Positions 1 to 64,000 of a DNA stretch of 64,000 nucleotides are shown here, piece by piece. Within the stretch, counting starts at the first letter, position 1, and each line of letters opens with the position of its first letter. Source of the stretch: Sphingopyxis sp. PAMC25046 (GTDB taxonomy: Bacteria > Pseudomonadota > Alphaproteobacteria > Sphingomonadales > Sphingomonadaceae); contig NZ_CP039250.1 of NCBI RefSeq assembly GCF_004795895.1, positions 744,001-808,000 of the forward strand. Direction: 5' to 3'. The notes below the pieces were generated by a model. It worked only from the letters and a program-made list of their open reading frames with translations, was not told the origin of the DNA and did not search any database. The translations under genes and the position numbers were made by a program.

Positions 1-314
1 CCGGCGCCGGTCGCGCATGTCGTGACGCCTTCCCAGAATCCATATTCGACCCCGGCGTGGAAGACGCCGATCGCGCCGCTGACCGCGATCGCGATCGCGG
101 CGAGCAAGGTGAGCGCGCGCATCGCCTTGTCGTTCCGGCGAAGCAGCAGCGCGGCGAGCGCCAGCAGGATCGCCGCCTGATGCGGCCAGCGCTGCCAATA
201 GCACATCTCGCACGGATGAAGGCCAAAGCCATATTGAGACACGAGCGCCCCGCCATAGAGGAGGAGCGGTGCCGCGAACGCGACGATGGGCGCGGCGAGG
301 CGCGATGTCAGCAT
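1..314 (-). CDS. dsbB: Disulfide bond formation protein B (DsbB family), C-terminal part beyond window edge
   Basis: Inner-membrane quinone reductase family that reoxidises periplasmic thiol oxidase DsbA. The visible N-terminal 104 residues begin MLTSRLAAPIVAFAAPLLLYGG, a first membrane segment, followed by the redox motif in HPCEMCYWQRWPH. A Cys-x-x-Cys directly followed by Tyr-Trp-Gln-Arg is characteristic of DsbB. Two further hydrophobic segments follow, and the second periplasmic loop begins near the cut (the Cys in VTTCATG fits the second redox pair). The ATG lies 13 bases after the ctpA stop, with GAGGG as ribosome binding site, so it is probably cotranscribed with ctpA. The rest of the gene lies outside the window. 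Confidence 0.88.
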   Translation of the reverse strand, partial: MLTSRLAAPIVAFAAPLLLYGGALVSQYGFGLHPCEMCYWQRWPHQAAILLALAALLLRRNDKAMRALTLLAAIAIAVSGAIGVFHAGVEYGFWEGVTTCATGA

Positions 315-327
315 GTCCGAAACGCCC

Positions 328-1722
328 TCAGTTGCGGCGCGCGGGCTTGGCGCCGGGTTTGCCGGCCTGCGCCATGCGCGCCGTGCCCGGTCCGATCCGC
401 CCGATCGTCTGCAGCGCATAATGGAGCTGGAAATCCTCGATGCCCTTTTCTTTGAGCTCGGCCGCGGTCGCGGTGAAGCGCGGATCGGCCTTTTCATCCT
501 TTTCGAGCAGGCCGTCGTCGACCTTCTTCTCGTTGATTAGGTGACGGCGCAGGTCGCTTTCCCGGAATTTGGGCCGCGAGGCGTAATCGGGGTCGCTGAG
601 CTGCGGCACCTGGATGTCGGGGTCGATCCCGCCTTCCTGCACGCTGCGACCCGACGGCGTGTAATAACGCGCGGTGGTCAGGCGGAGCGCGGTGGTGTCG
701 GTCAGCGGCAGCACCGTCTGCACCGATCCCTTGCCGAAGCTGCGTTCGCCCATCACGACCGCGCGATGCTGATCCTGCAGCGCGCCCGCGACGATCTCGG
801 AGGCTGAGGCCGATCCCGAATCGATCAGCACGATCACCGGCGCGCCGCCGGCGGCGTCGCCCGGTTCGGCGAAATAGCGTTCGATGTCGCCCTTCTTGCG
901 GCCGCGCTGCGAGACGATCTCGCCGCGTTCGAGGAACAGGTCGCTGATCCCGACGGCTTCGTCGAGCAGGCCGCCGGGGTTCGAGCGCAGGTCGAGGATC
1001 CAGCCGCGCGGCTTCTTGCCCAGCGACTTTTCGACCGCCATCATCGCCGCCTTGAGGTCGGCGGTCGCGTCGGCCGAGAAATTGGTGACGGTGAGCACGC
1101 CGACGTCGCCGCTGACTTCCCATTTCACGGGTTTCAGATCGATGATCTCGCGCGTCAGCGTCATCTCGATCGGCTTGTCCTGGCCTTCGCGCACGACGGT
1201 CACCTCGATCTGCGTGCCGGGGCGGCCGCGCATCTGCTCGACCGCTTCGTCGAGCGTCATGCCGAAGATCAGTTCCTTGTTGATATGGGTGATATAATCG
1301 CCCGCCTTGATCCCCGCCTTGTCGGCGGGCGTATCGGCGGTCGGCGCGATCACCTTGACGACGCCGTCCTCCATCGTCACCGACAGGCCCAGCCCGCCAT
1401 ATTCGCCGTCGGTCTGGGTTCTGAGGTTCGAAAAGCCGCGTGCGTCGAGATAGCCCGAATGCGGATCGAGGCTGGCGAGCATGCCGTTGATCGCGCCTTC
1501 GATCAGCTTCGAATCCTCGACCGGCTCGACATAATTCGATTTCACTTCGAGATAGACGTCCATGAAGCGCGCGATTTCTTCCTGCGTCTTCGAATCGACG
1601 GTCGCCATCGCGCCGGTCGCGAGCGGGACGAGAGCCAGCGTCGAAAGCGCGGCGGCGCCCTGCCACAAGGCGAAGCGGCGTTTCGGAGAAGCGGCGGTCT
1701 TGGTCGAGTCGGTCATTTCCAT
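328..1722 (-). CDS. ctpA: S41 family carboxy-terminal processing protease (CtpA type)
   Basis: Periplasmic serine protease that trims or degrades exported proteins from their C-termini; 464 residues. An N-terminal signal/anchor segment (about 15-40) is followed by a PDZ domain (about 105-185), with GGLGLSV and the carboxylate-binding region, and by the S41 catalytic domain. The catalytic pair is visible: Ser306 in GSASASEIVAGAL and Lys331 in SFGKGSVQ. A second ATG two codons downstream is an equally possible start. It follows the EnvC-like gene on the same strand, an arrangement found widely in alphaproteobacteria, and is likely in the cell-envelope maintenance operon. The C-terminal tail is basic and rich in Ala, Gly and Lys. 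Confidence 0.93.
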   Translation of the reverse strand: MEMTDSTKTAASPKRRFALWQGAAALSTLALVPLATGAMATVDSKTQEEIARFMDVYLEVKSNYVEPVEDSKLIEGAINGMLASLDPHSGYLDARGFSNLRTQTDGEYGGLGLSVTMEDGVVKVIAPTADTPADKAGIKAGDYITHINKELIFGMTLDEAVEQMRGRPGTQIEVTVVREGQDKPIEMTLTREIIDLKPVKWEVSGDVGVLTVTNFSADATADLKAAMMAVEKSLGKKPRGWILDLRSNPGGLLDEAVGISDLFLERGEIVSQRGRKKGDIERYFAEPGDAAGGAPVIVLIDSGSASASEIVAGALQDQHRAVVMGERSFGKGSVQTVLPLTDTTALRLTTARYYTPSGRSVQEGGIDPDIQVPQLSDPDYASRPKFRESDLRRHLINEKKVDDGLLEKDEKADPRFTATAAELKEKGIEDFQLHYALQTIGRIGPGTARMAQAGKPGAKPARRN

Positions 1723-1849
1723 CTTTCACTCGGGCGAGAGCAATTTCGCCTTATAATCCCCGGCGCGCCATCATCCTACGCAAATCTGTGGGGGTCAAGC
1801 GGTGCATCCCTCTGCGGGACAGCGGCCGAACGGGCGATGAACCGCACGA

Positions 1850-3067
1850 TCAGCCGATCATCGCGACGACGTCGACCGGACGGCCCGCGCGGCGAAGTTC
1901 GACGGTGATGCGGCTGTCGTCCGATCCCGCGCGGCCGACCGGGGCGCCGGCATCGACCGTATCGCCGACCCCCACCGACAGCGCGATCATACCGGTAAGC
2001 AGCGAGACCCAGCCGCCGCCATGGTCGATGATGACGATCTTGCCATAGCCGCGATAATCGCCGGCGAAGCCGACGCGGCCGGGTGCGGGAGCGACGACCT
2101 GTCCGCCGGGACGCGCGGCGATCGTGATCCCGCGCGATCGCACGCCGCTTTCATTGACCTCGCCAAGCCCGGCGACGATGCGCCCGACGACGGGCAGGCG
2201 ATAGGCGCCTCGGGTCAGCTCGGCCTCTGCGGTGGCGGGCGGCGCGGCGCTTCCGGTTACGCTCGCTTCGGGGTTGCGGGGGCGCGGGATCGGCCCGGCG
2301 AGCTCAGCGAGTTGGGCGCGGACCGCGCCGTCGGCTTCGAGCGAATCCATCAGTTCGACGATGTCGCGCGCCTTCTCGCCGAGCCCCAGCGCGCGGTCGG
2401 CCTCGAGCTGCGCGCTACTCATCAGCTCGCGCGAGCGCAGCCGGCCTTCGTTTTCGAGCCGGGTGAGCGCGTCGCGGCGACGCGCGAGCTGCGCCTTGCT
2501 CGTCGACAGCGCCTTCAGTGCGATCGCCTGCTGCCGCCGCGTTGTGTCGAGCGCGGTCAGCTCGCGGCGGACGCCCGCGGTGCGCCGTTCGATCACGGGC
2601 ATCGCGGCGTCGATCACCGCGCGCGCGTGGATCATGTCGGACAGCGAGCCCGGCTGCGCGAGGACGCTGACCGGCGGCTGACGGCTCAATTGCTGGAGCG
2701 AGGCGGCGAGTTCGAGCAAGGGTTGCTGTTGCTCGGCGAGCCGCGCACGCTGGCCCGCGAGGCGGCGGTTGACGAGCGCGACGCGCGCCTCGCCCGCGCT
2801 GATGTCGGCCTCGGCCGACTGGATGCGCGCGGCGAGCGCGGCGCTCTGCTTCTTGAGCCGGTCGGCCTCGCTGCTCGCGGCTTCCGCCTGTTTTTCGAGC
2901 AGCGCGCTCCGCGCCATCGCCGCCGCCGATTGCTGCTTCGCGTCGATAAGCTGTTCGCGCTCGCGCGTCGCGATGGCGGCGGGGTCGAAAATATCGCTCT
3001 GCGCCAGCGCGAGCGCGCCGCCTGCGAAGACGGCGGTCGCCGCAAGCCCCGCGAGCACGCGTCTCAT
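1850..3067 (-). CDS. EnvC-like murein hydrolase activator (coiled coil plus degenerate LytM/M23 domain)
   Basis: 405-residue exported protein. The start MRRVLAGLAATAVFAGGALALAQ is a clear signal peptide and its ATG overlaps the rlmH stop (ATGA), which decides the start over a longer open frame. Residues about 30-250 are rich in Ala, Glu, Gln and Arg with heptad-like spacing, a long coiled coil as in EnvC. The C-terminal 110 residues are a LytM fold (GRVGFAGDYRGYGKIVIIDHG). The zinc ligands of active M23 enzymes are missing: the usual Tyr-x-His-Leu is replaced by LLTGM, and no His-x3-Asp precedes it. As in E. coli EnvC, it therefore probably activates amidases for cell separation and does not cut peptidoglycan itself. 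Confidence 0.87.
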   Translation of the reverse strand: MRRVLAGLAATAVFAGGALALAQSDIFDPAAIATREREQLIDAKQQSAAAMARSALLEKQAEAASSEADRLKKQSAALAARIQSAEADISAGEARVALVNRRLAGQRARLAEQQQPLLELAASLQQLSRQPPVSVLAQPGSLSDMIHARAVIDAAMPVIERRTAGVRRELTALDTTRRQQAIALKALSTSKAQLARRRDALTRLENEGRLRSRELMSSAQLEADRALGLGEKARDIVELMDSLEADGAVRAQLAELAGPIPRPRNPEASVTGSAAPPATAEAELTRGAYRLPVVGRIVAGLGEVNESGVRSRGITIAARPGGQVVAPAPGRVGFAGDYRGYGKIVIIDHGGGWVSLLTGMIALSVGVGDTVDAGAPVGRAGSDDSRITVELRRAGRPVDVVAMIG

Positions 3068-3492
3068 TGGCGGCCTTCGCGGTGATAGGGGTGGCCGGCG
3101 ACGATGCTCGTCGCGCGCCACAATTGTTCGGCGAGCATCGCGCGTGCCATCAGATGCGGCCAGGTGGCGCGACCGAAGGCGATAATCTTGTCGGCGCCCT
3201 CGCGCTCCTCGGGGGTGAAGCCGTCGGCGGCACCGAGGCAGAAACGCGCCTCGCGCACCCCGCCGTCGCGCCACTTTTCGAGGAGCCTTGCGAATTCGAG
3301 CGACGACATCTGCTCGCCGCCCTCGTCGAGCAGGATGGTGCGGCTATTGTCGGCCGCGGCGGGCATCCGCCCGCCGGTGTCGGGAAGTTCCGAAATCTTC
3401 TGCGCCCAGGTCACGCGCTTCATATAGCGCTCGACCAGTTCGGCCTCGGGCCCGCGCCCGATGCGCCCGCGCGCGATGATGTGCAGCAACAT
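3064..3492 (-). CDS. rlmH: 23S rRNA (pseudouridine1915-N3)-methyltransferase RlmH
   Basis: SPOUT-class methyltransferase that modifies pseudouridine 1915 of 23S rRNA in assembled ribosomes. It has 142 residues from MLLHIIARGRIGRGPEAELV. Family features include LDEGGEQMSSLEFA, the SAM-knot stretch with FCLGAADGFTPEE, and the C-terminal MARAMLAEQLWRATSIVAGHPYHREG. An in-frame ATG 11 codons upstream exists, but the chosen ATG has AAGGTGA about 10 bases before it and gives the usual family length. Its stop overlaps the start of the EnvC-like gene by four bases, so the two are translationally coupled. Upstream lies a long hairpin that separates it from rsfS. Confidence 0.95.
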   Translation of the reverse strand: MLLHIIARGRIGRGPEAELVERYMKRVTWAQKISELPDTGGRMPAAADNSRTILLDEGGEQMSSLEFARLLEKWRDGGVREARFCLGAADGFTPEEREGADKIIAFGRATWPHLMARAMLAEQLWRATSIVAGHPYHREGRQ

Positions 3493-3516
3493 AGCGTTTT
3501 CGTTCACCTTTGGTGA

Positions 3517-3603
3517 AAGCGGCACCAGCCCGCTCCCCCGCCCGGCCTCCCCGACGATAGTAGCCTATGGGAGGCCGGGTAGGGGAGCGGGCTGGTGCCG
3601 CTT
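3517..3603. repeat. Long near-perfect inverted repeat (35-bp arms) between rsfS and rlmH
   Basis: Left arm 3517-3551 and right arm 3569-3603 are reverse complements at 33 of 35 positions, with a 17-base loop. The arms read GGCACCAGCCCGCTCCCC on one side and the complement on the other. The length and near-identity exceed a simple terminator; it looks like a dispersed palindromic element or a processing hairpin inside the operon. Confidence 0.9.
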
Positions 3604-3632
3604 CTGTTCGGGCTCTAGGCCGAACAGAACAA
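3601..3632 (-). terminator. Hairpin after rsfS, possible terminator
   Basis: On the minus strand, just past the rsfS stop, TTCTGTTCGG pairs with CCGAACAGAA around a short loop (CCTAGAG). It abuts the longer repeat at 3517-3603. There is no strong T-run after it on the minus strand, so termination efficiency is uncertain. Confidence 0.5.
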
Positions 3633-3637
3633 AAACG

Positions 3638-4048
3638 TCAATTCGCTGCGGCGACCGGCGGCGCATCGCCGAACGACCACATGCGCTCGAGGTTGTAGAA
3701 GCTGCGCACCTCGGGGCGGAACAGGTGGACGATGACGTCGCCCGCATCGATCAGCACCCAATCGGCATTGGGCAGGCCCTCGACGCGAACGCTGCGGCCC
3801 GCTTCCTGCTTGATCCGCTGCGCCAGCTTCTCGGCGATCGCCGAGACGTGGCGCGTCGAACGGCCGCTCGCGATCACCATATGGTCGGCGATGCTGCTCT
3901 TGCCGGCAAGCGGGATGGAGATGGTTTCCTGGGCCTGATCCTCGTCCAGCTGGTGGAGAATCAGCGCGTGGAGCGAGTCCACGCTGTCGTCCGAAGACGT
4001 CGGGGCGGGTGCGGCGCCGGGCGCGTCACCCTTGTCGGCGGAGATCAA
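3638..4048 (-). CDS. rsfS: Ribosomal silencing factor RsfS
   Basis: Binds uL14 on the large ribosomal subunit and blocks subunit joining under starvation. The conserved RsfS/Iojap fold is visible: DHMVIASGRSTRHVSAIAEKL, then GLPNADWVLIDAGDVIVHLF, then VRSFYNLERMW. I chose the TTG at 4048, giving 136 residues, because GAAAGGA sits 5 bases before it and it overlaps the nadD stop by four bases (TTGA). An in-frame ATG at 4081 would need a 37-base overlap with nadD. The segment before the domain is Pro/Ala/Ser rich and probably disordered. nadD-rsfS-rlmH is a conserved bacterial order. Confidence 0.93.
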   Translation of the reverse strand: MISADKGDAPGAAPAPTSSDDSVDSLHALILHQLDEDQAQETISIPLAGKSSIADHMVIASGRSTRHVSAIAEKLAQRIKQEAGRSVRVEGLPNADWVLIDAGDVIVHLFRPEVRSFYNLERMWSFGDAPPVAAAN

Positions 4049-4740
4049 ATGCGTCCTTTCTCGGTCGGTTCCACCAGCCATGAACGCGTCAGCGGGTCGC
4101 GCATCGCGCGGCCTTCATAGCGTTCGAACCAGCGGGGGTTGGCCTGCCGTATCGCAGTCGCGGATCGCACATCGGGCGAAAATCGCAAGAACACGAGGGC
4201 GGGCGGTCTCCAGTCTGTCCAATGGCTTTTCTGGTCTGCGGGCCGGACAAAACGCCGCAGCCATCCCATCGCACGTCTTGCATGGGCGCGGTCGTTATAG
4301 CCCGGACGCGCGACAACCGCAATCGGCATCAATCGCGCGATCTCCCGCCAGTCGCGCCATTGGGGCAGCTGAACCAGATTGTCGGCGCCCATGATCCAGA
4401 TGAACCGGCGGTTCGGGTAACGCCGGACGAGCCTTTTGAGCGTATCGACCGTATAGCGCGTGCCGAGCTCGGCCTCGATCGCGGTCGCGCGGATCGGCGA
4501 CCGCCGCGCCATCCGCCGCGCCGAACCGAGCCGGGCGGGGAGTGGGGCCATGCCCGCCTTCGGCTTCAAAGGATTGCCGGGCGAGACGAGCCACCACAGC
4601 TCGTCGAGCCCCAGCGCCTCGATCACATTGAGGCTGATCGCGCGATGCCCGCCATGCGCGGGATTGAAGCTGCCGCCGAGGAGGCCGGTGGGGATTTTCC
4701 GGTTCAGGGCCGGACCTGCCCCGTCCCGCGCACGAGCCAT
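4045..4740 (-). CDS. nadD: Nicotinate-nucleotide adenylyltransferase NadD
   Basis: Cytosolic enzyme that joins ATP and nicotinic acid mononucleotide to make deamido-NAD in NAD synthesis. The 231-residue product carries the nucleotidyltransferase motif GGSFNPAHGGH at about 22-32, WWLVSPGNPLK, the IMGADNL segment, and the C-terminal SATAIR motif that binds ATP phosphates. The start at 4740 overlaps the 3' end of proA by 37 bases. A CTG codon overlapping the proA stop is a possible alternative start, but ATG is preferred. It is downstream of proA and overlaps rsfS, so this is one transcription unit. Confidence 0.95.
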   Translation of the reverse strand: MARARDGAGPALNRKIPTGLLGGSFNPAHGGHRAISLNVIEALGLDELWWLVSPGNPLKPKAGMAPLPARLGSARRMARRSPIRATAIEAELGTRYTVDTLKRLVRRYPNRRFIWIMGADNLVQLPQWRDWREIARLMPIAVVARPGYNDRAHARRAMGWLRRFVRPADQKSHWTDWRPPALVFLRFSPDVRSATAIRQANPRWFERYEGRAMRDPLTRSWLVEPTEKGRI

Positions 4741-5990
4741 TTGTACGTCGTCAGCCCTTCGAGCGCGACGGGGCCGCGCGCGTGGAGGCGCCCCGTCGCG
4801 ATGCCGATTTCGGCGCCGAGGCCGAATTCGCCGCCGTCGGCGAACTGCGTCGAGGCATTGTGCATGACGATCGCGCTGTCGACCCCGGTAAGGAAGCGTT
4901 CGGCGGTTGCGGCGTCCTCGGTGACGATCGCGTCGGTGTGGCGGCTCGAATGCGCGTCGATATGCGAAAGCGCCCCTGCGAGCCCGTCGACCAGTGCGAC
5001 CGAGACGATCGCGTCGAGATATTCGCAGTCCCAGTCGCCGGTTGCCGCAGTCTCGACGTGCGGGCTCAGCGCCGCGATGTCCTTGTCGCCGCGGACTTCG
5101 CAGCCCGCGGCGATCAGCGCGTCGACAATCGCGAGCGGGGCGGGATAGGCGCGATCGATCAGGATCGTCTCGGTCGCGCCGCAGACGCCGGTACGGCGCA
5201 TCTTGGCATTCACCGCCAGCGCCACCGCCTTTTGGGGATCGGCCGCACCGTCGATATAGAGATGATTGATCCCGTCGAGATGCGCGAGCACGGGCACGCG
5301 CGCCTCGTCCTGCACGCGCGCGACAAGGCCCTTGCCGCCGCGCGGGATGATGATGTCGATCAGCCCCTGCGCGCGCAGCATCGCGCCGACCGCGACGCGG
5401 TCCTGCGTCGGGACGAGCTGCACCGCATCGGAGGAGAGGCCCGCTTCGACCAGCCCCGCCGCGAAGGCCGCGTGAATGGCGCGGTTCGAATGCACCGCTT
5501 CGCTTCCGCCGCGCAGGATCACGGCATTGCCCGACATCAGCCCTAGCGCCGCCGCATCGGCGGTCACATTCGGGCGGCTTTCATAGATGATGCCGACGAC
5601 GCCCAGGGGCACGCGCACGCGGCTCAGCACCAGGCCGTTGGGGCGGGTCACGCGGTCGATCTCGGCGCCCGACGGATCGGGGAGCTTCGCAACATCGTCG
5701 ATCGCATGGGCGATCGCGCCAAGGCGACCCTCGTCGAGCCGCAGCCGGTCGAGCATCGCGCCCGACAGGCCGTTTTTCTGCCCGGCCGCCATATCCTCTT
5801 CATTGGCGGCGAGGATGTGCGCGGCTTGCGCGCGGATCGTCGCCGCCGCCGCGACCAGCGCCGCCGCCTTATCGGCGGTCGGCGTCAGCGCGACCCGTTT
5901 CGCGGCGGCACGCGCGCGCGCGCCCATGTCGGCGATCAGGGCGGCAGCGTCGCCGGGCAGGGGCGGGGCGGTCAGGGCTTCGGCGTTCAT
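4704..5990 (-). CDS. proA: Gamma-glutamyl phosphate reductase ProA
   Basis: Second enzyme of proline synthesis: NADPH-dependent reduction of glutamyl-5-phosphate to the semialdehyde. The 428 residues match the family length. Visible are GVVGIIYESRPNVTADAA, the glycine-rich AVILRGGSEAVHSN, the catalytic cysteine in MRRTGVCGATETILID, and the C-terminal GPVALEGLTTYKW. The chosen ATG (MNAEALTAPP) sits well inside a longer open frame; the upstream part lacks conservation. It heads the minus-strand block that includes nadD, rsfS and rlmH. proB is not in this window. Confidence 0.96.
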   Translation of the reverse strand: MNAEALTAPPLPGDAAALIADMGARARAAAKRVALTPTADKAAALVAAAATIRAQAAHILAANEEDMAAGQKNGLSGAMLDRLRLDEGRLGAIAHAIDDVAKLPDPSGAEIDRVTRPNGLVLSRVRVPLGVVGIIYESRPNVTADAAALGLMSGNAVILRGGSEAVHSNRAIHAAFAAGLVEAGLSSDAVQLVPTQDRVAVGAMLRAQGLIDIIIPRGGKGLVARVQDEARVPVLAHLDGINHLYIDGAADPQKAVALAVNAKMRRTGVCGATETILIDRAYPAPLAIVDALIAAGCEVRGDKDIAALSPHVETAATGDWDCEYLDAIVSVALVDGLAGALSHIDAHSSRHTDAIVTEDAATAERFLTGVDSAIVMHNASTQFADGGEFGLGAEIGIATGRLHARGPVALEGLTTYKWLVRGTGQVRP

Positions 5991-6069
5991 GGCGCGGCCA
6001 CTACCATGTTTCGCCCGACTCTCGAAAGCCCCGTTGCGCCTCGCGCCCGGCATCTTTAGGCATGGCGCC

Positions 6070-7197
6070 ATGACAGGGGATATCGAGGGTATCGGCAGCG
6101 CGGTAACCGCGGGCCTCGCGGCGCGCGCGGTCGAATCGCGGCATGGCGAGGGCAAAGCGCACGGCCACGCGCCGCCGCGCTGCCTCAATTGCGGTACCAG
6201 CCTGAAGGGCCCGCATTGCCACCATTGCGGACAGCGCGCCGACGTCCACCGCAGCTTCGGCGCGATCGGACACGACCTCGTTCACGCGATCTTCCACTTC
6301 GAAGGCAAGATCTGGAACACGTTGCCGCTGCTGGCGTGGCGGCCGGGCGACCTGACGCGGCGCTACATCCATGGCGAACGCGCGCGCTTCATTTCGCCGC
6401 TCGCTTTATTCCTGTTCGCGGTATTCCTGACCTATGCCGTGCTCGCGATGGTCGGCAGCGGCGGCGGCTTCGGCGAGGTGATCGCGAAGGAGGCGGCGGC
6501 GCAAACGCAATCGAACGCGCTCAAGGTCAGTTTCGAGGAAGAAATCGACCGGGTCGATGCGCGGTTGGCGCTGAAAGACTTGTCCGCGGCCGAACGAGAG
6601 CAGCTGAAGCAGGAACGCGAAACGCTTTTGAAAAGCGCCGACTATCTTGGCGTCGAGCGGCGCATGACGCGGGAGGAACGCGAGAGGGGGCCACCGGTTC
6701 TGGACGATCCCGCAGAGCAGGTGATGACGAGCGTGGATTTCGTGACGCGAACAAAGGTCGATACGGGTATCCCCGCCATCGACGAGGCGGCCGCAAAGGC
6801 GATCGCGAACCCCGGGCTGCTGCTCTACAAGCTCCAGGCCAACGCCTATAAATTCGCCTGGGCGCTGATCCCGCTGTCACTGCCCTTCATGTGGTTGCTC
6901 TATCCGTTCAGCCGCCGATTCCATACTTATGACCATTTCGTCTTCGTCACTTACTCGATTTCGTTCATGCTGCTGCTGTTCGTGGTCGTGCGGCTTTTGA
7001 ACCTGACGATCTTCGGCGATCTCGCGATCTTTTTCGCGATGCTCTATGTGCCTTTCCACATGTATCGCCAGTTGCGCGGCGCCTATCGCTCGTCGCGGTT
7101 CGGCGCGTTCGTGCGCGCCAACCTGCTGCTCTTTTTCAGCCTGTTTGCGGTGATCTGGTTCATGCTGCTGCTGCTTGCGCTCGGGATCAGCGGCTAG
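6070..7197 (+). CDS. DUF3667 domain membrane protein
   Basis: 375-residue protein of unknown function. Residues about 37-54 form a zinc-ribbon-like knuckle, CLNCGTSLKGPHCHHCGQ, that defines DUF3667, followed by a hydrophobic segment (SPLALFLFAVFLTYAVLAMV). A charged 100-residue soluble middle with coiled-coil character (KDLSAAEREQLKQERETLL) leads to three or four C-terminal membrane segments. The ATG at 6070 follows a non-conserved stretch of the open frame; no strong ribosome binding site decides it. It stands alone, divergent from proA. The family is common in proteobacteria and bacteroidetes; its role is not established. Confidence 0.82.
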   Translation: MTGDIEGIGSAVTAGLAARAVESRHGEGKAHGHAPPRCLNCGTSLKGPHCHHCGQRADVHRSFGAIGHDLVHAIFHFEGKIWNTLPLLAWRPGDLTRRYIHGERARFISPLALFLFAVFLTYAVLAMVGSGGGFGEVIAKEAAAQTQSNALKVSFEEEIDRVDARLALKDLSAAEREQLKQERETLLKSADYLGVERRMTREERERGPPVLDDPAEQVMTSVDFVTRTKVDTGIPAIDEAAAKAIANPGLLLYKLQANAYKFAWALIPLSLPFMWLLYPFSRRFHTYDHFVFVTYSISFMLLLFVVVRLLNLTIFGDLAIFFAMLYVPFHMYRQLRGAYRSSRFGAFVRANLLLFFSLFAVIWFMLLLLALGISG

Positions 7198-7253
7198 AGG
7201 TGAAGCTGTAACAAAGACCGGCCACAAACCCGGCGATGCGGGAGGACATGCAA

Positions 7254-8882
7254 GTGCATCCATTGTGGCACGAAATCGATCGCCGTCTGCTCATCAAGCT
7301 CGGCACCGCGGGGCTCGCCGCGCTTTCCTTGCCCGGCGCCGCGGCCGCCGCGATGGCGCGGGGCTTTACCCACGGCGTTGCGAGCGGCGAACCCGGCGCC
7401 AATTCGGTGCTGCTGTGGACGCGCTATGCCGCGGCAAGCGACACGGCGCTGACCGTCGAGCTGTCCGAAAGCGCCGACTTCGCGCGCATCGCGGCGGGCG
7501 GCAGCGTCACCGCGACGGGCGATCGCGATCACACCGCGAAAATCGCCATCGATGGGCTCGAACCCGGCCGCTGGTATTTCTACCGCTTCGTCGCGCCCGA
7601 CGGGACGAAGTCGGTCACCGGCCGCACGCGCACACTGCCCGCCGGGCCGACGAGCGCCTTCACCATCGCGCTCTTCTCCTGTTCGAACCTGCCCTTCGGC
7701 TGGTTCAACGCCTATGCCCATGCCGCGGCGCGGAACGATATCGACCTCGTCGCGCATGTCGGCGATTATCTCTACGAATATCGCGTCGGCGAATATCCCT
7801 CGCTGAAGGATGCGCTGCCCGGCCGCGAAATCCAGCCGACGCACGAGATGGTGAGCCTCGCCGACTATCGGCTCCGCTACGCCGCCTATCGCGCCGACCC
7901 CGATCTCCAGCGCCTCCATGCGCTGTTCCCGATGATCGCGCAGTGGGACGATCATGAGTTCGCGAATGACGTGTGGAAAGGCGGCGCCGAAAATCACAAC
8001 GAAGGCGAGGGCGACTGGCGCGTTCGCGAAGCGGCGGCCGAGTGCGCCTATCGCGAATGGATGCCCGTCGCCGAAACGCGCTGGCGCCATTATCAGGCGG
8101 GCGACCTCGCGACGATTTTCCTGCCCGAAACGCGCATTACCGCCCGCGACCGCCCTTTTCAGCTCGGCGAGATATTGGAGGGCAAGGCCGACCCCGCGGC
8201 GGCGCTGAAGCAATTCGCCGAAAGCGATTATCGCGACCCGGCACGCCAATTGCTGGGCGCCGATCAGGAACGATGGCTGTTCGACGGATTGGCGCAATCG
8301 GTGAAGAGCGGCACGCGCTGGCAAGTCTGCGCGCAGCAGATCGTGATGGGCAGCCTGTTCACCCCGCCCGAATCGCGGGGCTGGTTCGGCGCCGACCAGC
8401 CCGATACTGTCCGCCGCCGCGTCGAGACGGCGCAACTCGCAGCCAAGGCCGGCCTGCCGCTCAACATGGACAGCTGGGACGGTTATCCCGCGGCGCGCGG
8501 CCGCCTGCTCGCGGCGGCGCAGCGCGCCGATGCCGATCTGGTCACCTTGTCGGGCGACAGCCACAACGCCTGGGCGTTCGACCTGACGCACGATCGCCGC
8601 CCCGCTGGGGTCGAGATCGCGGGCCACAGCGTCACCTCGCCGGGCTTCGAGGCCTATACGCCCGGCATTTCGGACGCCGCGCGCGTGTCTGCGCTGCGCG
8701 CGGTGTCGCCGCAGCTCAAATGGGCGAACACCGCGGATCGCGGCTATGTGACGGTGCAACTGACGCGTGAGCGGGTGACCGCGAGCTGGCACAGCGTCGA
8801 AACGATTCACAGCCATACGCCTGGGCTCAAAGGCACGCACAGCATGACTGCGACGCGCGGGCGCAGGAAATACGACGCTTGA
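7254..8882 (+). CDS. phoD: PhoD-like alkaline phosphatase / phosphodiesterase
   Basis: Exported metallophosphatase of the PhoD family, which releases phosphate from phosphodiesters or monoesters. A twin-arginine-like leader (DRRLLIKLGTAGLAALSLPG) suggests Tat export. Then come the N-terminal fibronectin-like domain (FTHGVASGEPGANSVLLWTR) and the metallophosphatase core: FSCSN, HVGDYLYEY, QWDDHEFANDVW and LSGDSHNAW, which hold the metal-ligating Cys, Asp, Asn and His residues. In-frame ATGs at 7236 and 7248 exist, but the GTG at 7254 has GGGAGG at the best spacing (8 bases). About 542 residues. No Pho-box-like repeat was recognised upstream. Confidence 0.9.
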   Translation: MHPLWHEIDRRLLIKLGTAGLAALSLPGAAAAAMARGFTHGVASGEPGANSVLLWTRYAAASDTALTVELSESADFARIAAGGSVTATGDRDHTAKIAIDGLEPGRWYFYRFVAPDGTKSVTGRTRTLPAGPTSAFTIALFSCSNLPFGWFNAYAHAAARNDIDLVAHVGDYLYEYRVGEYPSLKDALPGREIQPTHEMVSLADYRLRYAAYRADPDLQRLHALFPMIAQWDDHEFANDVWKGGAENHNEGEGDWRVREAAAECAYREWMPVAETRWRHYQAGDLATIFLPETRITARDRPFQLGEILEGKADPAAALKQFAESDYRDPARQLLGADQERWLFDGLAQSVKSGTRWQVCAQQIVMGSLFTPPESRGWFGADQPDTVRRRVETAQLAAKAGLPLNMDSWDGYPAARGRLLAAAQRADADLVTLSGDSHNAWAFDLTHDRRPAGVEIAGHSVTSPGFEAYTPGISDAARVSALRAVSPQLKWANTADRGYVTVQLTRERVTASWHSVETIHSHTPGLKGTHSMTATRGRRKYDA

Positions 8883-8888
8883 CACATT

Positions 8889-8924
8889 CATAACTCGATG
8901 GTTATGAAAAATCCATAGCTATGG
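8889..8924. promoter_or_regulatory. Two palindromes forming a probable ArsR-family operator
   Basis: CATAAC-6-GTTATG (8889-8906) and CCATAGCTATGG (8913-8924, perfect palindrome) lie directly before the regulator start at 8938, next to a TTGACA hexamer at 8879-8884. Position and symmetry fit autorepression by the downstream ArsR-type protein. Confidence 0.7.
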
Positions 8925-8937
8925 AGTTATGGATTAA

Positions 8938-9261
8938 ATGACGTCGTCACCCGACCAGCTGTTCAGGGCGCTCGCCGATCCGACGCGGCGCGCGCTGTTC
9001 GAGCGGATTTGTCTCGAAGGCGAGCAGACGGTCGGTGCGCTCACCGCCGAAGCCGGCATTTCGCAGCCCGCGGTGTCGAAGCATCTCGGCATTCTCAAAC
9101 AGGCGGGGCTGGTGCGCGATCGGCACGAAGGCCGCCAGACGCATTACAGCGCGCAGCAACGCGCGCTCGCGCCGCTCGTCGACTGGACGGGGCGCATGAG
9201 CCGCTTTTGGGAAGCGCGGTTCGACGATCTCGAAGATTTGCTCAAAAGGATGGATCAATGA
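8938..9261 (+). CDS. ArsR-family helix-turn-helix transcriptional regulator
   Basis: 107-residue winged-helix regulator. The N-terminal LFRALADPTRRALFERI and the recognition region GISQPAVSKHLGILKQAGLVRDRHEGRQTHY are the classic ArsR fold of the subgroup lacking metal-binding cysteines. Such regulators are often paired with an SRPBCC protein, as here: the stop overlaps the next ATG (ATGA). Two palindromes immediately upstream are the likely operator, so it probably represses its own two- or three-gene operon. The ligand cannot be read from the sequence. Confidence 0.92.
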   Translation: MTSSPDQLFRALADPTRRALFERICLEGEQTVGALTAEAGISQPAVSKHLGILKQAGLVRDRHEGRQTHYSAQQRALAPLVDWTGRMSRFWEARFDDLEDLLKRMDQ

Positions 9262-9680
9262 CCGATAGCGATGTGCGCAGCGTGACTGTGGAGCGCGAGA
9301 TTCCGCACCCGCCCGAAAAGATCTGGCGCGCGCTGACGACGCAGCATCTGATCGAGGAATGGCTGATGAAGAACGACTTCGGCCTCGACCTCGGTCACCG
9401 GTTCCAGATGCGCGGCGACTGGGGCCATGTCGACTGCGAGATTCTCGACGTCGATCCGGGGCGGAGCCTGTCCTATTCATGGAACCACGCGCACGACGAT
9501 CCTGCTTACCGCCTTGAAAGCACCGTCACCTTCACGCTCGAACCCACCGCGGCCGGCACCTTGCTGCGCATGGAACAGACCGGCTTCCGCCCCGATCAGA
9601 AACAGGCGTTCGGCGGTGCCAAGGGCGGCTGGAAGATCCACCTCGAAAATCTCGAGAAGGTCGTGGCGACGCTCGACTGA
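9258..9680 (+). CDS. SRPBCC (AHSA1-like) domain protein
   Basis: 140-residue single-domain START/Bet v1-like fold. Family signatures are TVEREIPHPPEKIWRALTTQ at the start, EEWLMKNDFGLDLGHRFQMR and the C-terminal GGAKGGWKIHLENLEKVV. These proteins bind small hydrophobic ligands, or act as Hsp90 co-chaperone-like domains in eukaryotes; the bacterial ArsR-linked group has no settled function. Translationally coupled to the ArsR gene by a four-base overlap. Confidence 0.9.
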   Translation: MTDSDVRSVTVEREIPHPPEKIWRALTTQHLIEEWLMKNDFGLDLGHRFQMRGDWGHVDCEILDVDPGRSLSYSWNHAHDDPAYRLESTVTFTLEPTAAGTLLRMEQTGFRPDQKQAFGGAKGGWKIHLENLEKVVATLD

Positions 9681-9701
9681 CCGTCAGACAGGGAGAAGAT
9701 T

Positions 9702-9917
9702 ATGAACTGGAGCCTTTGGATCCGGCGGTTTCACCGCTGGGTATCGATCCTCTTTTCGGCGATCGTCCTCGCCATTTTCGTGATGCTCGGCATCGGCCAG
9801 CAGCCGCCCGAATGGGTCTATTATCTACCGCTGCCGCCGCTCTTCCTGCTGATATTCTCGGGCCTCTACATGTTTTTCCGGCCTTATTTCAGGAAGCACG
9901 GCGGCGCGGCGGGCTGA
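9702..9917 (+). CDS. Small two-helix membrane protein, hypothetical
   Basis: 71-residue protein with two hydrophobic segments (about 13-32 and 41-60) separated by GQQPPEWVYY, and a basic C-terminus (RPYFRKHGG). GGGAGAAG stands 8 bases before the ATG. It follows the SRPBCC gene by 21 bases and is probably the third gene of the ArsR operon. I do not recognise a named family; similar small proteins occur beside SRPBCC genes in sphingomonads, from memory only. Confidence 0.7.
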   Translation: MNWSLWIRRFHRWVSILFSAIVLAIFVMLGIGQQPPEWVYYLPLPPLFLLIFSGLYMFFRPYFRKHGGAAG

Positions 9918-9920
9918 CGC

Positions 9921-10844
9921 TCAGCTATAGGGCGGCGCGTCCTCGAACTCGTCGAACGAAGGATAATCGTTCGCGACGCTCGCGGTGAAATTGGGCGCGC
10001 GCTTTTCGAGGAAGCTCGTCACGCCCTCGGCGGCGTCGGGGCTGCGGCCGCGCGAAAAGATCACGCGGCTGTCCCAGCGGTGTGCGCTCATCGGATGGGC
10101 GGCGCCCATCATCCGCCACAGCATATGTCGTGTCAGCGCGACCGACACCGGGGCGCTGTCGGCGGTCATTTCGCGCGCCTTGGCGATCGCGGCGTCGATC
10201 AGCTCGCCCGGCGCGTGGACCGACTGGACGAGGCCTTTTTTCTTCGCTTCGGCGGCGGAAATCAGGCGCCCCGAATAGCAAAGATCGACCGCGTTCGCGA
10301 TGCCGACAAGGCGCGGCAGGAACCAGCTCGAGGCGGCTTCGGGCACGATCCCGCGGCGCGCGAAGACGAACCCGTAGCGCGCAGTGTCGCTCGCCAGCCG
10401 CGCGTCCATCGGTAGCGTCATCGTCGCGCCGATCCCGACCGCCGCGCCGTTGATCGCGCCGAGCACGGGCTTTTTCGCCTCGAAGATACGCATCGACACG
10501 CGCCCGCCGCCGTCGCGGATCAGCGGGTGCGACCAGTCGATCGAGCCGTCCTCGGCGACCGGGCTTGCTGACATGCCTTCGGGTAGCATCGCCAGCTTGT
10601 CGCTGCGCTTGTCGTAATCGAAGGTCGCGGCGCCGCCGCCGAGGTCGGCGCCCGCGCAATAGGCCTTGTCGCCATGACCGGTGAAGATGACCGCGCGCAC
10701 GCTATCGTCGGCGTCGCACTCTTCGAGCGCGGCGATGATCTCGAGCATCATCTCGCCGGTAAAGGCGTTCATCCGGTCGGGCCGGTACAGCGTCAGCAGC
10801 GCGATGCCCTCATGCTTGTCGAGGCGAATCTGGTCGAAGCTCAT
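9921..10844 (-). CDS. Crotonase / enoyl-CoA hydratase family protein
   Basis: 307-residue acyl-CoA-processing enzyme. The crotonase fold shows MNAFTGEMM, the first oxyanion-hole segment KAYCAGADLGGG, the second oxyanion region NGAAVGIGATM, and FARRGIVPEAASSWFLPRLVG, where the Glu is in the position of a catalytic hydratase residue. Probable role: hydration of enoyl-CoA in fatty-acid or branched-chain amino-acid breakdown. The start is fixed by AAGGAGAGAGAAG just before the ATG. A LiuR-like palindrome 58 bases upstream supports control by acyl-CoA catabolism. It converges with the small membrane protein at its 3' end. Confidence 0.88.
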   Translation of the reverse strand: MSFDQIRLDKHEGIALLTLYRPDRMNAFTGEMMLEIIAALEECDADDSVRAVIFTGHGDKAYCAGADLGGGAATFDYDKRSDKLAMLPEGMSASPVAEDGSIDWSHPLIRDGGGRVSMRIFEAKKPVLGAINGAAVGIGATMTLPMDARLASDTARYGFVFARRGIVPEAASSWFLPRLVGIANAVDLCYSGRLISAAEAKKKGLVQSVHAPGELIDAAIAKAREMTADSAPVSVALTRHMLWRMMGAAHPMSAHRWDSRVIFSRGRSPDAAEGVTSFLEKRAPNFTASVANDYPSFDEFEDAPPYS

Positions 10845-10901
10845 CTTCTCTCTCCTTGGTTTTGGTCGCAGCGTTGCAAGCGACGGCGTCGAGTGCAAGC
10901 A

Positions 10902-10919
10902 CTTTACGTAAACGTAAAG
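10902..10919 (-). promoter_or_regulatory. LiuR-like operator palindrome upstream of the crotonase gene
   Basis: CTTTACGTAAACGTAAAG is a perfect 8-2-8 palindrome. From memory, the MerR-family regulator LiuR of branched-chain amino-acid and fatty-acid degradation in proteobacteria recognises a TTTACGT/ACGTAAA palindrome of this form. The position upstream of an enoyl-CoA hydratase agrees. No LiuR gene is in the window. Confidence 0.65.
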
Positions 10920-10922
10920 AAA

Positions 10923-10955
10923 GATCCTCCCCATCGCTGCCCGACAGGGAGGATC
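10923..10955. repeat. Hairpin GATCCTCCC / GGGAGGATC
   Basis: A 9-bp perfect inverted repeat with a 15-base loop lies in the 238-bp gap between the divergent crotonase and purC genes. It may be a short dispersed palindromic element or a leader hairpin; nothing else coding is seen in this gap. Confidence 0.6.
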
Positions 10956-11082
10956 GCTTTCAACCCGGGGATGACGCGCCCTCGCTTTGTCGCTATAGGC
11001 CGCCGACCACCCCGGTGCCGCGCTCGCCTATGAGTCGCTTTGCCGGGGTCATTCATTTGGTTCCGACAGAAAGTTTGCGCCC

Positions 11083-11862
11083 ATGGCCCGCCGCCGCCAG
11101 ATCTACGAAGGCAAAGCCAAGATCCTTTACGAAGGCCCCGAACCGGGCACGCTCATCCAATATTTCAAGGATGATGCGACCGCGTTCAACGCGCAGAAGC
11201 GCGGGACGATCAACGGCAAGGGCGTGCTCAACAACCGGATTTCGGAGCATGTCTTCACGCTGCTCGGCAATATCGGCGTGCCGACGCACTTCATCCGCCG
11301 CCTCAACATGCGCGAACAGCTGATCCGCCAGGTCGAGATCGTGCCGATCGAGGTGATCGTGCGCAACGTCGCCGCGGGCACGCTGTCGAAGCGGCTCGGG
11401 ATCGAGGAGGGGACGCAGCTTCCCCGCACCCTGATCGAATATTGCTACAAGGACGACGCGCTCGGCGATCCGCTCGTCGCCGAGGAGCATATCGCCTGCT
11501 TCAACTGGTGCAGCCAGGACGAGCTTCACGACATTCAGGACATGGCGATCCGCATCAACGACTTCATGTCGGGTATGTTCGCCGCGGTCGGCATTCGCCT
11601 CGTCGACTTCAAGCTCGAGTTCGGCCGCCTTTACGAGGGCGACTTCAGCCGCATCATCCTCGCCGACGAAATCAGCCCCGACGGCTGCCGTCTGTGGGAC
11701 ATGACGACGAACGAAAAGCTCGACAAAGACCGCTTCCGCCGCGACCTCGGCGGCGAGGTCGAAGCCTATCAGGAAGTCGCGCGCCGGCTGGGGCTGATGC
11801 CCGAAGGCGGCGAGAATGCGGTGCTCGACCTCGAAAGCCACCGCAAGAAAAAGGGCAGCTGA
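11083..11862 (+). CDS. purC: Phosphoribosylaminoimidazole-succinocarboxamide synthase PurC
   Basis: ATP-dependent ligase of purine biosynthesis joining CAIR and aspartate to SAICAR. 259 residues, matching the family. Motifs: [13 protein letters not shown] at the start, the DDATAFN and [13 protein letters not shown] region, the conserved [20 protein letters not shown], and VDFKLEFGR followed by [14 protein letters not shown]. It stands alone, upstream of a strong palindrome that separates it from the convergent lipoxygenase gene. Confidence 0.97.
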
Positions 11863-11876
11863 GGCTGCTTGATAGA

Positions 11877-11906
11877 CCGTCGCCCCCGCGAAGGCGGGGG
11901 CGACGG
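11877..11906. terminator. Family B palindrome acting as probable bidirectional terminator
   Basis: CCGTCGCCCCCGC-GAAG-GCGGGGGCGACGG is a perfect 13-bp stem with a 4-base loop, placed between the convergent 3' ends of purC and the lipoxygenase gene. The same core recurs at 18286-18376 and in a diverged form at 31947-32038, so it is also a dispersed repeat. Confidence 0.8.
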
Positions 11907-11912
11907 GGTTCT

Positions 11913-13901
11913 CTAAATATTGATGCTCGTCGGGATCAGGCTCGGCTGCAGATAGGGATAGGGCTGCATCCGCCCGGCGTTGCGCCGCACGATCTCCGCC
12001 TCGACGCCCGCAAGCGCCGCCTGAAACCATGCCAGCGGCCCCTCCGCTCCCGTCACCCGCGGGTCCTGAAACCATAGCGGATAGGGAAAGGCGTTGCTGC
12101 GATAGTCGCCGAGCGGGCGGTAGTGCACCGACCCCAGCAGTTCGAGCACATTCAATTGTTCGAGCGCGAGCGCCATCGGCGGCATCATCGCGAGCCAGCC
12201 GGCCTTGTCGTGCCCGCGCTGGCCGTTCGGCGCCGCCTGCCAGCCCGCGCCGGTAATCGCGGGGGCAAAGGCCATGATGTCCTTTTGCGGAAAATTGACC
12301 GCGGCGTGCTGCGCGCTCGCGGTGAACATCACCATCGCGCACACGTCGGCAAGCTGCTTGCGCGTCGTTACGGGGCCGAAGCCCCTGATCTTCGCCGCGC
12401 CGGCAAGGCACGCCGCCCATGCGCCAAGTTCGGTGTCGGCGACAACGTCGGCGTCATGCGCATAATATAGGTCGATATATTGCCGCGCCCATTCGTGGAT
12501 CGCATCCCACACGAGCAGCGCGTCGTCGCGGTAGGGATAGTCGGCGAGCGCTGAATCGACGCCGACGCCGCGCGCGGCGAAATCGGCGTGCGGCATCTTG
12601 CCATAGAAATCGAACGCGAGCCGCGCGTCGACCGCGGCGAGCTGGCTCGATGCGATCGTGCCCGCGAAAATATGGTCGATCGGGCCGTTCGCTGCGATCA
12701 GCGAGGTCGCCGCCGCTTCGTTGATGAAGAGCGTGCCCTCGAAATGCGGGACGAGCAGCGCCCAGACCGGATGGACTTCGGCAAGATGGCGGTGCGTCGC
12801 GACCGCGAACGCCTCGATCACCAGATGCGTCCGCGCGAGGTGCGTGAACAGCTCGTGATAATTGCCGTCGGCGACCTCGACGACGAACTTCGCCATTTCC
12901 CAGCCCCAAAGCTTGTCGGCGGCGGGCGAGGGGGTGAAGATCGGCCAGTCGGCGGGGTCCTGCCCGCACTGGATCGCGACCGGCACGAGCGACGATCCGC
13001 CCGGCGGGACCGCGAACAGCGCCATCGGCTGCCAGGCATATTTGGCGAGGCTCCCATAGGTGCCTGGGTCGAGGACTTCGAGCGGCTTGTAATCGAGCAG
13101 GAACAGCCGACCGTCGGCGAGCGCGGCCGCCAGCGTGTCGCCGTTCACGACCGCGGCATATTGGGCGGCGCTCAGCGGGAAGTTGGCGGGCAGGGCGCCG
13201 CCGACCGCAGCAATCAGCATGCAGTTCGGCCCCTGCACGCGCAGCCGCGCGAACTCGGCATCGCCCTCGAACATATAGGAGATCCCCGGGACGGGCAGCG
13301 TCGCGAACAGCGCGCGATAGGCTTCGATGCTGCGCACCGTCTTGCTGCCGAGGCCGAGCGCTTCGTCGACCTTCATCAACTCCTCGATCCGCTCCTTATA
13401 GCCCTTGAGCAACGCGACATGCGCGTCGCGCTCGGCGGCGGCGACGGCTTGCTGGACGTCGCCGATCATCCGTTCGAAGATGTTGCCGCCGCTGTGGACG
13501 CCATGCTCGGCCGCGATCTTGGCGGTCGAGGCCTCGATCGCGTCGCATTCGGCGAGCGCGGCCTCATATTCGGCGCGCGGGCTATCGAGTTCGCCCTTAT
13601 CGACCCCGCCGAGCTTCACCGTCAGCGCGTTGCGCACGATCTCCAGCCCGACGCCGATCAGGATCGCGAACCAGGCGATCGTCGGCTCGTCATTTCGCGG
13701 AACGGCCGTCGCCAGCGGCACGCCGGGCAGGGTGGGGACGTCGGTCGTCCATGTATAGATCGCCTGCGTCGCGGTCAGCTGCGCCGCGCGCGCGGCCTGT
13801 TCGGCGGGCGTGTCGTCCTGCGGCAACGTGGGCGCGGCGGACGGCATCGGCACCGCCGGCGCGGCGCTGGATGGGGCAAGCGGCGGCATCGGATAAGACA
13901 T
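11913..13901 (-). CDS. Bacterial lipoxygenase (non-heme iron fatty-acid dioxygenase)
   Basis: 662-residue enzyme that would insert O2 into polyunsaturated fatty acids to give hydroperoxides. All iron ligands of the family are visible. The motif H-x4-H-x4-H-x17-H-x8-H is exact (His349, 354, 359, 377, 386), followed by His532 and Asn536 in SAQHAAVNFPQ, and the protein ends in the ligand Ile662 (TSINI). Residues 1-40 are Pro/Ala rich; no PLAT domain or signal peptide is seen, so a cytosolic location is likely. CAGGAG stands before the ATG. It stands alone. From memory, a lipoxygenase has been characterised from Sphingopyxis macrogoltabida, which fits the host. Substrate and position specificity cannot be read here. 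Confidence 0.93.
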   Translation of the reverse strand: MSYPMPPLAPSSAAPAVPMPSAAPTLPQDDTPAEQAARAAQLTATQAIYTWTTDVPTLPGVPLATAVPRNDEPTIAWFAILIGVGLEIVRNALTVKLGGVDKGELDSPRAEYEAALAECDAIEASTAKIAAEHGVHSGGNIFERMIGDVQQAVAAAERDAHVALLKGYKERIEELMKVDEALGLGSKTVRSIEAYRALFATLPVPGISYMFEGDAEFARLRVQGPNCMLIAAVGGALPANFPLSAAQYAAVVNGDTLAAALADGRLFLLDYKPLEVLDPGTYGSLAKYAWQPMALFAVPPGGSSLVPVAIQCGQDPADWPIFTPSPAADKLWGWEMAKFVVEVADGNYHELFTHLARTHLVIEAFAVATHRHLAEVHPVWALLVPHFEGTLFINEAAATSLIAANGPIDHIFAGTIASSQLAAVDARLAFDFYGKMPHADFAARGVGVDSALADYPYRDDALLVWDAIHEWARQYIDLYYAHDADVVADTELGAWAACLAGAAKIRGFGPVTTRKQLADVCAMVMFTASAQHAAVNFPQKDIMAFAPAITGAGWQAAPNGQRGHDKAGWLAMMPPMALALEQLNVLELLGSVHYRPLGDYRSNAFPYPLWFQDPRVTGAEGPLAWFQAALAGVEAEIVRRNAGRMQPYPYLQPSLIPTSINI

Positions 13902-14072
13902 GGCGTGGCTCCTGTCGGGCGCGAGACTTGTAAGAAACTATGGGACCGCGCGTATCGGCGAACATGGTTAATATTTCGCAAGCTATCCGCCCCCGATACG
14001 TCCCTAGAGCCGTGATAAGACGGGCTTTCATTCCTTAACCCCTGCTTTACCCGGCCTTGCTATCCCGCCCCC

Positions 14073-15218
14073 ATGACGGGGGTCTTTCACACGCTGCAGG
14101 CGCGCTTCTTTCCGCCGATTCCGGACGCGATTCGGGACGATATCGCCGTTCTTCGCGCCAATCGCGTCGAGACGCTGACGCCGATGCTGTTCCTGATGCT
14201 CGCGGCGACGACGCCGACCGCCATCTACGCCGGGGTCGATACCGTCCATCCGGTGATCCGCATCGGTTTTCCGGTCACCCTCGCCATTGTCGGCGTGCTC
14301 GGCTTCCTGTTCCTGCGCCACAATCGTGGCCGCCGGATGAGCCCGCGCCGCGCGCGGCGCGTCATTCGCGAGGCAAGCTGGGTGTCGGGCATCACCGGTG
14401 CGATGTGCAGCCTGTGGACCGTGACCAACTGGCTCGCCGCGCCGCCCGAGGCGCACAGCTATTATGCGATGATCATGGCGATGGGCTCGCTCGCGACCGC
14501 CTATTGCCTGTCTTCGATCCGCTTCGCGACCTTCCTCAACCTCGGCGTCGGGCTGGCGCCGGTGTCGGCGCTGATGCTGACCTCGGGCAATCCGCCCGAA
14601 ATTGCGGCGGGCACCAGTCTCGTCATCGCGACCCTGTTCCTGCTGCGCATGGTCGTCCAGCAGCACGGACAGGTGATCGACCTTCTCGAACTGCAGCGCC
14701 AGATGCGCGAGCTCGCGCATACCGACCCGCTCACCGGCCTTGCCAATCGCCGCGAATTCGACCTCAGGCTCGACGAGGCGATCGCCCGGGCCGACGGCGC
14801 CGGCCGCTTTGCGATCGCGCTGCTCGATCTCAACGGGTTCAAGCCGATCAACGACCGGCACGGCCACGCGATCGGCGACGGGGTTCTGTGCGAGCTCGCC
14901 GACCGCCTGCGCCGCGCCTGCGGTCATCACGCGATCGTTGCACGCCAGGGCGGCGACGAATTCGCCATCCTCGTGCCCGCCGGATCGCCACTGCTCGGAA
15001 CCGCGCTCGCCGACCATATTCTCGCCGCCCTGGCGGCGCCCTACCGCATCGATGGGCGCTCGATCGGGGTCGGGGCGGGCATCGGCACCGCCTATTGGCC
15101 CGAACATGGCGACAGCGCCCGCCAATTGCTCGAAGTCGCCGACCGCGCGCTCTATGCCGCCAAGGCCGCCAGTCGCCCCCCGACGTCGTCTGTCGAAAGC
15201 GTCGGCCGGGTCGCATGA
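14073..15218 (+). CDS. Membrane-bound diguanylate cyclase (GGDEF domain)
   Basis: 381-residue protein predicted to make cyclic di-GMP. The N-terminal half has about five to six hydrophobic segments (residues about 35-210), an unrecognised membrane sensor region. A GGDEF domain follows from ELAHTDPLTGLANRREFDLR. The active site GGDEF at 293-297 is intact and the substrate-binding DLNGFKPINDRHGHAIGD is present. The inhibitory I-site RxxD five residues before GGDEF is absent (GHHA), so simple product inhibition is unlikely. No EAL domain. The divergent neighbour is the lipoxygenase, 171 bases away. Confidence 0.93.
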   Translation: MTGVFHTLQARFFPPIPDAIRDDIAVLRANRVETLTPMLFLMLAATTPTAIYAGVDTVHPVIRIGFPVTLAIVGVLGFLFLRHNRGRRMSPRRARRVIREASWVSGITGAMCSLWTVTNWLAAPPEAHSYYAMIMAMGSLATAYCLSSIRFATFLNLGVGLAPVSALMLTSGNPPEIAAGTSLVIATLFLLRMVVQQHGQVIDLLELQRQMRELAHTDPLTGLANRREFDLRLDEAIARADGAGRFAIALLDLNGFKPINDRHGHAIGDGVLCELADRLRRACGHHAIVARQGGDEFAILVPAGSPLLGTALADHILAALAAPYRIDGRSIGVGAGIGTAYWPEHGDSARQLLEVADRALYAAKAASRPPTSSVESVGRVA

Positions 15219-15261
15219 CGACGGCTTGACCGCCCGCGGGGCGGCCGCCACATCGGGGGTC

Positions 15262-18150
15262 ATGACCAAAAACCTCGTCCGGCGCGCCGCAACCGCGCTG
15301 TCGCCCCTCGTCCTCCTCATCGCCAGCACTGCGCCAGTCTATGCCAAAGAGGCTCCCGCCTCGGCGCCCGCAGCGGTCAATCCGCAGGACGCAGCGGCAA
15401 AGGCATGGAATTTCGCGGCCAGCGACATTGCGGTCGACCCGAACATCGTCTTCGGCGTGCTGCCGAACGGGATGAAATATGCGCTGCTCAAAAACAGCAC
15501 ACCCAAGGACAGCGTCGTGCTCCGCATGCGCTTCGACGTCGGAAGCTTCGCCGAAGCCGACGACCAGCGCGGCCTCGCCCATTTCCTCGAACATATGGCG
15601 TTCAACGGATCGACCAACGTGCCCGAGGGGGAGATGATCAAGCTGCTCGAACGCAAGGGCCTCGCCTTCGGCGCCGACACCAATGCCTCGACCGGCTTCG
15701 ACGAGACGGTCTACAAGCTCGACCTGCCCAACGCCTCCGACGATCTGATCGACACCGGGCTGATGCTGATGCGCGAAACCGCGAGCGAACTGACGATCGA
15801 TCCGGCGGCGGTCGACCGCGAACGCGGCATCATCCTCTCCGAACGCCGCGCGCGCGACACCTATCAGCTGCGCAGCCTGATCGATCAGCTCGACTTCCAG
15901 ATGCAGGGGATGACGGTGGCGAGCCGCATCCCCGTCGGGACCGAAGAGGTGATCAAGACCGCGCCGGCGTCGCGTATCCGCGATCTTTACGAGCGCTATT
16001 ACCGTCCCGAACGCGCGACGCTGGTGATGGTCGGCGATTTCGATCCCGCGGCGGTCGAGGCGAAGATCAAGGCGCGCTTTGCCGACTGGCAGGGGCGTGG
16101 CACCGCGGGCGCCGACCCCGATATCGGCAATGTCGATTACAGCCGCGCCGCCGCCGCCGACGATTTTGTCGACCCCGCGATCCAGGATTCAGTGACGATC
16201 GCGGCCTTCAAGCCATGGGTGGACGAGCCCGACAGCAGGGCGAAGCGCGCGCGCAAACTCGCCGAGGATGTCGGCGAGGCGATCGTCAGCCGCCGGCTCG
16301 CGAAGATCGCGCTCCGGGAAGATTCGCCGATCCTCACCGGCTATTTCAGCGACGCCGAGGGGTGGAGGATTTTCGATCAGGTCACCGTCGGCGCGGTCGC
16401 CAAGGAAGGCGCGTGGAAAGAGGCGTTGGCGCTCGTCGAGCAGGAACAGCGCCGCGCCGTCGAGCATGGCTTCACCGAGGCCGAGGTCGACGAGCAGCTC
16501 GCGATCCGCCGCACCGCCTTCCGCAATGCCGTGGCGGGCGTGACGACGCGGCGCAGCGAGACGCTCGCCGACGCGCTGGTCACGGCGGCCGAGGGAGATT
16601 TCGTTTTCACGCGCCCCGAAACTTCGCAGGCGCTGTTCGAGGCGGCCGCGCCGTCGCTCGACGCCGCCGCGGTCACCGCCGCCTTTCGGGCGCGGATGGA
16701 GGGGCTCAGCCCGCCGCTCGCGCGCGTGACGACGAAGATCCCGGTCGAGGGCGGCACCGCCGCGATCCTCGCCGACCTTCAGGCTTCGGCCAAAATCGCG
16801 GTCGCGCCGCCGTCAGAGGCCGCGAATGCCGCCTTCGCTTATGATGATTTCGGCACGCCCGGAAAAATCGTCAGCGACGAACGCGTCGAGGATCTCAATA
16901 TCCGCCGCATCCGCTTCGCGAACAATGTGATGCTCAACATCAAGACCACCGATTTCCAGAAGGACAAGGTCATGCTGTCGCTGCGCGTCGACGGCGGCAA
17001 CCTGCTCGCGACGAAGGACGATCCGACGAAGGTGTCGCTCGCGGGGTCGCTGATGCTCGGCGGGCTCGAGGCGCACAGCTATGACGAGCTGCGCTCGATC
17101 CTCGCGGGCAAGACGATCAGCCCGGTTTTCGGCAACGCCACCGACAGCTTTGGGGGCAGCGCGGTGACCTCGCCCGAGGATTTCGCGCTGCAGGCGAAGC
17201 TGATGGCCGCCTATATCACGCACCCCGGCTATCGCGCCGACGGGCTCGCACTGATCCGCCGCGTGCTGCCGCAGCAATATGCCGCGAACGACGCGACCCC
17301 GGCGGCAGTGCTCGGCCGCGATGCAGGCGGCATTCTCGCGAACGACGATCCGCGGTCGCAGACCCCGCCGCTGGGAAGCGTGATGGCGCTCGACTGGGCG
17401 CAGCTCAAACCCGTGGTCGCCGACAGCTTCGCGCATGGCGCGATCGAAATCGGCGTCGTCGGCGACATCGGCGAACAGGCGGCGATCGACGCGATCGCGG
17501 CGACCTTCGGCGCCTTGCCCCAGCGGCGCGCCGCCTTCGATCCACGGACCGAGGCGCGCGTTCGCCAATATGCGACCGACCGCAGCGAACGCACGCTGAT
17601 CCACAAGGGGCCGGCCGAACAGGCCGAACTGCGCGTCTATTGGCCCGCGCGCGACGACAGCGATCTTGCCGAGGCGATGCGGCTCAATCTGCTCGCGCGC
17701 GTGATGCAGCTCAAGCTCACCGAGGAACTGCGCGAGCGGCTCGGCGAAAGCTACAGCCCCGGCGCGGCGGCGAGCCTGTCGGACGAATTTCCGGGCTACG
17801 GCCATCTCTTCGCCGCGAGCAACGTCGATTATCAGGATCTCGCGACGACGCGCGCGGCGATCTTCGCGATCGCGAAGGAACTGCGCGACCAGCCCGTCGA
17901 TGCCGACCTCATCGACCGCGCGCGCCGGCCGCTCGTCGAGGCGATGGTCAAGGCGCGGCGCGAGAACAGCTATTGGCTGAACTATGTCGCCGAAGCCGCG
18001 ACCCACGCCGACCGCCTCGACCGCAGCCGCAACGGGATAGCCGAAGTCGAGGCGGCGACCCCCGCCGAGCTTCAGGCGCTGGCGCGCCGCTACCTCGTCG
18101 ATGATAAGGCGCTGGTGATCAAGGCGGTCAGCGACAAGGCAGGGGCCTGA
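15262..18150 (+). CDS. M16 family zinc metalloprotease (pitrilysin/PqqL-like), exported
   Basis: 962-residue periplasmic protease with two M16 repeats. A signal peptide (MTKNLVRRAATALSPLVLLIASTAPVYA) is cleaved near residue 28. The inverted zinc motif HFLEH lies at 107-111, with the downstream glutamates in ERGIILSERRARDTYQ. A second, inactive M16 half follows (from about 560), ending with the typical EELRERLGESYSP segment. The size and two-domain layout match PqqL-type proteases. The start was placed at the ATG before the signal peptide, well inside a longer open frame that overlaps the preceding gene. Monocistronic; a repeat-rich gap follows. Confidence 0.92.
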   Translation: MTKNLVRRAATALSPLVLLIASTAPVYAKEAPASAPAAVNPQDAAAKAWNFAASDIAVDPNIVFGVLPNGMKYALLKNSTPKDSVVLRMRFDVGSFAEADDQRGLAHFLEHMAFNGSTNVPEGEMIKLLERKGLAFGADTNASTGFDETVYKLDLPNASDDLIDTGLMLMRETASELTIDPAAVDRERGIILSERRARDTYQLRSLIDQLDFQMQGMTVASRIPVGTEEVIKTAPASRIRDLYERYYRPERATLVMVGDFDPAAVEAKIKARFADWQGRGTAGADPDIGNVDYSRAAAADDFVDPAIQDSVTIAAFKPWVDEPDSRAKRARKLAEDVGEAIVSRRLAKIALREDSPILTGYFSDAEGWRIFDQVTVGAVAKEGAWKEALALVEQEQRRAVEHGFTEAEVDEQLAIRRTAFRNAVAGVTTRRSETLADALVTAAEGDFVFTRPETSQALFEAAAPSLDAAAVTAAFRARMEGLSPPLARVTTKIPVEGGTAAILADLQASAKIAVAPPSEAANAAFAYDDFGTPGKIVSDERVEDLNIRRIRFANNVMLNIKTTDFQKDKVMLSLRVDGGNLLATKDDPTKVSLAGSLMLGGLEAHSYDELRSILAGKTISPVFGNATDSFGGSAVTSPEDFALQAKLMAAYITHPGYRADGLALIRRVLPQQYAANDATPAAVLGRDAGGILANDDPRSQTPPLGSVMALDWAQLKPVVADSFAHGAIEIGVVGDIGEQAAIDAIAATFGALPQRRAAFDPRTEARVRQYATDRSERTLIHKGPAEQAELRVYWPARDDSDLAEAMRLNLLARVMQLKLTEELRERLGESYSPGAAASLSDEFPGYGHLFAASNVDYQDLATTRAAIFAIAKELRDQPVDADLIDRARRPLVEAMVKARRENSYWLNYVAEAATHADRLDRSRNGIAEVEAATPAELQALARRYLVDDKALVIKAVSDKAGA

Positions 18151-18186
18151 TCGACCGGGTTCCGCCGGCTGCGGACCTATCCTGCA

Positions 18187-18261
18187 TCGTCACCCCGGAC
18201 TTGATCCGGGGTCCACGACTTCGACGCCGCAGTGGATCCCGGATCAAGTCCGGGATGACGA
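18187..18261. repeat. Dispersed palindromic repeat, family A copy 1
   Basis: Two arms: GTCACCCCGGACTTGATCCG on the left and the near-complement GGATCAAGTCCGGGATGACG on the right, around a short variable centre. Related copies: 35359-35432, 37697-37775, and a variant at 55127-55215. Confidence 0.9.
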
Positions 18262-18285
18262 AGGTCTAAAAACGATCGAACCTAG

Positions 18286-18376
18286 CCGTCGCCCCGCGAA
18301 GGCGGGGGCCGCTGTCGGTTTACACAATGGCGCTGAATAAGGCCGCTAGCGGCCCCCGCCTTCGCGGGGGCGACGG
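18286..18376. repeat. Dispersed palindromic repeat, family B paired copy
   Basis: Two inverted family B units (18286-18313 and 18348-18376) surround a 34-base centre; each unit itself contains a GCGAAGGC-type hairpin core. The whole could fold into a large cruciform. The single-unit form is at 11877-11906. Confidence 0.88.
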
Positions 18377-18577
18377 TTGTGGAATGTCCGCTTTCCACCC
18401 CAAAGCCGCCGTTACAGCATATCGGCGCACGCCAATCCGCACCGCCGATACTGCCCTGTCTCCCAAACCCGACTATCCCCTTGGAACGGACGACAAATAC
18501 GGGCATCGTCGACGAACGGATTTGAACGCGCCGACGTGACGTTCCGATTCCGATGGTCAAGACAGGGGAGCAGCAAG

Positions 18578-19150
18578 ATGACGACGCGTTCGCACCATAA
18601 GCCTTTCATAGCCGGGGGCCTCATCCTCACCGGGGCGCTGGCGCTTGCCGGCTGCGCCGGGATGGGCGGGAAGGCGACGAGCACGCTGCCGCCCGCCGAC
18701 GCCTATGCCCAGCTTACCGATTCGAAGGGTGCCGACCGCGGCCGCGCCGACATCTATCGCGACGCATCGGGCCTGCGCATCGAACTCGTCGCGCGCGGCT
18801 TCGGTCCCGGCACTTACGGCATGCACGTCCACGCGGTCGGCCAGTGCACGCCGCCCGACTTCGCGAGCGCGGGCCCGCACTGGAACCCGACCGGCGCGCA
18901 GCATGGCCGCGAAAACCCGATGGGCGCGCATCATGGCGACCTGCCCAATCTCGTGATCGAACCCGACCAGATCGGCCGTGCGACCTTGCGTCTCGTCGGA
19001 TCGCGCTTCGAGGGCGACGGCGGGCTGCTCGACGCCGATGGCGCCGCCTTCGTCATCCACGCCGGGCCCGACGATTACAAGACCGACCCCAGCGGCAACA
19101 GCGGCGGCCGCGTCGCCTGCGGCGTGATCGTTCGCGGCGACAGCGAGTAA
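18578..19150 (+). CDS. sodC: Cu/Zn superoxide dismutase family lipoprotein
   Basis: 190-residue exported protein that dismutates superoxide in the periplasm. The leader ends in a lipobox (ALALAGC), so it is probably a lipoprotein anchored by Cys. The metal-site sequences are present: GMHVHAVGQC (copper His pair), GPHWNPTGAQHG, GAHHGDLPNL (zinc site) and the C-terminal GGRVACGVI with the second disulfide Cys. GGGGAG precedes the ATG. It has no operon partner; a convergent MFS gene follows. Confidence 0.93.
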   Translation: MTTRSHHKPFIAGGLILTGALALAGCAGMGGKATSTLPPADAYAQLTDSKGADRGRADIYRDASGLRIELVARGFGPGTYGMHVHAVGQCTPPDFASAGPHWNPTGAQHGRENPMGAHHGDLPNLVIEPDQIGRATLRLVGSRFEGDGGLLDADGAAFVIHAGPDDYKTDPSGNSGGRVACGVIVRGDSE

Positions 19151-19186
19151 CGCCGCTGCCCGCGCGCCGGCTCTAGGTTCCTGACC

Positions 19187-20797
19187 CTAGGCTGGCGCGC
19201 CCGCCGCGGCCGCGCGCTCGGCGATCGTCGCTTCGGCCTCCGGCACCGCGCGATAGGCATAGAGCAGTAGCGCGACCGCGATCGGCGCGACGCCGATCAG
19301 CGACAGGATGCCTGTGCGCAGGTCGCCGACGGGCTTGCCATCCACCATCGTTCCGGCAAGGTCCGAAATCTGCCCGACCAGATAGGGGCCGAACGACAGC
19401 CCGACCAGCGTGGTGCCGAGGAAGAAGGCGGCGGTCGCCGTGCCGCGCATCCGCGGCAATACCAGGTCCTGCGTCGTCGCCGCCGCCGCGCCGAGCGCCG
19501 CCGCGCCGAACATGCCGGCGAGGAAGTTCATGACATAGAAGAGCGTGCCGTTCGCAGTGGTATAGCCGATCCAGATCGGGACGATCGGCGCGATCACGCC
19601 GAACAGGATCATCAGGATGCGCCCGGCGGGGTTGCGCGCGCGCAGCGCGTCGGCGATGCGGCCGCCGATGATCACCCCGACGAAGCCCGCGAGCGCGCCA
19701 TTGGCGCCGAGGATGAAGGCGAGTTCCTGCTTGGGCAGCCCGAGCACGATTTCGGCATAGGGCGCCGACCAGAAGGCGAGCCCGTACGCCGCGAGCGCAA
19801 CGAGGCCATAGCCCAGCGTCGTGCAGAGGAACGCCGGGGTCCCCCAGATCAGCCGGAAGGTCGCGGGGTCGTGCGCGCGCAACGTGCAGGCCCAGGAAAA
19901 GACCGCATAATAGCCGAGCGCGACCGCCGACCATTGCGGGAAATTGCCGGTCAGCTCGATCATCCACCACGCGAAAGCGGCGATGGCGGCGGCGAAGCCG
20001 AGGTTGATCGCCAACGCTGCCGGACCGCGCTTCCACGCTCCCCAGAGCGTCAGTGGCGGCACGATCATCGCCAGATCCTTGCCGAACTCGCGGAACGGGG
20101 CGGGCGAGCTCGGGCTCGGGGTGCCGTCCATCGCGCCGCGTACCGGTTCGCGCAGGCTTGCAACCCACAGCGCAAGCAACAGGCCGGGGATGCCGACCGC
20201 GAGGAAGGCGGCCTGCCAGCCGACGAGGCCCAGCGGGCCGCCGGCGGGATAGGCGTTGTTCCACGCCTCGACGATCAGCGCGCCGATGAACAGCGACACG
20301 CCGCCGCCCAGATAGAGCCCCGACGAATAGATGGCGAGTGCGGTCGCCTTTTGCCGTTTGGGGAAATAGTCCGAGATCAGCGAATAGGCGGTCGGGCTCG
20401 CGGTCGCCTCGCCGACGCCGACGCCCATGCGCGCGAGCGTCAGCGTGAGCTGGTTATAGGCGAGGCCTGAAAACGCGGTCATCGCCGACCACAAGGTCAG
20501 CCCGATCGACAGCAGCTTGACGCGGTTCCAATTGTCGGCGAGCCGGCCGAGCGGAATGCCGAACAGCGCATAGAAGACCGCGAAGGCCGCGCCGCCGAGG
20601 AAGCCCATGTCGCCGTCGGACAGGCCGAGGTCGGCCTTGATGTCGACCGCGAGGATGCTGATGATCTGCCGGTCGATGAAATTGAGGATATAGACGACGA
20701 CGAGCACCGACAGGACGTACCAACTGTAACCGGTGGCTTTCGGCTCGGCGGCGGCGGGCGCACCCGGCATGTCGTTTTCGCTGGCGGTATCGGCCAT
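19187..20797 (-). CDS. MFS transporter (spinster-like)
   Basis: 536-residue inner-membrane carrier with twelve or more hydrophobic segments. The N-terminal block VVVYILNFIDRQIISILAVD, the loop motif GRLADNWNRVKLLSIGLTLW and MGVGVGEATASPTAYSLISDYFP are typical of the spinster-like MFS group common in sphingomonads. The central loop (about 215-250) is extended. Its substrate cannot be predicted. It is divergent from the phosphatase gene, with an inverted repeat between them. Confidence 0.88.
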   Translation of the reverse strand: MADTASENDMPGAPAAAEPKATGYSWYVLSVLVVVYILNFIDRQIISILAVDIKADLGLSDGDMGFLGGAAFAVFYALFGIPLGRLADNWNRVKLLSIGLTLWSAMTAFSGLAYNQLTLTLARMGVGVGEATASPTAYSLISDYFPKRQKATALAIYSSGLYLGGGVSLFIGALIVEAWNNAYPAGGPLGLVGWQAAFLAVGIPGLLLALWVASLREPVRGAMDGTPSPSSPAPFREFGKDLAMIVPPLTLWGAWKRGPAALAINLGFAAAIAAFAWWMIELTGNFPQWSAVALGYYAVFSWACTLRAHDPATFRLIWGTPAFLCTTLGYGLVALAAYGLAFWSAPYAEIVLGLPKQELAFILGANGALAGFVGVIIGGRIADALRARNPAGRILMILFGVIAPIVPIWIGYTTANGTLFYVMNFLAGMFGAAALGAAAATTQDLVLPRMRGTATAAFFLGTTLVGLSFGPYLVGQISDLAGTMVDGKPVGDLRTGILSLIGVAPIAVALLLYAYRAVPEAEATIAERAAAAGAPA

Positions 20798-20865
20798 CTG
20801 GCAACCCTCTCCCTCACCGATTATCTCTTTTGTCGCTCATGGCTAGCAGAGCCGGAGGCGGGCGC

Positions 20866-20887
20866 AAGTTGAAAGTCGGTTCAACTT
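20866..20887. promoter_or_regulatory. Inverted repeat between divergent MFS and phosphatase genes
   Basis: AAGTTGAA-6-TTCAACTT is a perfect 8-bp inverted repeat 20 bases before the phosphatase start. It could be an operator serving both divergent genes or a leader hairpin; no regulator gene is adjacent. Confidence 0.5.
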
Positions 20888-20907
20888 TATACGGAGGCAA
20901 GTCGAAT

Positions 20908-21396
20908 ATGCGTGAAGATGGTGAAATTGCGAAACCCGCGATCCTTTTCCTCTGCCTCGGCAACATTTGCCGCTCGCCACTCGCCGAAGGCGCAGCACGC
21001 GCCGCCTTCGCGCGCGCCGGCATCGACGTCACGCTCGATTCGGCAGGCACCGGCGACTGGCACGTCGGCTATGCCCCCGACGACCGCGCGCAGGCCGAGG
21101 CTCGCCGTCGCGGCATCGACATTTCGGCGCTGCGCGCGCGGCAACTATCGCCCGACGATTTTTACGGTTTCGATCTGATCCTCGCCGCCGACGAAACGAA
21201 CCTGCGCGACGCGCGGGCGATCCGTCCGGCCGATGCGACGGCCGACCTCAGGCTGATGCTCGACCTCCTCCCCGGCCGCAAAGGGCAGGGCGTGACCGAC
21301 CCCTATTATGGCAAGGATGACGGCTTTGCGGCGACATGGGACGACGTCGATGCGATCGCGTCGGCGCTCGTCGCCGAATTTTCGCCCAAGGGGTAG
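20908..21396 (+). CDS. Low-molecular-weight protein-tyrosine phosphatase
   Basis: 162-residue cytosolic phosphatase. The P-loop CLGNICRS (Cys16-x5-Arg22) stands near the N-terminus and the general-acid Asp is in VTDPYYG. The GDWHVGYAPDDRAQAEARRRG segment is the family variable loop. The ATG is chosen because GGAGG precedes it by 10 bases; an upstream in-frame ATG adds an unconserved stretch. The last 91 bases overlap the convergent ThpR gene. Confidence 0.93.
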   Translation: MREDGEIAKPAILFLCLGNICRSPLAEGAARAAFARAGIDVTLDSAGTGDWHVGYAPDDRAQAEARRRGIDISALRARQLSPDDFYGFDLILAADETNLRDARAIRPADATADLRLMLDLLPGRKGQGVTDPYYGKDDGFAATWDDVDAIASALVAEFSPKG

Positions 21397-21920
21397 CGCA
21401 CCACCGGATGATAGCGCGCGCCGCCATGTCCCATCTCGCTTTCGTACAGCGTGACATGGCCGAATTCGAACGATGGGCTCGCAAGATCGCTGTTCAGCGC
21501 AAGGAAGGGCTCGACTGCTCCCGACCCCCGGTTCAGCCGCGCCAGCGTTATATGCGGCACGAAGGCGCGCGTTTCGGGTGCGATCCCGACGCGCGTGAGC
21601 AACTGATCGACCTTGCGGTGCAGCGCGCCAAGCGGTTCGTGCGGCTCGACTCCCGCCCACAGCATATGCGGGCGCCCCTGCCGTTGGAACAGGTCGACGC
21701 CAGCGATCCGCACCGTGACGGCGGGCGCGTAAATCGCGCCGAGCGCCGCCGCGACATCCTCCGCCCGATGGCGGTCGACCTCGCCGATGAAGCGCAGGGT
21801 CAGGTGAAGCTGGTCGTCGCTTTGCCAGCGCGCGCCCGAAACGCCGTGCATCGCGGAAATCAGCATTTCGCGGATCGGACGCGGCGGGCGCAGCGCGACG
21901 AACAGGCGGTGCGAGGACAT
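21306..21920 (-). CDS. thpR: RNA 2',3'-cyclic phosphodiesterase ThpR (2H phosphoesterase)
   Basis: 2H-family enzyme that opens 2',3'-cyclic phosphates on RNA ends. The two catalytic HxTx motifs are present: LHLTLRFIGEV and PHITLARL. 204 residues from MSSHRLFVALRPP, the usual start of the family; the extra 19 residues upstream are unlikely. The C-terminal 30 residues (after VRYPLGE) are not conserved-looking and lie in the 91-base overlap with the phosphatase gene, so the true ancestral stop may have been lost. Confidence 0.9.
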   Translation of the reverse strand: MSSHRLFVALRPPRPIREMLISAMHGVSGARWQSDDQLHLTLRFIGEVDRHRAEDVAAALGAIYAPAVTVRIAGVDLFQRQGRPHMLWAGVEPHEPLGALHRKVDQLLTRVGIAPETRAFVPHITLARLNRGSGAVEPFLALNSDLASPSFEFGHVTLYESEMGHGGARYHPVVRYPLGENSATSADAIASTSSHVAAKPSSLP

Positions 21921-22085
21921 GCCGGCAACATAAGCGGCGATCTTCCGCGCCGCGACCCTTGTTTGCACGCGGGACAATAATATTGCTGGAATATTGCTGA
22001 TGTCCGGTTTCGCTTGAAACGCGCGGGCAAACCCCCGATATTGTCGATACGGCCGGTATGGGCTGGCCAGTTATGGAGATGAAAA

Positions 22086-22814
22086 ATGGCGAATTGGAAC
22101 GACCCCAATATGGCGGCTTCCGGTTTCGGCGCCGGCGCGAACGCAATGGACCAGGCCGTCGATGCCGGTCTGCGGTCGTACATGCTGTCGGTTTACAATT
22201 ATATGGGCTCGGGCGTGCTGCTGACCGGCATCGTCGCGATGCTGGCGTTCAACTCGGGCTTTACCGCCTCGATGATCGGCAGCCCGCTGATGTGGGTGGT
22301 GATGCTCGCGCCGCTGGCCTTCGTGCTGGTGCTGAGCTTCGGCATCAACAAGCTTTCGACCGGCGCCGCACAGGCGCTGTTCTGGGTCTATGCCGCTGTG
22401 ATGGGCCTGTCGATGTCGACGATCTTTCTGGCCTTTACCGCAACGTCGATCGCGACAACCTTCTTCGCGACCGCCGCGGCCTTCCTTGGCCTCAGCCTCT
22501 ATGGCTACACGACCAAGAAGGATCTGTCGGGCTTCGGCACCTTCCTGATCATGGGCGTCGTCGGCATCCTCGTCGCGATGGTCATCAACATGTTCGTGCA
22601 GTCGAGTGCGCTCAGCCTTGCGATCAGCGTCATCGGCGTGCTGCTCTTCGCGGGTCTCACCGCCTATGATACGCAGAAGATCAAGAGCATGTACTTCTAT
22701 GTCCGCGGGACCGACTTTGTCGGCAAGTCGGTGGTCATGGGCGCGCTGACGCTCTATCTCGACTTCGTCAACATGTTCACCTTCCTGCTCAACCTGCTCG
22801 GCAGCCGCGAATAA
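22086..22814 (+). CDS. Bax inhibitor-1/YccA family membrane protein
   Basis: 242-residue, seven-helix inner-membrane protein of the BI-1 family (UPF0005), linked to stress tolerance and membrane protease modulation in other bacteria. The start MANWNDPNMAASGFGAGANAMDQAVDAGLRSYM is the usual cytosolic lead. Conserved charged residues in SLYGYTTKKDLSGFGTFLIM and AGLTAYDTQKIKSMY mark the family. Ends with DFVNMFTFLLNLLGSRE. Followed by a strong terminator. Confidence 0.95.
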   Translation: MANWNDPNMAASGFGAGANAMDQAVDAGLRSYMLSVYNYMGSGVLLTGIVAMLAFNSGFTASMIGSPLMWVVMLAPLAFVLVLSFGINKLSTGAAQALFWVYAAVMGLSMSTIFLAFTATSIATTFFATAAAFLGLSLYGYTTKKDLSGFGTFLIMGVVGILVAMVINMFVQSSALSLAISVIGVLLFAGLTAYDTQKIKSMYFYVRGTDFVGKSVVMGALTLYLDFVNMFTFLLNLLGSRE

Positions 22815-22840
22815 GCGGGCCGGACACGGACGACATCGGC

Positions 22841-22877
22841 GAGCCCGGCGGAGCGATCCGCCGGGCTCTTTCGTTTT
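22841..22877 (+). terminator. Rho-independent terminator after the BI-1 gene
   Basis: GAGCCCGGCGG-6-CCGCCGGGCTC, a perfect 11-bp stem, followed by TTTCGTTTTT on the plus strand. The canonical form makes this the clearest terminator in the window. Confidence 0.92.
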
Positions 22878-22972
22878 TGGGGAGCGCGCGGGAGCTTTCG
22901 TTCGGCCTGCGCGCGCGTGACCGCCGTTCGACGAACGGTGTGTATTGTTCGAACAAAACCCCTTGCCAAGCA

Positions 22973-23008
22973 TGCGCTACAAATGTAGCACGCTACAAAT
23001 GTAGCGCA
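22973..23008 (+). promoter_or_regulatory. Tandem BlaI/MecI-type operators before the BlaI-like regulator
   Basis: Two identical copies of GCTACAAATGTAGC (22976-22989 and 22992-23005), two bases apart, end just before the regulator start. TACA-n2-TGTA is the known recognition core of BlaI/MecI repressors. The pair is embedded in a larger palindrome of about 36 bases, which fits cooperative binding of two dimers. Confidence 0.85.
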
Positions 23009-23021
23009 TGAGGTGATTCGA

Positions 23022-23396
23022 ATGCTGTCCAGTCTGCCCCCACGCGAACGCGAAATCGTCGACATATTGTACGAGCGCGGCGCATCCACGGTCACCGAGA
23101 TCGGCGACGCGCTCGCCGACCCGTTGTCGGGTTCGGCGATCCGCGCGATGCTGAAGCGGCTTGAGACCAAAGGCTTTGTCGCGCGCGAAGCGTCGGAGCG
23201 CGGCTTTGTCTATGCGCCGAGCGTGTCGGACAAGACCGCGCGCAAGTCGGCGCTGAGCCAGGTCGTGCGGGTCTTCTTCAACGGATCGGCGACGAGCGCC
23301 GCGGCAGCGCTGCTCGGCATGCAGGACGAGATGACCGGCGACGAGCTCGACGAGCTCGAAAAAATGATTGCCAAGGCACGCGAAGGGAGAGGGTGA
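23022..23396 (+). CDS. BlaI/MecI/CopY family transcriptional repressor
   Basis: 124-residue winged-helix repressor with a C-terminal dimerisation helix. LPPREREIVDILYERGASTVTEI and GSAIRAMLKRLETKGFVAREA form the DNA-binding part; the tail ends DELEKMIAKAREG as in BlaI. A GTG three codons upstream is possible, but GAGGTG stands 7 bases before the chosen ATG. The stop overlaps the start of the M56 gene (TGATG), the classic BlaI-BlaR1 pairing. Tandem operators upstream imply autorepression relieved when the M56 protease cleaves the repressor. No beta-lactamase is adjacent. Confidence 0.93.
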   Translation: MLSSLPPREREIVDILYERGASTVTEIGDALADPLSGSAIRAMLKRLETKGFVAREASERGFVYAPSVSDKTARKSALSQVVRVFFNGSATSAAAALLGMQDEMTGDELDELEKMIAKAREGRG

Positions 23397-25123
23397 TGCT
23401 GACCACCGCCATGTTGCTGGGCCTCGCCTGGAAATCCGCCGTCGTCGCGGCGCTGACGCTGGCGCTGCTCCGCCTCGCGCGGGCGCGTTCGGCGGGCGAG
23501 CGGTCGATGATCGCGCATGCGGGGCTTGCGGCGCTGCTCGCGCTGCCCGCCGCAATCCTGCTGCTGCCGCAATGGGCGCCGCTTCCGGCTAACTGGTTCG
23601 CGGCGCCCGCCTCGCTCGCCCTCGAAACACAGGCAACCGGGGGATCGGTGATCGATCCGGCCGCCGCCACGACGTCAGTCCCTGTCGTGGTCGATGGCGC
23701 CGGATCGACACCGATCGTCGTCGACTGGAGCGACCTTGCCCCCTTTCTCTATCTTGTCCCGCTCGTCCTGCTGTGCGGAGTGATGGCGCTGGCGGTCGTG
23801 CGGCTGTTCGCGATGCGTGGACGCGCCGAGATCCTCGTCGAACGCTCGTGGCTGTCGGCACTCGCCGAGGCGCAGCGGCGGATGGGGTTCAAGCATGGCA
23901 CCGCGCTTCTGGTCAGCAAGGAGCTGCGTTCGCCGATCAGCTGGGGCGTGCTGCGCCCGACGATCGTGCTGAGCCCGAAAGCCGTCGCGGCGGCGGGCGA
24001 GGCCGAGGCGATCATCGCGCACGAACTGGCGCATGTCGCACGGCTCGACTGGGCGAAATTGCTCGGCGCACGCGTCGCCTGCGCGGTCTTCTGGTTCAAT
24101 CCGCTGGTGTGGATGCTGGCGCGCGAGAGCCATCAATTGCGCGAGGAAGCCGCCGACGATGCGGTGCTGATGGCCGACATCGATGGCCCCGACTATGCGA
24201 CGCTGCTCGTCGGCGCGGCGCGCCATGACAATCAGGGCGCGCTGCTCGCCGCGCACGGCGTCGCGCCGGGCAAGGACAGCCTGAAACGCCGCATCACGCG
24301 CGTTCTCGACGGTAGCCTGCGGCGCGGCCCGGCAAGCGCGAGCTGGATGCTGATGAGCCTTGTGCTGCTCGCCGGCGTCACCGCGCCGCTCGCCGCCTTT
24401 TCGGCGACGGCGAAGCCCGAGGCGGCGGCGGGCGTCCACCCTGTCGCCGCCTCGACCACCAGGACGGCGACGACTGTGACGTCGCGGTCGGCAGCGGCCG
24501 CCAAGGATGCTGGGGTCGAGGGGGTCGCCACCGCCAACGCGAAGCCGCTGACCGCCGAACAGCTCGTCGGCATGCGCGCGGTCGGCGTGACCCCCGAATA
24601 TGTCGAGAAAATCCGCGAGAGTGGGGGGTCGATCGACGCCGACGACATCATCTCGGCCAAGGCGAGCGGGATCGACCCCGCCTATATCCGGCAGATGCGC
24701 GCCATCATTCCCGGCGCCGATTTCGACGATCTGGTCGGTGCGCGCCACGTCGGGGTCGACGCGGCTTTTGCCCGCGACATGCGCTCGCATTTCCCGGCGG
24801 TCGGCATCGATGATCTGATCGCGCTGAAGGCGATGGGGGTCGACTGCGATTTCGTCACCGAGATGCAGCGGTCGGGCGTCAGGATGCGCGATGCCGACGA
24901 TGCGATCGAATTGCGTGCGGTGGGCGCGTTCCGGCCGAGCGCGAAAGCCCGCCCCCCGGCAACGCCGCGACCGGTCGCAAAGGCGGTGCGCGGCGGCGAT
25001 GTCGCGGTCCTCGACATGGAACGCGGCGTGATCGAGGCGCGCCGCGCCGACGGCCGCACCGCGCGGATCGAAATGCCGATGACGCCCGAACCCCCGGCGC
25101 CGCCGACGGGCCCCGACGATTAG
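23396..25123 (+). CDS. M56 (BlaR1-like) membrane metalloprotease with C-terminal repeat domain
   Basis: 575-residue sensor-protease. N-terminal helices (about 5-30, 38-58) and a helix at about 115-138 precede the zinc motif HELAH at 209-213, with REEAADDAV supplying the third ligand region. A final helix at about 317-335 is followed by a 240-residue exported tail. Residues about 385-510 hold four to five repeats of about 28 residues, pattern DDLIxLKAxGVDxxYVxxMR, which replace the penicillin-binding sensor domain of true BlaR1. The same repeats occur in the next protein. It probably cleaves the upstream BlaI-like repressor after an envelope signal; that link is inferred from gene pairing. Confidence 0.9.
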   Translation: MLTTAMLLGLAWKSAVVAALTLALLRLARARSAGERSMIAHAGLAALLALPAAILLLPQWAPLPANWFAAPASLALETQATGGSVIDPAAATTSVPVVVDGAGSTPIVVDWSDLAPFLYLVPLVLLCGVMALAVVRLFAMRGRAEILVERSWLSALAEAQRRMGFKHGTALLVSKELRSPISWGVLRPTIVLSPKAVAAAGEAEAIIAHELAHVARLDWAKLLGARVACAVFWFNPLVWMLARESHQLREEAADDAVLMADIDGPDYATLLVGAARHDNQGALLAAHGVAPGKDSLKRRITRVLDGSLRRGPASASWMLMSLVLLAGVTAPLAAFSATAKPEAAAGVHPVAASTTRTATTVTSRSAAAAKDAGVEGVATANAKPLTAEQLVGMRAVGVTPEYVEKIRESGGSIDADDIISAKASGIDPAYIRQMRAIIPGADFDDLVGARHVGVDAAFARDMRSHFPAVGIDDLIALKAMGVDCDFVTEMQRSGVRMRDADDAIELRAVGAFRPSAKARPPATPRPVAKAVRGGDVAVLDMERGVIEARRADGRTARIEMPMTPEPPAPPTGPDD

Positions 25124-25245
25124 GGTCCTAACGCCCGGACATTCGTCCGAACGCACCGCCGATTGATCGAAACCTTGTTTGAAAAACGCCGCTGCGGCGG
25201 CGAGCGATGGCGCTCGCCTGGCGCACGGAGGGAGGAGTGCACCAT

Positions 25246-25992
25246 ATGAAGGCCCTGTTTTTTGCTAGCGGCGCCGCGCTGCTGTCGATCCTCGCCTGTT
25301 CGGCGCCGACCGCCGCCGCCGATCCGCTGGTGCTGACCGACGTGCGCTGGATCGCCGAGCCCGCGAGCGGGAAGAAGAGCGCCCCGCGCATCCGCATCCA
25401 GCACCGCAAGTCGAGCAGCGACCAGAGCTTCGACGGATCGCGACCCTATTTCGCCGGTGCCGAGGCGGCGCTGCGGCGCAAAACACCCGGACCCGTCAGC
25501 TTTGAGGTCACGCACGACGCGGGGACGCTGTCGTGCACCGGCACGCTCACGGCCGCCTTCGAAGGGCGGGGCGCGTGCCGCTTTACCTCCGATCCCGCGT
25601 TCGAGCGGGCGCTCGGCGAGCGCGGGCTCGCACCCGAGCAGCGCTCGTCGTTGCTCGCGATGCTCCTCGTCGATGCCTCGATCGAGCTGGCCGACGGGCT
25701 GACGCGCGAGGGCGTTCGGCCGAAGGACGCCGACGACCTGATCGCCGCCGCCGCGCTCGACGTGCGGCCCGAATATGTGCGCGATCTCAGGTCCGAGGCG
25801 CTGGTGCTCACCGATGTCGAGGATGCGATCGCGTGCAAGGCGCTTGGCGTCGATGGCGCCTATGTGCGCGGGCTCGCCGCTGCGGGATACCGCAAGTTGA
25901 GCGCCGACGAGGTCGTAAGCATGAAGGCGATGGGCGTGACGGGCGAATATGCGCAGGCGATGAACCGCGCGGCGGGGGGAAAAGCCAAGTGA
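25246..25992 (+). CDS. Exported protein with M56-linked 28-residue repeats, function unknown
   Basis: 248-residue protein with a signal peptide (MKALFFASGAALLSILACSAPTAAA), in which the Cys may also allow lipidation. A unique N-terminal domain (about 26-150), with two Cys in GTLSCTGTL and GRGACRFT that may form a disulfide, is followed by three C-terminal repeats such as LSADEVVSMKAMGVTGEYAQ and ADDLIAAAALDVRPEYVRDL. These match the tail repeats of the preceding M56 protease. GGAGGAG precedes the chosen ATG; an upstream in-frame ATG at 25207 is less likely. Its stop overlaps the next start (TGATG). Likely a partner or ligand carrier for the M56 sensor; inference only. Confidence 0.75.
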   Translation: MKALFFASGAALLSILACSAPTAAADPLVLTDVRWIAEPASGKKSAPRIRIQHRKSSSDQSFDGSRPYFAGAEAALRRKTPGPVSFEVTHDAGTLSCTGTLTAAFEGRGACRFTSDPAFERALGERGLAPEQRSSLLAMLLVDASIELADGLTREGVRPKDADDLIAAAALDVRPEYVRDLRSEALVLTDVEDAIACKALGVDGAYVRGLAAAGYRKLSADEVVSMKAMGVTGEYAQAMNRAAGGKAK

Positions 25993-28085
25993 TGCGATGG
26001 ACCAGCTTCGCGGCGATCGCCACCGCGCTTTCCAACCCGGCGCTGGCGCAGGAAACGCCCGCGCCGAGCGGTGACACCCCGCCGCCCGCTGCGACCGAGG
26101 TCGCCCCGACCGCGACCACGCCGGCGCGGCAGGTCTACACCCCGGCCGACTTCGCGCGCTATGCGCCCGTCAACGCCTATGACATGCTGATCCAGGTGCC
26201 GGGTTTCCAGATCCGCGACAGCGAGGAGCTGCGCGGGCTGGGGCAGGCGACGGGCAATGTCCTGTTCAACGGCAAGCGGCCGTCGAACAAGGCCGACGAC
26301 ATGTATACCCAGCTGTCGCGTATCCCCGGCGGCAATGTCGAGCGGATCGAGATCGTAGACGGCGCGACGCTCGATATTCCGGGCCTGTCGGGGCAGGTCG
26401 CCAACATCGTCTATCGCGCCGACGGTATTTCGGGGCAATTTTCGTGGAAGCCGCAGTTCCGCCCGCATTACACCGACCCGCTGTTCACGCGCGGCGACGT
26501 GTCGGTGCGCGGGCGGTCGGGCGAGATCGAATATGAAGCGTCGCTCAACAACGACGATTCGGCGCGGAGCGGCGCGGGCGGCCCGACTTTGATCTATGAC
26601 GGCGCGGGCAATATCATCGAGCGGCGCAAGGATATCTGGCACACCCATTATGACACGCCGAAGCTTTCGGGGCGCATCACATGGGATCCGGCGGGGGACA
26701 CCGTCGCCAATCTCGGCGGCCATTATCAGCGCAAATATGATCGCTATTACGAGGACGGCGTGCGCATCGCGCCGGGGCTGCCGGACAGCATCCGCACCGT
26801 GCGCGAAAATGCCGACAGCTGGAATTACGAGATCAATGGCGACTACCAGCTCGGGCTCGGACCGGGGAAGCTTAAGCTGATCGGGCTCCGCCGCTTCAGC
26901 CACGAACCCTATCGCCAGGAAATCGTGACCACCCCCGAAGGTGGCGTCGCCATCGGCGACCGCTTCATGCAGACGGGCGACCTCGGCGAGACGATCGGGC
27001 GCGGCGAATATCAGTGGAAGATGTTCGGCGGCGACTGGCAGCTCTCGGGCGAAGCGGCGTTCAACACGCTCGACAACGTCGCGTCGCTCGCGGTGCTCGA
27101 TCCCTCCGGCGATTTCGTCGATATTCCGTTCGAGGGCGGCACCGGCGGGGTGAGCGAGGATCGCTATGAAGGACTTTTGAGCTTCGGCCGCAAGCTGACC
27201 GACAAGCTCAATTTCCAGATCATCGCGGGCGCCGAGCATTCGACGATCACCCAGACCGGCGTGAATGGCCTCACCCGCAGCTTCTTCCGCCCCAAGGGGT
27301 CGATTTCGCTCGCCTGGGCGCCTTCGGCCGATTTCGACATATCGGTGAAGCTCCGGCGGCGGGTGCTTCAGCTGTCCTTCTATGACTTTCTCGCGCGCGC
27401 CTTTCTGAACGACGGCAACCAGAATGCGAGCAACAATGACCTGCGCCCTCAGCAGGACTGGACCTATGAGGGCGAGATCAACAAGAAGTTCGGTCCGTGG
27501 GGGTCGACCAAGCTGATCTTCATCTATCGCGACGTCGAGGATCGCGTCGACGTGATCCCGATCGGCGAGAACGGCGAGGCGGTCGGCAATATCGCGAAGG
27601 CGAGGGCGGGCGCGATCGACTGGACCTCGACCATCAACCTCGACCCTGCGGGGCTGAAGGGGGTACGGCTCAACACGCGCGTGCTGTTGCAGAAGAGCTC
27701 GCTGCGCGATCCCTTTACCGGCGAAAAGCGGCAGTGGAGCGGCTTCACCGACACCGTCGTCGAGCTGGGCCTGCGTCACGATATTCCCGCGAGCGACTGG
27801 GCGTGGGGCGGCGACCTCGAATATTCGCATTACCAGCCAAATTATCGCCGCAACCAGACCGACAAGGTCTGGGAAGGGCCGGTGTGGGCGTCGCTGTTTG
27901 TCGAGAACAAGGATGTGTTTGGCCTGACCGTCCGCGCGCAGGTTTCGAACATCGTCAATGCGCGTTCGAGGCGCGACCGCACCGTCTATACAGGGGTGCG
28001 CGGCGACAGCCCGATTTCCTTCATCGAACAGCGCGACCGGTTGATCGGGCCGATCTTTGTCTTTTCGGTGCGCGGGACATTCTGA
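25992..28085 (+). CDS. TonB-dependent outer-membrane receptor of the M56 operon
   Basis: 697-residue outer-membrane beta-barrel transporter. Signal peptide MRWTSFAAIATALSNPALA; a Pro/Thr-rich linker to about residue 50; then the plug domain (VNAYDMLIQVPGFQIRDSEE, GNVLFNGKRPSNKADDM, GGNVERIEIVDGATLDIPG). A barrel of alternating strands follows, ending in aromatic FVFSVRGTF. A standard TonB box (IVVTA type) is not obvious, and the plug resembles receptors that combine Pro-rich leaders with a short PAN-like plug. It overlaps the preceding repeat protein by one base, so it belongs to the BlaI-controlled operon. Confidence 0.88.
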   Translation: MRWTSFAAIATALSNPALAQETPAPSGDTPPPAATEVAPTATTPARQVYTPADFARYAPVNAYDMLIQVPGFQIRDSEELRGLGQATGNVLFNGKRPSNKADDMYTQLSRIPGGNVERIEIVDGATLDIPGLSGQVANIVYRADGISGQFSWKPQFRPHYTDPLFTRGDVSVRGRSGEIEYEASLNNDDSARSGAGGPTLIYDGAGNIIERRKDIWHTHYDTPKLSGRITWDPAGDTVANLGGHYQRKYDRYYEDGVRIAPGLPDSIRTVRENADSWNYEINGDYQLGLGPGKLKLIGLRRFSHEPYRQEIVTTPEGGVAIGDRFMQTGDLGETIGRGEYQWKMFGGDWQLSGEAAFNTLDNVASLAVLDPSGDFVDIPFEGGTGGVSEDRYEGLLSFGRKLTDKLNFQIIAGAEHSTITQTGVNGLTRSFFRPKGSISLAWAPSADFDISVKLRRRVLQLSFYDFLARAFLNDGNQNASNNDLRPQQDWTYEGEINKKFGPWGSTKLIFIYRDVEDRVDVIPIGENGEAVGNIAKARAGAIDWTSTINLDPAGLKGVRLNTRVLLQKSSLRDPFTGEKRQWSGFTDTVVELGLRHDIPASDWAWGGDLEYSHYQPNYRRNQTDKVWEGPVWASLFVENKDVFGLTVRAQVSNIVNARSRRDRTVYTGVRGDSPISFIEQRDRLIGPIFVFSVRGTF

Positions 28086-28102
28086 CGCGTTAGGAGCTCC
28101 CG

Positions 28103-28480
28103 GTGACGAAGCGACGCATCAAAATCTATTTCGACGGCGGATGCCGGCCCAATCCGGGAAAGATGGAAACCGCCGTCGTGACCGGCGGTGCGGCCATCGT
28201 CGTGCGCGATGCGGGGATCGGCAGCAGCCAGGACGCTGAATGGCTGGCGCTGATCGCGGCGCTGCGGCTCGCGCAGGACATGGAGCTCGCTCATTATATC
28301 CTGCTCGGCGATGCCGCGGCGGTGATCGAGCAGGCGAACGGCATCGTGCGCGCACGCGGCGAAGCGGCCGAGCATCTCGCCGCCTTTCGGGCGCTGGCCG
28401 GCGACGGGCCGATGCCTGCGGTGCGCCATATCAAACGTACGCAGAATCTCGCGGGGATCGCGCTGGCGCGGGGGCGGTAG
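28103..28480 (+). CDS. RNase H-like fold protein, likely lacking the last catalytic Asp
   Basis: 125-residue protein starting at GTG with AGGAG six bases before it. The RNase HI/reverse transcriptase-like pattern is visible: IYFDGGCRPNPG with Asp11, DAEWLALIAAL with Glu46, and LLGDAAAVIEQ with Asp70. The fourth acidic residue, normally in an N-x-x-A-D context at the C-terminus, is Gly118 here (TQNLAGIALA). Family members cut RNA in RNA-DNA hybrids; whether this one is active is doubtful. It lies 17 bases after the TonB receptor, but with its own ribosome binding site. Confidence 0.8.
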   Translation: MTKRRIKIYFDGGCRPNPGKMETAVVTGGAAIVVRDAGIGSSQDAEWLALIAALRLAQDMELAHYILLGDAAAVIEQANGIVRARGEAAEHLAAFRALAGDGPMPAVRHIKRTQNLAGIALARGR

Positions 28481-28564
28481 CGCCCAGAAGGGCTGTCCAA
28501 CACCCAAACCAGTTGTTAAGCGACGCGCGCCTATCCTGGGCGGACTTAAAGGAAGCCGAGCGCG

Positions 28565-29053
28565 TTGAAGCCGACCCATCCCTTGCCCGTTCACCACAGC
28601 TGGCCGCTGTACGAACGCGCGCGCTTTTTCGAATTGGGACAGCTGCACCGCTGCGAAACGCTCGACCCGATTCCCGACGTCGTCGATGTCGCGGCGCGGC
28701 TGGCGCCCGGGCGCGTCCGCGTCGGGCAATGGGAATGCGACCTCACCGATAACGACCGGCTGAGCTGGTCGGACGAAGTCTATGACATTTTCGGCATTCC
28801 GCGCGGCGCCGCCGTCGCGCGCGCCGAAGCGGTGGCGCTTTATGCCGAGGGGTCGCGCGCGGTGATGGAGAAGCTCCGCGCCTATGCGATCAAGCATCGG
28901 CGCGGCTTCACGCTCGACGTCGAAATCTGTCCCGCAGAGGCGCCGCGCCGCTGGATGCGGCTGATCGCAGCCCCGGTGTGCGAGGGCGATCGGATCGTCA
29001 GGCTGCAGGGCCTCAAATTGCTCGTTCCGGACTCGGCTGGCCCCGAATTTTGA
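28565..29053 (+). CDS. PAS-fold domain protein
   Basis: 162-residue protein consisting of one PAS domain (PAS_3-like). Key pattern: VGQWECDLTDNDRLSWSDEVYDIFGIP, followed by a PAC-like end with RRWMRLIAAPVCEGDRIVRLQG. There is no output domain, so it may be a stand-alone sensory or adaptor protein. The start is TTG, with AAAGGAAG about 10 bases upstream; no in-frame ATG precedes the domain. Convergent or parallel partners are not evident. Confidence 0.72.
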   Translation: MKPTHPLPVHHSWPLYERARFFELGQLHRCETLDPIPDVVDVAARLAPGRVRVGQWECDLTDNDRLSWSDEVYDIFGIPRGAAVARAEAVALYAEGSRAVMEKLRAYAIKHRRGFTLDVEICPAEAPRRWMRLIAAPVCEGDRIVRLQGLKLLVPDSAGPEF

Positions 29054-30265
<1,212 letters not shown>

Positions 30266-30271
30266 CGCGGG

Positions 30272-31868
<1,597 letters not shown>

Positions 31869-31946
31869 ATAAAGCGGAGTAATCCTCCGGGCGGGACGTC
31901 GCAAGATGGAGCGGCTTCGGGGCGGGGAGGAGACGCTAGCTCTTGA

Positions 31947-32038
31947 TCGTCACCCCCGCGAAAGCGGCGGGCCGTTAGCGACCCTGCTCGGCGAAGTTGC
32001 GTAAGACGACCGCCGCCCGGCCTTCGCGGCGGCGACGG
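31947..32038. repeat. Dispersed palindromic repeat, family B diverged paired copy
   Basis: CGTCACCCCCGCGAAAGCGG at one end and CCTTCGCGGCGGCGACGG at the other, in inverted orientation around a variable centre. It resembles 18286-18376 with several mismatches. It fills most of the gap between two minus-strand genes. Confidence 0.75.
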
Positions 32039-32076
32039 CTGTTATCGGCCGTCAGCCGCCTTCAAGCCATCACGCG

Positions 32077-33732
32077 CTACTTCCGCGCCGCAGCACTCTT
32101 GTCGCGGATCGCCTTGAATTCGCTGCCGGCCTTCCAGCCCGGCCAGCGCGCCGTGCGCGCGAGTTCGTCACCGATCCGGTAGAAAACATCGATATCCTGA
32201 ACCGCTCCCTCGAGGTTCCAGTCGGGACCCCAGGCGTCGCACGCCTGATGATAGCATTTGCCCGTATAGGCATCGACCCACGCCTGCCCCGCTTGCTTGC
32301 CGCCATCGACAAGGTCGGACGCGCCCGCAATGCCCATCATCAACAGGACGGGGACACCCCGCTTGGCGAGGCTGAAATGGTCGGCGCGATAGAAGAGGCC
32401 GCGTTCGGGAAGGCTCTCGACGCTGACCGTGCGGCTCTGCGTCGCGGCGACGCGCGCGAGATCGTCTTCGAGCGTGCCTTGCCCCTTGCCGACCAGGACG
32501 ACGTCCTTGGCACGGCCGGCGGTCTGAAGGATGTCGAGGCCGAGATTGGCGACGGTCTTTTCGAGCGGGAAGATCGGCTGCGCGGCATAGGCTTCGGACC
32601 CCAGCAGACCGCGCTCTTCGGCGGTCCAGAAAGCGAAGGCGACCGTGCGGTCGGGCGGCGGCGCGGCCTTGAACAGCCGGGCGATCTCGAACAGCCCCGC
32701 GACGCCGAGCGCATCGTCGTTGGCGCCCGCGCGATAGATGCGGCCCTGCGCATCGGGCGGACCCTCTCCATAGGCGTCCCAGTGCGCGCCATAGATCACC
32801 ACCTCGTCGGGGCGTTTCGCGCCCGATATCTTGGCGAGCACATTCTGGCTCTGCACCACCTCCTGCGTCACGGGGATCGCGGCGTCGAAGCCGGTGCCGA
32901 GATCGACGGGCCTGAAATCCTTGCGGCGTGCCGCGACGCGTAATTTCGCCAGATCCTGCCCGGCGTCTGCGAACATCTTTGTCGCCATTTCGCCCGAGAT
33001 CCAGCCCTGCAGCGCGAGGCTCGTCACCTTGTCGGGCGGCACGACGAGGCCGTAATTTTCGCCGCCGGCGCTTTTGACGACATTCCAGCCATAGCCGACA
33101 CCCTCGGCATCGTGGACGATCAGCGCCGCGACCGCCCCGCGGCGCGCGGCTTCCTCGAACTTGTAGGTCCAACGGCCGTAATAGGTCATCGTGCGGCCGC
33201 CGAATTTGCCGAACGGATCCTCGCCCTTCGCCGCGACGAAATCGGGGTCGTTGATCAGGAAGACCGCGACCTTGCCTTTCAAATCCTGCCCCTTGAAATC
33301 GTCCCAGCCGCGTTCGGGGGCGCTGACACCATAGCCGACGAACACCATCGGCGCGTTCGCGACGACCGCCTTATCCTTGGGCTGGAGCGTCGAGACATAG
33401 ATGTCGGTGCCGAAAGTCAGCGACGTCGCGGCGCCCTTGCGGTCGAAGGCGAGCGTTTCCGGCGTGCCAAGGCGCGTGTGGAGCAGCGGCACGGGCTGGG
33501 TCCAGCCGCCGTCGACCCCCGCGGGTTCGAGCCCCATCGCCTCCAGCCGCCCGATGAGATAGCCGATCGTACGCTCCTCGCCGACCGTGCCGGGGGCGCG
33601 GCCCTGAAACTGGTCGGACGCGAGCGTGCGGACGGTTTCGGTCAGGTTGGCGGCGTCGATCCCCGTTTGCGCCGAGGCCGGTGCGGCGAAGGCAGTCGAG
33701 AGAAGGAGGGCGGCAGCAAGGTGCGTTTTCAT
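32077..33732 (-). CDS. M28 family zinc peptidase, exported
   Basis: 551-residue aminopeptidase-like protein with signal peptide MKTHLAAALLLSTAFAAPASA. It has a PA-type insert domain (about 110-270, with MVFVGYGVSAPERGWDDF) and an M28 catalytic core. The zinc ligands are visible in YGAHWDAYG, RAGANDDALGVAG, TAEERGLLGSEAY and, towards the end, RADHFSLAKRG; the late CYHQACD motif supplies the final His. Likely releases amino acids from periplasmic or extracellular peptides. Monocistronic as far as can be seen. Confidence 0.93.
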   Translation of the reverse strand: MKTHLAAALLLSTAFAAPASAQTGIDAANLTETVRTLASDQFQGRAPGTVGEERTIGYLIGRLEAMGLEPAGVDGGWTQPVPLLHTRLGTPETLAFDRKGAATSLTFGTDIYVSTLQPKDKAVVANAPMVFVGYGVSAPERGWDDFKGQDLKGKVAVFLINDPDFVAAKGEDPFGKFGGRTMTYYGRWTYKFEEAARRGAVAALIVHDAEGVGYGWNVVKSAGGENYGLVVPPDKVTSLALQGWISGEMATKMFADAGQDLAKLRVAARRKDFRPVDLGTGFDAAIPVTQEVVQSQNVLAKISGAKRPDEVVIYGAHWDAYGEGPPDAQGRIYRAGANDDALGVAGLFEIARLFKAAPPPDRTVAFAFWTAEERGLLGSEAYAAQPIFPLEKTVANLGLDILQTAGRAKDVVLVGKGQGTLEDDLARVAATQSRTVSVESLPERGLFYRADHFSLAKRGVPVLLMMGIAGASDLVDGGKQAGQAWVDAYTGKCYHQACDAWGPDWNLEGAVQDIDVFYRIGDELARTARWPGWKAGSEFKAIRDKSAAARK

Positions 33733-33856
33733 GAGGCGTTCCGGTTTGGCAGCGGTCGAGGCGGTTCGAAACCCGGGTCTTAGCACGGCGACGCGCATTG
33801 TGAACCGCTGGCGCGGGTTATCGGGCGCGGGCGGCGCGCGGTGGGATGGAAGCCTG

Positions 33857-34381
33857 CTAGAGTGCCGCCACCAATGCGGTCAGCGTGGCGGCCGCGATCG
33901 CGAACAGCACCGCTATGCGCGGTCCATAGATGCGCACGAGGTGCGCCGTTCGAGGCTCGGCGGGCGGCCAATCGGCGATGCCGGCGGGCTCGGCTTCGTC
34001 CCGCACGCTGGTGGTGCGCCCCGAAACACCGGGTCGCGACGAAAGATCCGGCCCGCTCATCCCGCTTGCCAGCGCAAGCTTTTCGAAGGCGACCGCCATC
34101 TTCCCTTCCTTGAGAAGACGGGCGATGCGCCCCTGTCGCGGATCGTCGAACGAGACGGGGAGTGCGCCGACGAGGCGTTCGACCTCGCTATCGAGCGCGT
34201 GGAGATCGTCGATCGCCTCCATCGCGCGCGACCGGTCGCCGCGTTCGAGCGCGAGTTGCAGCCGCGTCAACGACAGAAAGCCCACGCGGCAGAACTGGAG
34301 CCCCAGCGCGTAATCCTCGGCCGTCGGCGGACCGCCGTGACGGACAGCGTCGGGCTCGTGCCGGATCGAAAGGGCGCTCAT
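33857..34381 (-). CDS. Hypothetical tail-anchored protein
   Basis: 174-residue protein of unknown function. The N-terminal half is helical and charged (LGLQFCRVGFLSLTRLQLALERGDRSRAMEAIDDLHALD), the middle is low-complexity, and one hydrophobic segment closes the C-terminus (IAVLFAIAAATLTALVAAL), so it is probably tail-anchored in the inner membrane. AGGAGCAAGGA precedes the ATG at 34381; an ATG 7 codons upstream is less likely. I recognise no family. Confidence 0.65.
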   Translation of the reverse strand: MSALSIRHEPDAVRHGGPPTAEDYALGLQFCRVGFLSLTRLQLALERGDRSRAMEAIDDLHALDSEVERLVGALPVSFDDPRQGRIARLLKEGKMAVAFEKLALASGMSGPDLSSRPGVSGRTTSVRDEAEPAGIADWPPAEPRTAHLVRIYGPRIAVLFAIAAATLTALVAAL

Positions 34382-34574
34382 AATCCTTGCTCCTGCCTTC
34401 ACCCGCCCCTGTGGGATCGACTAGAGAGAAAATGCGCGGGCGCGGAAGCCCCGATCAGGCCCGCTGTGCCCCGGATGCGCCGGACGGTGGCGAGATTGGG
34501 GGCTTCAGTTTGAAAGCAAGAAACGGAGCGCGGGCCAGCGCGCGCGATGGCATGGCCGCCGCATGATGGAGACC

Positions 34575-35288
34575 ATGGAAACACGCATCGGCGCGCATAT
34601 CGACGTGCCGGATGGGGACCCGATCGCCGCGGCGCTCGATCGCGACGGATGGGCGGTGCTGCCGGGGTTGCTGAGCGCCGCCGATTGCGACCACACCGCG
34701 GCGCTGTATACGCAGGACACAGGGTTTCGCAGCCATGTGTCTATGGCGCGGCACGGCTTCGGACGCGGCGAATATCGTTATTTCGCCTATCCGCTGCCGC
34801 CGCTGGTCGAGGCGCTGCGGGGGATGCTCTATGCGCGGCTCGCGCCGATCGCCAATCGCTGGCACGAACGGATGGGGATGGTGACGCGCTTTCCGGCCGA
34901 TCATGCCGAATTTCTCGCACGATGCCATGAAGCGGGACAAAGGCGACCGACGCCCTTGCTGCTGCGATATGGCGCGGACGACTATAATTGCCTGCACCAG
35001 GATTTATATGGCGAGCATGTCTTCCCGTTGCAGATCGCGGTGCTGCTGTCGGCGCCGGGGGAAGATTTCACCGGCGGCGAGTTCGTGCTGACCGAACAGC
35101 GCCCGCGGATGCAATCAAGGGCCGCGGTCGTGCCGCTGGTGAAGGGCGATGCGGTCGTCTTCGCGGTGAACGCGCGGCCGGTGCAGGGGAGCCGCGGCGA
35201 TTATCGCGTGGCGATGCGCCACGGGGTGAGCGCGATCCGGTCGGGGCGGCGGCACACGCTGGGGCTGATCTTCCACGATGCGGCGTGA
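34575..35288 (+). CDS. 2OG-Fe(II) oxygenase (prolyl 4-hydroxylase-like)
   Basis: 237-residue non-heme iron dioxygenase. The iron triad is visible: His and Asp in NCLHQDLYGEHVFPLQ and His in RVAMRHGVSAIRSGRRHTLG, with Arg for 2-oxoglutarate soon after. The long conserved segment with DFTGGEFVLTEQRPRMQS marks a distinct bacterial group, often found near DNA alkylation repair genes (from memory; not the case here). In-frame ATGs at 34563 and 34566 also exist; 34575 has GGAG at a better distance. Substrate unknown. Confidence 0.87.
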   Translation: METRIGAHIDVPDGDPIAAALDRDGWAVLPGLLSAADCDHTAALYTQDTGFRSHVSMARHGFGRGEYRYFAYPLPPLVEALRGMLYARLAPIANRWHERMGMVTRFPADHAEFLARCHEAGQRRPTPLLLRYGADDYNCLHQDLYGEHVFPLQIAVLLSAPGEDFTGGEFVLTEQRPRMQSRAAVVPLVKGDAVVFAVNARPVQGSRGDYRVAMRHGVSAIRSGRRHTLGLIFHDAA

Positions 35289-35358
35289 GGGGCGCGGGTC
35301 GGTCGAAAGCGCCGGAATGGGGTAGAACCGGAAACGGCCGAAGACCGACCTTTATCGC

Positions 35359-35432
35359 ATCGTCGCCCCGGACTTGATCCGGGGTCCATGACGTCGGCGC
35401 TATGGATCCCGGATCAAGTCCGGGGTGACGAA
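35359..35432. repeat. Dispersed palindromic repeat, family A copy 2
   Basis: CGTCGCCCCGGACTTGATCC and GGATCAAGTCCGGGGTGACG arms around a 20-base centre. It lies between the convergent oxygenase and S9 peptidase genes and could end transcription from both sides. Confidence 0.88.
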
Positions 35433-35483
35433 AGTGGGGAACCTCCGCTCACGACCCCCAATTCAACCTGATCGGTGACCCGG

Positions 35484-37628
35484 CTATTCCCCCGCCGGGC
35501 GCGTCCACCCCTTCTTGTATTTTTCGAACCAGGCAAGGATCGCCGAGGCTTTGGCTGCCGCTTGCGACGGGCGCGCGGCGATGCCGCCGTGGCTGGCGCC
35601 GGGCACCTTGACCAGCGCGGTAGGCACACCGCGGAGGCGGAGCGCGGTGTAATATTGTTCGGATTCGCTGACCGGGGTGCGATAATCCTCGGCGCCGACG
35701 ACGACCATCGTCGGGGTTTGGACATTGCCGACAAGCGAGAGCGGCGAACGCGACCAGTAAAGTTCGGGATTCTCCCACGGTTGCGCGCCGAGCCAATAGC
35801 GGCCGAAAAAGGCGGGCCCGTCGGCGGTGAGCGCCTGCGTCGTCCAGTTGATCACTGGCTTTTGCGTGACCGCGGCCTTGAAGCGGTTGGTCTTGCCGAC
35901 GATCCAGCTCGTCAGCACACCGCCGCCCGAGCCACCGGTGACGAACAGCGCGTCCGGGTCGGCAACGCCAAGCTCGATCGCGCGATCGACGATGGAAATG
36001 AGGTCGAAATAATCATTGCCCGGATAGGCCTTGTCGATCTCGTTCGCGAAGGCTTCGCCATAGCTGGTCGAACCGCGCGGATTCGCCGAAAGCACGGCAT
36101 AGCCCGCTGCGGCATAAAGCTGGTTGTCGGTCGAAAAATGGCCGCCATAGGCCGCGAAGGGCCCGCCGTGGATTTCGAGGATCAGCGGGACGCGCTGCCC
36201 CTCGCGATAGCCGGGCGGGAGGGTGAGCCAACCTTCGATCGTCTTGCCGTCGTGGCTCGAGGCGACGGTGATCTTGCGGACTTCGCCGAGCGACTTCACT
36301 TCGCGAAGCGAGCGGTTGAGGTCGGTGAGGATGCGCGCGTCGCCGCCGCGCGTCAACTGCACCTCGGCGGGGCGCGTCGCGGTGCCGCCGGTGAAGGCGA
36401 TCGCGCCGCCGTCGGACACGGTGAAGCTGCCCCCGGTGTACGGCCGGTCCATCCCGCCGCCCGAAAGGCCGGTCGCGGCGGTACGCGCCACACCGTCGAG
36501 GCCGATGCGCGCGACCTTTGTTTCGCCATGGTCGTCATATTGCGCATAGACGCTGCGACCGTCGGCAGCCCATTCGATCGCATCGATGCCATAGTCCCAA
36601 TCGGCGGTCAGGCTGCGCTTGCCCGAGCCATCGCGGTTCATGACGTAGAGCTGGGTGTTCTCATAGGCGCGCAGCGCGTCGTCGAAACCGAGATAGGCGA
36701 TCTTGCCGCCGTCGGGCGAAACGAGCGGGCTCGCGTCGGGGCCGTTGCGGTCGGTGAGCGCGGTGACCCCGCCGCTCGCCACGTCGAGCGCATAGACTTC
36801 GCTTTCGACCGGGTCGCTTTCCCAGTCGGGGCGGCGGTTGGCGGCGAAATAAAGCGTGCGGCCGTCGCGCGACCAACTCAGCGGGCCGCCGTCGTGATAG
36901 GGGCCGAAGGTCAGCTGGCGCGGCGCGCCGCCGGTCGCGGGGACAAGGAAGATCTTCTCGAAGCCGGGTTCGAGATAGCCCTCGCCATCGGCGCGATAGG
37001 TGAGGAGGTCGCGGATCTCGAGCGGCTCGGCCCATTTCGCGCCCTCGGGCTTGTTCGCGGGGGCGCTGCCGAATTTCGGCCCCTCGTCCTTGACCAGCAT
37101 CGTGTAGGCTATCGAGCGGCCGTCGGGCGACCAGGCGATGCTCGACGGGCTGGTCGGCAGGCCGGTGAGGCGAACCGCCTCGCCACCGTCCATCCAGCGC
37201 ACCCAGAGCTGCGCGCTGCCGCCCTCGGTCGAGGCGAAGGCGAGGCGTTTGCCATCGGGCGACCAGCGCGGCGAAAAGGCGCCGCCCTGCCGGCCGGCGA
37301 CCGGGGTTTCCACGCCGGTCTGGGTGTCGATCAGCCAGATCGAGCTGACCGCCCGGTCGGTCATGATGTCGTTCGCGCGGCGGACATAGGCGATGTGGCG
37401 GCCATCGGGACTGATTTGCGGATCGGCGGCGATCGCGAGGTCGAAAAGATCGGCGCCGGTGAAGCGGCGGTTGGGGGCGATCCTGGCGCTGCCTACGGCG
37501 GAGGCCGACATGGCGGGCGGCGCGTCGGTTTCAGCGGGCGGGGTGACGGGCGGCTGTTCCTCCTGCGCAAGCGTGATCTGCGAGGTAAGGGCGAGAAGAC
37601 TCGCCCCGAACAATGCCAGTTTGCGCAT
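35484..37628 (-). CDS. S9 family serine peptidase (acylaminoacyl-peptidase/prolyl oligopeptidase type), exported
   Basis: 714 residues. Signal peptide MRKLALFGASLLALTSQITLA, then a WD40-like beta-propeller built from repeats such as ISPDGRHIAYV, WSPDGKRLAFAS, WSPDGRSIAYT and WSRDGRTLYFA (about 65-420). The C-terminal alpha/beta hydrolase has the oxyanion region LEIHGGPFAAYGG, nucleophile Ser567 in VTGGSGGGVLTSW, Asp in VVGAEDYRTP and His in GASHGGIA. It likely degrades peptides in the periplasm. Single gene, flanked by family A repeats on both sides. Confidence 0.94.
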   Translation of the reverse strand: MRKLALFGASLLALTSQITLAQEEQPPVTPPAETDAPPAMSASAVGSARIAPNRRFTGADLFDLAIAADPQISPDGRHIAYVRRANDIMTDRAVSSIWLIDTQTGVETPVAGRQGGAFSPRWSPDGKRLAFASTEGGSAQLWVRWMDGGEAVRLTGLPTSPSSIAWSPDGRSIAYTMLVKDEGPKFGSAPANKPEGAKWAEPLEIRDLLTYRADGEGYLEPGFEKIFLVPATGGAPRQLTFGPYHDGGPLSWSRDGRTLYFAANRRPDWESDPVESEVYALDVASGGVTALTDRNGPDASPLVSPDGGKIAYLGFDDALRAYENTQLYVMNRDGSGKRSLTADWDYGIDAIEWAADGRSVYAQYDDHGETKVARIGLDGVARTAATGLSGGGMDRPYTGGSFTVSDGGAIAFTGGTATRPAEVQLTRGGDARILTDLNRSLREVKSLGEVRKITVASSHDGKTIEGWLTLPPGYREGQRVPLILEIHGGPFAAYGGHFSTDNQLYAAAGYAVLSANPRGSTSYGEAFANEIDKAYPGNDYFDLISIVDRAIELGVADPDALFVTGGSGGGVLTSWIVGKTNRFKAAVTQKPVINWTTQALTADGPAFFGRYWLGAQPWENPELYWSRSPLSLVGNVQTPTMVVVGAEDYRTPVSESEQYYTALRLRGVPTALVKVPGASHGGIAARPSQAAAKASAILAWFEKYKKGWTRPAGE

Positions 37629-37696
37629 GAAATACTTCCCCTTTTTTGGTTGGGCATGGTCTGGCCCTTTCGCGCCGGACGGTCAACTACCTGTCC

Positions 37697-37775
37697 GATC
37701 ATCCCCCGGACTTGATCCGGGGTCCATTCGCGCGACATCTGGAAATGGATCCCGGATCACGTCCGGGATGACGAA
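37697..37775. repeat. Dispersed palindromic repeat, family A copy 3
   Basis: Arms CCCCGGACTTGATCCGGGGT and GGATCACGTCCGGGATGACG (one mismatch to the other copies) around a variable centre. It overlaps the 3' end of a doubtful minus-strand open frame. Confidence 0.87.
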
Positions 37776-37944
37776 AGCTGGTCGCCCGCGGCGACTGCGG
37801 GCCAGTCGATTTCCGATTGTTTGAGTTTGCGGGGGTTGGTCCCCAGTCGGAGAGCGCCTCCATACGCAGCGACGCGAGGCTGCGGCCCGCGAACACCTTG
37901 GGCGCGATGCTTTTCTGCGCGAGATGGTCGGGGACGTTGACCAT
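37699..37944 (-). pseudogene. Possible gene remnant running into a family A repeat
   Basis: An open frame beginning MVNVPDHLAQKSIAPKVFAG has about 30 codons with GC-rich third positions like the neighbouring genes, then loses that pattern, and its end reads through the family A repeat (translated RHPGRDPGS). There is no clear ribosome binding site. I recognise no family. It may be the 5' end of a gene lost when the repeat arrived, or chance. Confidence 0.3.
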
Positions 37945-38075
37945 CCCGCGATCAGGGGTGGTTTTTGAACAATGATCTGCGCCATAAGTTCCCGGCGTCC
38001 CGACCGGGGCGGCGGACATGGCGATGCGCATCGCTAAGCCGGCCGCGCGGCCCGATCACAAGTGAAGGGAAAGAC

Positions 38076-39167
38076 ATGGATTTTTCGCGATTGCAGACGT
38101 CGAGCAAGATCGGCGACGACTGGGTCTATCCGCAGCCGCCGTGCCTCAATTTCGGCTGGCTCGAGGTCGATCGCGATCCCGCGCACCGCATCTATTGGGA
38201 GGAATATGGCAATCCCGCGGGCGAGCCGGTGATGTTCCTCCACGGCGGCCCGGGCGGCGCCTGCGCACCCGTCATGGCGCGTTTCTTCGACCCGAAACGC
38301 TATCGCGTCATCCTGTTCGACCAGCGCGGCTGCGGCAAGAGCGAGCCCAATGTCGCCTCGGCGGGACCGGCGGTGGCACTCGCCAAGAACAGCACCGCCG
38401 ACCTGATCGGCGACATCGTGAAGCTGCGGGAGAAGCTGGAGATCGCGGGGCCGATGCACGTTTTCGGCGGCAGCTGGGGCAGCACGCTCGCGATGGCCTA
38501 TGCGATCGCGCATCCCGAGCATTGCGCAAGCCTGATCCTGCGCGGCATCTTTCTGGGTGCGCCCGAGGATCTGCTCTATCTCTATCAGGGCAATGCCGCG
38601 ACATGGGAGGCCGATCCATACGGTCTCACCGAGCCCGGGGCCTACATGAAATATCCCGCGGAGTGGGCCGAACTGCTGTCAGTGCTGACCCTCGAAGAGC
38701 GCGGCGACGTGATGAAATCCTACAAGGCGATCTTCGATATGGTCCCGGCGAACGAGGCCGAGAAGGAACGCCAGCTGAAGGCGGCGCTGACCTGGTCCTT
38801 GTGGGAAGGTGTCATCTCGAACATGATCCCCGAGACGGCGGACACGGGCAAGTTCGGCGAGGCCGATTTCGCGCTCTGCTTTGCGCAGATCGAGGCGCAT
38901 TATTTCGCCAACGCGCTGTTCCTCCCCGCGGGGCATTTCTTCGACAATATCGCCACGCTCGCCCGCGTCCCTACCCATATCGTCCATGGCCGCTTCGACG
39001 AGGTGTGTCCGCTGACGCAGGCGTCGCGGCTCGTCGCGGCGCTGCGCGGGGCGGGGGCGGAACCCGCGACTTACGTCGTCACCAATGCGGGGCATAGCGC
39101 GATGGAACGCGAGAATGCGTTGGCGCTGACCGCGGTGATGGACGGCCTGGACAGGCTCGGAGCATGA
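38076..39167 (+). CDS. pip: Prolyl iminopeptidase (S33 alpha/beta hydrolase)
   Basis: 363-residue cytosolic enzyme releasing N-terminal proline from peptides. The family signature MFLHGGPGGACAPVMARFF and FDQRGCGKSEP precede the nucleophile Ser133 in FGGSWGSTLAMAYA; the late IVHGRFDEVCPL holds the Asp and NAGHSAME the His. It is somewhat longer than the 315-residue norm because of extra sequence in the cap region (about 195-270). AAGGGAAAG precedes the ATG at 38076, which is preferred over a longer open frame. Confidence 0.93.
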   Translation: MDFSRLQTSSKIGDDWVYPQPPCLNFGWLEVDRDPAHRIYWEEYGNPAGEPVMFLHGGPGGACAPVMARFFDPKRYRVILFDQRGCGKSEPNVASAGPAVALAKNSTADLIGDIVKLREKLEIAGPMHVFGGSWGSTLAMAYAIAHPEHCASLILRGIFLGAPEDLLYLYQGNAATWEADPYGLTEPGAYMKYPAEWAELLSVLTLEERGDVMKSYKAIFDMVPANEAEKERQLKAALTWSLWEGVISNMIPETADTGKFGEADFALCFAQIEAHYFANALFLPAGHFFDNIATLARVPTHIVHGRFDEVCPLTQASRLVAALRGAGAEPATYVVTNAGHSAMERENALALTAVMDGLDRLGA

Positions 39168-39247
39168 TGGCGCCGCCCCTCCGGTAATCTGCGGGAATTC
39201 GCCTCAAATTTCACTCCATGGCACGGTGTTACCGGCTTCGTTATTTT

Positions 39248-39271
39248 TATTCACACACGCGATAGTGAATA
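39248..39271 (+). promoter_or_regulatory. Inverted repeat TATTCAC-10-GTGAATA upstream of TonB receptor
   Basis: A perfect 7-bp inverted repeat 78 bases before the receptor start. Its reverse strand begins TATTCACTATCG, which resembles the sites at 45673-45693 and 49701-49722. Likely operator of the island's TetR protein. Confidence 0.65.
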
Positions 39272-39349
39272 TTGACTCGCGCGAGAATCTTGCCGATAAG
39301 CTGGGCCCAGATCGGCGGCAATGACCGCTGACGGGAGGGAGAGTTTGAT

Positions 39350-41626
39350 ATGAAGGCTCAGCTTTTTGCGTCCGCCTCGGCGGCCGCGCTGTTCGCGTCG
39401 CCTGTTGCCGCCATGGCCCAGGAGGTCGAGGCGCCGCCCGCCGATGCGGCGGCATCGGATCAGCAGAGGGACGATAACGACATCATCGTCACCGCGACCC
39501 GCCGTACCGCCCGCTTGCAGGACGTGCCGCTCAGCGTCACCGCGTTCGGGCAGGAGGAACTCGACGACCTCGGCATCGTCGGGTTCGAGGGCATCGCCCA
39601 GAATACGCCGGGCATCGTCGTCAACCGTCCGACGCAGAATTTCAACAATTTCACCGCGCGCGGCATCAACACCAACGGCTATTCGGCCGGCCTGCAGAGC
39701 GCGGTCGCCATCTATGTCGACGAGCTGCCGATTTCGGCGAACGGCAATTCGACGATCCTCGACCCCAATCTCTACGATGTCGAGCGCGTCGAGTTCCTGC
39801 GCGGGCCGCAGGGCACTTTGTTCGGGTCGAATTCGCTCGCGGGTGCGATGCGGATCATCACCAAGAGCCCCGATCTCGACGATTTCGAGGCCTCGGCGAG
39901 CGTCGACCTCGGCCTCACCGGGTCGAGCTCGGTGCGCCAGCGCTATAATGCGATGGTCAATTTGCCGATCATGAAGGACGAGATCGGGCTGCGCGTCACC
40001 GGCTATTATCGCAACGAGGACGGCTGGGTCGACAATATCGGCACCGGCGTCGAGGATGCGAACAGCCTCGAGGCGTTCGGCGGCCGCGCGATCCTGCTCC
40101 TCCAGCCGACCGACCGGATGAAGGTCAAGCTTCTCGCGTCGTATGAAAACAGCAAGCCCGCCGATTCGGGGCTGACCAACCCGCTGCTCGGAAAGTTCGT
40201 GCGCCGCTCGGACCGTCCCGACCTGTTTCAGGGCAAGCTCACCAATTATAACGTGACGATCAATTACGAGTTCGATTTCGCCGAGCTGATCAGTTCGACC
40301 ACGCTGTCGGATTATGACGCCTCCTTCTATGTCGACCTCGCGGGCACCTTCGGACAGGCCTTTCCCTTCGCGCTCGACGCCTATGGCTATGACGATCTGT
40401 TCGTTCAGGAAACGCGGCTGGTGTCGCGCCACGACGGGCCGATCGAATGGGTCGCGGGCTTTTTCTATTACGACAAACGCCGCACCGTCGATTTCGCCTA
40501 TCGCTCGACGCAGGAGTTTCTCGACGCGCGCGGGCTGACGGGGCTGCCGGACGAATATTATCAGCGCTTCAACAGCTATACCGACCAGACCGAAATCGCC
40601 GGCTTCGGCGAGGTGACCGCGCGCTTCAGCGACAATTTCTGGATCACCGGCGGGCTGCGCTACGGCAGCACCGAGGTGCAGAGCTTTACCCGCGGCGGCG
40701 GTTATAACAGCAATTATCTGACGCTCGCGCTGTTCGGCCTGTCGAACCTCCCCGTCACGATCACCCCGATCAACTATGCCGAAGGGTTGAAGGTTACCGA
40801 TGACCGCCTCTCGTACAAGGCGAGCGTGTCGTGGAAGCCGGTCGACAGCCTGACCACCTATGCGACGATTTCTACGGGCTTTCGTACGCCCGTCGTCAAT
40901 GCACGCGCCGGACTCGCCAGCACCGTCGATCCGACCGACATCATCATCCCCGACGGCGCGAAATCGGACAGCGTCACCAATTACGAACTCGGGCTGAAAG
41001 GACGCTGGCTCGGCGGCGATCTCGTCGCCAATATCGCGGCCTATTATATCGACTGGAAGGATATTCAGGTCCAGGCGAACCGCGTCTCGGACTCGATCCA
41101 GTTCGCGACCAACATCGGCGGCGCCGAAAGCTACGGCCTCGAGTTCGAGTTCATCGCGCGGCCGGTGCAGGGGTTGAGTCTCGCGCTCAACGGCTCGTTC
41201 AACCGCGCAAAGGTGACCGATCTGACCCCGGGCGAAGCCGCGATTTCGGGCGCCGAACTCGGCACGCGCCTTGCCTCGCCGCATTTCCAGGGGTCGGGCA
41301 CGCTGCGTTACGATTTCGCGATCGGCGGCGCCGATACCGCTTATGCCGCGGTCAATGTGTCGCACGCGGGGGCCTTCCCGAACCAGTTCCCCAATGTGCC
41401 GGGCAATCCCGCTGCGGTCGCCCCGACCTATGACTTCACCGAGGCGTGGACCAATGTGAACCTTTATGCCGGGGCAAAGCTGGGGCCGCTCGATCTCGGC
41501 GCCTATGTCGAAAATCTCTTCGACGACAGCAAGGTCACCTATGTCCATCCCGAGGCTTTCCTCGATGGCCGCTATGCGCGCATGCGTCCGCGCACCATCG
41601 GCGTCCGCGCCAACTACCGCTTCTGA
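39350..41626 (+). CDS. TonB-dependent outer-membrane receptor of the esterase island
   Basis: 758-residue receptor. Signal peptide MKAQLFASASAAALFASPVAAMA; TonB box DIIVTATRR at about 44-52; plug domain with DVPLSVTAFGQEEL, RGINTNGYSAG and VEFLRGPQGTLFGSNSLAGAMRIITK; then a 22-strand-type barrel ending in RTIGVRANYRF with the terminal Phe. It is the first gene of the catabolic island, 13 bases before the first esterase, and should import the island's substrate. GGGAGGGAGAG precedes the start. Confidence 0.95.
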   Translation: MKAQLFASASAAALFASPVAAMAQEVEAPPADAAASDQQRDDNDIIVTATRRTARLQDVPLSVTAFGQEELDDLGIVGFEGIAQNTPGIVVNRPTQNFNNFTARGINTNGYSAGLQSAVAIYVDELPISANGNSTILDPNLYDVERVEFLRGPQGTLFGSNSLAGAMRIITKSPDLDDFEASASVDLGLTGSSSVRQRYNAMVNLPIMKDEIGLRVTGYYRNEDGWVDNIGTGVEDANSLEAFGGRAILLLQPTDRMKVKLLASYENSKPADSGLTNPLLGKFVRRSDRPDLFQGKLTNYNVTINYEFDFAELISSTTLSDYDASFYVDLAGTFGQAFPFALDAYGYDDLFVQETRLVSRHDGPIEWVAGFFYYDKRRTVDFAYRSTQEFLDARGLTGLPDEYYQRFNSYTDQTEIAGFGEVTARFSDNFWITGGLRYGSTEVQSFTRGGGYNSNYLTLALFGLSNLPVTITPINYAEGLKVTDDRLSYKASVSWKPVDSLTTYATISTGFRTPVVNARAGLASTVDPTDIIIPDGAKSDSVTNYELGLKGRWLGGDLVANIAAYYIDWKDIQVQANRVSDSIQFATNIGGAESYGLEFEFIARPVQGLSLALNGSFNRAKVTDLTPGEAAISGAELGTRLASPHFQGSGTLRYDFAIGGADTAYAAVNVSHAGAFPNQFPNVPGNPAAVAPTYDFTEAWTNVNLYAGAKLGPLDLGAYVENLFDDSKVTYVHPEAFLDGRYARMRPRTIGVRANYRF

Positions 41627-41639
41627 TCGGGGCGGGGAG

Positions 41640-43282
41640 ATGAAAGGTCCGATGATCCGCCGCCTGTCCCGTTTCGTCGTTGCCGCCGCCGCCGCATGTG
41701 CGGCGCCGGCCTTGGCCGCGGGGCCGGTGGTCGACGCGCCTGCGGGCAAGGTCGAGGGCAGCGAGACGAAGGATATCCGCGCCTTTAAGGGCATCCCCTA
41801 TGCCGCGCCGCCGGTCGGCGAGCTGCGCTGGGCGCCGCCGCAGCCGGCGAAGGGCTGGGACGGCGTGCGCGACGCGACGCGCTTCGGCGCGGCGTGCATG
41901 CAGCCGGGGCCGCGCGGCCCCAGCATCTATGCCTGGGACCTGCCGGCGATGAGCGAGGATTGCCTGTCGCTCAACATCTGGGCGCCCAGGCAAGCGAAGG
42001 ACGCACCGGTGTTCGTCTGGATCCACGGCGGCGCGCTGACCGGCGGGTCGGGCGGTGATCCGATATACGACGGCAGCGCGCTCGCCGAACGCGGTATCGT
42101 CGTCGTGTCGATCAATTACCGGCTCGGCGCGCTCGGCTGGTTCGCGCATCCGCAGCTCAGCGCCGAATCGGCCGACGGTGTGTCGGGCAATTACGGGCTG
42201 CTCGACCAGATTGCGGCGCTCGAATGGGTCAAGCGCAACATCGGCGCCTTCGGCGGCAGCGCGGCCAATGTGACGATCGCGGGCGAGTCGGCGGGCGCGC
42301 TCAGCGTCATGTATCTGATGACCGCGCCCGCTGCGCGCGGGCTGTTCCACAAGGCGGTCGCGCAAAGCGCCTATATGGTCTCGGCGCCGGGGCTGCGTGC
42401 GCCGCTGAACGGGATGGTGCCCGCCGAGACGCAGGGCGCCGACCTCGCTGCCAAGCTCGGCGCCGCCGACCTCGCGGCGCTGCGCGCGATGCCCGCAAAG
42501 GACATAGCCGAAAAGGCGCCGGCGACGGGCTATTTCCCTTTCCCCGTTGTCGACGGCAAGATCGTGCCGCGTCAGCTCGTCGACAGCTTCGACCGGAACG
42601 AGCAGGCGCCGGTGCCGATCCTCGCGGGCTTCAATGCCGGTGAAATTCGCTCGCTGCGCTTCCTGCTGCCCAAGCCGCCCGCCGATGCCGCGGCCTATGA
42701 AGCCGCGATCCGAGCCAATTACGGCGAATTCGCCGACGCCTTCCTTGCGCGCTATCCGGCAAAGAATATCGAGGAAAGCATGCTCGCTGCGACGCGCGAC
42801 GCGATGTATGGATGGACCTCCGAACGGCTGGTGTCGAACCAGGCGGCGTTGGGGCAAGGCGCGTATCTCTATTATTTCGACCATGGCTATCCGGCGACCG
42901 CCGAATGGAAGCTCCACGCCTTTCATGCCGCCGAACTGCCCTATATCTTCGGCACCGCGGGCAAGACGCCGCCGCTGTGGCCGAAAATTCCGGACGACCT
43001 CGCCGAGCGCAAACTGGCGGGTGCGATGGGCGATTATTGGGCGAGCTTCGCGCGCAGCGGCCGCCCGCAGGCGAAGGGGCAGCCCGACTGGCCCGACTAT
43101 TCGGACGACGCCGGTTTCCTCCATATCGCCGATGCGCCGAAGGCCGGGCACCGCCTGCTCCCCGGCACCGCGGCGCTGCACGAGGCGGTGATGTGCCGCC
43201 GCCGCGCTGCGGGCGACATATCGTGGAACTGGAACATCGGCGTGATTTCGCCGTCGCTGCCGCCGAAAGCCGCGGGGTGCCA

Positions 43283-43286
<4 letters not shown>
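41640..43286 (+). CDS. Type-B carboxylesterase, exported (island copy 1)
   Basis: 548-residue alpha/beta hydrolase with signal peptide (ends APALA). Family marks: FKGIPYAAPPVGELRW, SEDCLSLNIWAP, the oxyanion segment VFVWIHGGAL, and nucleophile Ser217 in IAGESAGALS. The Glu/Asp and His of the triad lie near GFNAGEIRS and LHAFHAAELPYIF. ATGs at 41640 and 41652 are both possible starts. It overlaps the CoA ligase gene by four bases (ATGA) and is followed by a paralogue at 49766. It would hydrolyse an ester in the periplasm. Confidence 0.93.
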
Positions 43287-44878
<1,592 letters not shown>

Positions 44879-44933
44879 GCCGGTCGCGTCGCGGCGGCAT
44901 GACGAAACTGATGAAGTGCGGAAGGACAGGAAT

Positions 44934-45626
44934 TTGGCGTCGAAGGCAAAGAGTGCGGTGAAACGCCCGTCGAAGGCGGAACAGCGCGCCGAAATGATGG
45001 AGCAGATCCTCGACACCGCCGAACTCCTGTTTTCGAAACACGGCTTTCACGGCGTGACGCTGAAGGATGTCGCAAAACAGGTCGGGGTCCACCACACGCT
45101 GCTCAACTATTATTTCGACGACAAAAGGACCTTGTTCGACGCGGTGTTCGCGCGGCGCGCGGTGGTGACGATCGACAAACGGATGCAGGCGCTCGACGAT
45201 TATGACCGCGCGGCGGGCGGCAAGCCGACGGTCGAGGGCGCGCTCCACGCCTTCCTCGACACCGACCTCGACCTCTATATCCAGGGCGGCGAGGGCTGGA
45301 AAAATTATGGCGCGTTCGGCGCGCAGGCGTCGAACAGCCCCGAGGGCGCCGAATTCATGGACAAATATTTCGACCCGGTCGTGCTCCGCCTGATCGAGAT
45401 ACTGAAAAAGGCGCTGCCCGACGCCGCCGAGGAAGATATTTTCTGGGGCTATCATTTCGTCACCGGCGCGCTGATGCTGACGCTTGCGCGCACCGGGCGC
45501 ATCGACAAATTGTCGCACGGCCTGTGCCACTCGGACGATTATGAAGCGGTCAAGGCGCGCATGGCGCGCTTCATGGCCGCGGGTTTCCGCGAAATCTGCG
45601 ACCAGCGCAAGCAGGACAGAATTTAA
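44934..45626 (+). CDS. TetR/AcrR family transcriptional regulator
   Basis: 230-residue repressor. N-terminal helix-turn-helix: ILDTAELLFSKHGFHGVTLKDVAKQVGVHHTLLNYYFDDKRTLFDAV. The C-terminal ligand-binding part is helical (about 85-225). No ATG is in frame near the domain; a TTG at 44934 has AGGACAGG upstream, and a GTG at 44958 is the alternative. Its place inside the island and the three shared inverted repeats nearby make it the probable local regulator, perhaps responding to an acyl-CoA. Confidence 0.9.
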   Translation: MASKAKSAVKRPSKAEQRAEMMEQILDTAELLFSKHGFHGVTLKDVAKQVGVHHTLLNYYFDDKRTLFDAVFARRAVVTIDKRMQALDDYDRAAGGKPTVEGALHAFLDTDLDLYIQGGEGWKNYGAFGAQASNSPEGAEFMDKYFDPVVLRLIEILKKALPDAAEEDIFWGYHFVTGALMLTLARTGRIDKLSHGLCHSDDYEAVKARMARFMAAGFREICDQRKQDRI

Positions 45627-45672
45627 CAGCCCTTCGTGGACGGCGCGGATCGGGCCGTCCTCCCGACGATTA

Positions 45673-45693
45673 TATTCACTCACAAGTGAGTTA
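45673..45693 (+). promoter_or_regulatory. Probable TetR operator before the SDR gene
   Basis: ACTCACAAGTGAGT (perfect 6-2-6 palindrome) within TATTCACTCACAAGTGAG. It shares TATTCACTnACnnGTGAG with the site at 49701-49722. It sits between the TetR gene and the SDR start at 45716. Confidence 0.75.
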
Positions 45694-45715
45694 TGATATG
45701 ACAAGAGGAAATGGC

Positions 45716-46615
45716 ATGACGAACGAGCTGAAGGACAGGGTGGCGATCGTGACGGGTGCGGGCGGCGGGCTCGGCCGTGCGCATGCGCTGATGCTCGCGC
45801 GGCACGGCGCGCGCGTCGTGGTCAACGATCGCGACGGCGCCGCCGCCGCGCGCGTCGCGGCCGAGATCGCCGAAGCCGGTGGCGGTGCGATGGCGGCGGC
45901 CGCCTCGGTGACCGACGAGGCCGAGGTCGCGGCGATGGTCGATAGCGCGACGAGGGCATGGGGCGGCGTCGATATATTGATCAACAATGCCGGCATCCTG
46001 CGCGACAAGAGCTTCGCGAAGATGGACCTCGCCGACTTCCGCCTCGTCGTCGACGTCCACCTCATCGGCGCCGCGGTCTGTTCGAAGGCGGTGTGGGACC
46101 AGATGCGCGAGCGCCGTTTCGGCCGCATCGTGATGACGACCTCGTCGTCGGGGCTCTACGGCAATTTCGGGCAGGCCAATTACGGCGCGGCGAAGATGGC
46201 GCTCGTTGGGCTGATGCAGACGCTGGCGATCGAGGGCGAAAAATACAACGTTCGCGTCAACTGTCTCGCACCGACCGCGGCGACGGCGATGACCGACGGC
46301 GTGCTCGCACCCGACGCGCTTGCCCGGCTCGCGCCCGAAGCTGTGAGCCCCGGGCTGCTCGCGCTGATCGGCGAGGATGCGCCGACGCGCGCGATCTTGT
46401 GCGCCGGCGCGGGGCATTTCGCGACCGCAAATATCACGTTGACCGAAGGCGTCTTCATCGGGCGCGGGGACGATGCGGCCCAGCGGCTGGTCGCGGCCTG
46501 GGACGAAGTATCGGACCGCGCGGGCGAAAGCGTCCCCGCCTATGGCTTCACGCAGGCCGAACGCGAGCTGGCAAGCGCCGGCTTCACCGCGCCGACGATG
46601 GCGGCCGCACGCTAG
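45716..46615 (+). CDS. Short-chain dehydrogenase/reductase (hydroxyacyl-CoA dehydrogenase-like)
   Basis: 299-residue NAD(P)-dependent oxidoreductase. Rossmann motif TGAGGGLGRAHA, DILINNAGIL, active-site Ser region TSSSGLYGNFGQANYGAAK with Tyr-x3-Lys, and ALVGLMQTLAIEGEKYNVRVN. The layout (GLGRAHA and the 60-residue C-terminal extension) is like the (3R)-hydroxyacyl-CoA dehydrogenase part of multifunctional enzyme 2. GAGGAA precedes the ATG; the operator just upstream rules out the longer reading. Likely an oxidation step after CoA activation in the island pathway. Confidence 0.9.
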   Translation: MTNELKDRVAIVTGAGGGLGRAHALMLARHGARVVVNDRDGAAAARVAAEIAEAGGGAMAAAASVTDEAEVAAMVDSATRAWGGVDILINNAGILRDKSFAKMDLADFRLVVDVHLIGAAVCSKAVWDQMRERRFGRIVMTTSSSGLYGNFGQANYGAAKMALVGLMQTLAIEGEKYNVRVNCLAPTAATAMTDGVLAPDALARLAPEAVSPGLLALIGEDAPTRAILCAGAGHFATANITLTEGVFIGRGDDAAQRLVAAWDEVSDRAGESVPAYGFTQAERELASAGFTAPTMAAAR

Positions 46616-46688
46616 GGATTCCCCGGGGGCATGGCGGACGGGCCGATGAAGAGCCCGCCGCCGTCGCCGGGCAAAATGGGAGAAGGAT

Positions 46689-48362
46689 ATGGCAACCGAC
46701 AGCGAAGCCTTGCCTGCCGCGGATGCGGCGCAAAAGGGGCAGAATGAAAAGCTCGTCATCGGCGCGTCGTCGCTGGGGACGGTGTTCGAATGGTATGATT
46801 TCTACCTCTACGGGCTGCTCGCCAGCGCCCTGTCGCACCATTTCTTCTCGGGCGTGAACGAGACGACGGGCTTCATCCTCGCGCTGATGGCCTTTGCCGC
46901 GGGTTTTGCGGTGCGGCCGTTCGGCGCGCTCGTCTTCGGGCGCGTCGGCGATATCGTCGGGCGCAAGAACACCTTTCTCGTCACCATGGCGATCATGGGG
47001 CTGTCGACCTTTGCCGTCGGTTTCCTGCCCGGCTACGACACGATCGGCGTCGCGGCGCCGATCATCCTGATGATCCTGCGGCTGCTCCAGGGGCTGGCGA
47101 TCGGCGGCGAATATGGCGGCGCGGCGGTCTATATCGCCGAACATGCACCGCCCGGAAAGCGCGGTTTCTATACCAGCTTCATCCAGACCACGGCGATGAT
47201 CGGGCTCATCCTTGCCTCGACCTTCGTCGTGTCGCTGCGGCTGTTCATGGATGCCGACACGTTCAACGACTGGGGCTGGCGCCTGCCCTTCATCTTCTCG
47301 ATCGTCCTCCTGTCGGTCGCGCTGTGGATCCGCCTCCAGCTCGAAGAGAGCCCGGTCTTCCAGCGCATGAAGGCGGCGGGCGAAACGTCGAAGGCGCCGC
47401 TCAAGGAAGCCTTCGGCGAATGGCGCAACCTGAAGATCGTGCTGATCGCGCTCTTCGGCGCGGTCGCGGGGCAGGCGGTGATCGGCTTCGCCGCGCATCT
47501 CTATCCGCTCTTCTATCTCGAACGGATCGCGCGGGTCGACGGCGCGACCGCCAATTTCCTGGTCGCCGCGGCGCTGACGATCATCATCCCAAGCTTCGTC
47601 TTCTTCGGCTGGCTCAGCGACAAGATCGGGCGCAAGCCGATCATGATGACCGCCTGCGTCATCGCGGTCTTTGTCTATTTCCCGCTCTACAAGGCGCTCG
47701 TCGTCGCGGCGAACCCGGCGATGGCGGCGGCGATCGAGCGGGCGCCGGTCGCCGTGGTCGTCGATGGCGGCGAATGTTCGTTCCAGTTCGATCCGATCGG
47801 CAAGAACAGCTTCGACACCACGAGCTGCGACATCGCCAAATCCTATCTCGCCAGGAACGGCATCAACTATGCGAATGTCGAGGCGCCGGCGGGAACGCGC
47901 GCATCGGTGCGGGTCGGCGACCGGGCGGTCGCGGTCCCCGACCCCGCGGGGCTGGACAAGGAGGCGCGCGCCGCGGCGGTCGCCGCCTTTAGCGCCGAGG
48001 CGAAGGCAGCGCTCGACGCCGCGGGCTATCCCGACAAGGCCGACCCGGCGCAGGTGAACAAGACGAAGGTAATCCTGATCCTCTGCATCTTCGGCCTGCT
48101 CGCGACGATGGTCTATGGCCCGCTCGCGGCCTTGCTCGTCGAACTGTTCCCGGCGCGCATCCGCTACAGCTCGCTGTCCTTGCCCTATCATATCGGCAAC
48201 GGCTGGATCGGCGGTTTCATGCCGACGATCGGCTTCGCGATGGTCGCGGCGACGGGCAATATCTATCAGGGGCTGTGGTATGCGGTGGTGATCGCGGCGG
48301 TCACCGCGGTGGTCGGCATCCTCTTCCTGCCCGAAACCTTCAGGCGGGACATCGAAGCGTAG
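46689..48362 (+). CDS. MFS metabolite:proton symporter with a 118-residue inserted domain
   Basis: 557-residue inner-membrane transporter of the MHS (ProP/ShiA-like) group: SLGTVFEWYDFYLYGLLAS at the start, RPFGALVFGRVGDIVGRKNTF, LQGLAIGGEYGGAAVYIAEHAP and WLSDKIGRKPIMM. Between helices near residues 337 and 458 lies an unusual soluble insertion containing two cysteines (GGECSFQF and TTSCDIAK) that may form a disulfide outside the membrane. Normal family members have only a short loop there. It probably imports the island's substrate or hydrolysis product. GGAGAAGGA precedes the ATG. Confidence 0.92.
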   Translation: MATDSEALPAADAAQKGQNEKLVIGASSLGTVFEWYDFYLYGLLASALSHHFFSGVNETTGFILALMAFAAGFAVRPFGALVFGRVGDIVGRKNTFLVTMAIMGLSTFAVGFLPGYDTIGVAAPIILMILRLLQGLAIGGEYGGAAVYIAEHAPPGKRGFYTSFIQTTAMIGLILASTFVVSLRLFMDADTFNDWGWRLPFIFSIVLLSVALWIRLQLEESPVFQRMKAAGETSKAPLKEAFGEWRNLKIVLIALFGAVAGQAVIGFAAHLYPLFYLERIARVDGATANFLVAAALTIIIPSFVFFGWLSDKIGRKPIMMTACVIAVFVYFPLYKALVVAANPAMAAAIERAPVAVVVDGGECSFQFDPIGKNSFDTTSCDIAKSYLARNGINYANVEAPAGTRASVRVGDRAVAVPDPAGLDKEARAAAVAAFSAEAKAALDAAGYPDKADPAQVNKTKVILILCIFGLLATMVYGPLAALLVELFPARIRYSSLSLPYHIGNGWIGGFMPTIGFAMVAATGNIYQGLWYAVVIAAVTAVVGILFLPETFRRDIEA

Positions 48363-48365
48363 AAG

Positions 48366-49655
48366 TCAGGCGGCGGCGGTGACGAGCAATTGCCGGAACG
48401 CCGCCGTCGTTGCGGCGACTGCCGCCGCATCGACGCAGCGCGCGTCGTCGCCTTCGACATGGTGAAAGCGATGCACCCCGAACAGCCCGGCCACCGAGGG
48501 ATAGCCCGCCTTGATGATCGCGGTCAGTTCGCCGGCCGAAATCCGGTCGCTGGCATAGGGCGCCTCGAGACCCGCAAGGCCCGCGAACAGCCGCCGCGCC
48601 GCGGGTAGCAGCGGCGGGCTGACCACCAGATAGCGCTGCGAATCGGTGCCGGGAAGCGGTGCAAGGCCGAACAGCCCCTCGTGCCAGTCGCGGGCCGCCA
48701 GATTGGCGCCGAGGTGCAGCCAGAAATGCGTTTCGGCGGGTTTGGGCGCGACGGCCTTCAGCGATTCTTCGGCGCCCAGATTTTCATACTCATGTCCGCT
48801 GTTGCACAGAAAAGCGATGTCATGGTCCGGAAAGGCCGCCGGCGCCCGGCGCGCGAGGTCGAGCCATGCGGCAACGCCGCCGCCGCGCTCGCCGCCGCAG
48901 ACGGTCCAGCCCGAGCGCGGAGTCGAGACGACGAGCCAGCGCCGCTTGCCGCGGTCGAGCCGGCCGATGACGTTGAACGCTGCCCGCCGCCCGCCGCGGC
49001 CCGCCAGCGTCACGCGCGCGGGCTCGCGCCGCATCGCGGCGGCAAGGAAGGGCGCGGCCTCGGCAGGGGCAAGCAGCCCGACCGGTCCCGCGAACATCGG
49101 CGCGCGGCCGTCGGCGTTGAGCGCGATTACCTGTCCGGTCGGGCCGTTGGTGATAATCACCGCCGCCTTTGCGCCGCCCGCGAAGGCGGCGTCGACCGGC
49201 GCGCGGACCGGCTTCGACAGCGCCGACGACCAGCGCCCATAGGGCAGGTCGACAAGCGCGAGCGCGCCCGCAAGCGGCGCGTCGGCCTGGCCATGCGCAT
49301 CGACGCGGACGAGTGGCCCGGATACGCCTCCGTTGGGGGTCGGGGTGACGATCGGCTGCGCGCGCAACGGCGCGCGCGCCTCGCCCAGGGCGATCTCGCA
49401 CCGCTCCTCATCGAACCAGGGGACGCTGATCGGAACCTTCTCGACCGCGAAACCGGCTCTTTCCAGCTCGGTCGCCAGCCAATGGCCGCAGGCGGTGTCG
49501 CCCGCACCGCCCGACTGCTTGTTGCCGAACCCGATATAGGTCGAGAGGTCGGCGGCGATCGCATCCGGCGCGGTCGCCGCATCCACATGCGCCGCAGCTA
49601 CGATCGGTAACGCCGTCGCCCCGGCCAGAAAGCCGCGCCGCGTGGGTTTCGTCAT
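48366..49655 (-). CDS. M28-fold exported protein without canonical metal ligands
   Basis: 429-residue protein with a twin-arginine leader (TRRGFLAGATALPIVAAAHVDA). The fold resembles M28 peptidases: early TACGHWLATELERAGF, insert domain, then WLVVSTPRSGWTVCGGERGGGVAAWLDLAR at the place where active enzymes have a His-x-Asp and an Asn-Asp pair. Those residues are replaced here; HEYENLGAEES is the only retained ligand-like stretch. So it is probably a non-peptidase, or a divergent hydrolase. Divergent from esterase 2 with a shared operator between them; opposite to the MFS gene at its 3' end (3 bases apart). Confidence 0.78.
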   Translation of the reverse strand: MTKPTRRGFLAGATALPIVAAAHVDAATAPDAIAADLSTYIGFGNKQSGGAGDTACGHWLATELERAGFAVEKVPISVPWFDEERCEIALGEARAPLRAQPIVTPTPNGGVSGPLVRVDAHGQADAPLAGALALVDLPYGRWSSALSKPVRAPVDAAFAGGAKAAVIITNGPTGQVIALNADGRAPMFAGPVGLLAPAEAAPFLAAAMRREPARVTLAGRGGRRAAFNVIGRLDRGKRRWLVVSTPRSGWTVCGGERGGGVAAWLDLARRAPAAFPDHDIAFLCNSGHEYENLGAEESLKAVAPKPAETHFWLHLGANLAARDWHEGLFGLAPLPGTDSQRYLVVSPPLLPAARRLFAGLAGLEAPYASDRISAGELTAIIKAGYPSVAGLFGVHRFHHVEGDDARCVDAAAVAATTAAFRQLLVTAAA

Positions 49656-49700
49656 CTCGCCTCTCCCGCATCCATTCGATCGCCTGCTGTCCGCGCTTGA

Positions 49701-49722
49701 TATTCACTAACGTGTGAGCGTA
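49701..49722. promoter_or_regulatory. Probable TetR operator between divergent M28-like and esterase 2 genes
   Basis: TATTCACTAACGTGTGAGCG, sharing TATTCACTnACnnGTGAG with 45673-45693. It lies 46 bases from the M28-like start and 44 bases from the esterase start, so it could control both. Confidence 0.7.
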
Positions 49723-49765
49723 AGTCGGGTGCAGGACGATGGCAAGCATCGCCGACGGGAGAGAC

Positions 49766-51415
49766 ATGTTGATGAAGGATATTGCGGCATTGCGCCGGCA
49801 TTTCGCCTCGACCCTTTTCCTGCTCGCGGTCGTTGGGGGCAGCACAGCCTTCGCCGCCGAAGCGCCGGCCGCGACGGTCGCCGAGGGTCGCGTTGCGGGC
49901 GTCCGCGAGGACGGGCTGCGCGTCTTTCGCGGCATCCCCTATGCCGCGGCGCCGGTCGGCGAACGCCGCTGGCGTCCGCCCGCACCCCCCGCGACGTGGG
50001 AGGGGGAACGCCAGGCGCGTGCCTTCGGCGCCGACTGCATCCAGCCTTCCTATCCTGCCGCCAGCGTCTATTTCGAGCCGCCGCGTCCGATGAGCGAGGA
50101 TTGCCTGACGCTCAATGTATGGGCGCCCGAACGCACCGATGGCGCGCCGGTGATCGTCTGGATCCACGGCGGCGCGCTGCAATTCGGATCGAGCGCCAGC
50201 CCGATGTACGACGGCGGCGAATTTGCGAGGCGCGGAATTGTCTTCGTGTCGATCAATTACCGGCTCGGCGTCTTCGGCTGGCTCGCGCATCCCGCGCTCA
50301 GCGCCGAATCGGCCGAGGGCGTATCGGGCAATTACGGTCTGCTCGACCAGATCGCGGCGCTGCGATGGGTGCGGCGCAATATCGGCGCGTTCGGCGGCGA
50401 TCCGGCGAATGTCACCGTGATGGGCGAGTCCGCGGGCGCGCTCAGCGCCACCTATCTGCTCGCCAGCCCGCGCGCGAAGGGGTTGTTCGCGAAAGCGATC
50501 GTCCAGAGCACGAACATGCGCGCCGTACCGCATCTCCGCGATGCGGCCTTCGGCATGCCGTCCGCCGAGGCGACCGGAACCGCGCTCGCCGAGAACCTGG
50601 GCGCCGCCGACCTCGCGGCGCTCCGCCGCGCCGATCCAGAGGCGCTTGTCGCCGCCGGGCTGCGCGCGCGCTTCACCGCGCAACCGGTGATCGACGGCGC
50701 GGTCGTGCCCGCCCAGCTGGTCGATATTTTCGACCGCGGCGAACAGGCGAAGGTGCCCGTGCTCGCGGGCTTCAACAGCGGAGAGGTGCGCAGCCAGCGT
50801 GCGCTGGTCCCTCCGGTTCCCGCCGATGCCGTGACCTACGAGGCCGAAATCGCGCGGCGCTACGGCGACCTCGCACCGGCTTACCTGCGGCTCTATCCCG
50901 CGTCGCACCGCGAAGAGAGCCTGCTCGCCGCGACGCGCGACGCCGTTTACGGCTGGGCGACCGAGCGGCTCGTGCGGCAACAGGCGCGCGCCGGGCAGCC
51001 CGCCTATCTCTATCTTTTCGACCATTGCTACGCCGCAGCGCGTGCGCGGGGCCTCTGCGCCTTTCACGCCGGCGAATTGCCCTTCGCTTTCGGCGTTGCA
51101 GGACGTCCGTTCGACGGCCTCTCCAACTGGCCGATGCCGGCCGGTGAAGAGGATCGCGCGCTGGCGCGGCAGATGGTGGGCTATTGGGCGGCGTTCGCCG
51201 CGTACGGCACCCCTTCGGCGGACGGTGCGCCGGCATGGCCCGCCTATGGCAAGGCGGAGAATTTCATGCGGTTCGGCGCTCGTCCGGTGGCGGGGCGCGA
51301 TATGCTGCCGGGCATGTTCGAATTTCAGGAGGAAATCATGCAGCGCCGCCGCAGCGCCGGCGAGCAATGGTTCACCAACATGAGCCCCCTCCAGCACCAA
51401 AGACTGATGGATTAG
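49766..51415 (+). CDS. Type-B carboxylesterase, exported (island copy 2)
   Basis: 549-residue paralogue of the first esterase. Signal peptide ends near TAFAAEA. Shared blocks: FRGIPYAAAPVGERRW, SEDCLTLNVWAPE, VIVWIHGGAL, INYRLGVFGWLAHPALSAES, and nucleophile in VMGESAGALSATYLL; late CAFHAGELPFAFG carries the His. GGGAG precedes the ATG at 49766; the in-frame ATG at 49739 is close to the operator and less likely. Identity with copy 1 looks highest around the active site and lower in the lid, so substrate range may differ. Confidence 0.92.
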   Translation: MLMKDIAALRRHFASTLFLLAVVGGSTAFAAEAPAATVAEGRVAGVREDGLRVFRGIPYAAAPVGERRWRPPAPPATWEGERQARAFGADCIQPSYPAASVYFEPPRPMSEDCLTLNVWAPERTDGAPVIVWIHGGALQFGSSASPMYDGGEFARRGIVFVSINYRLGVFGWLAHPALSAESAEGVSGNYGLLDQIAALRWVRRNIGAFGGDPANVTVMGESAGALSATYLLASPRAKGLFAKAIVQSTNMRAVPHLRDAAFGMPSAEATGTALAENLGAADLAALRRADPEALVAAGLRARFTAQPVIDGAVVPAQLVDIFDRGEQAKVPVLAGFNSGEVRSQRALVPPVPADAVTYEAEIARRYGDLAPAYLRLYPASHREESLLAATRDAVYGWATERLVRQQARAGQPAYLYLFDHCYAAARARGLCAFHAGELPFAFGVAGRPFDGLSNWPMPAGEEDRALARQMVGYWAAFAAYGTPSADGAPAWPAYGKAENFMRFGARPVAGRDMLPGMFEFQEEIMQRRRSAGEQWFTNMSPLQHQRLMD

Positions 51416-51445
51416 CGCCCGCCGCTATGCTTTACTCGGCGTGCA

Positions 51446-53716
51446 ATGGCCGAGCAGAAACCCCGGTACAAAACCTATGACAGCCCCGCCGGTGGCTGGG
51501 GCGCCGCGGCGGCGACCGCGAAGGTTCTGCTCGAACAGAGCGTCGTCACCAAGGGGTCGCGCGCGCTGCTCTCGATGAACCAGCCGGGCGGTTTCAAATG
51601 CCCGAGCTGCGCCTTCCCCGATGCGAGCTGTACCAAGAAGCTAGAATTTTGCGAAAATGGTGCAAAGGCGCTCGCGCACGAGGCGACGAAATTCCGTGTG
51701 ACGCGCGAATTTTTCGCGCAGCACAGCGTGACCGAGTTGATGGAACAGTCGGATTATTGGCTCGAGATGCAGGGCCGGCTGACCGAACCGATGCGTTACG
51801 ACGCGGCGACCGATCATTATGTGCCGGTCAGCTGGGAGGACGCTTTCGCGCTCATCGGCGGCCATCTCCGCGCGCTCGAAAGCCCCGATCAGGCCGAATT
51901 CTACACCTCGGGCCGCACCGCGAACGAGACCGCCTTCCTCTATTCGATCTTCGTGCGCGAATATGGCACCAACAATTTTCCCGATTGTTCGAACATGTGC
52001 CATGAACCAACGAGCCGCGGGCTGCCGCCGTCGATCGGGGTCGGCAAGGGCACGGTGATCCTGGGCGACTTCGAACATGCCGAGGCGATTTTCCTGATCG
52101 GTCACAACGCCGGGACCAATGCGCCGCGGATGATGACGCCGCTCGTCGAGGCGCGAAAGCGCGGAGTGCCGATCGTCGCGGTCAACCCGATGCCCGAACG
52201 CGCGCTGATCAAATTCACCGAGCCGCAGGACATCGTCCAGATGGCGACCTTCGGTTCGACCGAGATCAGCAGCGAATTCGTGCACATCAAGGTCGGCGGC
52301 GACCTCGCGCTCCTGAAAGGCATGATGAAGGTGCTGTTCGAGCGCGAGGCGGCGGGCGAGCCGGTGCTCGATCACGCCTTCATCGCCGAACATACGTCGG
52401 GTTTCGACGCACTCAAGGCCGATATCGAGGCGCAACACTGGCCCGACCTTGTCGCTGCGGCGGGGATCGACGAGGCGCAGATCCGCCGCTGCGCCGAAAT
52501 CTATATCGCCTCGAACGCGACGCTCATCTGCTACGGCATGGGCGTGACCCAGCATCAGCAGGGGTCACAGCTCGTCCAGCAGATCGCCAACCTGCTCTTG
52601 CTCAAGGGCAATTTCGGCAAGCCCGGCGCGGGCATTTCGCCGATCCGCGGCCATTCGAACGTGCAGGGCGATCGCACCGTCGGCATCGATGAAAAGCCCG
52701 GCCAGGCCTATCTCGACCGGGTGCGCGACGTCTTCGGTTTCGAACCGCCGCGCGCGCACGGCCATCATGCGGTCGAGTCGGTGGAGGCGATGCTCGCGGG
52801 CACCGCGAAGGTCTTCATCGGCCTCGGCGGCAATTTCGTCCGTGCGGTGCCCGACACCGAGCGGTCCTACGCGGCGATGCGAAAGCTCGACCTGACCGTC
52901 GGCATCGCGACCAAGCTCAACCGTGGGCACCTCGTCCACGGCAGGGATGCGCTGATCCTCCCCGTCGTCGCGCGCTCCGAACGCATCGAGACCGCGAAGG
53001 GCGAGCAGTTCGTGACGATCGAGGATTCGATGTCGAACGTCACCGCCTCGCGCGGCGTGCTCGACCTCGCGAGCGAGCATCTGTTGCCCGAGACCGAGAT
53101 CGTCTGCCGGATGGCGATTGCGACATTGCCGGAGAGCAAGGTCGATTGGGCCAGTTATATCGATGATTACGGCCTGATCCGCGACAAGATCGCCGAGGTC
53201 TATCCCGCGCTCTACGAAGGATTTTCGGAGCGCATCAAGGCGCCGATGGGGTTTCACCTCGACATTCCGCCGCGCCGCCGCGTCTGGGCGACGCGGGACG
53301 GCAAGGCGAATTTTCTCGTCCTGCCGGGGCTCGACGTCAACGCGCCGGTCGCCGATCCCGCCATGTTGCGGCTCGCGACGGTGCGTTCGCACGACCAGTT
53401 CAACACGACGATCTACAGCTATAACGACCGCTATCGCGGCGTGTATAACGACCGAATGATCCTCTTCATGAACGCCGACGACATCGCCGATCGGGGACTC
53501 GAGGCAGGCGCGAAGGTTGCGCTCGAAACGATCGGAACCGACGGCATCGCGCGCCGTGTCGACGGGCTCACGATCATCGACTATCCGATGTCGCGCGGCT
53601 CGGTCGCGGGCTATTATCCCGAACTCAACCCGCTGCTCCCGCTCACCTTCTACGACAAGGTCAGCGGCTGTCCGGCGGCAAAATCGGTCCCCGTGCGCGT
53701 CGTCGCGGCGCGCTAG
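51446..53716 (+). CDS. FdhF/YdeP-type molybdopterin oxidoreductase
   Basis: 756-residue molybdoenzyme of the YdeP (formate dehydrogenase H-like) group. Four cysteines at 52, 55, 62 and 69 (CPSCAFPDASCTKKLEFCENG region) may bind an iron-sulfur cluster. Then come TSGRTANETAFLY, FPDCSNMCHEPTSRGL (candidate molybdenum-ligand region), FLIGHNAGTNAPRM and the C-terminal dinucleotide-binding part (RSHDQFNTTIYSYNDRYRG). No signal peptide, so cytosolic. Members have been linked to acid resistance in E. coli; the electron acceptor and substrate are unknown. Ends tail to tail with mobA. Confidence 0.92.
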   Translation: MAEQKPRYKTYDSPAGGWGAAAATAKVLLEQSVVTKGSRALLSMNQPGGFKCPSCAFPDASCTKKLEFCENGAKALAHEATKFRVTREFFAQHSVTELMEQSDYWLEMQGRLTEPMRYDAATDHYVPVSWEDAFALIGGHLRALESPDQAEFYTSGRTANETAFLYSIFVREYGTNNFPDCSNMCHEPTSRGLPPSIGVGKGTVILGDFEHAEAIFLIGHNAGTNAPRMMTPLVEARKRGVPIVAVNPMPERALIKFTEPQDIVQMATFGSTEISSEFVHIKVGGDLALLKGMMKVLFEREAAGEPVLDHAFIAEHTSGFDALKADIEAQHWPDLVAAAGIDEAQIRRCAEIYIASNATLICYGMGVTQHQQGSQLVQQIANLLLLKGNFGKPGAGISPIRGHSNVQGDRTVGIDEKPGQAYLDRVRDVFGFEPPRAHGHHAVESVEAMLAGTAKVFIGLGGNFVRAVPDTERSYAAMRKLDLTVGIATKLNRGHLVHGRDALILPVVARSERIETAKGEQFVTIEDSMSNVTASRGVLDLASEHLLPETEIVCRMAIATLPESKVDWASYIDDYGLIRDKIAEVYPALYEGFSERIKAPMGFHLDIPPRRRVWATRDGKANFLVLPGLDVNAPVADPAMLRLATVRSHDQFNTTIYSYNDRYRGVYNDRMILFMNADDIADRGLEAGAKVALETIGTDGIARRVDGLTIIDYPMSRGSVAGYYPELNPLLPLTFYDKVSGCPAAKSVPVRVVAAR

Positions 53717-54231
53717 CCCGCCTCGCCCGCCAGCCGGTCGAGATCGGCGGTGTTGTTGATATTGGGCGGCACGAAATCGCATGTCACCGCGTGCGCGCCG
53801 ATCCGCCGGGCAAAGGCACGCACCGCCAGGTCGCTTTCGTCCTCGATCATCGCCCGCAGCATATCCAGCGCCGAAACCGGCCACAGTCCGATCACCGGCT
53901 GGCTGTCCAGAAAGGCGGGCGCGGGTTTGAGCAGCGCGCGCAGATCGGGGGGCAGGCGCACGCAGTCGACCGATACGGTCAGCAACTGGTCGAATCCGCC
54001 GGCCGCCGCATGGCCGAGCGCGCCCGCAAAGGCGCCGAGCGGCCCCATGCCAGGGCGTGGCCAGTCGGCGATTCCGCCGTCGCGGCCGACGATGACCAGC
54101 GCGTCGCAGTGCGGCGCAAGCGCCGCCGACGCATGATCGAGCAGCGTCCGCCCCTCCAGCATGGCGAGTGCCTTGTCCGACCCGAAGCGGCTCGACCGCC
54201 CGCCCGCAAGCACCGCGCCGAGCGTCCTCAT
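53713..54231 (-). CDS. mobA: Molybdenum cofactor guanylyltransferase MobA
   Basis: 172-residue enzyme that attaches GMP to molybdopterin. The nucleotide-binding signature LAGGRSSRFGSDKAL is at the N-terminus; VGRDGGIADWPRPGMGPLGAFAGAL follows, and VSVDCVRLPPDLRALL near the metal site. The start is set by a four-base ATGA overlap with fdhD. Its stop shares the CTAG with the stop of the opposite YdeP gene, so the two genes abut with no spacer. It is slightly shorter than typical MobA (about 190). Confidence 0.93.
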   Translation of the reverse strand: MRTLGAVLAGGRSSRFGSDKALAMLEGRTLLDHASAALAPHCDALVIVGRDGGIADWPRPGMGPLGAFAGALGHAAAGGFDQLLTVSVDCVRLPPDLRALLKPAPAFLDSQPVIGLWPVSALDMLRAMIEDESDLAVRAFARRIGAHAVTCDFVPPNINNTADLDRLAGEAG

Positions 54232-55031
54232 GCGATCATCCCGTGCGGATCGCTGAGGATCAGCGCCGAGTCCGTCCGCGCCAGCGCGACGAGCGTCAGC
54301 CCCGCCGCCGCCGCGCGCTCCGCCGCAAGGCTCGTCGGCGCCGAGATGGTGACGAGCATCGGGCACCCCGCGCGCACCGTCTTTTCGACGAGCTCATAAC
54401 TGCACCGCGCCGACAGCAGGATAAAGCCGGTTCCCGGATCGACCCCCGCGCGCGCCATGGCGCCGATCAATTTGTCGAGCGCATTGTGCCGCCCGACATC
54501 CTCGCGCACCAGCCCGATCGCGCCGCCCGGCGAACAGAAGGCCGCGGCATGCACCGCGCCCGTCGCGCGCCCGAGCGGCTGATGTTCGCCAAGCGCCGCC
54601 AATGCCGCCGCAATGGCGCCACGGTCGGTGGCGATCCGCGCGGTGACAGCGGGCAGGGGGCGCAGCACCTCTTCGATATTCTCGATCCCGCAGAGGCCGC
54701 AACTGCTCTCGCTCACCCGTTTGCGCGCGCGCTCGAGCGCGATCGCATTGCGCTCGGGCGGCAACCAGATGCGCAGCGCCCAGCCGCCCTCGATTCGATG
54801 CACATCGACCCGCCCGATCTGGCCCGCCGTCTCGATCAGCCCCTCGCCCAGCGCGAAGCCGACCGCATAATCCTCCAGATCGGCGGGAGTCGCCATCATC
54901 ACCGCATAGGCGATGCCGCCGACCTCGACCGACACCGGCGCCTCAGTTGCAATACTGCGCGTCAGGTCGGCGTCGCCGGGTTCGGCAAGGCCGAGGCGGC
55001 GGACGGGGAGGTCGATTGTCTCGCTGGTCAT
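54228..55031 (-). CDS. fdhD: FdhD sulfur carrier/sulfurtransferase for formate-dehydrogenase-type enzymes
   Basis: 267-residue protein that transfers sulfur to the molybdenum cofactor of FDH-like enzymes. The catalytic cysteines are in SSCGLCG; LVREDVGRHNALDKLIGA and FILLSARCSYELVEKT are conserved. The start MTSETIDLPVRR was chosen; the reading upstream passes through a family A repeat and is not conserved. Overlapping mobA and facing the YdeP-type molybdoenzyme, it is most likely that enzyme's maturation factor. Confidence 0.93.
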   Translation of the reverse strand: MTSETIDLPVRRLGLAEPGDADLTRSIATEAPVSVEVGGIAYAVMMATPADLEDYAVGFALGEGLIETAGQIGRVDVHRIEGGWALRIWLPPERNAIALERARKRVSESSCGLCGIENIEEVLRPLPAVTARIATDRGAIAAALAALGEHQPLGRATGAVHAAAFCSPGGAIGLVREDVGRHNALDKLIGAMARAGVDPGTGFILLSARCSYELVEKTVRAGCPMLVTISAPTSLAAERAAAAGLTLVALARTDSALILSDPHGMIA

Positions 55032-55126
55032 GATTGCACGATAGCCCATCGGTATCGGCTTGTCCCGACCGCGCCGGAGGTGTGGTAGCATTGGGGTGGA
55101 AAGCTGCCATTGCATGCTCTCACTTT

Positions 55127-55215
55127 CGTCATCCCGGGCTTGACCCGGGACCCGCCTTTTCTTCCTGACGACGGCGAAAAGGCAAGGCAGGCCCCGGGTC
55201 AAGCCCGGGGTGACG
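55127..55215. repeat. Dispersed palindromic repeat, family A variant
   Basis: TCATCCCGGGCTTGACCCGG and CCGGGTCAAGCCCGGGGTGA arms around a 40-base centre. It differs from copies 1-3 by GGCTTGACC in place of GGACTTGATCC. It lies between the fdhD start and the LysR stop. Confidence 0.85.
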
Positions 55216-55288
55216 GTAATGGGAATGCCCGCAGCCGGTCAAAACCAGCCACATCCATACCCCGGTCTGTCCCGGAGAAGCGTCCGTC

Positions 55289-56200
55289 TCACCCCCCACG
55301 CAGCCGCTCGACAAGGAAGTCCACAAACACCCGCACCCGCGCCGGCGTGTTCGCGCCGCCCGCGAACACGGCGTGGATCGCCTCGATATCGCCGGGGTTG
55401 TAATCCTCCAATATCGGCACCAACGCTCCGGCGGCGATCTGGTCGGCGATGCTGAACGCGCCGACGCGCGCGATGCCGACCCCCGCGGCGGCAAGCTGCC
55501 CCAGCGTCTCGCCATTGTTGGCCTCGATATTGCCCTGCACCGACAGGGCGTACTCCCGCTCGCCGTCGCGGAAGGGCCAGACCGGCTCGGCGCGGCGGAA
55601 GTTGAAGTTGAGGCAATTATGATCGTGCAGATCCTCGGGGCTACGCGGCGTGCCGTGCGCCGCCAGATAGGCGGGTGAGGCGACGATGACGCGGCGGCTT
55701 TCGCCGAGTTTGCGCGCAGTGAGCGGGCTGTCGGCGAGCGGGCCGAAGCGGATCGCGACGTCGGCCTGTCCCGCGGCGATATCGACGAGCCGGTCGGCAA
55801 GGCTGATGTCGACGAGGATATGCGGATAGAGTGTCACGAACTCGCCGATCAGCGGCACGATCGTCAGCCGCCCGTGCGCCTGCGCCGCGCTGACGCGCAG
55901 CCGCCCGCGCGGCGCGCCCTGATCTGCGATCGCCTGTTCGGCATCGCCCAGATCGGCAAGGATGCGCCGCGCCGCGCGCAGATAGGCCTCGCCCTCGGGG
56001 GTCAGCGTCAGCGCGCGCGTCGAACGCAGCAACAGGCGGACGCCCAGCCGCGCCTCGATCCGGTCGATCGTCCGGCTCACCGCCGACGGTGTGAGGCCAA
56101 GACAGCGCCCGGCGGCTGAAAAACTCCCTTCGGCGACCGTCGCGGCAAAGACTTCCATCGACCGCGCGCGGTCGCTGCTTCCCTCCATCTTTGCGTTCAT
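55289..56200 (-). CDS. LysR-family transcriptional regulator
   Basis: 303-residue regulator. N-terminal winged helix: MEVFAATVAEGSFSAAGRCLGLTPSAVSRTIDRIEARLGVRLLLR. The C-terminal periplasmic-binding-like effector domain is from about 95 onwards (GRLRVSAAQAHGRLTIVPL). Of the AraC/LysR type that controls a divergent gene: the aldo/keto reductase starts 89 bases away. Two close ATGs (56200 and 56188) are possible starts. Confidence 0.93.
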   Translation of the reverse strand: MNAKMEGSSDRARSMEVFAATVAEGSFSAAGRCLGLTPSAVSRTIDRIEARLGVRLLLRSTRALTLTPEGEAYLRAARRILADLGDAEQAIADQGAPRGRLRVSAAQAHGRLTIVPLIGEFVTLYPHILVDISLADRLVDIAAGQADVAIRFGPLADSPLTARKLGESRRVIVASPAYLAAHGTPRSPEDLHDHNCLNFNFRRAEPVWPFRDGEREYALSVQGNIEANNGETLGQLAAAGVGIARVGAFSIADQIAAGALVPILEDYNPGDIEAIHAVFAGGANTPARVRVFVDFLVERLRGG

Positions 56201-56289
56201 TTCAAAAATCCTTCGCTTTGTTCGACGCTACTCCAGCGATGCACGCGCGTCCATCTATGCATTCGACACGCAATCGAAAGGGCAGGAAC

Positions 56290-57324
56290 ATGGATTATCG
56301 CCAATTGGGATCGTCGGGGCTGCGCGTTCCGGCCTTGAGCTTCGGAACCGGCACCTTCGGCGGGCAGGGACCTTTGTTCAGCGCGTGGGGCACCAGCGAT
56401 GCGGCCGAGGCGCGGCGTCTGATCGACATCAGCCTCGATGCCGGGGTCACGCTGTTCGACACCGCCGACGTCTATTCGAACGGCGCGTCGGAGGAGATTT
56501 TGGGCGAAGCGATCAAGGGGCGCCGCGATGCAGTGCTGATCTCGACCAAGACCGGGCTGCCGACGGGCGACGGGCCGCAGGACTGGGGTGCGTCGCGCAG
56601 CCGGCTGATCCGCGCGGTCGAGGATGCGCTCCGCCGGCTCGGCACCGATCATATCGACCTGCTCCAGCTCCACGCCTTCGACGCCTCGACCCCGGTCGAA
56701 GAATTGATGGATACGCTCGCGACGCTGATCGCGGCGGGCAAGCTGCGCTACGCCGGCGTCTCCAACTATCCCGGCTGGCAACTCATGAAGGCACAGGCCG
56801 CCGCCGACCGGTTCGGCACCCCTCGCTTCGTCGCGCATCAGGTCTATTATTCGCTGATCGGGCGTGCCTATGAAGCCGACCTGATGCCGCTCGCCGCCGA
56901 TCAGGGTATCGGTGCGCTCGTCTGGAGCCCGCTCGGCTGGGGACGCCTCACCGGCAAGATCGGCCGCGACCGCCCGGTACCCGCGGGCAGCCGCCTCCAC
57001 GAAACCGAACAGTTCGCGCCGCCGGTCGCCGAAGATTTGCTCTACCGCGTGATCGACGCGCTCGAAGCCGTCGCCGCCGAAACCGGCAAGACGGTGCCGC
57101 AGGTCGCGATCAACTGGCTGCTGCGGCGCCCCACCGTGTCGTCGGTGATCATCGGCGCGCGCAACGAGGAGCAGCTTCGCCAGAATCTCGGCGCGGTCGG
57201 CTGGGAACTGACCGCCGACCAAGTGGCGGCGCTCGACGCCGCAAGCGATGTCCTGCCGCCCTATCCGCACACACCCTACCGGCAACAGGCGGGCTTCGCG
57301 CGCCTCAATCCGCCGCTCGTCTGA
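56290..57324 (+). CDS. Aldo/keto reductase
   Basis: 344-residue NADPH-dependent oxidoreductase with a TIM-barrel fold. Catalytic tetrad: Asp and Tyr in DTADVYSNGASEE, Lys in ISTKTGLPTG, His in DLLQLHAFDAS. The cofactor region is GARNEEQLRQNLGAVGW. The start MDYRQLGSSGLRVPALSFGT with AGGA upstream is typical; an upstream in-frame extension was rejected. Presumably controlled by the divergent LysR and cotranscribed with the MFS gene 14 bases downstream. Substrate not known. Confidence 0.94.
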   Translation: MDYRQLGSSGLRVPALSFGTGTFGGQGPLFSAWGTSDAAEARRLIDISLDAGVTLFDTADVYSNGASEEILGEAIKGRRDAVLISTKTGLPTGDGPQDWGASRSRLIRAVEDALRRLGTDHIDLLQLHAFDASTPVEELMDTLATLIAAGKLRYAGVSNYPGWQLMKAQAAADRFGTPRFVAHQVYYSLIGRAYEADLMPLAADQGIGALVWSPLGWGRLTGKIGRDRPVPAGSRLHETEQFAPPVAEDLLYRVIDALEAVAAETGKTVPQVAINWLLRRPTVSSVIIGARNEEQLRQNLGAVGWELTADQVAALDAASDVLPPYPHTPYRQQAGFARLNPPLV

Positions 57325-57338
57325 TCGGAACAACCGAC

Positions 57339-58502
57339 ATGAAAATCAACTTTCCCCTCCTTGCGCTCGCCACGGGCGCCTTCGGCATCGGCATCACCGA
57401 ATTTGCCCCGATGGGGCTGCTCCCCGACATGGCCGAAGGGCTGGGGGTGTCGATCCCCGCCGCCGGTCTGCTCGTCTCGGCCTATGCGCTCGGCGTCATG
57501 CTCGGCGCGCCGTTGATGACGCTCACCACCGCTAAGATGAACCGCCGCACGCTGCTGATCGGCCTGATGGCGATCTTCACGCTCGGCAATTTCCTGTCCG
57601 CGATTGCGGGCGATTACACGACCTTGATGGTCGCGCGCGTCATCACCTCCTTGAATCACGGCGCCTTCTTCGGCGTCGGTTCGGTCGTCGCGGCGAGCCT
57701 CGTCCCGCCCGAAAAGCGCGCCAGCGCGGTCGCGGCGATGTTCATGGGGCTGACGCTCGCCAATGTCATCGGCGTGCCGCTCGCGCCGTGGGTCGGCGAG
57801 ACGTTCGGCTGGCGCACCGCCTTCGGCGCGATTGCCGTCTGGGGGCTGATTACCATGGCGGCGCTGCGTTTTGCGCTGCCCGATATCGGCCGCGATAGGG
57901 GCGGCAACATGCTCGCCGAACTCGGCGTGCTGAAGCGGCGTGAGGTGCTGATCGCGCTTGCGCTCACCGCGATCGGTTCGTCGGCGATGTTCACCGTCTT
58001 CACCTATATCGCGCCGATCCTTCGCGACGCGGCGGGGGCGGGGACGCTGTTCGTGACCGCGATGCTTGTCGTCTACGGGCTCGGGCTCACCGTGGGAAAC
58101 TGGCTCGGCGGCGTCTTCGCCGACAGGTCGATCGACCGCACCCTGATCGTCTCGCTCGCCGGGCTCGCCGCGACGCTCGTCATCTTCGCGGGCGCGATGT
58201 TCCAGCCGCTCGCCGCCGCGGTCACCATCTTCGTCTGGGGCGTCGCGACCTTTGCCATCGTCCCGCCGCTCCAGATGCGCGTGATGGAGGCGGCGTCCGA
58301 CGCGCCCAATCTGGCGTCGGCGGTCAATATAGGTGCCTTCAACCTCGGCAATGCCGTCGGCGCAGCGGTCGGGGGCGGGGTGATCGGCCTTGGGCTCGGC
58401 TATCCGGCGGTGTCGTTCGCGGGGGCGGCAATGGCGGTGGCGGGACTCGCGATCGTGCTGGCGACCCGGACGCAAAAGGCACCCGCGCTGGCCAAAGCCT
58501 GA
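57339..58502 (+). CDS. MFS transporter (AraJ/drug-efflux DHA1-like)
   Basis: 387-residue twelve-helix carrier. GITEFAPMGLLPDMAEGL at the start, GAPLMTLTTAKMNRRTLLIGLM in the first loop, and NHGAFFGVGSVVAASLVPPEKRASAVAAMF are typical of DHA1 exporters such as AraJ. It follows the aldo/keto reductase by 14 bases and may export its substrate or product. Confidence 0.9.
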   Translation: MKINFPLLALATGAFGIGITEFAPMGLLPDMAEGLGVSIPAAGLLVSAYALGVMLGAPLMTLTTAKMNRRTLLIGLMAIFTLGNFLSAIAGDYTTLMVARVITSLNHGAFFGVGSVVAASLVPPEKRASAVAAMFMGLTLANVIGVPLAPWVGETFGWRTAFGAIAVWGLITMAALRFALPDIGRDRGGNMLAELGVLKRREVLIALALTAIGSSAMFTVFTYIAPILRDAAGAGTLFVTAMLVVYGLGLTVGNWLGGVFADRSIDRTLIVSLAGLAATLVIFAGAMFQPLAAAVTIFVWGVATFAIVPPLQMRVMEAASDAPNLASAVNIGAFNLGNAVGAAVGGGVIGLGLGYPAVSFAGAAMAVAGLAIVLATRTQKAPALAKA

Positions 58503-58542
58503 TGATTGCCATTTCTGCGGCGGGCCCTATGCAATCGGCGGC

Positions 58543-59202
58543 ATGAAAACCCCGATTCTCGCCGTCCTGACTGGCAAGGCGCGCCCCTTTCGCGGCGACG
58601 AGCCCAGCGCGATCGGCAAGCTGCCGGTTACCGATGCCGTCGCGGTCGACGCGATGGGGCTCGTCGGCGACGAACAGGCCGACCGTAGCGTCCATGGCGG
58701 CATCGACAAGGCGATCCACCATTATCCCGCCGACCATTATGACTGGTGGCGCGGCCAGCTCGGCGCCGCGCCGCTGCTCGATGCGGCGGGCGCGTTCGGC
58801 GAGAATATCTCGACCATCGGGCTCGACGAAAACAGCGTCTTCCTCGGCGACCGCTTCCGCCTCGGCAGTGCGCTCGTCGAAGTGACGCAGGCGCGCCAGC
58901 CGTGCTGGAAGCTCGACCATCGGTTCGGGACGAAGGGCGTGATGGCGGGGGTGGTGAAGACGCGGCGTTCGGGCTGGTATTACCGCGTGCTCGAACCCGG
59001 CACCGTGCGCGCGGGCGACGATCTGGAGCTGGTCGACCGGCCCTATCCCGAATGGCCGCTCGCCTCGCTCTTCGGCCTGCTGATCGGCGGCGAGGCGAAG
59101 GATCGCGTCGCCGACCTCCGCGCGCTCCGCGACGTGCCCGTGCTCGCCGAAACATGGAAAGTCCGCCGCGCCAAGCTCGCCGAACAGTTCGGCGCGGATT
59201 AG
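58543..59202 (+). CDS. MOSC domain protein (YiiM-like)
   Basis: 219-residue protein. MOSC features: GDEQADRSVHGGIDKAIHHYP, DAAGAFGENISTIGLDEN and the conserved Cys in ARQPCWKLDHRFG, which binds the cofactor sulfur in this family. YiiM-type proteins reduce N-hydroxylated compounds or handle molybdenum cofactor-linked sulfur. The last four bases overlap the AraC gene on the other strand. The ATG is in a short gap after the MFS stop; no strong ribosome binding site. Confidence 0.88.
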   Translation: MKTPILAVLTGKARPFRGDEPSAIGKLPVTDAVAVDAMGLVGDEQADRSVHGGIDKAIHHYPADHYDWWRGQLGAAPLLDAAGAFGENISTIGLDENSVFLGDRFRLGSALVEVTQARQPCWKLDHRFGTKGVMAGVVKTRRSGWYYRVLEPGTVRAGDDLELVDRPYPEWPLASLFGLLIGGEAKDRVADLRALRDVPVLAETWKVRRAKLAEQFGAD

Positions 59203-60095
59203 GCGGTCATCGCAAAACGCTTCGGCGGCAACCCGACATGGCGGGTAAAGGCGGTGCTGAACGCGCTCGCCGAGCCATAACCGACGCGCGCGGCAATCTC
59301 GTCGAGCTTGCCCGCGCGGCGGCGCAGCAGATCCTTGGCGATGCTCATCCGCCAGCCCTGCAGATATTCCATCGGCGGCACGCCGACGGTGCGTGCAAAG
59401 CGCTCGAAAAAGGCCGAGCGCGACAGCGCGGCTTCCTTCGCGAGCGCCGCGACCGTCCACGGCCGCGCGGGCGCCCCGTGGATCTGCCGGATCGCCGCCG
59501 CGAGCCGCGGATCGCTTAGGCCGCGCAGCAGCCCCGGCGGCGCGTCGTCGCCCTCGACCGATCGCAGCGCCTCGACGATCAGCACCTCGACCAGCCGCGA
59601 CAGGATCAGGTCGCATCCCGGCCGCTCTTCGCCCGCCTCTTCGCGCACCAGCCGCACCAGCGTGGCCAGCCGCTCGGCGCCGCGCAGATGGATCAGCGCG
59701 GGAAGCTGCGACACCAGCAGCCCGGCGTCGGGCGATTCAAAGACGAAATAGCCGCCGAGCATCGTCACATCGGGCGCGCCCTCGTGCCGGCCGTGGCGCA
59801 CTTCGCCGGTCAGGTCCGCCGCCGCGTGCGGATCGATCTCGACCGGCTCGGCGGGCTCGAACCCGCCCATGGTGAAGCCCGGCGTCGCGGGCAGGAAGGC
59901 GAAATCGCCCGCCTCGATCGTCACCGGATCGGCCCCATCGACCGACAGGCGGCAGCGTCCCTCGGTCACCGTGCAGAACCCCGGATGCCCGAAATCGCCA
60001 TAGCGCACCGCCCAGCGACCGGCGCCGCTGATAGCTTTCGCAAAGACGGTGCGCGGGCGCAGCAGCGCGATCAGGTCGGACAAGGGATCGGCCAT
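59199..60095 (-). CDS. AraC-family transcriptional regulator with cupin-like N-terminus
   Basis: 298-residue regulator. The N-terminal cupin_6-type sensor domain (about 1-180; DFGHPGFCTVTEGRCRLSVDG) is followed by two helix-turn-helix units in the last 100 residues (WTVAALAKEAALSRSAFFERF and KLDEIAARVGYGSASAFSTAFTRHVG). Divergent from the SDR gene at 60190, with nested palindromes between them; regulation of that gene is likely. Confidence 0.92.
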   Translation of the reverse strand: MADPLSDLIALLRPRTVFAKAISGAGRWAVRYGDFGHPGFCTVTEGRCRLSVDGADPVTIEAGDFAFLPATPGFTMGGFEPAEPVEIDPHAAADLTGEVRHGRHEGAPDVTMLGGYFVFESPDAGLLVSQLPALIHLRGAERLATLVRLVREEAGEERPGCDLILSRLVEVLIVEALRSVEGDDAPPGLLRGLSDPRLAAAIRQIHGAPARPWTVAALAKEAALSRSAFFERFARTVGVPPMEYLQGWRMSIAKDLLRRRAGKLDEIAARVGYGSASAFSTAFTRHVGLPPKRFAMTA

Positions 60096-60097
60096 AT

Positions 60098-60141
60098 GGA
60101 CTATCTCGAATGAAATATGGATTTCAGATTATAGATAGTCC
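60098..60141. promoter_or_regulatory. Nested inverted repeats between AraC and SDR genes
   Basis: Outer pair GGACTATC (60098-60105) and GATAGTCC (60134-60141); inner pair TGAAAT-4-ATTTCA (60111-60126). The outer pair starts 3 bases upstream of the AraC start. It fits an operator for the AraC-type regulator. Confidence 0.65.
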
Positions 60142-60189
60142 GGTATGCGCCGTCTAGCGTCCTTTCATCACCCCGAGAAAGGAACATCC

Positions 60190-60926
60190 ATGAAAACCAT
60201 CCTCATCACCGGCTGCTCGTCGGGATATGGTCTTGAAATTGCGCGTCATTTCCACGCGCTCGGCTGAACGTGGTTGCCACCATGCGCAATCCCGCCGCGG
60301 CACCTTTGACACCTTCGGACCGTCTCCGCATCCTCCCCCTCGACGTCACCGATCCCTGCAGCATCGCGCTTGCACTCGAACTGGCCGGCCCGATCGACGC
60401 CCTCGTCAACAATGCCGGGATCGGCCTGTTCGGCGCGCTCGAACATTCGCCGTTTCAGAAGATCCGCGACATTTTCGAAACCAATACGCTCGGCACGATC
60501 GCGATGACGCAGGCGGTGATCCCGCAGATGCGCAATCGCGGTTCGGGCGTCATCGTCAACATCACCTCGTCGGCAACGCTCGCGCCCTTTCCGCTCGCCG
60601 CCGCCTATACGGGCAGCAAGACGGCTATCCAGGGTTTCACGCGCAGCCTTGCGCACGAACTGCTGCCGCTCGGCATCGCGGTGAAGCTGGTCGAGCCCGG
60701 CTATGGCCCGACGACCGCTTTTGCGCAGAACACCGAGATCCGCCTCGAGGACGTGCTGCCCGAACCCTATTGGTCCTATGCGCAGCCGATCCTCGCGGGC
60801 ATGGCCGAACCGCCGCTGTTCACGACCGAGGCCGATGTCGCCGAGGCGGTGTGGCAGGCGGTGCACGACCGGAGCGGCCGTCCCCATTTTCCCGCCGGTG
60901 CCGATGCGCTCGCGCTGGTCGAATGA
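60190..60926 (+). pseudogene. SDR-family oxidoreductase gene with a one-base deletion frameshift
   Basis: Encodes a short-chain dehydrogenase in two frames. From the ATG at 60190 (AAAGGAA upstream) comes MKTILITGCSSGYGLEIARH with the Rossmann glycine motif, ending at TGA 60265. The rest, in the next frame from 60270, reads VVATMRNPAAAPL and continues with ALVNNAGIGLFG and the active-site YTGSKTAIQ to VE at 60923. Adding one G after position 60266 (CTGAAC to CTGGAAC) would restore ALGWNVVATMRN, the expected join. So it is either a recent pseudogene or a sequencing error. Divergent AraC regulator next to it. Confidence 0.85.
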
Positions 60927-60932
60927 GAGCGA

Positions 60933-62486
60933 TCAAGCGGTCGAGCGTTCGTCGAAATGAGCGGGGTCGGCGACTCGGGCTTCGACGACGAGCCGCTCAG
61001 CCTGTTCGGCGAGGCGTGCGACCTCACCGGGCGTGAAATGCAGCCCCAGCTTGCTCCGCCGCCAGAGGATGTCGTCGGTCGTACGCGCCCATTCGTGCCG
61101 AACCATCCAGCGGACTTCGGCGACGCTCAGCCCATGCGCAATCTCGCCGCCGAGATCGTCCCAGCCCGTCGCCCCCGCCAGCCATTCGCGCGCGTCGGTA
61201 CCATAGGCCTTGACGATGCGGTCGACCGTCGCGGCGGGAAGAAACGGGTAAGCGAGTTTATATTCGGCCTTCAGTAAGGCGGCGCCATCGGCGGGGAAAT
61301 CTCCGCCGGGCAGCGGGGCTTTCGCCGTCCAGCGCTTTCCCGAAAGCGCGGAAACATGGGCGGCCAGCCGGTCGACCGCCTCTTCGGCGACATGGCGGTA
61401 GCTGGTGATCTTGCCGCCATAGATGGTGAGCAATGGCGCCCCCTCATCCATGTCGAGGTCGATGCGGTATCCGCGCGTCGCCGCCTCGGGGCGTCCCGAT
61501 CCATCCTCGATCAGCGGCCGGACACCCGAATAGGTCCAGACGACATCGGCAGGGGTTACGGGCGCGCGGAAATAGAGGCTCGCGCCTTCGCAAAGATAGG
61601 CGATCTCTTCCGCGCTCGCTTCGGCCTCGCTCGCCGGGCCGTCGTGATCCTGGTCGGTCGTCCCGATCAGCGTGAAGTCGCGTTCATAGGGAATGGCAAA
61701 GAAAATGCGCCCGTCGGGAAGCTGGAAGAAATAGGCATAATCATGGTCGAACAATTTTCGCACGACGATATGCGACCCACGGACGAGGCGCATTCGGTGG
61801 TCGGGCTCGGCGTCGGCGCGCTGCAGCAGGTCGAGAACCGCCGGCCCCGCGGCATTGACAACGCTTCGGCCGGTGAAGCGATATTGATGGCCCTGATCGC
61901 CCACCGCATCGACGACCCAAAGTCCGTCCTCGCAGCGCAGCATTTCGGCGCGCGTTCGCGTTCGCACCCGCGCGCCGCGGTCGGCGGCGTCGCGCGCGTT
62001 GAGCGCGACGAGCCGGGCGTCGTCGACCCAGCCGTCCGAATATTCGAAGCCGCGAATATATTGCGGCTGGAGCGGCCCGCCCGCGGCATGGCGGCGCAAG
62101 TCGACCGAGCGCGTCGCGGGCAACTTCTCGCGGCCCCCGATATGGTCATAGAGAAACAGCCCGAGCCGCAGCAGCCAGCGCGGGCGCAGCCCGTCGCGAT
62201 AGGGCAGGACAAAGCGCATCGGATGGATGATATGCGGCGCGATACGCCACAATCGCTCGCGTTCCTTCAGCGCTTCGCGTACCAGGCCGAATTCATAATG
62301 TTCGAGATAGCGCAGCCCGCCGTGGATGAGCTTGGTCGATTTCGACGACGTGCCCTGCGCAAGGTCGTCTGCCTCGAGCAGCAGGACCCGCGCGCCGCGC
62401 CCCGCGGCATCGCGCGCGACGCCCGCGCCGTTGACGCCGCCGCCGACGACGATGACATCATAAGGGGGCGTGCTGTCGGGCATCAT
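60933..62486 (-). CDS. glpD: Glycerol-3-phosphate dehydrogenase GlpD (FAD-dependent, respiratory)
   Basis: 517-residue membrane-associated flavoenzyme that oxidises glycerol-3-phosphate to dihydroxyacetone phosphate and feeds electrons to quinone. FAD-binding start VIVVGGGVNGAGVARDAAGRG, then GTSSKSTKLIHGGLRYLEHYEF, the LVRGSHIVV and IFFAIPYERDFTLIGTTDQDHDG blocks, and a C-terminal cap domain with TTDDILWRRSKLGLHF. Convergent with the SDR gene (7 bases apart), divergent from zwf. No glpK or glpF in view. Confidence 0.96.
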   Translation of the reverse strand: MMPDSTPPYDVIVVGGGVNGAGVARDAAGRGARVLLLEADDLAQGTSSKSTKLIHGGLRYLEHYEFGLVREALKERERLWRIAPHIIHPMRFVLPYRDGLRPRWLLRLGLFLYDHIGGREKLPATRSVDLRRHAAGGPLQPQYIRGFEYSDGWVDDARLVALNARDAADRGARVRTRTRAEMLRCEDGLWVVDAVGDQGHQYRFTGRSVVNAAGPAVLDLLQRADAEPDHRMRLVRGSHIVVRKLFDHDYAYFFQLPDGRIFFAIPYERDFTLIGTTDQDHDGPASEAEASAEEIAYLCEGASLYFRAPVTPADVVWTYSGVRPLIEDGSGRPEAATRGYRIDLDMDEGAPLLTIYGGKITSYRHVAEEAVDRLAAHVSALSGKRWTAKAPLPGGDFPADGAALLKAEYKLAYPFLPAATVDRIVKAYGTDAREWLAGATGWDDLGGEIAHGLSVAEVRWMVRHEWARTTDDILWRRSKLGLHFTPGEVARLAEQAERLVVEARVADPAHFDERSTA

Positions 62487-62607
62487 TTTTCCCTATGGCA
62501 GCGTTACCCGATTTGCCAAGCTCTCGACATCGTATGCGGCTTACGTATGCGCGTTGCATTCGCAGGGTGCATCCTCCAATTCTGAAAAACTGTCGAAGGG
62601 GATTATA
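62487..62607. other. Divergent promoter region of glpD and zwf
   Basis: 121 bases with a direct repeat CGTATGCG (in TCGTATGCGGCTTACGTATGCG) near the middle. It probably holds the promoters of both genes; no regulator site is recognised. Confidence 0.45.
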
Positions 62608-64000
62608 GTGAGCGTGAAAGTCGAAACCCTGATCCTGTTCGGCGCGACGGGCGACCTTGCGCAGCGCATGCTCTTTCCCTCGCTCTACAATCTCCACGTC
62701 GACGGGCTGCTCGAAGACGCGCTGACGATCGTCGCGTCGGGGCGGTCGAAGATGGATCGCGCGGCGTGTCACCACATGGTGCGCGAAGCGCTGACCGATC
62801 ATCTGTCCGACGACCGGCTCGACGAAGCGCAGGTTGCGAGCTTTCTGGAACGCGTGGACTATTGTCCGGTCGATGCCGGTGCCGGGACGGGTTACGACGC
62901 GCTGGCGGCAATGCTCGGCGACCGGCTCGGCCGCCCGATCGGCGCCTATCTCTCGACCCCGCCGTCGATGTTCGGCCCGATCGCACAGGGCCTCAAGGCC
63001 GCGAATATCGCGTGCGCCGAATGCCGCATCGCGATGGAAAAGCCGATCGGCCACGATCTCGCCTCGTCGCGCGCGGTGAATGCCGAGGTCGGCGACGCCT
63101 TTGCCGAGGACCGGGTTTTCCGCATCGACCATTATCTCGGCAAGGAAACGGTCCAGAACCTGCTCGCGCTGCGCTTCGCCAACATGCTCTTCGAGCCGCT
63201 GTGGAATGCGCAGGCGATCGACCATGTGCAGATCACCGTCGCCGAGACGGTCGGGCTCGAAGGCCGCGTCTCCTATTATGACGGCGTCGGCGCGCTCAAG
63301 GACATGGTGCAGAACCATATGCTCCAATTGCTCGCGATCATCGCGATGGAGCCGCCGGCGAGCGTGTCGTCGACCGCGGTGCGCGACGAAAAGGTCAAGC
63401 TGCTGCGCTCACTCCGCAAAATGACTGCCGAGGATGTGAAAGCGCACAGCGTGAAAGGCCAGTACACCAGCGGCGCGGTGAACGGCGGCGCGGTCGCGGG
63501 CTATGCCGACGAACTCGGCGATCCATCGAACACCGAAACCTTCGTCGCGCTAAAGGCCTATATCGACAATTGGCGCTGGAAGGGCGTGCCCTTTTACCTT
63601 CGCACCGGCAAAAGGATGCCGCAGCGCAAGTCCGAAGTGCTGATCCAGTTCAAACCGGTGCCGCACAATATTTTCGCGCGCGTCGGCGCGGGCAAGCTCA
63701 ACGCGAACAGCATGATCATCAACCTGCAGCCCGAGGAGAATATCCGGGTCAAGGTGATGGCGAAGCAGCCGGGGCTCGACCGCGAGGGCGTGAAGCTCAA
63801 AGAAGTGACGATGGACGTCTCGCTCTCGCACAGCTTTGCGGGCGAGCGGCGGCGTATTGCGTACGAACGCCTGCTGCTCGATTTCATCGAGGGCGACCAG
63901 ACTTTGTTCGTGCGCCGCGACGAGGTCGAGGCGCAGTGGCAGTGGATCGATTCGATCCGCGATGCCTGGGCGGCGATCGATATGGCGCCGCAGAATTACA
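62608..64000 (+). CDS. zwf: Glucose-6-phosphate 1-dehydrogenase Zwf, C-terminus beyond window edge
   Basis: First enzyme of the Entner-Doudoroff and pentose phosphate routes. 464 residues visible of about 485-490. It starts at GTG with AAGGGG before it (a second GTG two codons on is possible). Nucleotide motif LFGATGDLAQRMLFPSLYNL, the substrate motif MEKPIGHDL, active site RIDHYLGKETVQN and the YFLRTGKRMP-like YLRTGKRMPQRKSE. In sphingomonads it usually heads a zwf-edd operon; the downstream genes lie outside the window. Confidence 0.96.
   Translation, partial: MSVKVETLILFGATGDLAQRMLFPSLYNLHVDGLLEDALTIVASGRSKMDRAACHHMVREALTDHLSDDRLDEAQVASFLERVDYCPVDAGAGTGYDALAAMLGDRLGRPIGAYLSTPPSMFGPIAQGLKAANIACAECRIAMEKPIGHDLASSRAVNAEVGDAFAEDRVFRIDHYLGKETVQNLLALRFANMLFEPLWNAQAIDHVQITVAETVGLEGRVSYYDGVGALKDMVQNHMLQLLAIIAMEPPASVSSTAVRDEKVKLLRSLRKMTAEDVKAHSVKGQYTSGAVNGGAVAGYADELGDPSNTETFVALKAYIDNWRWKGVPFYLRTGKRMPQRKSEVLIQFKPVPHNIFARVGAGKLNANSMIINLQPEENIRVKVMAKQPGLDREGVKLKEVTMDVSLSHSFAGERRRIAYERLLLDFIEGDQTLFVRRDEVEAQWQWIDSIRDAWAAIDMAPQNY

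Follow-up and report, generated by a model that had tools for sequence, protein, structure and literature searches.

In the window, a 64,000-nucleotide stretch of the Sphingopyxis sp. PAMC25046 genome, four genes behind a double BlaI-type operator make up a real variant of BlaR1-BlaI signalling, of which no earlier description was found in a literature search. They encode a BlaI-family repressor, an M56 membrane protease with a repeat tail, an exported repeat protein (Rep) and a TonB-dependent outer-membrane receptor. Judged from the sequences, they probably form an autoregulated operon in which a BlaR1-type proteolytic switch controls an outer-membrane uptake receptor. The features are as follows, in window coordinates.

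22977..22988, no strand: BlaI-type operator, upstream copy (CTACAAATGTAG)
22993..23004, no strand: BlaI-type operator, downstream copy (CTACAAATGTAG), offset by 16 bases
23022..23396, plus strand: BlaI-family repressor, 124 aa (Pfam Penicillinase_R PF03965, E=6.5e-23), with an alternative GTG start at 23013
23396..25123, plus strand: M56 (BlaR1-type) membrane zinc protease with repeat tail, 575 aa (Peptidase_M56, E=1.5e-28)
24020..24034, plus strand: HELAH zinc-binding motif, M56 residues 209-213, invariant in alignments A2 and A5
24542..24931, plus strand: M56 repeat tail, residues 383-512 (structure model, motif spacing, shuffle test)
25199..25218, plus strand: hairpin GGCGAGCG-loop-CGCTCGCC in the M56-Rep gap (conservation)
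25246..25992, plus strand: Rep, exported repeat protein (structure model, pLDDT 90.6)
25992..28085, plus strand: TonB-dependent outer-membrane receptor, 697 aa (Plug PF07715, E=3.9e-8)
28103..28480, plus strand: RNase H-like gene (PF13456, E=4.6e-9)

Pfam matches and coordinates confirmed the order BlaI, M56, Rep and receptor that a sequence-only reading of this DNA had described. The overlapping or near-overlapping junctions it reported hold for BlaI/M56 and Rep/receptor, each pair sharing one base, but not for M56 and Rep, which are separated by 122 bases. Among the 32 fetched operon loci of the genus, the gene order is kept in all 32, overlaps of 1 or 4 bases join BlaI to M56 in 25 and Rep to the receptor in 29, and the M56-Rep gap spans 78-146 bases. 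Rep is present in 48 of 60 same-genus genomes, and the M56 tail, Rep and the receptor are adjacent in all 48, as read from fetched loci in 32 cases and by eye from positions in 16, some clipped by contig ends (the contig end falls within Rep in G010 and within the receptor in G039). A search with an M56 profile did not detect the operon's M56 clade in any of the 12 genomes that lack Rep; G037 and G042 gave weak partial hits. The adjacency in 48 of 48 Rep-bearing genomes supports the four genes as one conserved unit; independent occurrence in most genomes, named beforehand as the refuting outcome, was not seen within the genus.

The double operator proved equally real, since all 32 fetched operon loci carry two copies of identical sequence, 12 bases long and 16-17 bases apart. 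An alignment of 33 promoters revealed that the palindromes stand out against the diverged upstream part, as does a CTTGCCA element. Within the window, TACANNTGTA was found only at the two operator positions, against an expectation of 0.03. Outside the genus, an exact CTACANNTGTAG precedes BlaI in 14 of 17 fetched loci in one or two copies, lying some 640 bases ahead of the gene in L088; among these 17 loci, L093-L095 have no exact CTACANNTGTAG before BlaI. In the source genome (G000) the exact CTACANNTGTAG occurs four times: two copies at the operon, one at a second BlaI gene and one at an S41 peptidase gene. This genome-wide count of four does not exceed the five of the reversed control pattern, which counts against our reading, and thus only the conserved position of the sites carries weight.

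The core of the system shares several features with BlaR1-BlaI and MecR1-MecI of staphylococci: a BlaI-family repressor, a BlaR1-fold M56 protease bearing the HEXXH motif, a domain past the last membrane helix, and putative palindromic operators ahead of the repressor gene, at its own promoter. We take the TACANNTGTA-type palindrome to be the operator type of these systems. The NCBIfam CopY, BlaI and MecI models all match BlaI far below their cut-offs, and the blaR1_generic model aligns only to residues 118-304 of M56, with a score of 61.6 where the cut-off is 400. The zinc motif mentioned in the sequence-only reading is present in M56 as HELAH. A penicillin-binding sensor was found neither in M56 nor in Rep (Pfam at E up to 1; NCBIfam), supporting the earlier view of M56 as a BlaR1-type protease that lacks the beta-lactam sensor. 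Instead, helix-pair repeats take its place and an exported repeat protein is added. The output differs as well: a controlled beta-lactamase or PBP, such as PBP2a, is absent, and the operon contains Rep, a TonB receptor and perhaps the RNase H-like gene. As the penicillin sensor and the resistance output are both missing, the system is a variant of BlaR1-BlaI and not a member.

In the structure model, the M56 tail consists of four helix-pair repeats of 28-29 residues plus the first helix of a fifth, with a motif spacing of 28, 28 and 29. It is placed after the last predicted membrane helix (residues 315-337) and, by homology to BlaR1, would lie in the periplasm. The repeats are genuinely common to this tail and Rep, as had been noticed from the sequence: the two align with a score of 132, compared to a mean of 32 and a maximum of 55 for 1000 shuffles of the tail.

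Rep, whose N-terminus was judged by eye to be of signal type, matches nothing in Pfam or NCBIfam at E up to 1. Its structure model comprises four helix pairs (residues 135-247) preceded by an N-terminal β domain (residues 29-116), a feature absent from the sequence-only reading. In three Sphingopyxis loci (L042, L045 and L046), Rep has one extra 29-residue repeat. The Rep relative of L097 shares 44% identity over 255 residues with the middle of P0351, a fragment in which M56 makes up the first 70 residues, and 33% identity over 259 residues with the M56 tail of Zixibacteria locus L099. In L099 and L100, both Zixibacteria, the Rep domain lies within M56 itself and a BlaI gene stands ahead. Since Rep is there the protease's own tail, it is most likely a part of the M56 sensor. 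M56 proteins with the same kind of repeats also include P0160 and P0236, which have more repeats; in all four of these relatives, unlike in the operon, the sensor is one protein, and in L099 and L100 no TonB receptor gene was noted beside M56.

The claim that the repeat proteins always accompany M56-BlaI thus stands within the genus (48/48) and for the fusions, but fails for two loci of Acidobacteriota, L101 and L102, where a Rep-like protein occurs and neither BlaI nor M56 was found in the locus. The scan of genome contigs that yielded these two gave five loci in all, one being the query's own. Along with L066, which has BlaI, M56 and the receptor and lacks Rep, these loci count against our explanation. 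We tentatively suggest a split-sensor class of M56-BlaI systems, in which the protease tail would carry a helical solenoid of the TAL-effector-like kind that, jointly with the free copy Rep and its β domain, would form an exchangeable periplasmic sensor, here dedicated to one outer-membrane receptor. If true, Gram-negative bacteria would have the uptake of nutrients or peptides governed by a proteolysed repressor.

In the relay suggested by the sequence-only reading, the receptor would capture a ligand at the outer membrane and pass the signal via Rep to the M56 tail, freeing the operon. Such a relay accords with its adjacency in all Rep-bearing genomes of the genus and with its presence in six of nine repeat-tailed M56 loci outside it (L082-L085, L087 and L066), in addition to a receptor start in L089. 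FecA-FecR-FecI-type systems perform TonB-dependent surface signalling, with the receptor alongside a transenvelope regulator, and the pairing seen here is alike. However, no STN signalling domain was found in the receptor, for which only Plug was matched by Pfam at E up to 1, and the four genes include no sigma or anti-sigma factor, the regulator being a protease plus a repressor. The profile of the receptor family gave plug-only matches to solved receptors, namely the colicin I receptor (E=6.3e-7) and BtuB, and no barrel family was matched. Moreover, solo receptors of at least 68% identity occur without the rest of the operon in G056 and G058 (loci L031 and L032), whose genomes are 99% and only 87% complete, respectively, the latter figure counting against our explanation. 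When 44 receptors were placed in a midpoint-rooted tree, those of the operon type grouped in a single clade, distinct from a 41% paralogue. The solo receptors fall at two separate places within that clade, which makes two losses of the switch, with the receptor retained, probable. L086 and L097 conversely have BlaI-M56-Rep without a receptor. The nested solo receptors and these receptor-less loci favour the receptor as a controlled output over a necessary sensor. As a relay would also leave the loop with little visible output, and L066 lacks the intermediate Rep, we regard the relay as unsupported and unlikely. A receptor paralogue of about 37-41% identity lies in a conserved locus in L049-L052 and L054, flanked by genes resembling dapD and gpmA.

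We propose instead that the receptor is the effector of the switch. At rest, BlaI would occupy both operators and keep expression of the operon down. Past the final membrane helix, the M56 repeats would lie in the periplasm and serve as the sensor arm at the position of BlaR1's penicillin sensor, and Rep would be a detached piece of the same sensor that probably binds the M56 tail or the signal. A signal in the periplasm, possibly a nutrient or a cue from the envelope, would switch the protease on; BlaI would then disappear, and all four genes, its own included, would be expressed. The receptor would carry out uptake, possibly with feedback from its cargo onto the sensor. We infer the ligand, the cleavage of BlaI, the Rep-M56 contact and the cargo.

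Loci beyond the genus bear on a second explanation. The M56 profile (E<=1e-45) detected relatives in at least 22 of 397 genomes of the family, spread over at least 11 of 96 genera, where scoring covered three first-look candidates for each genome. An order survey found M56 in 94 of 147 genomes. All 17 extra-genus places were fetched, including G097, which a comparison of listed positions in that survey (seven candidates per genome) gave as the sole genome outside the genus with the operon's receptor type beside M56. Five loci from four other genera (L082, L083, L084, L085 and L087) carry the same four-gene operon, and L089 has BlaI, M56, pieces of Rep and the beginning of a receptor cut by a contig end; no repeat motif was found in the M56 of L088 and L090-L096. 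The BlaI-M56 pair adjoins a beta-lactamase-family gene in L090 (4164-5483; PF13354, E=6.3e-21) and an L,D-transpeptidase gene in L093 (4945-6465; PF03734, E=1e-19), and these M56 proteins share a broad clade with that of the operon. The operon could by analogy answer beta-lactams or peptidoglycan damage, with a cell-wall stress signal and with the receptor and Rep serving envelope remodelling or resistance. We find this improbable, as M56 and Rep have no penicillin-binding sensor domain and the four genes include no cell-wall enzyme.

BlaR1-BlaI is mainly known for antibiotic-resistance switching (review, PMC7593790). The same core is conserved here with another sensor, the TonB receptor being the most visible output. 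Together with the beta-lactamase-family and L,D-transpeptidase genes of its relatives, this operon hints at a proteolytic signalling chassis of general use whose sensors can be exchanged, and its compactness suits it to finding what a repeat-type sensor reads.

A BlaI-type operator also precedes the exported S41 peptidase gene (G000:C1:864821-865721, L124), exact in 36 and with one mismatch in 8 of its 44 orthologues among the 60 genomes, within a promoter well conserved overall. The gene tracks the operon, being present in 41 of 48 genomes with the operon and in 3 of the 12 without it (Fisher p=1.1e-4, no correction for ancestry). These observations would fit a regulon in which the operon's BlaI also drives the peptidase and the latter cooperates with the receptor, for instance in peptide uptake. 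However, the S41 site has flanks (CGACTACAAATGTAGTTGA) like those of the site at the second BlaI gene itself (CGACTACAAATGTAGTCAA), an exact CTACANNTGTAG 19 bases ahead of that gene (L067), and unlike the GC-type flanks of the operon; hence we assign the peptidase to the second BlaI. Outside the genus, where 4 of 40 genomes have S41 homologues at E<=1e-30, these show no exact site, and the shared regulon is the least likely of the explanations considered. The peptidase is probably under the second BlaI-M56 pair, with crosstalk possible, although this assignment does not explain its co-occurrence with the operon.

The hairpin in the M56-Rep gap is strongly conserved with little covariation (a double change in 2 of 16 pairs across 17 gaps) and has no Rfam match; it may tune the expression of Rep and the receptor. 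The RNase H-like gene, absent from the sequence-only reading, starts 17 bases past the receptor here and lies behind it in 26 of the 32 fetched operon loci at gaps of 16-190 bases, as well as behind the solo receptor of L032. It may belong to the operon as a fifth gene and is possibly another output of the switch.
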